A stretch of 36,444 nucleotides of DNA from Halorussus litoreus (GTDB lineage: Archaea > Halobacteriota > Halobacteria > Halobacteriales > Haladaptataceae), in contig NZ_QLVG01000057.1 of the NCBI RefSeq assembly GCF_003382685.1, forward strand, positions 1 through 36,444, given 5' to 3'. The notes under the pieces were generated by a model that had not been told where the DNA came from, did no database searches, and saw only the letters and a list, made by a program, of their open reading frames with translations. Shown in pieces: positions 1-36,444 of the stretch. The translations under genes were made by a program, and so were the position numbers. Each line of letters opens with the position of its first letter. The stretch's first letter is position 1.

Positions 1-21
1 CCGCCCGCCCTCCCGGCCCAG

Positions 22-177
22 CTACGAGCGGTACCGGTACAGCGCGAACAGCAGGACCAGCGCGAGCGGGAGAACCGGAGCGGCGACTTCGAACGCCACG
101 AGAAGGAACAGCGCCGCGGCGACCACGACGAACTCCAGCGCGATCAGGACGCTCACGACCTCGCGCTTGTCGGCCAT
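22..177 (-). CDS. Small two-helix membrane protein, unknown function
   Basis: A 51-residue protein of unknown function. After a short charged start (MADKREVV) it is almost entirely hydrophobic, with two likely membrane helices at about residues 8-28 and 31-46, and it ends in basic and tyrosine residues (YRYRS). I chose the ATG at 177 because the longer reading frame to 237 adds a polar, non-membrane stretch before the helix. It lies 78 bp downstream of the Taw2-like gene on the same strand and may be transcribed with it. Nothing in the sequence indicates a substrate or partner. Confidence 0.55.
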   Translation of the reverse strand: MADKREVVSVLIALEFVVVAAALFLLVAFEVAAPVLPLALVLLFALYRYRS

Positions 178-255
178 CTCGTGGGACGGGTTTCCGCAGC
201 GGAACGTCAAACTACCGAACCGTTCGGCGCTATCCAATCGTTCGACGCGACCGCA

Positions 256-1305
256 CTACTCGATCCTCGCGTCCACGACCACGTGCCAGACGCCCTCGCT
301 GTGGCTCTTGACTTTCCGGCGGTCCAGCACCTCGACCTCGCGGTCGCGCTCGTCTGCGGCTTCCCGGAGCCGTGACACCGGACGGTCCCAGAGCAGGTCC
401 TCCGGCGTCGCCTCGTGGAGGTGAACCGTCCCGCCGGGCCGCAGCGCCGCGAGCGCCGCGTCGAGGTACTCGTGAGCTTCGTAGTAGCCCATCACCACGC
501 GGTCGGCCTCGGGTTCGACCGCCACCTCGCGACAGTCCGCACGGAACGCCGAGACGCGCTCGGCCACGTCGTTGAGCATCGCGTTCTCGACGAGGTAGCG
601 GAACGCCTCGGGGTTCCGCTCGGTCGCGGTCACCTCGGCTCCGGCCCTGGCCATCGGGAGGGTGAAGTAGCCGATTCCCGCGAACATGTCGAACACGCGC
701 TCGCCCGGGCTCGCTATCTCTCCCATCCGGGCGCGCTCGGCCTTGTTTCCCGGCGAGAACATGACTTGTGCGAGGTCGAGCGCGTACCGGGTGCCGTGCT
801 CGGCGTGGACCGTCTCGGTGTCGCCCTCGCCCGCGACGACAGACACCGAGGGTTCGCGGTGCTCGCCGGAGACGCCCTCGTTCGCCAGCACGGTGTCGGC
901 CTCGCCGTGGAGGTCGAGCAGCGCCTCGCCGACTTCCGCCCGGTCGATTCCGTCCTCCCCGTCGCGGTCGGCTGCTTCGGCGTCAGGACCGTCCTCGAAC
1001 GTGACGAGCACGACGCTGCCTATCACCGCCCACGAGGACGGCGCGCGCTCGATCTCGTCGTCCGACCAGCCCCGCTCGCGGAGGTGGGCAGCGAGATCCG
1101 GCAGCCGTCGCTCGGGAGCGACCTGCTCGACCACGTCGAGGACCGCCGTCTCTGCGGGGGGTTCCGTGACGGGAAGTTCGACGGTGTCGTCGTCGCGCTC
1201 GCGGACCGACCGGGCCACGTCGTAGACGCCTTCCTCGCGCAGGGCGGCGATGGTCGCCTCGCTCTCGGGCTTGCGGACGACCGCGGCGAGATCACTCCCC
1301 GTCAT
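256..1305 (-). CDS. taw2: Taw2-like tRNA(Phe) wyosine aminocarboxypropyltransferase (Trm5/TYW2 family)
   Basis: A 349-residue class I SAM-dependent enzyme of the Trm5/TYW2 family. Visible motifs are FSPGN at 183-187 and the SAM-binding DMFAGIGYF at 206-214, followed by an acidic ribose-binding residue near 229 (ERNPEA). At the place where Trm5 methyltransferases carry an NLP-type motif this protein has VMGYYE (271-276), which fits TYW2/Taw2 better. Taw2 moves the aminocarboxypropyl group of SAM onto 4-demethylwyosine at position 37 of tRNA(Phe). The N-terminal 90 residues are the family's variable recognition region. The start ATG overlaps the NMD3 stop as ATGA, indicating translational coupling. 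The family is certain; Taw2 versus Trm5 (m1G37) is inferred from one motif. Confidence 0.75.
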   Translation of the reverse strand: MTGSDLAAVVRKPESEATIAALREEGVYDVARSVRERDDDTVELPVTEPPAETAVLDVVEQVAPERRLPDLAAHLRERGWSDDEIERAPSSWAVIGSVVLVTFEDGPDAEAADRDGEDGIDRAEVGEALLDLHGEADTVLANEGVSGEHREPSVSVVAGEGDTETVHAEHGTRYALDLAQVMFSPGNKAERARMGEIASPGERVFDMFAGIGYFTLPMARAGAEVTATERNPEAFRYLVENAMLNDVAERVSAFRADCREVAVEPEADRVVMGYYEAHEYLDAALAALRPGGTVHLHEATPEDLLWDRPVSRLREAADERDREVEVLDRRKVKSHSEGVWHVVVDARIE

Positions 1306-2444
1306 CCCTCCCCGTCGTCCTGCTCGGGCACCACGTGCAGGCCCGCGCGGCTCTTCAACACCGGCACGCTCTCTGCGTCGGGGTCCATGTAGTCCGGCCG
1401 AGCGACGGTCTTCGACCGGTACGTCTCGGGGTCGAGCACCTGCACCGCGCGCTCGTCCTCGACCGTCACGAGGGTGGTCTCCTCGGCGTCCTCGACGTGC
1501 CCGAGTCGCCGGGCGTCTGGGGCGTCGCCCTCCTCGAAACCGGCCTCGTAGTCCTCGCCGGTCGTGAGTCGCGTCCCCTTCAGGTTCCCGCGGACGCTTC
1601 GCACGAGGACGGGCCCGCCGTCGTCGCCGTGGAGGTCGATGATCTCGCCCGGCGAGTACGGCGGGAGCCGGACCGCGTACGTGACCCGGTACACCTCCTC
1701 GCCGTCCTCGTCCTCGGTCACGAGGGTCTCGGAGTCCGAGTAGCTGCCGCCGAACTCCTCGATTAGCTTCGCTGCAATCTTCTTGCCGATGTTGGTGGTC
1801 GAGACCTTGACGTTCACCCCGTCGTCGGTCCGGCTGATCTCGGTGACGAAGGCGTTGCGGTCGCCCGTCGCCTCCATGTCGGCGACGATCTCGTGGGCGA
1901 TCTCCTCGGCGCGCTCGACCTCCTCGGTCGTGGGCGTGCGCTCGACCGCCCGGACCTGGACCGTGCTGGCGTAGTAGTCGCCAGCGATGCGGCCACACCG
2001 CAGGCAGGTCTCCCGGGAGATCTTGACGGGGACGACGACCTCCTCCTCGACGAACGTCTCGCGCACGAGACCGGAGAATCGACAGTGCATCCGGATGGTG
2101 TTCTGGTCGACCTGCTCGGGGTCGACCTGCCAACTCACGTCGCGAGCGTCGAGGTGGACGCCCAGCGCTTCGCTGACCGCCTCGATGGCGATGTCGGTGT
2201 AGTCGCGGGCGTCGACGTCCACCCAGCGGTTCCCGCGGTGGACCGCACCACAGCGCGAGCACACCCGGACCTCGATGCGGTCGGGCGCGTCCACGAGGTC
2301 GAACCGGTCGAAGTAACACGAGTCGCAGAGCTTCTGCTCCTTGCCGCGCTTGCCCGCTGCTTCCGGGAGCGACGGCCGCTCGGCGGGGTCGGCGTCGAGT
2401 GGGTCCCCGCAGTTCGGGCAGAACTGGCGGGTGTCGGTAGTCAT
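1302..2444 (-). CDS. nmd3: NMD3 family ribosome-associated zinc protein
   Basis: A 380-residue archaeal homologue of eukaryotic NMD3, the 60S adaptor. Four CxxC pairs in the N-terminal half (C9/C12, C40/C43, C62/C65, C147/C150) form the treble-clef zinc region typical of the family; the rest is the beta-rich NMD3 core with GEIIDLHGDDGGPVLVRSV at about 275-293. The archaeal protein has no nuclear export role and probably acts on the large ribosomal subunit. The chosen ATG begins MTTDTRQFCPNC and lies 23 nt from a TATA-like CTTAAAC, so the transcript is probably leaderless. The stop overlaps the Taw2 start (ATGA), so both tRNA and ribosome functions share a transcript. Confidence 0.85.
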   Translation of the reverse strand: MTTDTRQFCPNCGDPLDADPAERPSLPEAAGKRGKEQKLCDSCYFDRFDLVDAPDRIEVRVCSRCGAVHRGNRWVDVDARDYTDIAIEAVSEALGVHLDARDVSWQVDPEQVDQNTIRMHCRFSGLVRETFVEEEVVVPVKISRETCLRCGRIAGDYYASTVQVRAVERTPTTEEVERAEEIAHEIVADMEATGDRNAFVTEISRTDDGVNVKVSTTNIGKKIAAKLIEEFGGSYSDSETLVTEDEDGEEVYRVTYAVRLPPYSPGEIIDLHGDDGGPVLVRSVRGNLKGTRLTTGEDYEAGFEEGDAPDARRLGHVEDAEETTLVTVEDERAVQVLDPETYRSKTVARPDYMDPDAESVPVLKSRAGLHVVPEQDDGEG

Positions 2445-2466
2445 GGAGGTGGGTAGGGGTTTGGAG

Positions 2467-2474
2467 GGTTTAAG
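2467..2474 (-). promoter_or_regulatory. TATA-like box for nmd3-taw2
   Basis: The minus strand reads CTTAAAC about 26 nt before the nmd3 ATG, the spacing of a haloarchaeal TATA box for a leaderless mRNA. Confidence 0.5.
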
Positions 2475-2515
2475 TCTGAAGAAGCACGGAGCGCGCGTTT
2501 GCCGAAGAGCGAGCG

Positions 2516-3115
2516 CTATCTCGCCTTGACCGTGGCAAACGAGAGACTGAGTATCGCTACGACGAGGCTCAGTATGGCTATCACTGACCCACGGTATTCC
2601 ACGAGGACTTCCAACACCGCTTTCAACGACTCCCATGCAACGCACGTGGCGGAACACTGGCCGACGACGAGAGTACCGAGTTCCCACTTCTCAGTGTAAT
2701 TGTTGTTCGGGTCGAAATACTTCACTTGGACGGGGATCGAGTGTTCGTCCGCATCCGAACCCGGTTCTATCGTTATCGGAATCGCGAGGCGCTGTCGGGA
2801 GTCCAGCGTCTCCCACGACTGCCACATCTCGGTGTTGTTCTGCGGAATACTCGGCCGCTCACCGTCGACGCGCATCCCGCTCACGCCGTACGGCTCGAAG
2901 ACTCGAACGAGGACGAAACAGTCGCGGTCCGCCTGGTTGTGAATCTGCACTGCAAGTGACGCCGATTCGTTCTGTAAAACCGTGCTGGGGTCCGGGATAA
3001 TCTCGATGTCGTGACACGGTTGCTCGTCGTCTTGAACGCTGACGGAACTGCCCGAAGCTTCGAGGACTCCGACGACGAGGAGGACTCCAACGACGAGTGC
3101 CGTAGTCAGCACCAC
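2516..3115 (-). CDS. Secreted or membrane-anchored beta-domain protein with damaged start
   Basis: A 199-residue protein I do not recognise. Residues 1-20 are a hydrophobic signal-like segment, about 30-150 are a polar, probably beta-sandwich (CARDB or Ig-like) domain with N-glycosylation sequons (NES, NNT, NYT) and paired cysteines, and about 175-192 are a C-terminal membrane anchor followed by KAR. That suggests an extracellular domain held at the cell surface. The only open start is GTG at 3113-3115. In the same frame an ATG lies at 3131-3133, but the third codon is TGA (3125-3127), so the natural MK-x-TTAVVLTT signal start is interrupted. The gene is visibly less GC-rich than its neighbours. 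It may be a recently inactivated gene, or one now using GTG. Confidence 0.55.
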   Translation of the reverse strand: MVLTTALVVGVLLVVGVLEASGSSVSVQDDEQPCHDIEIIPDPSTVLQNESASLAVQIHNQADRDCFVLVRVFEPYGVSGMRVDGERPSIPQNNTEMWQSWETLDSRQRLAIPITIEPGSDADEHSIPVQVKYFDPNNNYTEKWELGTLVVGQCSATCVAWESLKAVLEVLVEYRGSVIAILSLVVAILSLSFATVKAR

Positions 3116-3346
3116 AGCGGTGGTTCACTTCATGCGTGTTGACCGGATCCCGACAGTTCTACAGACCACAACAGGACAAGTCCTTACTCTTTTTCTATTG
3201 TCTAGGACAGATTTAGATAAATGTAAACCCTAGTCCGAGAGATTACTAAGACATCAGTCGAGACAACGAGAGCCCAGAACGAGATTTCGGTGGCCCGTGG
3301 GAAGTTCTCCATGGCCGGGATTTCCGACGAACGGGACGAGACCGCT

Positions 3347-3384
3347 CGGGGCGAGACGACGCTCGCGAGCGTCGTCTCGCCCCG
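3347..3384. repeat. Perfect 38-bp palindrome with no loop
   Basis: The left arm CGGGGCGAGACGACGCTCG (3347-3365) is the exact reverse complement of 3366-3384, so the dyad has no spacer. It lies 20 bp past the stop of the minus-strand aminotransferase gene, so it could form a terminator-like hairpin, but no T-run follows on the minus strand. It could also be a protein-binding dyad. Confidence 0.9.
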
Positions 3385-3404
3385 CGCGTCGGTCGACGAC
3401 TGTG

Positions 3405-4718
3405 CTACCCGAACACCTCGCCGATGGCCGCGTCCAGCACGCTCACACCTTCCTGAATATCGTCCTCGTCGGCGGGGAGCGGCGGCGCGAGGATGATCTG
3501 GTCGTCCGGGCGGCCGGTCGCGACCAGCACGCCGTTCTCGGCCGCCAGTTCCACGACCTCGTCCACCGGGTTGTCGTCCTCGTCGGTGCCCCACGTGTCC
3601 ACGAACGGCTCGCCCGTCTGGGGGTCGGCGAACACCACCGAGTGGAGGAATCCACGGCCGCGCACCTCACGGACCGCATAGTGGCGCTCGGCCAGTTCGC
3701 GGAGTTCGGACTCGAACGGCGGGGTGACCGCCCGGACGTTGTCGATGAGCCGCTCCTCGTAGACGTCCATGGCGGCCAGTCCCGCGGCGCAGGCGACCGG
3801 GTGGCCGGCGAACGTCTGGCCGATCTCGATGCCGTCCTCGCGCCGGCTCGACCCGATCGAGTCGCTGACCAGCACGCCCGCGAGGGGTGCGTACGAACTC
3901 GTGACGCCCTTCGCGAAGGTGATCAGGTCCGGGTCGACCGGCTCGGTCTGCATACCGAACCACTCGCCGCACCGGCCGAAGCCCGTGATGACCTCGTCGG
4001 CGATGAGCAGGATGTCGTACTCGTCGCACAGCTCCCGGACGCGCTCGAAGTAGCCCGGCGGTGCCGGAAACGCCCCGCTGCTGCCGGCGACGGGTTCGGT
4101 CATGATCGCGGCGACGGACTCGTGGCCCTCGTTCCGGATGACGAACTCGAGGTGGTCGGCCGCCTTTCGGGCCAGCTCCTCTGGCGTGTCGGCGTCGAAC
4201 GCGCCCGGAACAGGCGGGAGGAACTTCCCCGAACCGGTGGTCTCGGCGTACCGTGCGACCGCGTTCCGGGTCCCGGGGTCGCCCGTGAGCGCTGCCGAGC
4301 CGTAGCTCCCGCCGTGGTAGGACTGCCAGCGCGTGAGCACCTTCGGGGCGTCCTGCTCAGCGCGGGCGAATCTGGCCGCCGCCTCGTTGGCCTCGCTCCC
4401 GGAGATGGAGAAGTACACGTCCGAGAGGTCGCCGGGCGCGACCTCGGCGATTCGCTCGGCGAGTTCCGTCCGGGTGTCGTTGTGCTTGCTCGAGGAGACG
4501 TACGGGATGCGCTGGGCCTGCTCGGTCATGGCCTCGATGATCGACTCCTCGCTGTGGCCCGCGTTGACACAGTATAGCTGGGAGGTGAAGTCGAAGTACT
4601 CGGCCCCCTCGTCGTCGTACACCCGGACGCCCTCGCCTCGCGTGATGGTCGGCACGTCGTCGCCGTCGTACCAGTGTGGTAGCGTGCTCCCCTGCACCGC
4701 TCCGTCTGAGTCGGTCAT
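3405..4718 (-). CDS. Class III PLP-dependent aminotransferase
   Basis: A 437-residue fold-type I aminotransferase of the ornithine/acetylornithine/GABA/beta-alanine:pyruvate group (class III). Visible features are the phosphate-binding GSEAN at 107-111, the YHGGSYG loop at 134-140, the pyridine-contacting Asp in LLIADEVITGFGR (D241) and the Schiff-base lysine in TFAKGVTSSYAPLAG (K270). It would transfer an amino group from an omega-amino donor to an oxoacid in the cytoplasm; the exact substrate cannot be told from sequence. The ATG at 4718 is supported by a TATA-like GGCTTAAC about 27 nt upstream. It stands alone: the neighbours on both sides are on other transcripts. A perfect palindrome follows its stop. 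Confidence 0.9.
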   Translation of the reverse strand: MTDSDGAVQGSTLPHWYDGDDVPTITRGEGVRVYDDEGAEYFDFTSQLYCVNAGHSEESIIEAMTEQAQRIPYVSSSKHNDTRTELAERIAEVAPGDLSDVYFSISGSEANEAAARFARAEQDAPKVLTRWQSYHGGSYGSAALTGDPGTRNAVARYAETTGSGKFLPPVPGAFDADTPEELARKAADHLEFVIRNEGHESVAAIMTEPVAGSSGAFPAPPGYFERVRELCDEYDILLIADEVITGFGRCGEWFGMQTEPVDPDLITFAKGVTSSYAPLAGVLVSDSIGSSRREDGIEIGQTFAGHPVACAAGLAAMDVYEERLIDNVRAVTPPFESELRELAERHYAVREVRGRGFLHSVVFADPQTGEPFVDTWGTDEDDNPVDEVVELAAENGVLVATGRPDDQIILAPPLPADEDDIQEGVSVLDAAIGEVFG

Positions 4719-4741
4719 AGCTGAACCTCGGAGTGCCCCCT

Positions 4742-4749
4742 GTTAAGCC
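4742..4749 (-). promoter_or_regulatory. TATA-like box for the class III aminotransferase
   Basis: GGCTTAAC on the minus strand lies about 27 nt from the start ATG at 4718, the usual leaderless spacing. Confidence 0.45.
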
Positions 4750-4873
4750 TTCCCGACCGAACAGCCGGAACTGACAGACTCCGCCGGGATTAAGAGTCAG
4801 ATTACTGGAACGATACGGGACCACGCCTGACCGGACCTCGACCGTGTCAATCCGGACGAGTGCTCGAAGAACG

Positions 4874-4880
4874 TTTAAAA
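4874..4880 (+). promoter_or_regulatory. TATA box for htpX
   Basis: TTTAAAA centred 27 nt before the htpX ATG at 4904. It lies inside the longer reading frame that begins at 4844, which argues for the 4904 start. Confidence 0.55.
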
Positions 4881-4903
4881 AGGGCGAACACATAGGGGCG
4901 CAC

Positions 4904-5776
4904 ATGAAATGGAAAGCAGACTGGGGGCTCAGAGGACGGATGGCCCTGACGATGTTCCTGCTGTTCGCGCTATACATCGTCTTCATCGGCATCCTCTCCC
5001 AGTACGCGAGTATCTTGGGGATAGTGTTGGTGATGGGTGCATTCTCGGTCGGCCAGTTCTTCTTCAGCGACAAGTTGACGCTGTGGAGCATGGGCGCGAA
5101 GGAGGTCAGCGAGAACGACTACCCGGAACTCCACCGGATGATCGGCAGGCTCTCCCAGCAGGCCGACCTGCCGAAGCCGAAGGTGGCCGTGGTCGACAGC
5201 CGCGTGCCCAACGCCTTCGCCACCGGGCGCTCGCAGGACAACGCCGCCGTCGCGGTGACGACCGGCCTCCTGCGGACGCTCGACAGCGAGGAACTCGAGG
5301 GCGTGCTCGCCCACGAACTCGCCCACGTCAAGAACCGCGACATGATGGTGATGACCATCGCGTCGTTCCTCTCGACCATCGCGTTCCTCGTGGTCCGGTG
5401 GGGTTGGATGTTCGGCGGCGGCGGGGACAACCGGAATCAGGCCCCCGTCTGGGTCGCCATCGTGGCGTCGCTGGTGGTCTGGGTCGTGAGCTTCCTGCTC
5501 ATCCGGGCGCTCAGCCGCTACCGCGAGTTCGCCGCCGACCGCGGGGCTGCGTCCATCACGGGCAAGCCCGCGGCGCTGGCGTCGGCGCTGATGACCATCG
5601 ACAGCGGGATGAGCAAGGTGCCCAAGGAGGACATCCGCCAGCAGTCGGAGATGAACGCCTTCTTCATCATCCCGATCAAGAGCGGCCTCATCAGCAAACT
5701 GTTCAGCACGCACCCGGAGACCGAGACCCGCATCGAGCGCCTGCGCGACCTCGAACGCGAGATGGAGTCGGCCTGA
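4904..5776 (+). CDS. htpX: HtpX-family membrane zinc metalloprotease
   Basis: A 290-residue M48B protease of the cytoplasmic membrane, which in bacteria helps remove damaged membrane proteins. Membrane helices are seen at about 13-31 and 36-54, then the catalytic domain with the zinc site HELAH (137-141, preceded by LEGVLA), two more hydrophobic segments at about 150-170 and 182-202, and the third zinc ligand Glu in YREFAADRGA (E208). The C-terminal HPETETRIERL is also typical. I chose the ATG at 4904 (MKWKADWGLRGRM) because the extra residues of the longer frame overlap the TATA box. The PspAB gene follows 115 bp downstream, so this is probably an envelope-stress module. Confidence 0.93.
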   Translation: MKWKADWGLRGRMALTMFLLFALYIVFIGILSQYASILGIVLVMGAFSVGQFFFSDKLTLWSMGAKEVSENDYPELHRMIGRLSQQADLPKPKVAVVDSRVPNAFATGRSQDNAAVAVTTGLLRTLDSEELEGVLAHELAHVKNRDMMVMTIASFLSTIAFLVVRWGWMFGGGGDNRNQAPVWVAIVASLVVWVVSFLLIRALSRYREFAADRGAASITGKPAALASALMTIDSGMSKVPKEDIRQQSEMNAFFIIPIKSGLISKLFSTHPETETRIERLRDLEREMESA

Positions 5777-5891
5777 CGGAAGCAAGGCGGGCGGCGTCTC
5801 GAACCGGCTCTTGGACTCCTTCCGTAACGAGACCCAGAAACCGACGACCGCAGAACCACCCCTTTTTGTTCGGGAGCGCGTAGTTCGGTCC

Positions 5892-6497
5892 ATGGGACTG
5901 TTCGACGGACTTCGGCAGGTACTGGGCATCAAGGCCGAAGCCGACGCCACGACGAACGCCGACCCCGAGGACCTGTTCGGAATGAGCACGGCGTACATCA
6001 CGATGGAGGCCGAGCTCGGCTACGAGGCGGTGGGCGAGGCGGCGCTCTGTTTCTCGGAGGTCGACAACACGGACTTCGCCGAGACCGTCGACGAGGTCCA
6101 CGAGATACTGGAGGTCGGCGCGGAGGAGACCGGTACCGAAGCCGAGGGCCACACCGACGACTACGGCTACTCGTGGGTCGTGCTCCGCGACGACGACTTC
6201 GAGGACCTCGTCACGAGCCTCCACTTCGCAGCAGACACGCTCATCGAGCGCGGCTACGGCTCGCGGCTGCTCGCGGCTCTGTTTGCTTTCGAAAAGGACA
6301 ATCAGTACGGCTACTGGGTGTACTCGTTCCGCCGGGGCGCGTACTACCCGCTCGTGCCGAAGGGGACCAACGACCGGGACTCCAGCGCGGAGTTCAAGCT
6401 GGAGAGCAATCTCGACGGCGAACTCTCCATCGAGGACGACAAGGAGTACTGGTACGCGCTGCTGCCGAGCAGAGCCGGCGATCATCCGTGGGAGTGA
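5892..6497 (+). CDS. pspAB: PspA-associated protein PspAB-like
   Basis: A 201-residue soluble acidic protein starting MGLFDGLRQVLGIKAEAD, which I recognise as the haloarchaeal PspAB type, named for association with PspA phage-shock genes. It has no membrane helix. The N-terminal 30 residues look like a small amphipathic helix; the rest is a mixed fold with DYGYSWVVLRDDDFEDLV and a C-terminal YWYALLPS. I chose the ATG at 5892 because the reading frame upstream (to 5811) overlaps the intergenic CCCCTTTTTTG stretch. It lies directly after htpX on the same strand. In bacteria PspAB occurs with PspA, PspAA and HtpX-like proteases; no PspA gene is present here. The molecular function is unknown, and the name is moderately sure. 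Confidence 0.7.
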   Translation: MGLFDGLRQVLGIKAEADATTNADPEDLFGMSTAYITMEAELGYEAVGEAALCFSEVDNTDFAETVDEVHEILEVGAEETGTEAEGHTDDYGYSWVVLRDDDFEDLVTSLHFAADTLIERGYGSRLLAALFAFEKDNQYGYWVYSFRRGAYYPLVPKGTNDRDSSAEFKLESNLDGELSIEDDKEYWYALLPSRAGDHPWE

Positions 6498-6618
6498 GCG
6501 CCGACTGACTTCCCCGGAAAGAACGACGCCGAATTTTCCCGTTTTAAACCTATCCCACCAACCGCTCCGCCCCGGTTGCCCGCCGGCATTTTCACTTTCA
6601 CTTCCCTGTTAACGTGGG

Positions 6619-6625
6619 TTTATAT
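6619..6625 (+). promoter_or_regulatory. TATA box for radA
   Basis: TTTATAT starts 33 nt before the radA ATG, in an otherwise GC-rich gap that is AT-enriched here (GTTAACGTGGGTTTATATGA). Confidence 0.6.
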
Positions 6626-6651
6626 GATGGGCCGCACAAGCGAAGCATACG

Positions 6652-7686
6652 ATGGCAGCAAACGCAGACCTCGAAGAACTTCCGGGCGTCGGCCCGGCGA
6701 CGGCAGAGAAGCTGATGGACGCAGGATTCGACTCCTACGAGGGCCTCGCGGTCGCGGCCCCCAGCGAGCTCTCTAACACCGCCGACGTCGGTGACTCGAC
6801 CGCCGCGGACATCGTGCAGGCGGCGCGCGAAGCCGCCGACGTGGGCGGGTTCGAGACCGGCGCGACCGTGCTCGAACGCCGCGAGAAGATCGGGAAGCTC
6901 AAGTGGAAGATCGACGAGGTCGACGACCTGCTCGGCGGCGGCGTCGAAACTCAGTCGATCACGGAGGTGTACGGCGAGTTCGGTGCCGGGAAGTCCCAGG
7001 TCACCCACCAGCTCGTAGTCAACGTCCAGCTCCCGCGCGAACACGGCGGGCTCGGCGGGAGCGCGATGTTCATCGACAGCGAGGACACGTTCCGACCCGA
7101 GCGTATCGACGACATGGTCCGAGGGCTGCCCGACGAGGCCATCCAGGCCGCGATGGACGACCGCGAGATCGAAGGGTCGCCCGGCGACGACGAGGCGATG
7201 GAAGCGCTGGTCGAGGACTTCCTCGACAGAATCCATGTCGCCAAGGCGTTCAACTCCAACCACCAGATGCTGCTGGCCGAGAAGGCCGAGGAACTCGCCA
7301 ACGAGACGCAGGACGACGAATACCCGATCCGACTGCTCTGCGTCGACTCGCTGACGGCTCACTTCCGCGCTGAGTACGTCGGCCGTGGCGAACTCGCCGA
7401 GCGCCAGCAGAAGCTCAACAAGCACCTTCACGACCTCGACAAGGTCGGCAACCTCCACAACACCGCTGTCGTGGTGACCAACCAGGTCGCGTCGAACCCC
7501 GACTCCTTCTTCGGCGACCCGACCCAGCCCATCGGGGGGAACATCCTCGGCCACAAGTCGACGTTCCGCATCTACCTCCGGAAGTCGAAGGGCGAGAAGC
7601 GCATCGTCCGGCTCGTCGACGCGCCCAACCTCGCCGACGGCGAGGCCGTGATGCGCGTCGAGAACGACGGCCTGAAGCCCGAGTAA
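6652..7686 (+). CDS. radA: DNA repair and recombination recombinase RadA
   Basis: A 344-residue archaeal RecA/Rad51-family recombinase that forms filaments on single-stranded DNA and drives strand exchange in homologous recombination. Residues 5-60 are a helix-hairpin-helix DNA-binding domain ([12 protein letters not shown]). The ATPase core carries Walker A GEFGAGKS (108-115) and Walker B LLCVDSL (228-234), then the DNA loop regions [18 protein letters not shown] and [21 protein letters not shown]. The [19 protein letters not shown] segment near the C terminus is characteristic. Length is normal for the family and there is no intein. It is monocistronic, with its own TATA box and a different gene 75 bp downstream. 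Confidence 0.98.
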
Positions 7687-7760
7687 TCGCTCGATAAGGA
7701 CTGACGCTGGCGGACTGCGGCCCGTTCGCCTTTACCCCGCGAAACCGTCCGTTCCGAGGC

Positions 7761-8750
7761 ATGAAGGCGCGGACCGGGTTCGCCGCGATTCTGGTCGGGA
7801 CGCTCGCGGTGCTTTCCGTACTCGTCGTCGAACCGTTCCTCGAATACCTCCTCGTGGCGATGCTGCTGGCGTTCGTGCTCCGACCCGCCCAGCGACGGCT
7901 CGCGCCGGAGATCGGGGAGCGGGTGTCTGCGGTCGCGCTCGTCTCGCTCACGGTGTTGCTCGTCGTCGGTCCCATGGGGCTGTTTGTAGAGGTCGCGCTC
8001 GACCGGGTGAGCGACTTCCCGACCTCGGTGGACGAGCTTCCGGCGGTCGGGTCGGTCCAACAGTTCGTCGAGCGCACCCTCGGCGTCCAGCTCGGCTCGC
8101 GGTTCGAACAGCTACTCGAAGCCGGCGTCTCGACCGTGACCGAGCAGAGCTCCGCGTTCGCCAGCGCCAGCGTCCACTTCTCGCTCGGTATCCTCCTGTT
8201 CCTGTTCCTGCTGTACTACCTGCTCAAGGACGCCGACCGCCTCGTCGCGTGGGCCCGGGGCGTGACGCCGCTCCCGCAGGCGGTGCAGGACGAACTGTAC
8301 GCCGAGGCCGAGGAGGCGACGTGGGCGGTGCTGAAGGGCCACGTGTTCGTCGCGTCGCTGCAGGGGTTGGTCTCCGGCCTCGGTCTGTTCGCGCTCGGGG
8401 TTCCGAACGCCGGGCTCTGGACGGTCGTGATGATGTTCCTCGCGATGATACCCATCGTCGGCGTCGCGCCGGTCATGGGTGGGGCGACCATCTATCTCGT
8501 GGTCGAGGGCCGCCTCGTCGCGGCCGTCCTGCTGGTCGTCTACGGGATGACCGCAGTCGCGGTCACCGACGACTACCTCCGAGCGCTGGTCATCGACAAG
8601 GAGTCGTCGCTCCACTCGGGCGTCGTCCTGCTCGGCGTGTTCGGGGCAATCTACTTCTTCGGCGCGATCGGCATCTTCGTCGGCCCCATCATTCTCGCGC
8701 TGTTCAAGGCGACGGTCGAGGTGTTCTCGGCGTACTACGACCTCGCGTAG
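7761..8750 (+). CDS. AI-2E family (PerM-like) membrane transporter
   Basis: A 329-residue polytopic membrane protein of the AI-2E/PerM family (PF01594). About eight hydrophobic helices can be drawn: two at 5-42, one at 52-75, one at about 134-153, a pair with short loops at 195-245, one at 250-272, and two near the C terminus (288-325) around GAIYFFGAIGIFVGPIILAL, a typical family motif. The soluble loop at about 80-130 is predicted outside the membrane. Family members export small molecules or sodium; the haloarchaeal substrate is unknown. The ATG at 7761 gives the usual N terminus. It lies 74 bp after radA but may have its own promoter. Confidence 0.85.
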   Translation: MKARTGFAAILVGTLAVLSVLVVEPFLEYLLVAMLLAFVLRPAQRRLAPEIGERVSAVALVSLTVLLVVGPMGLFVEVALDRVSDFPTSVDELPAVGSVQQFVERTLGVQLGSRFEQLLEAGVSTVTEQSSAFASASVHFSLGILLFLFLLYYLLKDADRLVAWARGVTPLPQAVQDELYAEAEEATWAVLKGHVFVASLQGLVSGLGLFALGVPNAGLWTVVMMFLAMIPIVGVAPVMGGATIYLVVEGRLVAAVLLVVYGMTAVAVTDDYLRALVIDKESSLHSGVVLLGVFGAIYFFGAIGIFVGPIILALFKATVEVFSAYYDLA

Positions 8751-8930
8751 CTTCTGCCCGTTCCGGAAATTCGAACCCTCACTGATTCGCGGTCGTCGAT
8801 TCACATCCTCATCAGACCACCCGGCGCGCGCTGTGCGGTCTCTCGTGTGCCTCGGCAGTAGCTAGCGTAGATTCGTCTCTATCAGACTCCGTGGACAGCC
8901 AGAACGCAGTTACTCCGTCCCCGTCGAAGT

Positions 8931-9938
8931 TCACAACTCCCGCAATTCCGCGCCGATCTCGTCGAGCGCGTCGTCGGCCGCCGCGACCGAATCGCTCGTG
9001 CTCAGGAATCCGTGGGGCTGGTCCGGATGGTGGTCGTGGCGAACCGCCACGCCCGCCGACTCCAGTCGCTCGGCGTACGCGATTCCCTCGTCGCGCAGCG
9101 GGTCGTGCCCGCAGGTCAGCACCGTCGCGGGCGCAACTCCCGAGAGGTCCCGCGCGCGGAGCACCGAGGCGTAGGGGTTCGCGCCGTCGACCGCGCTCCG
9201 GAGGTAGTGGTCCCAGAACCACGCCATGTCGGCCTTCGTCAGGAGCGGGCCGTCACCGTTCTCGCGGTAGGAGTCCGTGTCGAAGGCGTGGTCCGTGACG
9301 GGGTAGAACAGGAACTGGCGCTCCGGCGCAGGGACGGTCCCCTCGTCTCGCGCCCGGAGCGCGGTCACGGCAGCGAGGTTCCCGCCCGCGCTGGTGCCGC
9401 CGACCGCGAGCCGGTCGGGGTCCCCGCCGAACACCGCGGCGTTGTCGGCGGTCCACCGGAGCGCGGCGACGGCGTCCTCGACCGCGGCGGGGAAGGGGTG
9501 TTCGGGCGCGAGCCGGTAGTCCACCGAGACGACCACGCACTTCCCGCGCCGGGCGAGTCGGCGACAGGCTCCGTCGATGGAGTCGAGCGTGCCGAGCACC
9601 CACCCGCCGCCGTGGTAGTAGACGAGAACCGGACGCGCCGAGTCATCGTTTGGGGGGTCGGCGTTTGCGGGGTTGAAGCCGTGGCGGTAGACTCGTATCG
9701 GAATTTCGCTCTCCGGGCCGGACTCGCTCTCCGGGGCGGTCTCACTACCGGGACCCGGAATCGCGAGGTCGCGCACGAAGTCGACGTCCGGCGGGTCCTC
9801 GGCGGAGAAGACCTCGTCCTCGACGCGGCGCGCGGACGCGACCGACAGCGCCGACCACTCGGGGACACCTTCGGCCTCGATCTCCTCGATCACCGCGGCG
9901 GCCTCGGGGTCGAGTTCGGTTTGCAGGGGTCGGGTCAC
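8931..9938 (-). CDS. Alpha/beta hydrolase of the hormone-sensitive lipase (HSL) family
   Basis: A 335-residue esterase or lipase of the HSL/alpha-beta hydrolase-3 family. The oxyanion-hole motif HGGGW is at 109-113, the nucleophile elbow GTSAGG at 181-186 (Ser183), the acid in GHDPLRDEG (D279) and the base in QPHGF (H309), completing the catalytic triad in the right order. The linker at about 62-80 carries an internal acidic repeat (SESGPESE), which also makes a short DNA repeat. It would hydrolyse carboxyl esters with short or medium acyl chains; the natural substrate is not visible. No signal peptide is seen, so it is cytoplasmic. It is transcribed alone, divergent from kynureninase across a 411-bp gap. 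Confidence 0.9.
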   Translation of the reverse strand: MTRPLQTELDPEAAAVIEEIEAEGVPEWSALSVASARRVEDEVFSAEDPPDVDFVRDLAIPGPGSETAPESESGPESEIPIRVYRHGFNPANADPPNDDSARPVLVYYHGGGWVLGTLDSIDGACRRLARRGKCVVVSVDYRLAPEHPFPAAVEDAVAALRWTADNAAVFGGDPDRLAVGGTSAGGNLAAVTALRARDEGTVPAPERQFLFYPVTDHAFDTDSYRENGDGPLLTKADMAWFWDHYLRSAVDGANPYASVLRARDLSGVAPATVLTCGHDPLRDEGIAYAERLESAGVAVRHDHHPDQPHGFLSTSDSVAAADDALDEIGAELREL

Positions 9939-10349
9939 GAGTCGGTGGTTGGTCCCCGAATGAGAAAGTAGTGTTCCTGTTCTCGCTGTTGTCTCCGGTC
10001 GTACGGCAGGTTGAGATCACTGCGAGACGCCGATCGAGTTTGGTCGAGGGCAACACGGGAATGATGACGACGTGAAGCTAGCTACTCCTTGAACCTTGGA
10101 GTGCCGCGACCGCACAGCAACCGCACCGCGCCCCGTGCCTCCCCGCCGTGCCTGCGCGGGCGAAGCGCGGGCGAAGCGCGCGCAGGCACGGCGCACCCCG
10201 TGGACTGGTGAGCAGAGCGCGGCGGTGGACTGCTGAACGGAGCGTCGCGGACTGGATTAGGCACAGAGCGCGACTTGGGGCTTGTGACAAGTCAGGAAAC
10301 GACACCCGGAGTCCAAACTACTAACCCGACTCCGGCGCTCGATTCGCGC
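9939..10349. other. 411-bp intergenic gap with GC-rich repeats
   Basis: No convincing gene. The gap holds 14-bp inverted arms (10145-10158 and 10179-10192, GCCGTGCCTGCGCG and its complement) around a loop that contains a tandem GGGCGAAGCGC repeat. It also holds a 16-mer (10104-10119) found again in reverse orientation at 27256-27271. The end nearest kynureninase has an AAACTACTAAC promoter-like stretch about 30 nt before the start. Small reading frames here are low-complexity shadows. Confidence 0.7.
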
Positions 10350-11684
10350 ATGGACGGAGACGAGGAGTTCGAACGCGGCCGCGAGTACGCAACTCGGCGC
10401 GACGAGGCCGACCCGCTCGCGAATCTCGCCGACCGGTTCTACGACCCCGAGGACGAGTGGTACGTCGACGGCAACTCTCTCGGTCTCCTCTCGGAGGACG
10501 CCGAGGACGCGCTCGACTCGGCGGTCGAGGAGTGGCGCGACCTCGCCATCCGCGGGTGGACCGACGCCGACCCGCAGTGGTTCCACTACGGCGAGCGGTT
10601 GGGCGACAGGCTGGCCCCGCTCGTCGGCGCGGACGAGTCCGAAGTCGTCGTCGCCAACTCGACGACGGTGAACATCCACACGCTCGTCGGGACGTTCTAC
10701 GACCGCGCGAGGCGGGCTGACGGGGACTCCTCGGAGCGGACCAAGATCATCGTCGACGACCTCGACTTCCCGACCGACCACTACGCCATCCGCGCCCAGT
10801 TGCGCCAGCGCGGCGTCGACCCCGACGAGGCGCTGACCGTGGTCGAGAGCCGCGACGGCCGGACCATCGCAGAGGAGGACGTTATCGCCGCGATGGACGA
10901 GGACACCGCCATCGCCTTTCTCCCGTCGGTGCTCTACCGGAGCGGGCAACTGCTCGACCTCGAACGCATCACCGAGGCCGCCCACGAGAAGGGGATCCTC
11001 GCGGGGTTCGATCTCGCCCACTCGGTCGGCGTGGTGCCCCACGACCTCTCGGACATCGGCGCGGACTTCGCGGTCTGGTGCAGCTACAAGTACCTCAACG
11101 CGGGCCCCGGGTCCATCGCGGGCCTGTACGTCAATTCAGACCACTTCGGCAAGACGCCCGCGCTCGCGGGCTGGTGGGGCCACGAGAAGGAGACCCAGTT
11201 CGACATGAACCCGACGTACACCCCGGCCGCCGACGCCGGGGCCTACCAGATCGGGACGATTCCGATCCTCTCGGCCGCGCCGCTGGCTGGCTCGCTCGAC
11301 GTCTTCGAGGACGCCGCCGCAGCGAGCGACGGACGGCTCCGGGCCGGCGTCGAGGCGGTCCGCGAGAAGTCCCTTTCGCTCACCGGGTACCTCGCCTTCC
11401 TCGTGGACGAGCGCCTGCCCGACTGCGAGGTCGGCACGCCCCGAGACGCCGAGCGCCGGGGCGGCCACGTCGCGGTCGAGCATCCGGAGGCCTACCGCGT
11501 CTGCGAGGCGCTGAAGGAGCGCGGCGTCGTCGCGGACTTCCGCCCGCCGAACGTGATCCGGATCTGCCCCTCACCGCTGTACACCGGCTTCGAGGACGTC
11601 TGGGAGGTGGTCGAGCAGTTGACGCAGGTGGTCGACGATGCGGAGTACGAGAACTTCGCGGAGCGCGGCGGCGGGGTCACCTAG
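10350..11684 (+). CDS. kynU: Kynureninase
   Basis: A 444-residue PLP enzyme that hydrolyses L-kynurenine to anthranilate and L-alanine in tryptophan breakdown. Visible features are the N-terminal YVDGNSLGLLS (38-48), the cofactor-contacting FPTDHY (140-145), FDLAHSVG (220-227, D221 to the pyridine nitrogen) and the Schiff-base Lys in WCSYKYLNAGPGS (K247). The C-terminal HVAVEHPEAY and RPPNVIRICPSPLYTGFEDVW are also typical. I chose the ATG at 10350 because it gives the family N terminus and is preceded by an AAACTACTAAC promoter-like stretch; a longer frame starts at 10275. No tryptophan dioxygenase or formamidase gene lies in the window. The stop shares CTAG with the convergent MgtE gene. 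Confidence 0.93.
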   Translation: MDGDEEFERGREYATRRDEADPLANLADRFYDPEDEWYVDGNSLGLLSEDAEDALDSAVEEWRDLAIRGWTDADPQWFHYGERLGDRLAPLVGADESEVVVANSTTVNIHTLVGTFYDRARRADGDSSERTKIIVDDLDFPTDHYAIRAQLRQRGVDPDEALTVVESRDGRTIAEEDVIAAMDEDTAIAFLPSVLYRSGQLLDLERITEAAHEKGILAGFDLAHSVGVVPHDLSDIGADFAVWCSYKYLNAGPGSIAGLYVNSDHFGKTPALAGWWGHEKETQFDMNPTYTPAADAGAYQIGTIPILSAAPLAGSLDVFEDAAAASDGRLRAGVEAVREKSLSLTGYLAFLVDERLPDCEVGTPRDAERRGGHVAVEHPEAYRVCEALKERGVVADFRPPNVIRICPSPLYTGFEDVWEVVEQLTQVVDDAEYENFAERGGGVT

Positions 11685-12238
11685 ACGAGAATCTGCACCA
11701 CTGTGAACAGTACCAGCACGCCGAGCACGTCACAGACGTTCGTCACGACCGGAATCACCACGTCGTCGGGATCGAGTTCGTACCGATACGCCGCGTAGGT
11801 CGCGACCAGCGTCACCGCGACGGCGACCACCGCGAGTGCCGCGCCGCTCGCCAGCGCCACCGCGACGACCGTGAGCAGTGGGAGCTGTACGGTCCCGAGC
11901 GCGAGCGAGAGGGTCCACGCGCCCGCGCCGACCGCCGGGAAGATTGTGAGCGCCAGCGCCATCGTCGCCACCGCGTTGCCCGCGAGTTGGTCGTCCGCAG
12001 GGTCGAACGACAGCGTCCCGAGGTGGAACGCGGTCGAGAGTCGCGCGGCGAGCACGCTCCCGAGGTTGCCCGCCGTGCCGATGGTCACCGGCACCAGCGT
12101 CAGCAGCGAGGGGTAGGCCAGCAGGGTGGCCTCGAACGATCCCAGCACCAGCCCGCTCCCGATCTCGACCACCGTGAGCGCGAGCAGGATGGGCAGGGTC
12201 GCCCGCGTGATGGCCCGGACGCGCCATTCGGTCTGCAC
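11681..12238 (-). CDS. MgtE-type magnesium transporter membrane domain, second half
   Basis: A 185-residue integral membrane protein matching the MgtE/SLC41 transmembrane domain alone, without the cytoplasmic N and CBS domains of full MgtE. It has about five helices. Family features are the P-x(5)-GN-x-G segment (VPVTIGTAGNLGS) and the conserved Asp in VVTNVCDVLGVLVLF, which in MgtE lines the Mg2+ pore. It starts with GTG at 12236-12238, immediately next to the stop of the upstream MgtE half, so the two are co-translated. The pair may form a heterodimeric channel, like the two fused domains of animal SLC41. Metal specificity is inferred. Its stop overlaps the kynureninase stop. Confidence 0.8.
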   Translation of the reverse strand: MQTEWRVRAITRATLPILLALTVVEIGSGLVLGSFEATLLAYPSLLTLVPVTIGTAGNLGSVLAARLSTAFHLGTLSFDPADDQLAGNAVATMALALTIFPAVGAGAWTLSLALGTVQLPLLTVVAVALASGAALAVVAVAVTLVATYAAYRYELDPDDVVIPVVTNVCDVLGVLVLFTVVQILV

Positions 12239-12838
12239 TCAAATCCCCCCCAGCGCGAGCACGATTCTGGTCGCGAGCAGGAGGAAGGCGATGCCGAACA
12301 CGTCGCCGGTCGTCGTCACCAGCGGGCCGACCAGTGTGTCGGGGTTGTACCCCCGGCGGAAGCCGACGAACACCACCGAGACGACCGCGACGGTCAGCGC
12401 CACGCCGGAGAACACCCCGGCGAGTAGCGCGATGGCGAGCAGCGTCGGCAGGGGCGCGACGGGGTCGCCGAGCGTCGTGAGCGTCAGAAACGCGACGACC
12501 GACGCAAAGAGACTCGCCAGAATCCCGTTCGCGAGCGCCGCCGTCACGGCCGCCAGGACCCGGTCGTCCACCGCTGACGCCAGCCCATCGTCCATCGCGA
12601 ACGCGGGTTCGACCAGCCCCTGATGGAGCCCGGTCGAGAGCCGCGCGCCGAGCGAGCCGTAGACGTTCCCCCGGGTCGCCAGGAGCGCGGGCACGAGGAC
12701 GAGCAGGCCGGGGACGGCCCGCAGCTCCGCGCGCATCCCGCCGAGGACGACTCCCGCGAACAGGCCCCCGACCGTGCTCGCGGCCATCGCTGGGAGCGCC
12801 TCGCGGTAGGCCTGCGCGGCGACCTCGAAGACGGACAT
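12239..12838 (-). CDS. MgtE-type magnesium transporter membrane domain, first half
   Basis: A 199-residue membrane protein, paralogous in layout to the gene directly downstream and matching the MgtE/SLC41 pore domain. Visible features are VPALLATRGNVYGSLGARLSTGLHQG (the P-x(5)-GN helix) and the C-terminal GPLVTTTGDVFGIAFLL with the conserved pore aspartate. Cytoplasmic Mg-sensing N and CBS domains are absent, so gating must be by another route, or transport is unregulated. The ATG at 12838 is preceded by a TATA-like CTTTTTTAGC at 12862-12871 and by two direct repeats further upstream. It is the first gene of a two-gene operon. Confidence 0.8.
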   Translation of the reverse strand: MSVFEVAAQAYREALPAMAASTVGGLFAGVVLGGMRAELRAVPGLLVLVPALLATRGNVYGSLGARLSTGLHQGLVEPAFAMDDGLASAVDDRVLAAVTAALANGILASLFASVVAFLTLTTLGDPVAPLPTLLAIALLAGVFSGVALTVAVVSVVFVGFRRGYNPDTLVGPLVTTTGDVFGIAFLLLATRIVLALGGI

Positions 12839-12861
12839 CTACGCACACGTCTCGGCCCCGA

Positions 12862-12871
12862 GCTAAAAAAG
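12862..12871 (-). promoter_or_regulatory. TATA box of the MgtE-half operon
   Basis: CTTTTTTAGC on the minus strand, 24-33 nt before the ATG at 12838. Two direct repeats follow upstream (12879-12912). Confidence 0.5.
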
Positions 12872-12878
12872 CGGGTGT

Positions 12879-12912
12879 GTCGACGGTTCGCAGTCGCCCC
12901 GTCGACGGTTCG
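12879..12912. repeat. Two direct 12-bp repeats upstream of the MgtE operon
   Basis: GTCGACGGTTCG occurs at 12879-12890 and again at 12901-12912, with a 22-bp period (about two helical turns), just upstream of the MgtE-operon TATA box. It is a candidate binding site for a transcription factor. Confidence 0.7.
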
Positions 12913-12970
12913 ACTACCGGGAGAGCCTGCGAGACGCTGGCTGTGTCAGGAAAACAACGGAGAACCGTCC

Positions 12971-14368
12971 TCAGTCACCGAACGGCCCCATCCCGCCCAT
13001 CCCACCGCCGCCGCCACCGCCGCCCTGATTCTGCATCTTCTTCATCATGCGCTCCATGTTACCCTGCCCCATCCCCTGGAACTGCTTGAGGGTCTGGGAC
13101 ATCATCTTGTGCTGTTCGAGGAGTTCGCGCACGCGCTCTTCGTCCTGACCGCTTCCGCGCGCGATGCGCTCGACTTGACTCGCGCCGATGGCGCGGGGGT
13201 TCTCGAGTTCCGCGTCGGTCATCGAGTCCATGATGACCTCGAACGAGCGCATCCGGTCCTGGGTCACGTCCATCGCATCGTCCGGGAGTTCGTCCATCAG
13301 GCCGCCGCCCATGCCGGGGATCATGTCCATCACCTGGTCGAGCGGCCCCATGTTGTTCATCGCCTGCATCTGTTTGCGCATGTCGTTGAGGGTGAACTCC
13401 CCCTTCAGCATATCCTCGGGGTCCCAGTCGTCGTCTTCGGTCCCGGTCTCCTCCATCGCGCGCTCGACGCGCTCGGTGAGCTGCTTCAGGTCGCCCATGC
13501 CGAGCAGGCGCGAGATGAACCCCGAGGGCTCGAAGCGCTCGACGTCCTGGACCGTCTCGCCGGTGCCGAGGAACGCGATGGAGGAGTCGGTCTCGTTGAC
13601 CGCGGTTAGCGCGCCGCCCCCTTTCGCGGTCCCGTCGAGCTTCGTGACGACGACACCCTCGATGCCGATGGAGTCGTCGAACTGGCGGGCCTGCTCCTTC
13701 GCGCCCTGACCGATCGCGGCGTCGAGCACGAGCAGGTTCCGGTCGGGGTCGACCGCGCGCTCGATCTCCTCGATCTCGGCGATGAGGTCGTCCTCCAGCG
13801 CGTGTCGCCCCGCCGTGTCCACGATGTGAACGTCGGCGTCGCTGGTGGCTTCGAGGCCGTCGCGGGCGATCTGGACGGGGTCGTCGGCGTCCGGGTCGCC
13901 GTAGAAGTCCACCTCGGCGCGCTCGGCCATCTCCTTGGCCTGATCGTACGCGCCGGGCCGGAAGGTGTCGGTCTGGACCACGGCGGGCCTGAGTCCCTTC
14001 TTCGAGAACCACCACGCCATCTTGGCCGCGGTGGTGGTCTTCCCTGACCCCTGTAGCCCGGCGAGCAGGATCGTCTGCTCTTCGAGCGGGATGTCGGTGC
14101 TGTCGCCCACGAGGTCGACCATCTCCTCGTAGACGATGCTGAGCACGTGGTCCCGGGCCGAGGTCCCGCCGGGCGGCTCCTCCTCCAGCGCGCGCTCCTT
14201 GATGGAGTCCGAGAGGTCCATCACGAGACTGACCTCGACGTCGGACTGCAGCAGCGACCGCTGGATCTCCTTGACGATTTCCTCCACGTCCTCCTCGGTC
14301 ACGCGGGTCTGCCCGCTGAGTTTGCCGAGGGAGTCGCGGAGGGAGCTTCCCAGGTCGTCGAGTACCAT
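12971..14368 (-). CDS. ffh: Signal recognition particle protein SRP54/Ffh
   Basis: A 465-residue SRP GTPase that binds signal sequences emerging from the ribosome and delivers them with FtsY to the membrane. The N domain occupies about 1-90, the G domain has GLQGSGKT (104-111), DTAGR (184-188) and TKLDG (242-246), and the methionine-rich M domain runs from about 320 ([43 protein letters not shown]-type stretches) to a Gly/Met-rich tail. I chose the ATG at 14368, 28 nt from a TATA-like CTTTAAC; the longer frame to 14443 has no support. It is followed by a 132-bp gap and then the MgtE operon. Confidence 0.97.
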
Positions 14369-14395
14369 CGTTATCGTAGGGTAGACTGCGTGGGC

Positions 14396-14402
14396 GTTAA
14401 AG
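14396..14402 (-). promoter_or_regulatory. TATA box for ffh
   Basis: CTTTAAC on the minus strand about 28 nt before the ffh ATG. Confidence 0.5.
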
Positions 14403-14574
14403 GCTTTTTCTACGGACGGTGTGCGAACTCGCTGGTCATTCACTCCGCTCTCGTCCGTCTTTCGCTCTGCTTCCGTTCGTCGCTCACCACGTGACCCGCT
14501 GCACGTTCCGTCGCCGGATGGCCAACAAAGCTATAACTCACCCATCGGAATCCCCACCCGCAGCGGTTCAATGC

Positions 14575-14850
14575 ATGGCACGAGATTTAAGAAAGGCACG
14601 CGACAGCTCGGTCGGAACGGACGGCGATCCCGCGGACACCGGCGGTGACTCTCGGGGGCCGACGACCGTCGACCTCGCCAGCGAACTGGCCGCAGACGCG
14701 TACAACATCGTGGTCGCGCTCGCGATCCTCACGGCGTCGTACTGGCTCGCGTTCCGCGACCTCCCAGTCGAACTGTTCACGCTCGGGCTGGTGACGCTGG
14801 GACTCGTCGCGCTGAACGTCGCGGTGGCGCTCCGATACCGGGCCACTTGA
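14575..14850 (+). CDS. Small two-helix membrane protein, unknown function
   Basis: A 91-residue protein with a charged, soluble N terminus (about 1-38, rich in D, R, S, T) and two hydrophobic helices at about 44-59 and 67-86 separated by a short polar loop. I do not recognise the family. I prefer the ATG at 14575; an in-frame ATG at 14518 would add 19 residues, but a TATA-like CTATAAC lies between them. It is the only plus-strand gene in this otherwise minus-strand stretch, divergent from ffh and convergent with ftsY (stops 47 bp apart), so it sits between two genes of the SRP pathway. No functional link can be shown. Confidence 0.55.
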   Translation: MARDLRKARDSSVGTDGDPADTGGDSRGPTTVDLASELAADAYNIVVALAILTASYWLAFRDLPVELFTLGLVTLGLVALNVAVALRYRAT

Positions 14851-14896
14851 AAATGGAAGCCGACCAACTCGAAAGACGCCACCCGAAAAACGAAGA

Positions 14897-16006
14897 CTAC
14901 TCCTCGTCGCCGAGCAGCCGCCCGACCAGTTCTTCCGGTTCGAACTTCTCGACGTCGTCGTAACCCTGTCCAACGCCGAGGAAGAGGATGGGCTTGCCCG
15001 TCACGTGGGCGATGGAGATTGCCGCGCCGCCCTGCGAGTCGGCGTCGGCCTTGGTGAGGACGGCACCGTCGATCTCGGCGGCCTCGTTGAACTGCTTGGC
15101 GCGCTGGACCGCGTCCTGTCCGGCCACGGCCTCGTCGACGAACAGGGTCATGTCCGGACCGACGACGCGGCCGATCTTCTCCAGTTGGTCCATCAGCCCC
15201 TCGTTGGTGTGGAGCCGACCCGCGGTGTCGCCCAGCACCACGTCTACGTCGTGGGAGTCGGCGTACTCCACGGCGTCGTAGATGACCGCCGCGGGGTCGC
15301 CGCCCTGCTCGTGGGAGATGAGCTTCGTGTCGAGGTTGTCGGCGTGCTCCTGGATCTGCTCGTTCGCGCCGGCCCGATAGGTGTCGCCGTTCGCCATCAC
15401 GGTCGAGTAGCCCCGGTCTTTGAGGTACTTCGAGAGCTTCGCGATGGTGGTGGTCTTGCCGACGCCGTTGACGCCCGTGAAGATGATGGTGACGGGCTTG
15501 TCGGCCTCGGCGATGCGCTGGTCGAAGTCGAACTGGCCGACGGAGATGACCTTCAACAGCGAGTCGGCGAGCGCCTGCTCGACCACGTCGGCGGTCTCGC
15601 TACTGAACGACCGGGTCGCGCCCACGAGGTCCTCGCGGATGTTGTCGAGGATCTCCTGAGCGACGTTCATCTCCACGTCGCTCTCCAGTAGCGCCATCTC
15701 GAGTTCCCAGAGCGGGTCTTCGAGGTCCTGCTCCTCGATGACGATCTCGCCCTTCGCGAACGACTTGGCCTTCGCCGCGAATCCGCCGCCCGACGAGGCG
15801 GTCGAGTCCGCGGCGTCGTCCGACGCCGCGGACTCGGCCGCCTCCGCGTCGGCCGCGTCCGAAGCGTTCGCCTCGGTTTCAGGTTCGGCCTCGGCTTCGG
15901 CCGCGGCTTCCGCTTCCGCTTCAGCCTCGGCTTCGGCCTTCTCCTCGGTCGTCTCCTCGACGTCCTTCCGGAAACTCCCGAGTTTATCCTTCAGGCTGTC
16001 GAACAT
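14897..16006 (-). CDS. ftsY: SRP receptor FtsY
   Basis: A 369-residue SRP-receptor GTPase that docks ribosome-SRP complexes at the cytoplasmic membrane. Residues 20-70 form a highly acidic Glu/Ala/Asp-rich region, unusual in its low complexity, which may serve as a flexible linker. The NG domain has GVNGVGKT (178-185), DTAGR (260-264) and TKADAD (318-323), and the C-terminal GVGQGYDDVEKFEPEELVGRLLG. The DNA of the linker carries a perfect 16-bp-arm inverted repeat (15803-15836) and degenerate hexamer repeats. It follows pfdA by 6 bp, so it is the last gene of the ribosome-protein operon, linking co-translational folding and targeting. Confidence 0.97.
   Translation of the reverse strand: MFDSLKDKLGSFRKDVEETTEEKAEAEAEAEAEAAAEAEAEPETEANASDAADAEAAESAASDDAADSTASSGGGFAAKAKSFAKGEIVIEEQDLEDPLWELEMALLESDVEMNVAQEILDNIREDLVGATRSFSSETADVVEQALADSLLKVISVGQFDFDQRIAEADKPVTIIFTGVNGVGKTTTIAKLSKYLKDRGYSTVMANGDTYRAGANEQIQEHADNLDTKLISHEQGGDPAAVIYDAVEYADSHDVDVVLGDTAGRLHTNEGLMDQLEKIGRVVGPDMTLFVDEAVAGQDAVQRAKQFNEAAEIDGAVLTKADADSQGGAAISIAHVTGKPILFLGVGQGYDDVEKFEPEELVGRLLGDEE
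15803..15836. repeat. Inverted repeat inside the ftsY linker
   Basis: Arms CGAGTCCGCGGCGTCG (15803-15818) and its exact complement (15821-15836) are separated by only 2 bp. They lie in the coding sequence of the acidic linker and encode residues around ESAASDDAADS. A cruciform or strong mRNA hairpin is possible. Confidence 0.85.
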
Positions 16007-16012
16007 CTCGGA

Positions 16013-16480
16013 TTACTGGTCCTCGTCGTTCCCCTCACCCTGCATCTGCTGCATCTGCTGTTGCATCTGCTGTTGCTGGAGCTGCTGGGCCTTCTGCTCC
16101 AGTTCGTCGCTCTCGGCTTCCACGTCGCTCACTTCGTCTTCGAGGTCCGAGATGCGCTCGTCGATGGTGTCCTGCTTGTTCTCCAGCGTCTCGACCGCGT
16201 CGTCCTCCTCGCGCTCGGCCGCGTAGCCGCCGCCGAGTTCCACGACGACCTCGTCGAGGTCCTGGACCTCCGCGTGGACGTGCGCGCCGCCGCCGAGGGG
16301 GACCTGCACGGTCGAGCCGGTGTCGAGCGCGTCGAGCGTCCGGATGGCCTCGTCGATCTCGGTCTTCTCCTCGCGGAGCTCTTCGATCTCGGCTTCGAGC
16401 TCCTCTTTGGCCTCTTCGAGCTCCTGTAGCTGCTGGGACAGCTCCTGTAGTTCGGGGTTACCGCCACCACCGCCCATCAT
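16013..16480 (-). CDS. pfdA: Prefoldin subunit alpha
   Basis: A 155-residue archaeal prefoldin alpha subunit (GimC), part of the hexameric chaperone that holds unfolded proteins. It shows two coiled coils (about 10-50 and 95-140) joined by the beta-hairpin segment TGSTVQVPLGGGAHVHAEV. The N-terminal GGGGG and the C-terminal Gln/Met-rich stretch (QQQQMQQQMQQMQ) are extra low-complexity additions. Its ATG overlaps the eL20 stop (ATGA), showing translational coupling. Two adjacent ATGs (16475-16477 and 16478-16480) could start it; the first is shown. This is standard operon order in archaea. Confidence 0.93.
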   Translation of the reverse strand: MMGGGGGNPELQELSQQLQELEEAKEELEAEIEELREEKTEIDEAIRTLDALDTGSTVQVPLGGGAHVHAEVQDLDEVVVELGGGYAAEREEDDAVETLENKQDTIDERISDLEDEVSDVEAESDELEQKAQQLQQQQMQQQMQQMQGEGNDEDQ

Positions 16481-16653
16481 TGTGCTTCGACCTCCTCGAC
16501 ATCGACCTGGGTCCGCTTCAGGCCGTACCGGCCGCCGAAGTTGGCGTAGGCGTGTTCGCGCGCCACGTTCTCGTTCTCTGCTTCGAGTTCCGTCTCGAAC
16601 TCCTGCCAGCCGTCTCGCGCCTGAAACTGGCCACGTACAGTAAACTCACTCAT
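16477..16653 (-). CDS. rpl18a: Large-subunit ribosomal protein eL20 (L18a/LX)
   Basis: A 58-residue ribosomal protein LX/L18Ae of the large subunit, a compact beta/alpha domain. MSEFTVRGQF, the middle FETELEAENENVAREHAYANFGGRYGLKRTQV and the acidic end are family features. The ATG at 16653 is chosen over two codons further upstream (TTG-GTC). An 88-bp spacer after the aIF6 stop contains a short dyad GGAAGA-A-TCTTCC at 16677-16689, which may be a promoter or attenuation element for this part of the operon. The stop overlaps pfdA. Confidence 0.9.
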   Translation of the reverse strand: MSEFTVRGQFQARDGWQEFETELEAENENVAREHAYANFGGRYGLKRTQVDVEEVEAQ

Positions 16654-16741
16654 GACCAAATCTGGGACGTGCGCAGGGAAGAATCTTCCTACTCGGGGAC
16701 GACAGCGAGCGGTCCGAGTCCGGTACCGCGAACGGATAGCG

Positions 16742-17407
16742 TCACTCGATGTAGCCGAGCGCCTGATCGATCCGACCGAGCTCCGGCCCGGTCGTCTCCT
16801 GTCCGACGACGTAGCCGTACTCGGTGGCCAGCAGGCCCGATCCGACCAGCGGCGCGCCGTAGTTGACGGTGCCGATGTCGGCGGGCACGCCCAGCACGTC
16901 TTCGAGCCGGTCGAGCTGGTCGTCGGTCGCCTTCGGGTGACAGAGCACGCCGTCGTTCGTGGCGACCGCGGCGGTGCCGACCGTGCGAACGTCGGCGAGT
17001 TCGCCGCGCTCGACGGGCACGTCGAGCGCGCGCTCGACCGCCTGCACGGCGTCGCGGGGCAGGTCGGGGTGGACGTACGCGCCGCTGTCGTTAGCGAGGA
17101 CGACGTTCCCGGCGGCGTTGATCTTGCCGGGGAGTTCGGTCACGGTCGCGCCCGTGGCGTCGGCGATGCGGTCGCGCTCGCGGTCGGTGACCCGGTTGCT
17201 GACCAGCAGGCCGTTCTCGTTGTCGACCGCGAGCGCGCCGACGGTCGAGGAGCCCCCGACCGTGGTCTCGACGGGATCGACGCCGAGTTCGTCGCTCACG
17301 TCGGCAACGATGTCGTCGTCGAGGTCCGGCCGGACCAGCAGGTACTCGTCGGTGGCGCGAGCGAACACACCGACGTACGACGAGCCGAGAAAGGCGGCGC
17401 GGAGCAA
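16742..17407 (-). CDS. tif6: Translation initiation factor aIF6
   Basis: A 221-residue aIF6 (eIF6), a pentein-fold anti-association factor that binds the large ribosomal subunit and blocks joining to the small subunit. The pseudo-fivefold repeat shows in recurring segments such as [45 protein letters not shown] and [19 protein letters not shown]. Length is normal. The first codon is TTG (17405-17407), 4 bp after the eL31 stop, and no ATG or GTG in this frame is available upstream of the conserved LRAAF start. The TTG start may be weak and coupled to eL31 translation. Confidence 0.93.
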
Positions 17408-17411
17408 AGCT

Positions 17412-17690
17412 CTACTCTGCGTGTTCCGCTTCGACGATGGTCTCGCCCTCTTCCTCGAAGCGGGCGGCGCGGACGCGAAGCTTGCTCGGGGGCTTCTTGC
17501 GGCCCTGCGACCAGACCTCCTCGTTGATCGAGGGGTCGAGGCGGACCTCGCTCTCGTCGACCTTGAAGTGCTTGGCGAGGTGCCCGCGGACCAGCGTCAT
17601 CGCCTTGTCGGCGCGCTCGTGCTTCGGCGCTGCTCTGACGTCCCGGAGCGGTACGGTGACGACCCGCTCCTCGAAGTCGTTGGCGCTCAT
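17412..17690 (-). CDS. rpl31e: Large-subunit ribosomal protein eL31
   Basis: A 92-residue ribosomal protein at the polypeptide exit tunnel region. Visible are [23 protein letters not shown], the [18 protein letters not shown] motif and the C-terminal [14 protein letters not shown]. Its ATG overlaps the stop of eL39 by one base (TAATG), the next gene upstream in the operon, and it is followed by aIF6 4 bp away. The gene order eL39-eL31-aIF6-eL20 is standard for archaea. Confidence 0.97.
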
Positions 17691-17842
17691 TATTCGTCGG
17701 TGTCCTGTCGCCGCCAGTTACGGCGCTTGGGGTTCTGCATCACGTCGCGGTCGGTCTTCATGATGACCCACGCGGGGACGCGGCTGTTCTGGCGGTCGAG
17801 CTTGGACAGGCGCTTTTTCTTCGATTTGGACTTCTTACTCAT
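17690..17842 (-). CDS. rpl39e: Large-subunit ribosomal protein eL39
   Basis: A 50-residue basic ribosomal protein. The translation begins [19 protein letters not shown] and continues with [25 protein letters not shown], the eL39 signature that lines the exit tunnel. It is the first gene of the operon. The TATA-like element at 17868-17875 lies about 28 nt upstream, so it is leaderless. Its stop codon TAA overlaps the ATG of eL31 (TAATG). Confidence 0.96.
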
Positions 17843-17867
17843 GGTACCACGTTGTTCCCCGCCGTCG

Positions 17868-17875
17868 CTTAAAAT
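17868..17875 (-). promoter_or_regulatory. TATA box of the eL39-eL31-aIF6 operon
   Basis: The minus strand reads ATTTTAAG about 28 nt from the eL39 ATG. Confidence 0.55.
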
Positions 17876-17939
17876 CGTGTTGCTTTGGCCCTCCGGCGGT
17901 CGATGGGGGTTCGCGCTACAGTTCGAACGGTTCGCCGCC

Positions 17940-18494
17940 TCACAGCTCGAACGATTCGACGGTCGAGTAGTCGGGACCCGCCTCTGTCAGGACGCTCTCG
18001 GTCAGTCGGACCTCGGTCACCTCGGCCGTGCCGACGGTCGGGTCCCGCTCCTCGACGGTGTCCTGCACCAGCTCCTTGCCGCCCGCGTGGTCCATACGCG
18101 CGAGGGTGACGTGCGGGGTGAACTCGTGCTCCTCGGAATCGAAGCCGAGCCGAGTCACCTCGCGCTCGATGGCCTCGTGGAGGCTGGTCAGCTCCTCGCC
18201 GCCGTCGCTCACGCCGAGCCAGAGCACCTTGATGTAGCTGATGTCGGGGAAGACGCCCAGCCCCTCGAAAGTGGCCTCGAAGGGCTCGACCCCAGCGTCG
18301 GAAACCGCCCGCCGGACAGCGTTCTTCACCCGGGGGAGCTCGCCCTGGTTCACGTCGCCGAGGAACTTGAGCGTGACGTGGGCTTGCTCTGGGTCGGTGA
18401 AGTCGAGCCCCGGCGCGTCCGCGAAGTGGTCCTGGACCTGCTCGATTTGGGCCGCGAACTCGTCGGGGAGATCGACGCTGACGAAGAGTCTCAT
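17940..18494 (-). CDS. thpR: RNA 2',3'-cyclic phosphodiesterase ThpR (2'-5' RNA ligase family)
   Basis: A 184-residue 2H phosphoesterase. The two catalytic H-x-T-x motifs are clear: HVTLKF at about 39-44 and HVTLARM at about 148-154. Family members open 2',3'-cyclic phosphates and join or cut 2'-5' linkages in RNA, with a proposed part in tRNA processing. The start [10 protein letters not shown] is characteristic. It is divergent from the TPR-protein gene and separated from the eL39 operon by about 98 bp (same strand), with no overlap. The reaction on a native archaeal substrate is not determined. Confidence 0.93.
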
Positions 18495-18639
18495 TCGTTC
18501 GGGGATTTGGTCGCACGCGGGCTTGAAGGTGGGTGGTCGGCCGAGCAGGCAGAGTTGGAGGCGTCGCCGAAAAATCGGCTCCGCTCTCGAACCGCTATGA
18601 CGTAGCCCTTAACACCGCTGAATCCCAATCACGTGCTAC

Positions 18640-19455
18640 ATGACCGACCCGCAGGACGACGACCACGAGTTCTCCGAGGGCGAGGGCTTCGGCGACCCGT
18701 ACGAGGAGTTCGACCTCGACCCGCCGGAACTCGACGTGGACCCCGAGAAGGTCGACCCGGTGGACTCCCGAGTCGTCACCGACCTGCTCGACGACCAGCA
18801 GTTGTCCGACGACGAGGTGGACGTCGAGCAGTTGATCGACGTGGGGCTGAACTACATGGCTATCAACCGATACGAACAGGCTGCCGACACGTTCGAGCGC
18901 GCGGCCCGGTACGCCGCCGACGGGAGCGACCTCGAACAGGAGGCGTGGACCAACAAGGGCGCGGCCCACGCCGAACTCGACGAGTGGGACGCCGCCATCG
19001 GCGCGTACCGCGAGGCCATCAACGTCGACGAGATCGGTGAAGCCCGGAGCGAGTCGAGCGCGAGCGACGAGCGCGCGCAGGCCAGCGAGCACGCCGCGAC
19101 CGCCCACACGAATCTGGCGTACGCGCTCTGGGAGTCCGGCCGGAGCGAGCAGGCGCTCGAACACGCCGAGCGCGCGGTCGAGATCGACGAGCGGTTCGCC
19201 GAGGCGTGGTTCAACCGGGGGTTCTTCCTACTCGAACGCGGCCTCGCCGAGGACGCGCTGAACAGCCTCGAGAACGCTATCCGGCTCGGGATGCGCAACT
19301 CGCAGGTGCTCGACGAGAAGGCCCGCGCGCTCGAGGAACTCGGCGAGTACGACGAGGCCGAGGAGGTCGCCGAGGAGGCCGAAGAGCTCCGCCAAGAGGC
19401 CGAGGAGGAACTCATCCAGCGCGAGCAGGAGACCCGCGAGCGAGAGGGCAGATGA
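18640..19455 (+). CDS. Tetratricopeptide repeat protein
   Basis: A 271-residue acidic protein. After an acidic region (about 1-55), it has TPR-like helix pairs: VGLNYMAINRYEQAADTFERAARYA (68-92), EAWTNKGAAHAELDEWDAAIGAYREAI (101-127), HTNLAYALWESGRSEQALEHAERAVEI (152-178), AEAWFNRGFFLLERGLAEDALNSLENAIRL (about 183-212) and a last one ending in a Glu-rich helix. TPRs usually mediate protein-protein contact; the partner is unknown. A TATA-like CTTAACA lies about 30 nt before the ATG. The stop TGA overlaps the first of a chain of ATG codons that lead to the DUF424 gene. Confidence 0.85.
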   Translation: MTDPQDDDHEFSEGEGFGDPYEEFDLDPPELDVDPEKVDPVDSRVVTDLLDDQQLSDDEVDVEQLIDVGLNYMAINRYEQAADTFERAARYAADGSDLEQEAWTNKGAAHAELDEWDAAIGAYREAINVDEIGEARSESSASDERAQASEHAATAHTNLAYALWESGRSEQALEHAERAVEIDERFAEAWFNRGFFLLERGLAEDALNSLENAIRLGMRNSQVLDEKARALEELGEYDEAEEVAEEAEELRQEAEEELIQREQETREREGR

Positions 19456-19500
19456 CCCGCGAGGAGCGCGACCGATGACCCGCAAGGAGCGCGACCGATG
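19452..19500 (+). repeat. 23-bp tandem repeat of an ATGA start/stop junction
   Basis: ATG codons stand at 19452, 19475 and 19498, exactly 23 bp apart. The first two units are nearly identical (one G/A difference, GAGGAG versus AAGGAG) and the third begins ATGATACTC. Each ATG of the first two reads eight codons (MTREERDR and MTRKERDR) and ends at TGA in the next ATGA. The first ATGA overlaps the stop of the TPR gene; the last is the start of the DUF424 gene. Confidence 0.9.
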
Positions 19501-19788
19501 ATACTCACCGAGCGCGACACCGACGAGGGGCTGCTCGTGGCGGTCTGTGACGACGACGTACTCGGCGAGACGTTCGAGGACGACGGCGTCTCGCTCACCG
19601 TGACCGAGGAGTTCTACGGCGGCGAGTCGGTCGACGAGGAGACCGTCGTGGCCAGTCTGGCCCGCGCGTCGGTCGCCAACATCGTCGGCACCGAGGCGGT
19701 CGAACTCGCCATCGAGGAGGGGTTCGTCGACGAGGAGTGCGTCCTCGACGTGGCGTCGACCCGTCACGCGCAGTACCTCCGGATGTGA
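19498..19788 (+). CDS. DUF424 family protein
   Basis: A 96-residue archaeal protein of the DUF424 family (function unknown). MILTERDTDEGLLVAVCDDDVLGETF, FYGGESVDEETVVASLARASVANIVGTEAVELAIEEGF and the VLDVASTRHAQYLRM end are family traits. It is soluble and small, perhaps part of a translation or RNA factor, but no catalytic motif is visible. The start at 19498 is reached by the ATGA relay described at 19452-19500, so translation is probably coupled to the TPR protein. Confidence 0.82.
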   Translation: MILTERDTDEGLLVAVCDDDVLGETFEDDGVSLTVTEEFYGGESVDEETVVASLARASVANIVGTEAVELAIEEGFVDEECVLDVASTRHAQYLRM

Positions 19789-19912
19789 GTTCAGCCGGCC
19801 CCGCCGGGACTGTGAGTTCGGTCCGTTCCGTCGGAACCGTCGGTCCCGAGAGGAGTTGTGGACCCGGGACGCGGATGGTATTTTGCTGCCACGGGAGAAC
19901 TCCCCCGGACTG

Positions 19913-21700
19913 TCACGGTGGCGAGTACCGCTCGAATCGACTGACGGCGTTCCGGTAGAGCAGAACCGAGACGAGGACGCCGCCGAGCAGTACTGCCCCG
20001 CCACCCACGACTCGCAACTGGTCGAGACCGATTCCCTGCACGCTCTCGCCGACGCCACGGAACGCCTCGGCGACCCCGACCAGCGCCCCACCGTTCGAGC
20101 CAACGAGTAGTTCCAACAGTATCGCGGGAACGAATCCGAACAGTCCGGCGAGGACCGCGCGCGCACCGCCTGGGGCGACGACGAGTGCGGCCAGCAACGC
20201 CCCTGGCAGGACAGTCAGTGCGGCGTGGACCGCGACCGCGAGGAGTCGCGGTGGAAGTACGTTCCGACTCTGGCCCACGCTGATGGCGCTGAACCGCGGC
20301 AGCGCCATCCCGATGGCGGGCGTGATCGCGACCGCGACGCACGTCAGGTACGCGCCGAGACCGACCAGTCCCGCTACCTCGGCGGGCGGGTACAGAGAGA
20401 GTCCCCCGACGACACCGGTTACGACCGCGACCACTGGTGTCCCGAAGAGCAGGCCGGGAACCATCAGCCCGCGGACGTACTGCGTTCCCGAGACGGCCGT
20501 GAGCGTCACGGGCAGTACTGCACCCTCGTCTCCGAGTGGGTTGAGAGCGAACAGCGACCCGGCGAGCCACGGCAGCACGACGGCACTGACGGGCGCGAGA
20601 AGCGCGAACGGCGCGCCGGACTGAAGCCCGGTGCTGACGAGCGGGCTTCCGACTGCGAACACGGGTATCAGGAGGAACGTCAATCGGTTCGGATCCCGCC
20701 GCGTCCGCAGGATCACCCACTCCGCGACGCGTCGGGCCGGCGCCGGAACGAACCCGGGCACGGCCAGCGGCTTCACTGCGGCAGCGAGCGCGTCGTTCCG
20801 AATTCGTGTCGGGTAATCCTCGCTCTCGGACTGGCCTCCCACCTGTCCTACACGGTCTCGGACTGCACCTCCCGACTCGACGCTCACGGGGTCCGTAAAC
20901 CAGAGCGCGACGGTCTCGCGTTCGACGAGAGCACCGCCAGCGAGCAGGAGCACGCCACTCACGACGAGGACGCCGACTGCCCGCAGCGACGACGCCATCA
21001 GCCCCGTTCCGAGAGTCCCGAGATCGGCGAACCATCCGACCGGGAGCCACGCGAGCGACGTCTGACTCACCCCGCCGATTTCGGGGAAGAAGAAGAGGAA
21101 GTACCCACCCATCACGAGGAGCGAGGCGAGCGAGCCCAGCACCGTCTTGTGCCGAGCGACGAACCGGGAGGTCGCGACGACCCACGCCACCGCGTAGCCC
21201 AACCCCGACCCCGCGACGACTGCTGTCGCCGTGAAGAGCACCGCAGCCGCCGGAATCAGGACGAGACTGGCGAGCGAACCGAAGAGGAAGACGCCGACCC
21301 CCGTCAGGACGAGGACCGGCAGACCCACGTAGGCGAGGACGCGCAGTATCTCCGCGAGAAGCAGTCCGCCGGCGGTCGTCCGCGCCGAGACGGTCGTCAA
21401 CACGAGCGGTTCGGCCTCGATGCGCGTTCGCGCCGAGACGACGCGCTGGCCGACGAGGAACACCGCGAACAGCCAGAAGAGCGCGACCGTTCCTCGGATC
21501 TGGCTTACCGGGAGCGATTCGACGCCGCGTATCGCGTCGGCGAACACGACGGCGAAGGCGGTCACCATCAGCGACGGGATCGCTACGCCGAGCGCCGTGA
21601 GTCCGAATCGGGCTTTGTCCCGCCAGATCGCTCGCACGGACCGTCGGAACTCGAAGACGCCGATGCTGAGAGCGTGGCGCGCCCACCCCGGTTCAGCCAT
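19913..21700 (-). CDS. ABC transporter permease with two membrane halves
   Basis: A 595-residue integral membrane protein. Two hydrophobic halves, about 35-265 and 355-590, each of about six helices, are joined by a polar loop at about 270-345 (GQSESEDYPTRIRND), so it looks like a fused ABC-2-type permease. The N-terminal RHALSIGVFEFRRSVRAIWRDKARF is the cytoplasmic elbow region. It overlaps the ATP-binding gene by 8 bp (21693-21700), which shows coupled translation. Export of an unknown compound is likely. The coding DNA is somewhat less GC-biased than the surrounding genes. Confidence 0.85.
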   Translation of the reverse strand: MAEPGWARHALSIGVFEFRRSVRAIWRDKARFGLTALGVAIPSLMVTAFAVVFADAIRGVESLPVSQIRGTVALFWLFAVFLVGQRVVSARTRIEAEPLVLTTVSARTTAGGLLLAEILRVLAYVGLPVLVLTGVGVFLFGSLASLVLIPAAAVLFTATAVVAGSGLGYAVAWVVATSRFVARHKTVLGSLASLLVMGGYFLFFFPEIGGVSQTSLAWLPVGWFADLGTLGTGLMASSLRAVGVLVVSGVLLLAGGALVERETVALWFTDPVSVESGGAVRDRVGQVGGQSESEDYPTRIRNDALAAAVKPLAVPGFVPAPARRVAEWVILRTRRDPNRLTFLLIPVFAVGSPLVSTGLQSGAPFALLAPVSAVVLPWLAGSLFALNPLGDEGAVLPVTLTAVSGTQYVRGLMVPGLLFGTPVVAVVTGVVGGLSLYPPAEVAGLVGLGAYLTCVAVAITPAIGMALPRFSAISVGQSRNVLPPRLLAVAVHAALTVLPGALLAALVVAPGGARAVLAGLFGFVPAILLELLVGSNGGALVGVAEAFRGVGESVQGIGLDQLRVVGGGAVLLGGVLVSVLLYRNAVSRFERYSPP

Positions 21701-22454
21701 CGCTCGCCTCCGCGTCTGGCGCGGACTCCGTCCCCGTCAACTCGAGGAACACGTCTTCGAGGGTCTGGGTCTCGCCCGTTTCGGCGCGTTGCGTGAGGAC
21801 GTGAGGGGCGTCCTCGGCGACGAGACGACCCTCGTAGAGGATACCGACCGCGTCAGCAACCTCCTCGACGACGGGGAGGATGTGCGTCGAGAGTAGCACG
21901 GTCGTCCCCGCGTCGGCGAGGTCGAGGATCATCTCCCGGATCGTCCGGGCCGCTCGCGGGTCGAGGCCGGACGTGGGTTCGTCGAGGAAGACGACGTCGG
22001 GCTCGTGCAGGACGGCCTGAACGTAGGCGACCTTCTGGCGCATCCCCTTCGAGTAGTCGGCGATCCGCGTCCCGGCGTCCTCCGTGAGGCCGAGGTCGTC
22101 GAGGAGCGCGTCGATCCGCGCCCGCGTGGGTTCGGCCGGCAGGTCGCGCAGGCCCGCGACGTACTCGAGCTGTTCGTAGGCGGTCGCCTGTTCGTACAGC
22201 GGCGGTTCCTCGGGGAGGTAGCCGATGTGTGGACGGAGGGCGTCGCGATCCGTGATGGCGACGCCAGCCACGGAACCGGTTCCGCTGGTGGGACGAGTGA
22301 GCCCGGTGAGCATTCGCATCGTCGTCGTCTTCCCCGCACCGTTCGGGCCGAGGAACCCGTAGACGACCCCCTCGGAGATAGAGAGGTCCAGACCGTCCAC
22401 TGCGAGCGTCTCACCGTACCGTTTCGTCAGTCCGGTTGTATCTATTGCGGTCAT
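21693..22454 (-). CDS. ABC transporter ATP-binding protein
   Basis: A 253-residue nucleotide-binding subunit. Walker A GPNGAGKTTT, Q-loop YLPEEPPLYE, signature YSKGMRQKVA, Walker B VVFLDEPTSGLDP and the switch His in LSTHIL are all present in order. It is closest to ABC-2 export ATPases with a C-terminal extension after the fold. It energises the downstream permease, with which it overlaps by 8 bp. The ATG at 22454 follows an AT-rich region (TATCTATAATAAC on the minus strand, about 12-20 nt away) that is too close for a canonical TATA-to-leaderless spacing, so the true promoter may be further upstream. Confidence 0.95.
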   Translation of the reverse strand: MTAIDTTGLTKRYGETLAVDGLDLSISEGVVYGFLGPNGAGKTTTMRMLTGLTRPTSGTGSVAGVAITDRDALRPHIGYLPEEPPLYEQATAYEQLEYVAGLRDLPAEPTRARIDALLDDLGLTEDAGTRIADYSKGMRQKVAYVQAVLHEPDVVFLDEPTSGLDPRAARTIREMILDLADAGTTVLLSTHILPVVEEVADAVGILYEGRLVAEDAPHVLTQRAETGETQTLEDVFLELTGTESAPDAEASDG

Positions 22455-22719
22455 CCCCAGTTATTATAGATATCTGATGAATCTAACGCCCCTTTAGTAT
22501 TTCGATCAAAAGGAGGAGTTCCGTCGTCCGGTTTCAGGGTGCCGGTGTGTTTCTCACGGCAGGGACGGTACTCCCGGTGGGCGGTCGAGTCGGCGGGACC
22601 GGTCAGTCGTCGTTGCGGGCGGTTACCGTCGTCCGCCGTCGCGCAACGAAATCGGTTCCAGTTACGGCTCTCCGCCGCGACCGAAGGAATGTTCTTTCTC
22701 GAAACCGTATCTCTACGCA

Positions 22720-23964
22720 ATGGGACTTCAGCAATCCGACGCTCTCGACGTCGAGCGGGTACGCGAGGACTTCCCCATCCTCCAGCGGGAGTTCGACGGC
22801 GAGCGGCTCGTCTACCTCGACAACGGCGCGACGACCCAGACGCCCGACCCGGTCGTCGACGCTATCGCGGACTACTACCGGACGTCGAATGCGAACGTCC
22901 ACCGCGGCATCCACCAGTTGAGTCAGGAAGCCTCCATCGCCTACGAGGAGGCCCACGACACGGTGGCGGAGTTCGTCGGCGCGGACGGCCGCGAGGAGAT
23001 GGTGTTCACCAAGAACACCACCGAGGCAGAGAATCTGGTGGCGTACGCGTGGGGACTGCGCGAACTCGGGCCGGGCGACGAGATCGTCCTGAGCCAGATG
23101 GAACACCACGCCTCGCTGGTGACGTGGCAGCAGATCGGCGAGCGGACCGGCGCGGACGTGAAGTACATCCCGGTCACCGACGAGGGGTACCTCGACATGG
23201 ACGCCGCGGCGGAGCTGATCACCGACGACACCGAGATGGTCAGCGTGCTCCACGTCTCGAACACGCTCGGGACCGTCAACCCGGTCGCCGACCTCGCGGA
23301 CCTCGCTCACGACCACGACGCCTACATCTTCGTGGACGGCGCGCAGGCGGTCCCGAACCAGCCGGTGGACGTGAAGGAGATCGACGCCGACTTCTACGCC
23401 TTCTCGGGCCACAAGATGCTCGGGCCGACCGGCATCGGCGGCCTCTACGGCAAGGCCGACCTCCTCGACGAGATGGAGCCGTTCCAGTACGGCGGCGGCA
23501 TGATCCGGAAGGTCACCTTCGAGGAGACCACGTGGCACGACGTGCCGTGGAAGTTCGAGGCCGGGACGCCCGTCATCGCGCAGGGCGTCGGCCTCGCCGC
23601 GGCGGTCGAGTACCTCGAAGATCTGGGCATGGAGAATATTCGCCGCCACGAGGAGCGTCTCGCGGGCTACGCGCTCGACCGGATGAGCGAGTTCGACGAC
23701 ATCGAGATCTACGGTCCGACGAGGGCCGAGGACCGCGGCGGCCTCGTCTCGTTCAACCTCGACGAGGTCCACGCTCACGACCTCACGTCCATCCTGAACG
23801 ACCATGCGGTCGCCATCCGCGCGGGCGACCACTGCACCCAGCCGCTCCACGACGAACTCGGCGTGGCGGCGTCCGCGCGGGCGTCGTTCTACGTGTACAA
23901 CACGACCGACGAGATCGACGCGCTGCTGGAGGGCGTCGATTCTGCTCGGGAACTGTTCGCGTAA
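22720..23964 (+). CDS. sufS: Cysteine desulfurase SufS
   Basis: A 414-residue PLP enzyme that takes sulfur from L-cysteine (giving alanine) for Fe-S cluster and thio-cofactor assembly. The N-terminal YLDNGATTQTP, the Asp in IFVDGAQAV (D206), the PLP lysine in FSGHKMLGPTG (K232) and the active-site Cys in RAGDHCTQPLH (C372) are all present, so it is complete. The GATTQTP and HCTQP contexts put it in the SufS/CsdA group. SufU, the likely sulfur acceptor, lies 1.2 kb downstream on the same strand. No sufBCD is in the window. Confidence 0.97.
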   Translation: MGLQQSDALDVERVREDFPILQREFDGERLVYLDNGATTQTPDPVVDAIADYYRTSNANVHRGIHQLSQEASIAYEEAHDTVAEFVGADGREEMVFTKNTTEAENLVAYAWGLRELGPGDEIVLSQMEHHASLVTWQQIGERTGADVKYIPVTDEGYLDMDAAAELITDDTEMVSVLHVSNTLGTVNPVADLADLAHDHDAYIFVDGAQAVPNQPVDVKEIDADFYAFSGHKMLGPTGIGGLYGKADLLDEMEPFQYGGGMIRKVTFEETTWHDVPWKFEAGTPVIAQGVGLAAAVEYLEDLGMENIRRHEERLAGYALDRMSEFDDIEIYGPTRAEDRGGLVSFNLDEVHAHDLTSILNDHAVAIRAGDHCTQPLHDELGVAASARASFYVYNTTDEIDALLEGVDSARELFA

Positions 23965-24003
23965 CCCCGACGCTTTTTCCGAACCGTCTTCGTCCCCGGT
24001 AGT

Positions 24004-24648
24004 ATGCGAGACGAGGTCCGCGAGCGCGCCAGCAGCTACTTCGAGGGAACGTCACCCGCCCACGACTGGCATCACGTCCAGCGCGTCGCCCGATTGGCCG
24101 AGACGCTCGTCGAGGAGCGTGAAGCGAGCGATGCAGAAACCCTCGACGAAGACGTCCTGTTCGCGGCGGTCTGGCTCCACGACGTCGGTCGCTCGAAGGA
24201 GGACCGCGGCGAGATCGAGGATCACGCCGAGTGGGGCGCGACCGAGGCGGGTCGAATCCTGTCGGACCTCGGTGCGGACGAGGCGACCGTCGAGGCGGTC
24301 CAGCACTGTGTTCGGGCCCACCGCTACTCGAACGACGTCGAGCCCGAGACGCTGGAGGCAAAACTCCTCTCGGACGCGGACAACCTCGACGCGCTCGGCG
24401 CGGTCGGTATCGCCCGGTGTTTCGCCTACGGTGGCGAGCTCGGGCAACCGTTGCACGACCCCGACCTCCCGCCGGCCGAGGACGACGCGCCGGGCGGCGC
24501 GACCCAGTTCAACCACTTCCACGAGAAGATCCTCTCGCTTCCCGACCGGACGTACACCGACGCGGGCCGGGAGATGGCCGAGGAGCGCCGCGAGTACGTC
24601 GTCTCCTTCCTCGACCGGTTCGAGCGCGAGGTCGCGGGCGAGATGTGA
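24004..24648 (+). CDS. HD-domain metal-dependent phosphohydrolase
   Basis: A 214-residue HD-superfamily protein. The metal-binding pattern shows as HDWHHV (H20, H23, H24), the HD pair in AVWLHDVGR (H59, D60), EDHAEWGA (H74) and the Asp in LLSDADNLDALG (about 126-133). Related archaeal/bacterial HD proteins hydrolyse nucleotides or phosphate monoesters; no further specificity can be read. It begins 39 bp after sufS and may be co-transcribed with it. Soluble, cytoplasmic. Confidence 0.88.
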   Translation: MRDEVRERASSYFEGTSPAHDWHHVQRVARLAETLVEEREASDAETLDEDVLFAAVWLHDVGRSKEDRGEIEDHAEWGATEAGRILSDLGADEATVEAVQHCVRAHRYSNDVEPETLEAKLLSDADNLDALGAVGIARCFAYGGELGQPLHDPDLPPAEDDAPGGATQFNHFHEKILSLPDRTYTDAGREMAEERREYVVSFLDRFEREVAGEM

Positions 24649-24680
24649 TATGCGAGGCGGTTCCGTCACATCGCTCGCAC

Positions 24681-25127
24681 ATGGTCAACTGGACTATCGC
24701 GTCCGTGATGGGCGTCCACACGCTCATGGCGGTGCTCTGGACCGGCGGCTACCTCGTCACCGGGATGCTCGTCGTCCCGGCGGCCGAGCGCAACGACGCG
24801 ACCGAGTTCGCGCTCGACGTGCTCGACTCGCTCAAGTGGTTCGCGTTCGGCGGCATCGTCGTGATGGGGGCCTCGGGCGGCGCGGCGCTGTGGTACCTCT
24901 ACGAGAACGACCTGCCGGAGGGCACGCGCGGCACGGCCCTCATCGCGATGATGACTCTCTACGGCGTGTTCGCGCTGACGAGCCTCTGGGCGTGGCGCGA
25001 GACGAAGGGCGCTCGCGAGGCGGGCATCAGCGAACTCCCGACCCGGCTGAAGATGGCGTTCCGGACGAACGCGCTGGTCGCCACCCTGCTCGTCCTGAAC
25101 GCGGCGATCATCGGCTACGTGGTCTGA
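24681..25127 (+). CDS. Four-helix membrane protein, CopD-like
   Basis: A 148-residue membrane protein with four helices at about 4-31, 51-72, 84-103 and 127-147. The first helix has HTLMAVLWTGGYLVTGMLVVP with a membrane His, and the second WFAFGGIVVMGASGGAALWYLY, resembling the CopD/YcnJ-type copper-linked or cytochrome-like fold. I prefer the ATG at 24681 (MVNWTIAS). It follows the HD gene by 32 bp. The CopD assignment is tentative; function could be haem or metal handling. Confidence 0.6.
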   Translation: MVNWTIASVMGVHTLMAVLWTGGYLVTGMLVVPAAERNDATEFALDVLDSLKWFAFGGIVVMGASGGAALWYLYENDLPEGTRGTALIAMMTLYGVFALTSLWAWRETKGAREAGISELPTRLKMAFRTNALVATLLVLNAAIIGYVV

Positions 25128-25186
25128 GGCGGCGAAACCGCGCCTGCGCAATCCTTTTACGCCATACTCGCCTACGTTCTGCTAAT

Positions 25187-25612
25187 ATGAGCATGGGCTC
25201 GGACATGTATCGCCAGCAGATCCTCGACCACTACAAGAACCCCCGCAACTGCGGGGAGATCGAGGAGCCGACCTACACTCACGCTGGCGAGAACCCGATG
25301 TGTGGCGACGAGATCCGGATCGACGTGGAACTCGACGACGACGAGGAGGTCATCGAGCGCGTCGCGTTCCGCGGCGACGGCTGCGCCATCAGTCAGGCCA
25401 GCGCGAGCATGCTGACCGGCAAGCTTCAAGGCATGACCGTCGTGGAGATGCAGGAACTCGACCGCGACGACGTGGTCGACATGCTCGGGGTGGACATCAG
25501 CCCGATGCGGATCAAGTGCGCGGTGCTCGCCGAGAAGGTGGTCCAAGACGGCGCGAAGATCTACGAGGGCGAGGCAGACCTCGACAAGACGACGACCGAA
25601 GACGACGAGTAG
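25187..25612 (+). CDS. sufU: SufU-type Fe-S / sulfur transfer scaffold
   Basis: A 141-residue IscU/SufU fold protein. Ligand residues are C39 (PMCGDE), D41, C66 (GDGCAIS) and C111 (MRIKCAVLAEKV), and the region between C66 and C111 is long, which suits the SufU type. It takes sulfur from SufS and supports Fe-S cluster building. The TATA-like CCTTTTAC at 25153-25160 lies about 28 nt upstream of ATG 25187, so it has its own promoter separate from the upstream membrane gene. It is divided from sufS by the HD and CopD-like genes. Confidence 0.92.
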   Translation: MSMGSDMYRQQILDHYKNPRNCGEIEEPTYTHAGENPMCGDEIRIDVELDDDEEVIERVAFRGDGCAISQASASMLTGKLQGMTVVEMQELDRDDVVDMLGVDISPMRIKCAVLAEKVVQDGAKIYEGEADLDKTTTEDDE

Positions 25613-25909
25613 GGTTTTCTCGATTCCGGCGTTCGACACTGCCTCGAATACGAATCGCACACCGAGATGTGAATCGCAGACTGATTTCTAGAGCTCCGGG
25701 ACGCGCGAGCAGTGCGCGGCGCGAAGCGCCGCGACGAGCGAGCGGTGTCTTGGCGAGCAACGCGAGCCACGGCTCGGAAGAGATTCGCTCTTCCGGTGCA
25801 ACCGGCGAGCAGCGCGCGCCGAGGTGGAAGAAAAACCAGCGCGTGCGGGGGCGAGTATCACGTAGTGTGCAACTGACAACTAACGTTCGAGAACGAGTTC
25901 GGTTGCTCG
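25613..25909. other. 297-bp gap with GC-rich hairpins
   Basis: No gene seen. Three stem-loops stand in a row: 25715-25722 with 25726-25733 (8-bp arms, 3-nt loop), 25775-25782 with 25788-25795 (8-bp arms, CGGAAGAG) and 25793-25797 with 25801-25805. The word GCGAGCA, with short GCGAAGC-type words, recurs as in other gaps of the window. Reading frames here are low-complexity Arg/Ser-rich shadows. Confidence 0.7.
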
Positions 25910-26323
25910 TTACCTGTCGTCCGTGACGGGTCTGCCGTCCTCGGTCGGCGGAGCGACGTGGTCGATGAACGCCTCGACGTCCGGTTCCTCGACGCGGACG
26001 CGGACGTGGATGTCGCCGAGTTCGCTGGGATCGCCCACCGCGAAGTTGACCACGTCCTCGAAGGCGGCCTGCTTCTTCAGGTCGAACGCGAAGCTGTCGC
26101 CCCGGCGGGAGCCGAAGAACTCCCCGCGCGCGGTGTCGAGGATCTCCTGTCGGTGGAGCAGCTCCGAGAAGTGGTCGAGCGAGTGGACCTCGGCGACGAC
26201 CTCGCCGTGGCGCTGTTCGGGCTCCGCGCTGGGGAAGACGTTCTCGATGGCGGTCGCGACCCTGTCGGCGATCTCGGTGTCCTGAACTGGCGCGGTGATC
26301 TGAACGTCGATGCTGTAGATCAT
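25910..26323 (-). CDS. UPF0201 family RNA-binding protein
   Basis: A 137-residue protein of the archaeal UPF0201 family, a small RNA-binding-type fold (PF01877). The start MIYSIDVQITAPVQDTEIADRV and the later VHSLDHFSELLHRQEILDTARGEFF with basic FFGSRRGDSF are typical. The role is unknown. It lies downstream of the UPF0200 kinase-like gene with a 37-bp spacer. In several other archaea the two families occur as a single fused protein, which suggests a shared function in RNA or nucleotide metabolism. Confidence 0.85.
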   Translation of the reverse strand: MIYSIDVQITAPVQDTEIADRVATAIENVFPSAEPEQRHGEVVAEVHSLDHFSELLHRQEILDTARGEFFGSRRGDSFAFDLKKQAAFEDVVNFAVGDPSELGDIHVRVRVEEPDVEAFIDHVAPPTEDGRPVTDDR

Positions 26324-26360
26324 GAGTTATCTGTAAATCTCGGGTTCCGCTCGACGACGG

Positions 26361-26939
26361 TCACGCCTCGCTCGCGGTGCACTCGCGTTCGAGCGCCTCG
26401 ATGCCGTCGGTGAACAGCGTGCGCATCTTCGCGTGGAACGACTCCAGCGAGCCGGTGTTCTCGACGGTCACGTCCGCGCGGGCGATGGCCTCGTCCATGC
26501 CGAACCCTCGCTCGCGCTCGTCGCGCTCGCGCAGCGACTCGCCGTCGTCGGTGTTGTCCCGGCCGCGCGCAGTCACGCGCTCGACCCGGGTCTCGAACGG
26601 GGCCTCGATGCTGACCAGCGCGAACGCGTCGCCGAACGCCTCCTCGAAGCGCTCGACCTCGACGCCCGCCCGGATGCCGTCCACGAGCACGGTGTCCGAG
26701 TCCGCCAGCGCGTCCTCGATGATCGGCAGCGAGCGCTGGGCGATGGCGTCCGGGCCGTTCTCCTCGCGGAGCGCGGCCGCGATCTCGCCGTGGTGCTCGG
26801 CCGGGTCGAGGCCGCGGTCCCGACACTCCTGACGGATCACGTCGCCCATCGTCACGACGGGAATGTCGAGCTCCTCGGCAACCGCGGCGGCCTCGCTCTT
26901 GCCGCTGCCCGGCAGCCCCACGGTTCCGATAACCTTCAT
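26361..26939 (-). CDS. UPF0200 family P-loop nucleoside-kinase-like protein
   Basis: A 192-residue P-loop protein resembling dephospho-CoA and nucleotide kinases. Walker A GLPGSGKS is at 8-15; TMGDVIRQECRDRGLDPAEHHGEIAAALRE follows, then VLVDGIRAGVEVERFEEAF (Walker B-like) and RGRDNTDDGESLRERDERERG. This is the UPF0200 family, whose substrate is not known. The ATG at 26939 is followed downstream by the UPF0201 gene, consistent with a two-gene operon. Confidence 0.9.
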   Translation of the reverse strand: MKVIGTVGLPGSGKSEAAAVAEELDIPVVTMGDVIRQECRDRGLDPAEHHGEIAAALREENGPDAIAQRSLPIIEDALADSDTVLVDGIRAGVEVERFEEAFGDAFALVSIEAPFETRVERVTARGRDNTDDGESLRERDERERGFGMDEAIARADVTVENTGSLESFHAKMRTLFTDGIEALERECTASEA

Positions 26940-27483
26940 CGAGTTGTGATACTGGCGAAGTGCGCTTAAGCGCTGTGTTCTGGACGGGCGTCGGCTACCG
27001 CGTCGGAGACGGCGGAGTTTCCAGCAGTGTCTCGCAAGGGTGACTTTCCATCCCGGCGCGCGTTTGGGCGCGGCGCAGTCACGCGCCGCGCCCTAGCGTG
27101 CGAGGTCTGCGCGAGCAGCGCGAGCGCAGGCTCGGCAGACGCAGCCCGCGCAGGAGCGAAGCGACGAGCAGGACCGTCTGCCGGTGGACGAGCATCGCAG
27201 GTCGGAACGAAGTGGAGACCGAGAAGCGCAGGAGGCTGGGGAGGACGAGGCGCGGTGCTGTGCGGTCGCGGGGCGGTTACGGTGCAGTCCCTCCGATGCT
27301 CAAGCAGAAGCTAGCTTCCTCGATTATTCAACTCGGGGTCACTCCAGCGGGGCTAGTTACTGCCGAAGCCGAGGAGAACTGCACCGAGACCGCACGGAAC
27401 CTCCACTTCGAGGAAGTACCCGGAGAAAACCTGCTCCAAGAATCCTAAGACCTTTTGCTGAAGCGAATCCAACGGAACCGTGA
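26940..27483. other. 544-bp gap upstream of tRNA-Arg
   Basis: It contains a perfect 11-bp-arm hairpin (27066-27076 GGGCGCGGCGC with 27083-27093, 6-nt loop), 8-bp arms CGGCAGAC (27133-27140) and GTCTGCCG (27176-27183), and the shared 16-mer at 27256-27271 (reverse complement of 10104-10119). From about 27296 the composition falls to a more balanced GC. A 50-residue reading frame (27296-27448) lies there, with third positions much less GC-rich than in neighbouring genes; I do not count it as a gene. Confidence 0.6.
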
Positions 27484-27588
27484 GGGCACGTAGCTCAGTC
27501 TGGAAAGAGCGTCGGACTTCTATCCCGGTCGGTGACTCCGATGGGGGAAGACATCCGACGGTCGTGGGTTCAAATCCCATCGTGCCCG
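27484..27588 (+). tRNA. tRNA-Arg (anticodon TCT) with intron
   Basis: A complete cloverleaf: acceptor GGGCACG with CGTGCCC (27581-27587) and discriminator G27588; D stem GCTC/GAGC; anticodon stem TCGGA/TCCGA; T stem GTGGG/CCCAT closing on a G-T pair. The anticodon is TCT (27519-27521), with A37 at 27522. CCA is not encoded. The intron occupies 27523-27552 (30 nt). The four bases CTTC (27517-27520) pair with GAAG in the intron (27547-27550), leaving 3-nt bulges T-A-t and a-c-A, a textbook bulge-helix-bulge for the archaeal splicing endonuclease, cutting between 37 and 38. It decodes AGA (and AGG by wobble). Confidence 0.93.
27523..27552 (+). other. BHB intron of tRNA-Arg
   Basis: Thirty nucleotides between positions 37 and 38 of the tRNA. 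The boundary structure is described for the tRNA; an inner stem CCC/GGG (27524-27526, 27544-27546) closes the intron loop. Confidence 0.85.
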
Positions 27589-27712
27589 TGAACGACCAAC
27601 GGGAGTGAACGGCTCGCAGGGGATTTGAACTAGACGAGTCGCAGGCCCGGAAGCGCAACGAAGTGAGCATCCCGGAACGTCTCGACGTAGTTCACAATCC
27701 CATCGTGCCCGT
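27573..27712. repeat. Direct duplication of the tRNA-Arg 3' end, att-like
   Basis: The 17-mer AATCCCATCGTGCCCGT at 27573-27589 (T arm and acceptor end of tRNA-Arg) is repeated exactly at 27696-27712, 123 bp downstream; the similarity extends upstream as GTTCA with one extra base. The 106 bp between them contains no intact gene. The layout is that of an attL/attR pair of a tRNA-integrating element that has been reduced to a scar. Confidence 0.7.
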
Positions 27713-27803
27713 CAATTCCTTACTGCGGTCGGTCAGGGCGCAAGTTGTCCTCACGAGTTGACCGAAACAGAAAGCTTACAGCCCACCTGCGACACCCCCG
27801 AGC

Positions 27804-27977
27804 GTGTCCAGCCCTCCATCCCCCGAGTACCGCTACAGCACCGCCACGCTCGACTGGGCGCGGGACGAACACGAGAGCCTCGACGACTGGCCCGCCCGAC
27901 GCGCCGAGCCGCATCGACCCCGGGCCGCGCTCCTGAGTCGGTGGCTCGGGTCGCTGTTCGACCGAATTTGGTGGTAG
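27804..27977 (+). CDS. Small arginine- and tryptophan-rich protein, unknown function
   Basis: A 57-residue reading frame with GTG start (27804-27806). It begins MSSPPSPEYRYSTATLDWARDE and ends SRWLGSLFDRIWW, with a charged middle (DEHESLDDWPARRAEP). Third positions are strongly GC-biased, as in real genes of this genome. A promoter-like AAAGCTTACA at about 27770-27779 is properly spaced for a leaderless GTG. It ends 7 bp before the end of the opposite-strand zinc-ribbon gene. No known family; possibly a small regulatory or membrane-edge peptide. Confidence 0.4.
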   Translation: MSSPPSPEYRYSTATLDWARDEHESLDDWPARRAEPHRPRAALLSRWLGSLFDRIWW

Positions 27978-27984
27978 CGAGGCC

Positions 27985-28134
27985 TCAGAGCAACTCGCCG
28001 ACGTCGTTGATGTCGGACCGGCAGAACGGACACCGATAGTTGGTCTGGAAGTCGTTGCGTTGAGCGACGGTCCGCGTTTCGAGTTCGTGCATCGCGATGC
28101 TGCGACCGCAGTCGGGACACGATACCTTCGTCAC
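27985..28134 (-). CDS. Small zinc-ribbon protein
   Basis: A 49-residue protein with two CxxC pairs, CPDC (residues 6-9) and CPFC (34-37), separated by 24 residues, the signature of a zinc ribbon. It is otherwise polar (RTVAQRNDFQTNYR). Start is GTG at 28132-28134, 23 nt from the TATA box TTTAAGTAT (28157-28165), so it is leaderless. Haloarchaea have many such small zinc-finger proteins, mostly of unknown role. Convergent with the 57-residue gene at 27804-27977. Confidence 0.65.
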   Translation of the reverse strand: MTKVSCPDCGRSIAMHELETRTVAQRNDFQTNYRCPFCRSDINDVGELL

Positions 28135-28156
28135 GAAAAATCACTGTGTAGCCCAA

Positions 28157-28165
28157 ATACTTAAA
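28157..28165 (-). promoter_or_regulatory. TATA box of the zinc-ribbon gene
   Basis: Minus-strand ATTTAAGTATTTG is 23-31 nt before the GTG at 28134. Confidence 0.55.
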
Positions 28166-28407
28166 TTCCAAGGTGAGGCGAGCGGGGCGAGGTGCCCGGC
28201 GGCTTCGACCCCGCTCGCGGCGTGCTGTCGAGGGACGGCGAGGCGACCATCGAGGTTCGCGTCAGAACCCGTCACGTTCGGCGCGAACTCGACCCCATCG
28301 CGTCCGAGTCGCGGAGAATTGACTCGGAAGCGAGCGTTCCCGTTTCTCAGAATTGCTTGGAATAATCTTGGCATCGTGCGCGAAGAGTGCCCCAATGGAG
28401 GAGCCAG

Positions 28408-29502
28408 CTACTCCTCGAATCCGTCTTCGAACCGGAACGTCCCGTTGCGCTGGACGACTTCGCCGTCGACCTCGATGAACGAGTCGTCGGCCATGTCCAC
28501 GATCATGTCGACGTGGACCGCGCTGTGGTTGCCCTCCTCGCCCTCGGGCAGGCACGCGTCGTACGCGCGTCCCACCGCGAGGTGGACCGTATCGCCCATC
28601 TTCTCGTCGAATAGCATGTTGTAGGTGAACCGGTCGATGTCGCGGTTCATCCCGATGCCGAGTTCGCCGAGGCGGCGCGCGCCCTCGTCGGTGTCGAGGA
28701 TGTCCGCCAGCACGGACTCGTTCTTGCTCGCGGCGTGTTCGACGACCTCGCCGCCCTCGAAGCGGAGGAAGGCGTCCTCGATAACGCGGCCGTCGTGGAC
28801 GACCGGCTTGTCGAACAGGACTTCGCCCTCCACCGAGTCGGCGACCGGCGCGGTGAACACCTCGCCGCCGGGGAGGTTGTTCTTGGCGTGGTCGTTGATG
28901 GTGGACATCCCCGCGATGGACAGTCGGAGGTCCGTCGTGTCGCCGCTGACGATGTGGACCTCTTCGCCCGCGTCGAGGATGTCGACCATCCGCTGCTGGT
29001 GGTCCTTCTGGGCCGCCCAGTCCTTGCCGACGGCCGACCAGACGAACTCCTCGTACGCCTCGGTGCTCATCTCGGCGTTCTGGGCGTTGGCCGGCGCGGG
29101 GTACTGGGTGAGTACCCACGTCGTGTCGAGGATCTCCTCGCGGACGGACTCGTGGGCCCTGTTGAACGCCGCCATCGTCTCGCTCGGGACGGCGCTCATG
29201 TCGGCGACGTTGTCGTGGGCCTTGACGTGAATCCACACGTCGGCGGCCTCGGCCAGTGCGAGTTCGTGGCCGGGCGTCTCGAGGTCCTCGGGGTCGGTCG
29301 CCGCGAGGAACGCCGCGCGGGTCGCGTCCTTCCGGAACGAGACGTGGAACGGGCTCGCGCCGCGCTCGCCGGCGGCCTCGCAAAGCGCGATGGTCAGGTC
29401 CTCGGCCGCTGACGGGGCGCTGACGACCACGTCGTCGCCGGACTCGACCTCGGTGGAGTGGTCGAGGATAGTCTCGGCGTGCTCTCTGACTCGGGGGTCC
29501 AT
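28408..29502 (-). CDS. M29-family (AmpS/AmpT) aminopeptidase
   Basis: A 364-residue metallopeptidase of family M29. Probable metal ligands: E214 in LPGGEVFTAP, E280 in RLGELGIGMNRDI, H307 in GDTVHLAVGRAY, H330 and D332 in EGNHSAVHVDMIVD. All these motifs are conserved in family members, so the enzyme looks intact. It removes N-terminal residues from peptides in the cytoplasm. The ATG at 29502 (MDPRVREHAE) is preferred over one at 29529 that would add nine residues. The gene is divergent from the threonine aldolase gene and alone in its transcript. Confidence 0.93.
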   Translation of the reverse strand: MDPRVREHAETILDHSTEVESGDDVVVSAPSAAEDLTIALCEAAGERGASPFHVSFRKDATRAAFLAATDPEDLETPGHELALAEAADVWIHVKAHDNVADMSAVPSETMAAFNRAHESVREEILDTTWVLTQYPAPANAQNAEMSTEAYEEFVWSAVGKDWAAQKDHQQRMVDILDAGEEVHIVSGDTTDLRLSIAGMSTINDHAKNNLPGGEVFTAPVADSVEGEVLFDKPVVHDGRVIEDAFLRFEGGEVVEHAASKNESVLADILDTDEGARRLGELGIGMNRDIDRFTYNMLFDEKMGDTVHLAVGRAYDACLPEGEEGNHSAVHVDMIVDMADDSFIEVDGEVVQRNGTFRFEDGFEE

Positions 29503-29635
29503 GCCGGAGAGTGGAAGGGAGAGGGCCAAACCGCTTTCGGTATCTGGTCTCTTTCAGGTCGAATCTATCCTAAACCATCGTGGCGCGCTCGCCGCCATCG
29601 CGGGGTATTTGGCGTCCCCGGAGCTAGAGGAAGCC

Positions 29636-30658
29636 ATGATAGACTTGCGGAGCGACACGGTCACGAAGCCCGCCGCCGCGATGCGCGAGGCGGCCCGCGA
29701 CGCCGACGTGGGCGACGACGTGTACGGCGAGGACCCGACGGTCAACGAACTCGAAGCTCGCGCGGCCGACCTCGCAGGCTTCGAGGACGCCCTCTACGTT
29801 CCGACCGGGACGATGGGCAATCAGGTCGCGGTGCGGACCCACACCGAGCGCGGTCAGGAGGTGCTGAGCGAGCGCGAGAGCCACGTCGTCAAGTACGAAC
29901 TCGGCGGGATGGCCCAGCTCTCGGGGCTCCAGCTCCGGACGCTCGACGGGGGCGAGCGCGGGATTCCGACGCCCGAGCAGGTCCGCGAGGGCTACGTCGA
30001 GGAGGACGCCCACCGGCCGGGGACCGGGCTGCTGACCCTCGAAAACACGCACAACAGCAAGGGCGGAATCGCCGTCGCGCCGGAGAAGATCGACGCCGCG
30101 GCCGAGGCCGCCCACGACCACGGTGTCCCGGTCCACCTCGACGGCGCGCGAGTGTGCAACGCCGCGGTCGCGCTCGACGTGGCTCCGTCGCGCATCACCG
30201 AGAACGTCGACTCGGTGATGTTCTGTCTCTCGAAGGGACTGGGCGCGCCGGTCGGTTCGATGCTGGCCGGCAGCGAGGAGTTCATCGCCCGAGCGCGGCG
30301 CAACCGGAAGCTGTTCGGCGGCGGGATGCGCCAAGCAGGAGTCATCGCCGCGCCCGGGATGGAGGCGCTGGAGAACGTCGACAGGCTCGCGGAGGACCAC
30401 GAGAACGCCCGGGTGCTCGCCGAGCGACTGGCGACCGTCGAGGCCCTCGACGTGCAGGATCCGGAGACGAACATCGTCCTCGTGAACACCGAGGGCACGG
30501 GCCTGACCGCCGAGGAGTTCCTCGCCGCCTGCGAGGATGCGGGGGTAGCCGGCGTCCAGTTCGGCATCCACGTCGTGCGCTTCTGCACGCACTGGGACGT
30601 GGACCGCGAGGCCGTCGAGACCGCGGCCGAGCGCGTCGCACAAGCAGTCGGGGAGTAG
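29636..30658 (+). CDS. Threonine aldolase family enzyme
   Basis: A 340-residue PLP enzyme of the beta-eliminating lyase (LtaE/GLY1) type, splitting L-threonine or L-allo-threonine to glycine and acetaldehyde. Visible: the start MIDLRSDTVTKPAAAMREAA, GDDVYGEDPTVNELE, H84 (stacking on PLP), D169 in HLDGARV and the Schiff-base Lys in FCLSKGLGAPVGS (K200). The short ATG is chosen because the long upstream frame has no conserved sequence, and a TATA-like GTATTT at 29605-29610 lies about 28 nt before it. It is divergent from the M29 gene. Confidence 0.92.
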   Translation: MIDLRSDTVTKPAAAMREAARDADVGDDVYGEDPTVNELEARAADLAGFEDALYVPTGTMGNQVAVRTHTERGQEVLSERESHVVKYELGGMAQLSGLQLRTLDGGERGIPTPEQVREGYVEEDAHRPGTGLLTLENTHNSKGGIAVAPEKIDAAAEAAHDHGVPVHLDGARVCNAAVALDVAPSRITENVDSVMFCLSKGLGAPVGSMLAGSEEFIARARRNRKLFGGGMRQAGVIAAPGMEALENVDRLAEDHENARVLAERLATVEALDVQDPETNIVLVNTEGTGLTAEEFLAACEDAGVAGVQFGIHVVRFCTHWDVDREAVETAAERVAQAVGE

Positions 30659-30705
30659 CGCGCTCGCCGTGGTTTTCGAAGAGTAGCGCGTTCTCGGGGT
30701 GTCGG

Positions 30706-30840
30706 CTACCGCCGACCGTTGTCCATCCCCTCGCGGAAGCCCGTGATGGTCCGGCGGATGAACAGGTACATGAACAGCACGAACCCGAGGAGGAGCACGA
30801 CGAAGCCGACGACGAGGGGGTTGTTGTAGATGAACTCCAT
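30706..30840 (-). CDS. Single-pass membrane peptide, 44 residues
   Basis: The ATG at 30840 gives MEFIYNNPLVVGFVVLLLGFVLFMYLFIRRTITGFREGMDNGRR, a single hydrophobic helix (about 8-28) and a basic amphipathic C-terminal tail. It resembles small haloarchaeal single-span proteins of unknown role. The reading frame upstream of this ATG is not protein-like. The gene is convergent with the threonine aldolase (47 bp) and divergent from the HTH gene. Confidence 0.6.
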   Translation of the reverse strand: MEFIYNNPLVVGFVVLLLGFVLFMYLFIRRTITGFREGMDNGRR

Positions 30841-30977
30841 ACGCGATTCATTCAGTCGCCCGAACAAATTCGTTTCGACGCGCGCTCCGGAGGAACGACA
30901 CGGTACTCCGCGCCAGCGGTAGCGACGGTCCTCCAGCGGTAACAACGTTCAAGACGGGACGACGAGAACCCCGACGC

Positions 30978-31658
30978 ATGGCTGACCTCCTGCCCTCCAC
31001 CTCGGACGCGTCGGCCGCCGAGTCCGCCGAACCGCGGGTCATCGGGGTCGACAGCGACGACGCCGACGACCTGCTGGCCGCGCTCTCGCCGCGGACCGCC
31101 CGCGAGCTGCTGGCCGTCCTCCACGACGAGCCCGCGACGCCCTCCGAACTCGCCGAGGCGGTCGACACCTCGCTCCAGAACGCCCAGTACCACCTCGGCA
31201 AGCTCGAAGACGCCGAGATCATCGAGGCCGTGGACACGGTGTACTCCGAGAAGGGCCGCGAGATGACGGTGTACGCGCCCGCCGACCGACCGCTCGTCGT
31301 CTTCGCCGGCGAGGACGAGGAGACCGCCGGCCTGAAGGCCGCCCTCTCGCGGCTGGTCGGGTCGTTCGGTGCGCTCGGACTGTTGAGCGTCGCGATACAG
31401 GAGGCGTTCGGCGACGGGGTCGCCGCGCTGTTCGAGGGCGGGCTGTTCGGCGGAGCTGGCGGGGCCGAGACGACCACCGACGGCGGCGAGCCGACGCTCC
31501 ACTCCGCGGACGCAGTTCAGGAGGGAGCCGCGGCCGCCGGCAACGCCGTCCCGCCGGGCGTCCTCTTCTTCGCCGGGGGCGCGCTCGTCCTCGCGCTCGG
31601 ATTCGCGTGGTGGTACTACGCGAACCGCAGAACGGACGACGAGAATCGTGAGAGCTGA
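30978..31658 (+). CDS. Membrane-anchored ArsR-like HTH regulator
   Basis: A 226-residue protein. A winged-helix DNA-binding domain is at about 25-95 (LSPRTARELLAVLHDEPATPSELAEAVDTSLQNAQYHLGKLEDAEIIE, then YSEKGREMTVYAPA); the following region has hydrophobic segments at about 118-140 and a clear membrane helix at about 190-214 (GVLFFAGGALVLALGFAWWYYA), with a charged tail. It would bind DNA on the cytoplasmic side and sense something at the membrane. Target genes are unknown. The short N terminus is acidic and Ala-rich. Confidence 0.85.
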   Translation: MADLLPSTSDASAAESAEPRVIGVDSDDADDLLAALSPRTARELLAVLHDEPATPSELAEAVDTSLQNAQYHLGKLEDAEIIEAVDTVYSEKGREMTVYAPADRPLVVFAGEDEETAGLKAALSRLVGSFGALGLLSVAIQEAFGDGVAALFEGGLFGGAGGAETTTDGGEPTLHSADAVQEGAAAAGNAVPPGVLFFAGGALVLALGFAWWYYANRRTDDENRES

Positions 31659-31991
31659 TGCGGAAATCGCCGGAAGGAATGGAGGAAATTGACCCTTCCG
31701 AACGGCACGTCAGGCGCTCGAACGCTCGAAAACGGTCCTCTCCGCCGAAAGCTAAAACGCGTCTTTGAGCTTACGGGAGCTATTTGATACGCCGGAGTGT
31801 ACGAAGAGGTGTACCGCCCCGCTTCGGCCCTCCCCTGTCGGTCGACCTGCCTCGCATCAGTCTCGACCCGAAGCCCCGCACCACACCTCCGAATCGGCCT
31901 CCCACGGCCTCGCATCGGGGCGGCACACCATGTCGGATTCTCCGCGGTAGTTCTCACACGCCTCGCCAGTGTCGTCCGTCGTCCGGGATGG
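31659..31991. other. 333-bp convergent gap with a possible structured RNA
   Basis: No gene is convincing. On the plus strand a TATA-like TATTTGATAC is at 31781-31790. It is followed, 18-27 nt on, by GGTGTACCGCCCCG (31808-31821), which pairs with CGGGGCGGCACACC (31916-31929) in 13 of 14 positions. A second pair GCTTCGG (31821-31827) with CCGAAGC (31868-31874) lies inside. See the ncRNA feature. Confidence 0.6.
31808..31929 (+). ncRNA. Candidate structured small RNA
   Basis: The 122-nt segment could close with a 14-bp stem (13 of 14 paired, one A-C mismatch) and contains a second 7-bp stem. A TATA-like element starts 27 nt upstream, so transcription would begin about at the first base of the stem. 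The sequence does not match 5S, SRP or RNase P RNA patterns. Strand and existence of a transcript are inferred from these two signals only. Confidence 0.3.
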
Positions 31992-32516
31992 TTACTTGAC
32001 GACGAACTCCTCCAGCACCGACCCGTCGCGGTGGCGTATCTCGCCCGCGAGCCTCGCGTCGGAATCCCCATCGTCTTCGGTCGGACGGAGCTCCGCGTGG
32101 GTGGGGACGCCCCCGCGAGGGTCGGCGTGACTGCCGGGGTTGAGCAGGAGGACGTCTTCGCCCTGCGAGACCGCGTGGCGGTGCGAGTGGCCGAACACCA
32201 CCACGTCGGCGGCCTCCTGACGGCCGAGCAACGATAGGCCGGTCGCGCCACGGTCGTCGCCGTGGGTCAGGACGAACCGGGCGCCCGCGACCTCGACCGT
32301 TCGCTCTGGCGGCAGTCGATTCTGGACCTCGGGCGTCGCGTTGTTGCCGTGGACGGCGTACAGCCGGTCGCTGACCGACTGGAACGCGTCGAGCGCGTCC
32401 CCGGTGGTGAAGTCCCCGGCGTGGACGACGACCGATGCTTCCTCGACGGCCTCGCGTGTGCGACCCGCGAGTTCGTGGCCGGACGTGCTGTGGGTGTCCG
32501 AGAGGACGGTTATCAC
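31992..32516 (-). CDS. MJ0936-type metallophosphoesterase (YfcE family)
   Basis: A 174-residue calcineurin-like phosphoesterase. The metal ligands are all visible: D7 and H9 (SDTH), D35 (HAGD), N58 (GNN), H85 (THGD), H110 and H112 (GHSH). The MJ0936/YfcE group hydrolyses phosphodiesters in vitro; the natural substrate is not known. The start is GTG at 32514-32516 (VITVLSD); upstream in-frame codons belong to the intergenic gap. It is divergent from the cation transporter. Confidence 0.9.
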   Translation of the reverse strand: MITVLSDTHSTSGHELAGRTREAVEEASVVVHAGDFTTGDALDAFQSVSDRLYAVHGNNATPEVQNRLPPERTVEVAGARFVLTHGDDRGATGLSLLGRQEAADVVVFGHSHRHAVSQGEDVLLLNPGSHADPRGGVPTHAELRPTEDDGDSDARLAGEIRHRDGSVLEEFVVK

Positions 32517-32672
32517 GTCTTCGAGTACGCGGGGCCGGATACTGAGCGTTTTCCTCTCGGCGTGGGCCGGGACCTCGACTCCGCGGAACCCAGCGTCCTC
32601 GTCCTCGCAAACCAGCGTCCGCGCGGCCGTCTGCAACCACTTTCTTGTTCGGCGGGAGAGAATGGCGAGGTA

Positions 32673-33647
32673 ATGGCGGAAAGCAAGTCTGTCGTGATTG
32701 CCGCGCTCATCGCGAACGGTGCGATAGCGATCCTGAAGTTCGCCGGGTTCCTGCTGACCGGGAGCGCGGCGATGCTGTCGGAGACGTACCACTCCATCTC
32801 GGACACGGGCAATCAGGTGTTCCTGCTCATCGGCATCCGGTACAGCAACCGGGACGCCAGTCGGGGGCACCCCTTCGGCTATGGAAAGGCCGAGTTCTTC
32901 TACAGCTTCCTCGTGAGCGTCCTGCTGTTCGGCATCGCGGGCTGGGAGAGCGCAAAGCACGGCTACGACGCGATAATGCACCCCGGCCACGCCGGCGGTG
33001 GCAACCCCGCCACGCTGTTGGGCTACACGTTCCCCTCCGTCTGGGTCAACTACGCCGTGCTTCTCGGGGCCATCGCGTTCGAGGCCTACGCCCTGAAGAA
33101 GGCCTACGCCGGGATGCAGGCCGATATCGAGCAGCACGACTGGAGCGGGCTCCGTGAAGCGTTCCAGAAGACGAGCAACGTGACGACCCTGACTGCGTTC
33201 ACCGAAGACACCATCGCGATGACGGGCGCGGGCATCGCGCTGTTCGGGGTGTACCTCGAACAGGTCACGGGCAACTACATCTACGACGCCGTCTCCGCGC
33301 TGCTCATCGGCATCATGCTGATGGGCTTCGCAATCGCGCTAGCGTGGGAGAACAAGCGCCTCCTCATCGGCGAGAGCCTCCCGAAGGACGAAGAGCGCGA
33401 GATCCGAGACATAATCGAAGGCTGGGACGGCGTCAGCAGGATCGTCGGCTTGCGAACGGTCTACTTCGGCCCGGAGGACGTGCTTCTGACCGCAGACGTG
33501 GCGTTCGACGACGGCCTCGACACCGCCGAGATGGACGAGCGGATCACCGCCATCGAGGACGCCGTAAAGGAGGCGAATTCGAGCGTGAACAAGGTGTACG
33601 TCGAACCAGAGACGCGGCGAGCGAGCAGGCGGGAGGCGACGGAGTAG
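32673..33647 (+). CDS. Cation diffusion facilitator, SLC30A9-like
   Basis: A 324-residue cation diffusion facilitator. TM2 holds the metal pair H40-x3-D44 (ETYHSISDTGNQ); the later FTEDTIAMTGAG helix carries E and D rather than a second HxxxD, as in the SLC30A9 (ZnT9) subgroup. The cytoplasmic tail begins about 245 (GESLPKDEEREIRDII) and carries VGLRTVYFGPEDVLLTADVAF, as in family members. It would export Zn2+, Mn2+ or a similar ion against protons. Its stop is immediately followed by the stop of the convergent HTH gene. Confidence 0.9.
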   Translation: MAESKSVVIAALIANGAIAILKFAGFLLTGSAAMLSETYHSISDTGNQVFLLIGIRYSNRDASRGHPFGYGKAEFFYSFLVSVLLFGIAGWESAKHGYDAIMHPGHAGGGNPATLLGYTFPSVWVNYAVLLGAIAFEAYALKKAYAGMQADIEQHDWSGLREAFQKTSNVTTLTAFTEDTIAMTGAGIALFGVYLEQVTGNYIYDAVSALLIGIMLMGFAIALAWENKRLLIGESLPKDEEREIRDIIEGWDGVSRIVGLRTVYFGPEDVLLTADVAFDDGLDTAEMDERITAIEDAVKEANSSVNKVYVEPETRRASRREATE

Positions 33648-33968
33648 CTACTGCTCGTCCATCTCGAAGAGCCGATTCAGCGTCACGCCCTCCAGCCGAA
33701 CGAGTTCCGCCGCGACTTCGCTGTCCTCGTTGAGTTGGTACATCGGGCTTCCGCCAACGTCGCGGGTGTGCTCGATGACACCGAGTTCCCGCAACTCGTC
33801 GAGGTGGTCGTACACCGTACTTCTGGCGACACCCGCGAGCTTGGCGACGTAGCTCACGTTCAGGTCGCGTCCGCGCTCGCTCACGAACGCGGCGAGGATT
33901 TTGGTCCGTGCTGGCTGGCCGAAAAGGGCCATGAAGGGGCTATCTTCGGCGTAGGCGTTCGTGGCCAC
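33648..33968 (-). CDS. Winged-helix transcriptional regulator
   Basis: A 106-residue regulator. MALFGQPARTKILAAFVSERGRDLNVSYVAKLAGVARSTVYDHLDELRELGVIEHTRDVGGSPMYQLN is a MarR/ArsR-like winged helix, with a short C-terminal dimerisation helix. It has no ligand domain, so it may rely on a small dimer interface. The start is GTG at 33966-33968. It is convergent with the cation transporter (stops abut) and divergent from the XPD helicase, so either could be its target. Confidence 0.85.
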   Translation of the reverse strand: MATNAYAEDSPFMALFGQPARTKILAAFVSERGRDLNVSYVAKLAGVARSTVYDHLDELRELGVIEHTRDVGGSPMYQLNEDSEVAAELVRLEGVTLNRLFEMDEQ

Positions 33969-34036
33969 GAACGGTTCGTCAGGGCACGTTAGGAAGTGCT
34001 TTCTGCTAATCCGACACTTCCACTCCAGAGCGAGAG

Positions 34037-34042
34037 TTTAAA
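34037..34042 (+). promoter_or_regulatory. TATA box for the XPD-family helicase
   Basis: TTTAAA within GAGTTTAAACCCG is 25-30 nt before the GTG at 34067. Confidence 0.55.
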
Positions 34043-34066
34043 CCCGAAGCCGAGCAAACCCCTGCC

Positions 34067-36313
34067 GTGGCAGAGACGAACGGCTACACGCGTTTTTTCC
34101 CCTACGAGGAGCCGTACAACAACCAGCGCGAGGCGATGGACCGTATCTACAACGCCTTCGCGCGGGGCCAAGACGTGCTCTTCGAGGGGGCCTGCGGCAC
34201 GGGCAAGACGCTGTCGTCGCTCGTGCCCGCGCTGGAGTACGCCCGCGAGGAGGACAAGACGGTCGTCATCACGACCAACGTCCACCAGCAGATGCGCCAG
34301 TTCGTCGCAGAGGCGCGAGCCATCACGAAGGAAGAGCCGATCCGCGCGGCCGTCTTCCGGGGGAAGGGGTCGATGTGCCACATCGACGTGGGGTTCGAGG
34401 AGTGTCAGGTACTCCGGGACAACACCTACGAGGTCGTCGACGCTGAGCGCGACAAAGCGGAACTGGAGGAGCGCCAGCGGGAGCTACTGGAGCAGGCCCA
34501 GGACGGCGACGAACAGGCCGCCGACGCCCGCAGCACCGTGATGGACGAACTGGAGGTCGTCGAGGAGCGTGTCGAGGGGCTCGACGAGCAGAACACCTGC
34601 GAGTACTACTACAACAACCTCGTCGGCGACAACGACGACTTTTACTCGTGGCTGTACGACGACGTGCGCACGCCCGACGACATCTACGAGTACGCCGAGC
34701 AACAGCAGCTCTGCGGGTACGAGCTTCTGAAGGACGGGATGGAGGGCGTCGATCTGGTGGTGTGTAACTACCACCATCTGCTCGACCCGATGATCCGCGA
34801 ACAGTTCTTCCGGTGGCTCGGTCGCGAACCCGAGGACGTGATCACCATCTTCGACGAGGCCCACAACGTCGAGGACACCGCCCGCGAGCACGCCACCCGC
34901 ACCCTGACCGAGAACACGCTCGACTCCGCGCTCGACGAGCTACAGGACAGCGACGACGCCCGGAGCGAGCCCGCGTTCAACGTCATCGCGGCGTTCCGGC
35001 GTGCGCTCGAATCGACCTACGAGGAGAGTTTCGGGGTCGGGAGCGAGGCGCGACGCGCCTCGGCCAGTTCGAGCGGGCAACGGCCGCGAGTCGACCGCGA
35101 GGCGGTCGGCGACAACTGGGAGGACGTGTCGATCACCAACGAGGGCAGGCGAGACGACCTCACGCTCGCGTTCCTCCAAGAGTACACCGGGAAGGGCATC
35201 GACACCGAACTCGATCTGGCGGTCCACCTCGGCCGCGAACTCGACGAGGAGTACGAGGAGGCGTACAAGAACGGCGAGACGACCACGCGCGAGGAGTGTC
35301 AGACCCTCCAGGCCGCGACGTTCGTCCAGGATTTCATGGACGAGAGCACGGAACTCGGCCAGTACCCCGTGGTGTCGGTCCGGCGCGACGAGGCCACCGA
35401 CGAGGTGTACGGCCGGGCCGAACTGTACACCTGCATCCCGCGGGAGGTGACCGAGGAGTTGTTCTCGGAGGTGTACGCCACGGTGCTGATGAGCGCGACG
35501 CTCCGACCCTTCGACGTCATCGGCGACGTGCTCGGGCTCGAAGAGCCGGTCGAGTTGGCGTACGGCCTCCAGTTCCCCGAGGGGAACCGCCGGACGTTCG
35601 CGGTCGAGTCGCCCGCCCTGTTCGCCAGCGAGCGCGACGACCCCGAGACCCAGGAGACCATCGCGGGCGTGCTCCGGGACGCGGTGGAGTTCACCGCGGG
35701 CAACACGCTTCTCTTTTTCCCGAGCTACGCCGAGGCCGAGCGCTACTACGACCGACTCGAACGCGAGACCGGTCCCGGCGGCCTCGACGCCAACCTCTAC
35801 CGTGACGAGCCGGGCATCTCGGTCGAGGAGCGCCGCCAGCAGTTCGTGGCCGACGAGAACGCCGCGATGTTCACCTCGCTGTGGGCCACGCTGGCCGAGG
35901 GCGTCAGCTTCGACGGCGACGACGCCCGGACGGTGGTCGTGGTCGGGGTGCCCTACCCGCACCTCGACGACCGGATGGACGCGGTCCAGGACGCCTACGA
36001 CCGGGCGTTCGCCGACCGGTCCGGACGCGACTCGGGCTGGGAGTACGCCGTCGAGATCCCGACCATCCGGAAGACCAGACAGGCGCTCGGCCGTGTCATC
36101 CGCTCGCCCGAGGACTTCGGCGTCCGCGTGCTGGTGGACAAGCGCTACACGGCGGCGGGCGAACGCGAGATGGGCAAGTACAGCGTCCGCGAGACGTTCC
36201 CCGTCGAGGAGCGCGACGAGATGCTGGACATCGCGCCCGAGAAGCTGAAGTTCGCCATGCTGAACTTCTTCACCGACAACGACGCGTGGACGGGCGACCC
36301 GCCGACGCCGTGA
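34067..36313 (+). CDS. XPD/Rad3-family Fe-S DNA helicase
   Basis: A 748-residue superfamily 2 helicase. The N-terminal motor has Walker A GACGTGKT (41-48) and the DEAH box at 263-266 (IFDEAHNVED). Four cysteines, C104 (GSMCH), C113 (EECQ), C178 (QNTCEY) and C216 (QQLCGY), match the 4Fe-4S cluster of XPD/FancJ-type helicases. Motif VI is seen in QALGRVIRSPEDFGVRVLVDKRY near 680. A low-complexity loop GVGSEARRASASSSGQRPR (about 322-340) is an addition. It unwinds DNA 5'-3' and probably acts in repair or replication. GTG start, leaderless with a TATA box at 34037. Confidence 0.93.
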   Translation: MAETNGYTRFFPYEEPYNNQREAMDRIYNAFARGQDVLFEGACGTGKTLSSLVPALEYAREEDKTVVITTNVHQQMRQFVAEARAITKEEPIRAAVFRGKGSMCHIDVGFEECQVLRDNTYEVVDAERDKAELEERQRELLEQAQDGDEQAADARSTVMDELEVVEERVEGLDEQNTCEYYYNNLVGDNDDFYSWLYDDVRTPDDIYEYAEQQQLCGYELLKDGMEGVDLVVCNYHHLLDPMIREQFFRWLGREPEDVITIFDEAHNVEDTAREHATRTLTENTLDSALDELQDSDDARSEPAFNVIAAFRRALESTYEESFGVGSEARRASASSSGQRPRVDREAVGDNWEDVSITNEGRRDDLTLAFLQEYTGKGIDTELDLAVHLGRELDEEYEEAYKNGETTTREECQTLQAATFVQDFMDESTELGQYPVVSVRRDEATDEVYGRAELYTCIPREVTEELFSEVYATVLMSATLRPFDVIGDVLGLEEPVELAYGLQFPEGNRRTFAVESPALFASERDDPETQETIAGVLRDAVEFTAGNTLLFFPSYAEAERYYDRLERETGPGGLDANLYRDEPGISVEERRQQFVADENAAMFTSLWATLAEGVSFDGDDARTVVVVGVPYPHLDDRMDAVQDAYDRAFADRSGRDSGWEYAVEIPTIRKTRQALGRVIRSPEDFGVRVLVDKRYTAAGEREMGKYSVRETFPVEERDEMLDIAPEKLKFAMLNFFTDNDAWTGDPPTP

Positions 36314-36444
36314 CGATTCCCAGACAACTCGGTGACACCCCGACGAGTCTCCGACACCGTGACGACCTGCCGACGCGCCAAATACTCACTGACACCCCAC
36401 GTGGTCGAGTGCGCGCCCGGCGGCGCGGTCCGGACCGCCCCGCC
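36314..36444. other. 131-bp end of window, no gene seen
   Basis: The window ends in a gap downstream of the helicase; no coding sequence, promoter motif or hairpin stands out. Confidence 0.6.

Follow-up and report, generated by a model that had tools for sequence, protein, structure and literature searches.

The window, a 36,444-nt stretch of the 3.84 Mb genome of Halorussus litoreus, contains a gene for a tetratricopeptide repeat (TPR) protein followed on the same strand by a DUF424 gene. The 42-nt gap between the TPR stop and the DUF424 start is spanned by two mini-ORFs. Reading the sequence directly, we found ATG codons at 19452, 19475 and 19498 with an exact period of 23 nt, and TGA codons at 19453-19455, 19476-19478 and 19499-19501, each of which overlaps an ATG. 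An earlier note on this DNA had described the period, the two 8-codon units and the stop/start overlaps in the same way. The features of the junction are as follows.

18640..19455, plus strand: TPR gene, encoding a 271-aa tetratricopeptide repeat protein (ORF call; Pfam TPR_2, E 3.3e-21)
19429..19455, plus strand: copy 0, the TPR tail ETREREGR and its stop, which aligns codon for codon with both mini-ORFs
19444..19447, plus strand: weak Shine-Dalgarno (SD)-like GAGG, 4 nt 5' of the ATG at 19452
19452..19478, plus strand: mini-ORF 1, MTREERDR and stop, 8 codons, with an ATGA overlap at each end
19463..19466, plus strand: SD-like GGAG, 8 nt 5' of the ATG at 19475
19475..19501, plus strand: mini-ORF 2, MTRKERDR and stop, 8 codons, with an ATGA overlap at each end
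19486..19489, plus strand: SD-like GGAG, 8 nt 5' of the DUF424 ATG at 19498
19498..19788, plus strand: DUF424 gene, 96 aa (Pfam PF04242, E 4.5e-30)

The sole solved relative found for DUF424 is 2QYA, an uncharacterised protein (2qya_A, E 4e-5). Divergent from the TPR-DUF424 pair, on the minus strand at 16742-18494 of the window, lie the genes for eIF6, ribosomal protein L31e and a 2'-5' RNA ligase/LigT, a translation-related neighbourhood that also adjoins TPR-DUF424 in other Halorussus genomes.

The mini-ORFs are tandem copies of the end of the TPR gene. Tandem Repeats Finder places 3.1 copies of a 23-nt unit at 19431-19501; as this array begins inside the TPR tail, the end of the TPR gene represents a diverged copy 0. 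The alignment of the TPR tail with the mini-ORF scores 22, a value reached by only 1.5% of gene-pair tails, and mini-ORF 2 differs from mini-ORF 1 by one base. When a 27-mer was searched with up to 3 mismatches, it matched only the two array positions in the window and gave 0 matches in 100 shuffles. All three consecutive ATGA overlaps are of the kind that defines a termination-reinitiation (TeRe) gene pair, namely co-directional ORFs overlapping by 4 or 1 nt.

We consider it likely that the site is a stop-start relay that arose when the junction for termination-reinitiation between TPR and DUF424 (the TPR tail with its ATGA) was duplicated in tandem, in 23-nt steps. A ribosome that finishes TPR at the TGA at 19453-19455 would restart at the ATG at 19452 and translate 8 codons; after the stop of mini-ORF 1 it would restart at 19475, translate a further 8 codons, stop, and restart at 19498 to enter DUF424. 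The step of 2 mod 3 places the next ATGA at the end of every copy; the 46 inserted nt would therefore keep the coupling, and they leave both proteins unchanged. Duplications with lengths of 1 and 2 mod 3 would both spare the proteins, while length 2 alone would hand the ribosome on. In Haloferax volcanii, reinitiation is roughly halved at a stop-to-start distance of 13-14 nt and abolished at 22-23 nt (PMC10666635), and SD motifs help to a variable extent (PMC6728339); in E. coli, 15 nt at the 3' end of the upstream gene are enough for reinitiation. Given the limit of 22-23 nt, a gap of 42 nt should leave TPR and DUF424 uncoupled unless the mini-ORFs are translated. Duplicated junctions would persist where termination-reinitiation continues through every copy, since coupling in Haloferax does not survive gaps of about 22 nt. 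We infer that ribosomes use the relay at TPR-DUF424 and that coupling is what selection preserves; the units would also add Shine-Dalgarno (GGAG) sites that raise restart at DUF424.

We compared the same junction in 17 other genomes of the genus Halorussus. The TPR-DUF424 pair is kept in all 17, with the TPR homologue immediately 5' of DUF424 in each. The junction is a direct ATGA in 14, a TGATG in one, an abutting stop and start in one, and a single mini-ORF unit in one, so that a count of units across relatives, which the earlier note had proposed, returns mostly none, once a single unit, and two in H. litoreus. The overlap typical of TeRe pairs is kept in 15 of 17 relatives as ATGA or TGATG, with one abutting junction and one joined via the mini-ORF. 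This last is the MAG SW_6_65_15, which has one 9-codon unit, ATGACCCACGAGAAGCGACAACAACGATGA, at TPR-DUF424. The unit (MTHEKRQQR) lacks an SD and has a step of 26 nt, also 2 mod 3; the steps of the two genomes, 23 and 26 nt, are 3 nt apart and therefore have an identical relay phase. A pattern for both kinds of unit matched only H. litoreus and SW_6_65_15, both times at TPR-DUF424, with 0 matches in the 16 others. A tree built from five neighbouring proteins places the window as sister to H. halobius (support 1.0), with SW_6_65_15 as the next branch (0.97). H. halobius, the nearest relative, has no mini-ORF unit, and DUF424 expression in the genus thus does not require the array. An SD-like motif at DUF424 is absent in 16 of the 17 other genus members, the exception (L031) having GGAG at 6 nt. 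Judged by these sequences, the units may have had a single origin followed by loss in H. halobius, or two origins, and by the same comparison the second unit is lineage-specific in H. litoreus.

Across the whole order, we searched 293 haloarchaeal genomes for two GGAG-N8-ATGA sites lying 20-50 nt apart. Among 68 distinct double sites, the ATG-ATG distance was 2, 0 and 1 mod 3 in 55, 9 and 4 cases, respectively, where 2 is the relay phase, and the mini-ORFs were open in 54 of the 55 relay-phase sites. The excess of 55 over 4 corresponds to p = 1.7e-12, a raw value that does not yet allow for the relatedness of the genomes and so overstates certainty; clustered numbers are more trustworthy. With the window added, clustering reduced the set to 26 independent gene pairs; both ORFs were present in 19 of these and in 0 phase-1 cases. 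Chains flanked by ORFs of at least 60 codons, one ending at the first junction and the other starting at the last, made up 31 of 39 relay-phase and 2 of 9 off-phase chains examined, gene context outside the window being judged from open frames rather than annotation. No bias was seen when ATGA was replaced by ATGC (8 sites, 3:2:3), and genomes of the phylum outside the order gave no relay-phase bias with the same pattern (5:13:5). With an SD spacing of 7 nt, 11 sites in relay phase (all open) were found versus 2 in phase 1, and most double sites were acidic repeats inside coding genes, in phase 0. No further SD-type relay was seen in a set of named haloarchaeal loci around DUF424 (L039-L095).

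The order-wide mini-ORFs also carry the mark of their origin. Their tails are more similar to the end of their own upstream gene than to those of others (permutation p < 0.001), and their heads weakly resemble the head of the downstream gene (p = 0.05), both as predicted by a tandem duplication spanning the junction. The clearest case, L310, has the mini-ORF MSVTAVVRTVVRTEVTA followed by a stop, a downstream gene beginning MSVTAIVR and an upstream tail TEVTA before its stop. The earlier note had taken the array for a tandemly duplicated termination-reinitiation junction, a view borne out by units that copy the TPR tail plus ATGA, by the single junction in most congeners and by the order-wide phase lock.

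Other haloarchaeal loci present further relays. Thiolase/ChsH2-type OB-fold pairs in several genera have one to three mini-ORF units (L300, at G207:C1:946792-946957, and L301, L302, L303, L305, L306, L307, L272 and L290); the units are mostly 50 nt, with 38 nt in L290 and three in tandem in G207 (L300), and the SD of the 50-nt units is often directly adjoined by an inverted repeat. At L304 (G061:C1:570818-570883), an unrelated gene pair flanks a closely similar 50-nt unit, MSHASASTPDVCPEVIA with its stop, so the unit may have moved from one locus to another. The idea of a widely mobile element is weakly supported, as a strict core pattern matched G061 and G207 alone. At L312 (G189:C3:712002-712122), four SD-ATGA junctions in exact 35-nt steps delimit three mini-ORFs between genes for an RsmB/F-type methyltransferase and DUF7122. 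Four genomes of one genus (G071, G162, G186 and G251; L308, L309) have a common relay unit, M(S/T)RQE(T/S)QR and stop, beside a gene ending in RQESQR; this unit is kept with base changes between species, and the downstream ORF has just 33 codons.

Relays were also surveyed within the H. litoreus genome itself, using a sample of 836 kb (800 kb of stretches plus the window). ATG-only relay chains across gaps of 8-70 nt numbered 4, versus 0.35 expected from shuffled gaps, and wider gap limits gave 5 versus 0.82. GTG relays were near chance (ATG and GTG together, 10 versus 6.1 expected), and an excess was therefore counted for ATG relays alone. In four genomes, the end of the mini-ORF copies the tail of the upstream gene in 6 of 15 ATG/GTG relays, versus 0 of 116 non-relay pairs. 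A second two-unit relay, at G000:C20:14282-14339 on the minus strand (L155:14282-14339), lies between a UDP-GlcNAc 2-epimerase gene, which ends in LLTKRITY, and a hexapeptide acetyltransferase gene; its mini-ORFs read MVTKRIVYR and MTPTKRITYR, each followed by a stop. The Haladaptatus relative of this gene pair has one end, LLTKSITY, and no relay. In another relay of this genome, AVEPENQR and its stop are followed by MTVELEGQR and its stop (C4:136728-136769, minus strand). Many CGATGA pairs in the genome were rejected as relays, being located within genes or in other phases. At G000:C1:160946-161009 (minus strand), a tandem 29-nt repeat with CGATGA at both ends lies between two convergent genes; its internal stops rule it out as a relay.

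There is a small chance that the 23-nt duplications arose recently and have no effect, that DUF424 starts de novo at its GGAG, and that the mini-ORFs are untranslated spacer. Two units are found in H. litoreus alone, the sister H. halobius has none, and the GGAG 5' of 19498 is missing from 16 of 17 other genus members, all in keeping with neutral slippage. However, a neutral spacer should be blind to phase, whereas relay and anti-relay phases stand at 55:4 across the order and neither the ATGC nor the out-of-order control is biased. This excess of lengths that are 2 mod 3 is best explained by selection against uncoupling. The earlier note had held that single junctions in relatives, together with copy-number variation of no effect, would reduce the relay to a recent duplication; the single junction is indeed found in nearly all congeners, but the haloarchaeal phase bias argues that relays work. 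Several observations nevertheless count against the relay at TPR-DUF424: the nearest relative H. halobius has none, the last GGAG could allow de novo initiation and make the relay dispensable here, and the SW_6_65_15 unit has no SD. Relay sites are also often lineage-specific, as expected for tolerated rather than favoured duplications, and the phase counts come from related genomes with gene context taken from open frames.

We give a modest chance to adaptive tuning, in which the number of units would set the TPR:DUF424 ratio, each step losing ribosomes or gaining them via its SD. The unit number does vary between 0, 1 and 2 within one clade, units 1 and 2 bring GGAG-N8 sites, and three mini-ORFs occur at other loci (L300, L312). 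The same variation is also predicted by slippage under purifying selection for coupling alone; tuning by unit number is possible but unsupported. Repeated -1 slippage at ATGA, with a change of frame at each junction and some TPR-DUF424 fusion protein as the product, is very improbable. The step of 2 mod 3 is compatible with it, and a minor frameshifted fusion arises at an AUGA overlap in M. tuberculosis; yet termination-reinitiation dominated in that system (PMC11260477), work on H. volcanii overlaps has treated them as termination-reinitiation, and two or three slips in succession would be rare. It is hardly credible that the mini-ORFs code for functional peptides or for a leader of the attenuator type: both are open, with many charged residues, but they are low-complexity copies of the TPR tail, and the relay peptides of different loci are unrelated to one another.

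Whether short overlaps between genes are selected for coupling or merely reflect compact packing has been debated. The sole difference between duplication lengths of 1 and 2 mod 3 (4 versus 55) is whether the ribosome is passed to the next start, and their ratio tests selection for coupling without an experiment. The recurrence of phase-locked relays across haloarchaeal sequences suggests that ribosomes really step through them. We lean toward the view that natural multi-step ribosome relays form a general class in haloarchaea: SD plus ATGA junctions between functionally paired genes (thiolase/OB-fold partner, RsmB/F-type methyltransferase/DUF7122, TPR/DUF424 and others) would have been copied one to three times and retained only in relay phase. 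The phase ratio would then be a natural experiment on the cost of uncoupling, and some 50-nt units may have spread between unrelated pairs in the manner of mycobacterial interspersed repetitive units (MIRUs). One prediction of the relay is that archaeal ribosomes are able to stop and restart two to four times in a row, translating only about 8 codons each time.

The closest known systems are the TeRe pairs with -4 or -1 overlaps in H. volcanii and E. coli (Huber 2019, PMC6728339; Huber 2023, PMC10666635), which share with TPR-DUF424 the ATGA overlap of co-directional genes, the SD inside the upstream ORF and the very short allowed distance. The known TeRe cases have one junction between two full genes, whereas TPR-DUF424 has a serially repeated junction with 8-codon intermediate cistrons; a term search of the two papers returned no wording on short ORFs, tandem or duplication. 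MIRUs (PMC12548453, citing Supply 1997) are likewise short repeated units; each carries an ORF coupled at -4 to the neighbouring gene, and the insertion is thereby tolerated and expression spared. They form a dispersed, apparently mobile family, whereas the TPR-DUF424 unit is a 23-nt copy of a local gene end. At TPR-DUF424, too, a repeated unit carries an ORF that overlaps the flanking start by 4 nt; we rejected it as a MIRU because it is not dispersed, occurring at one place in its own genome, at one (the same locus) in SW_6_65_15 and at none in the 16 others.

In the general bicistronic design, a leader carries the SD for a start that overlaps the leader's stop. Synthetic two-cistron leaders (PMC5995908) share with the relay a short ORF 5' of the target gene; they are engineered, single and started de novo, whereas the relay would start from the stop of the upstream gene. 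The first mini-ORF was rejected as a leader of this type, as it starts within the TPR stop junction with only a weak GAGG 4 nt 5' of it. The uPPE2-ppe2 system of M. tuberculosis (PMC11260477) shares with the relay a small ORF and an AUGA overlap; there the ORF delivers ribosomes to the downstream gene, which depends on it. That system is a single uORF behind a riboswitch, whereas TPR-DUF424 is a duplicated junction between two genes. The earlier note knew of no such chain in archaea, and in open-access papers we too found no description of duplicated-junction relays there, while MIRUs and short coupled uORFs work in a similar way. By analogy, the relay would resemble TeRe overlap coupling in repeated form, and also MIRUs and short coupled uORFs, and the idea is not unprecedented.
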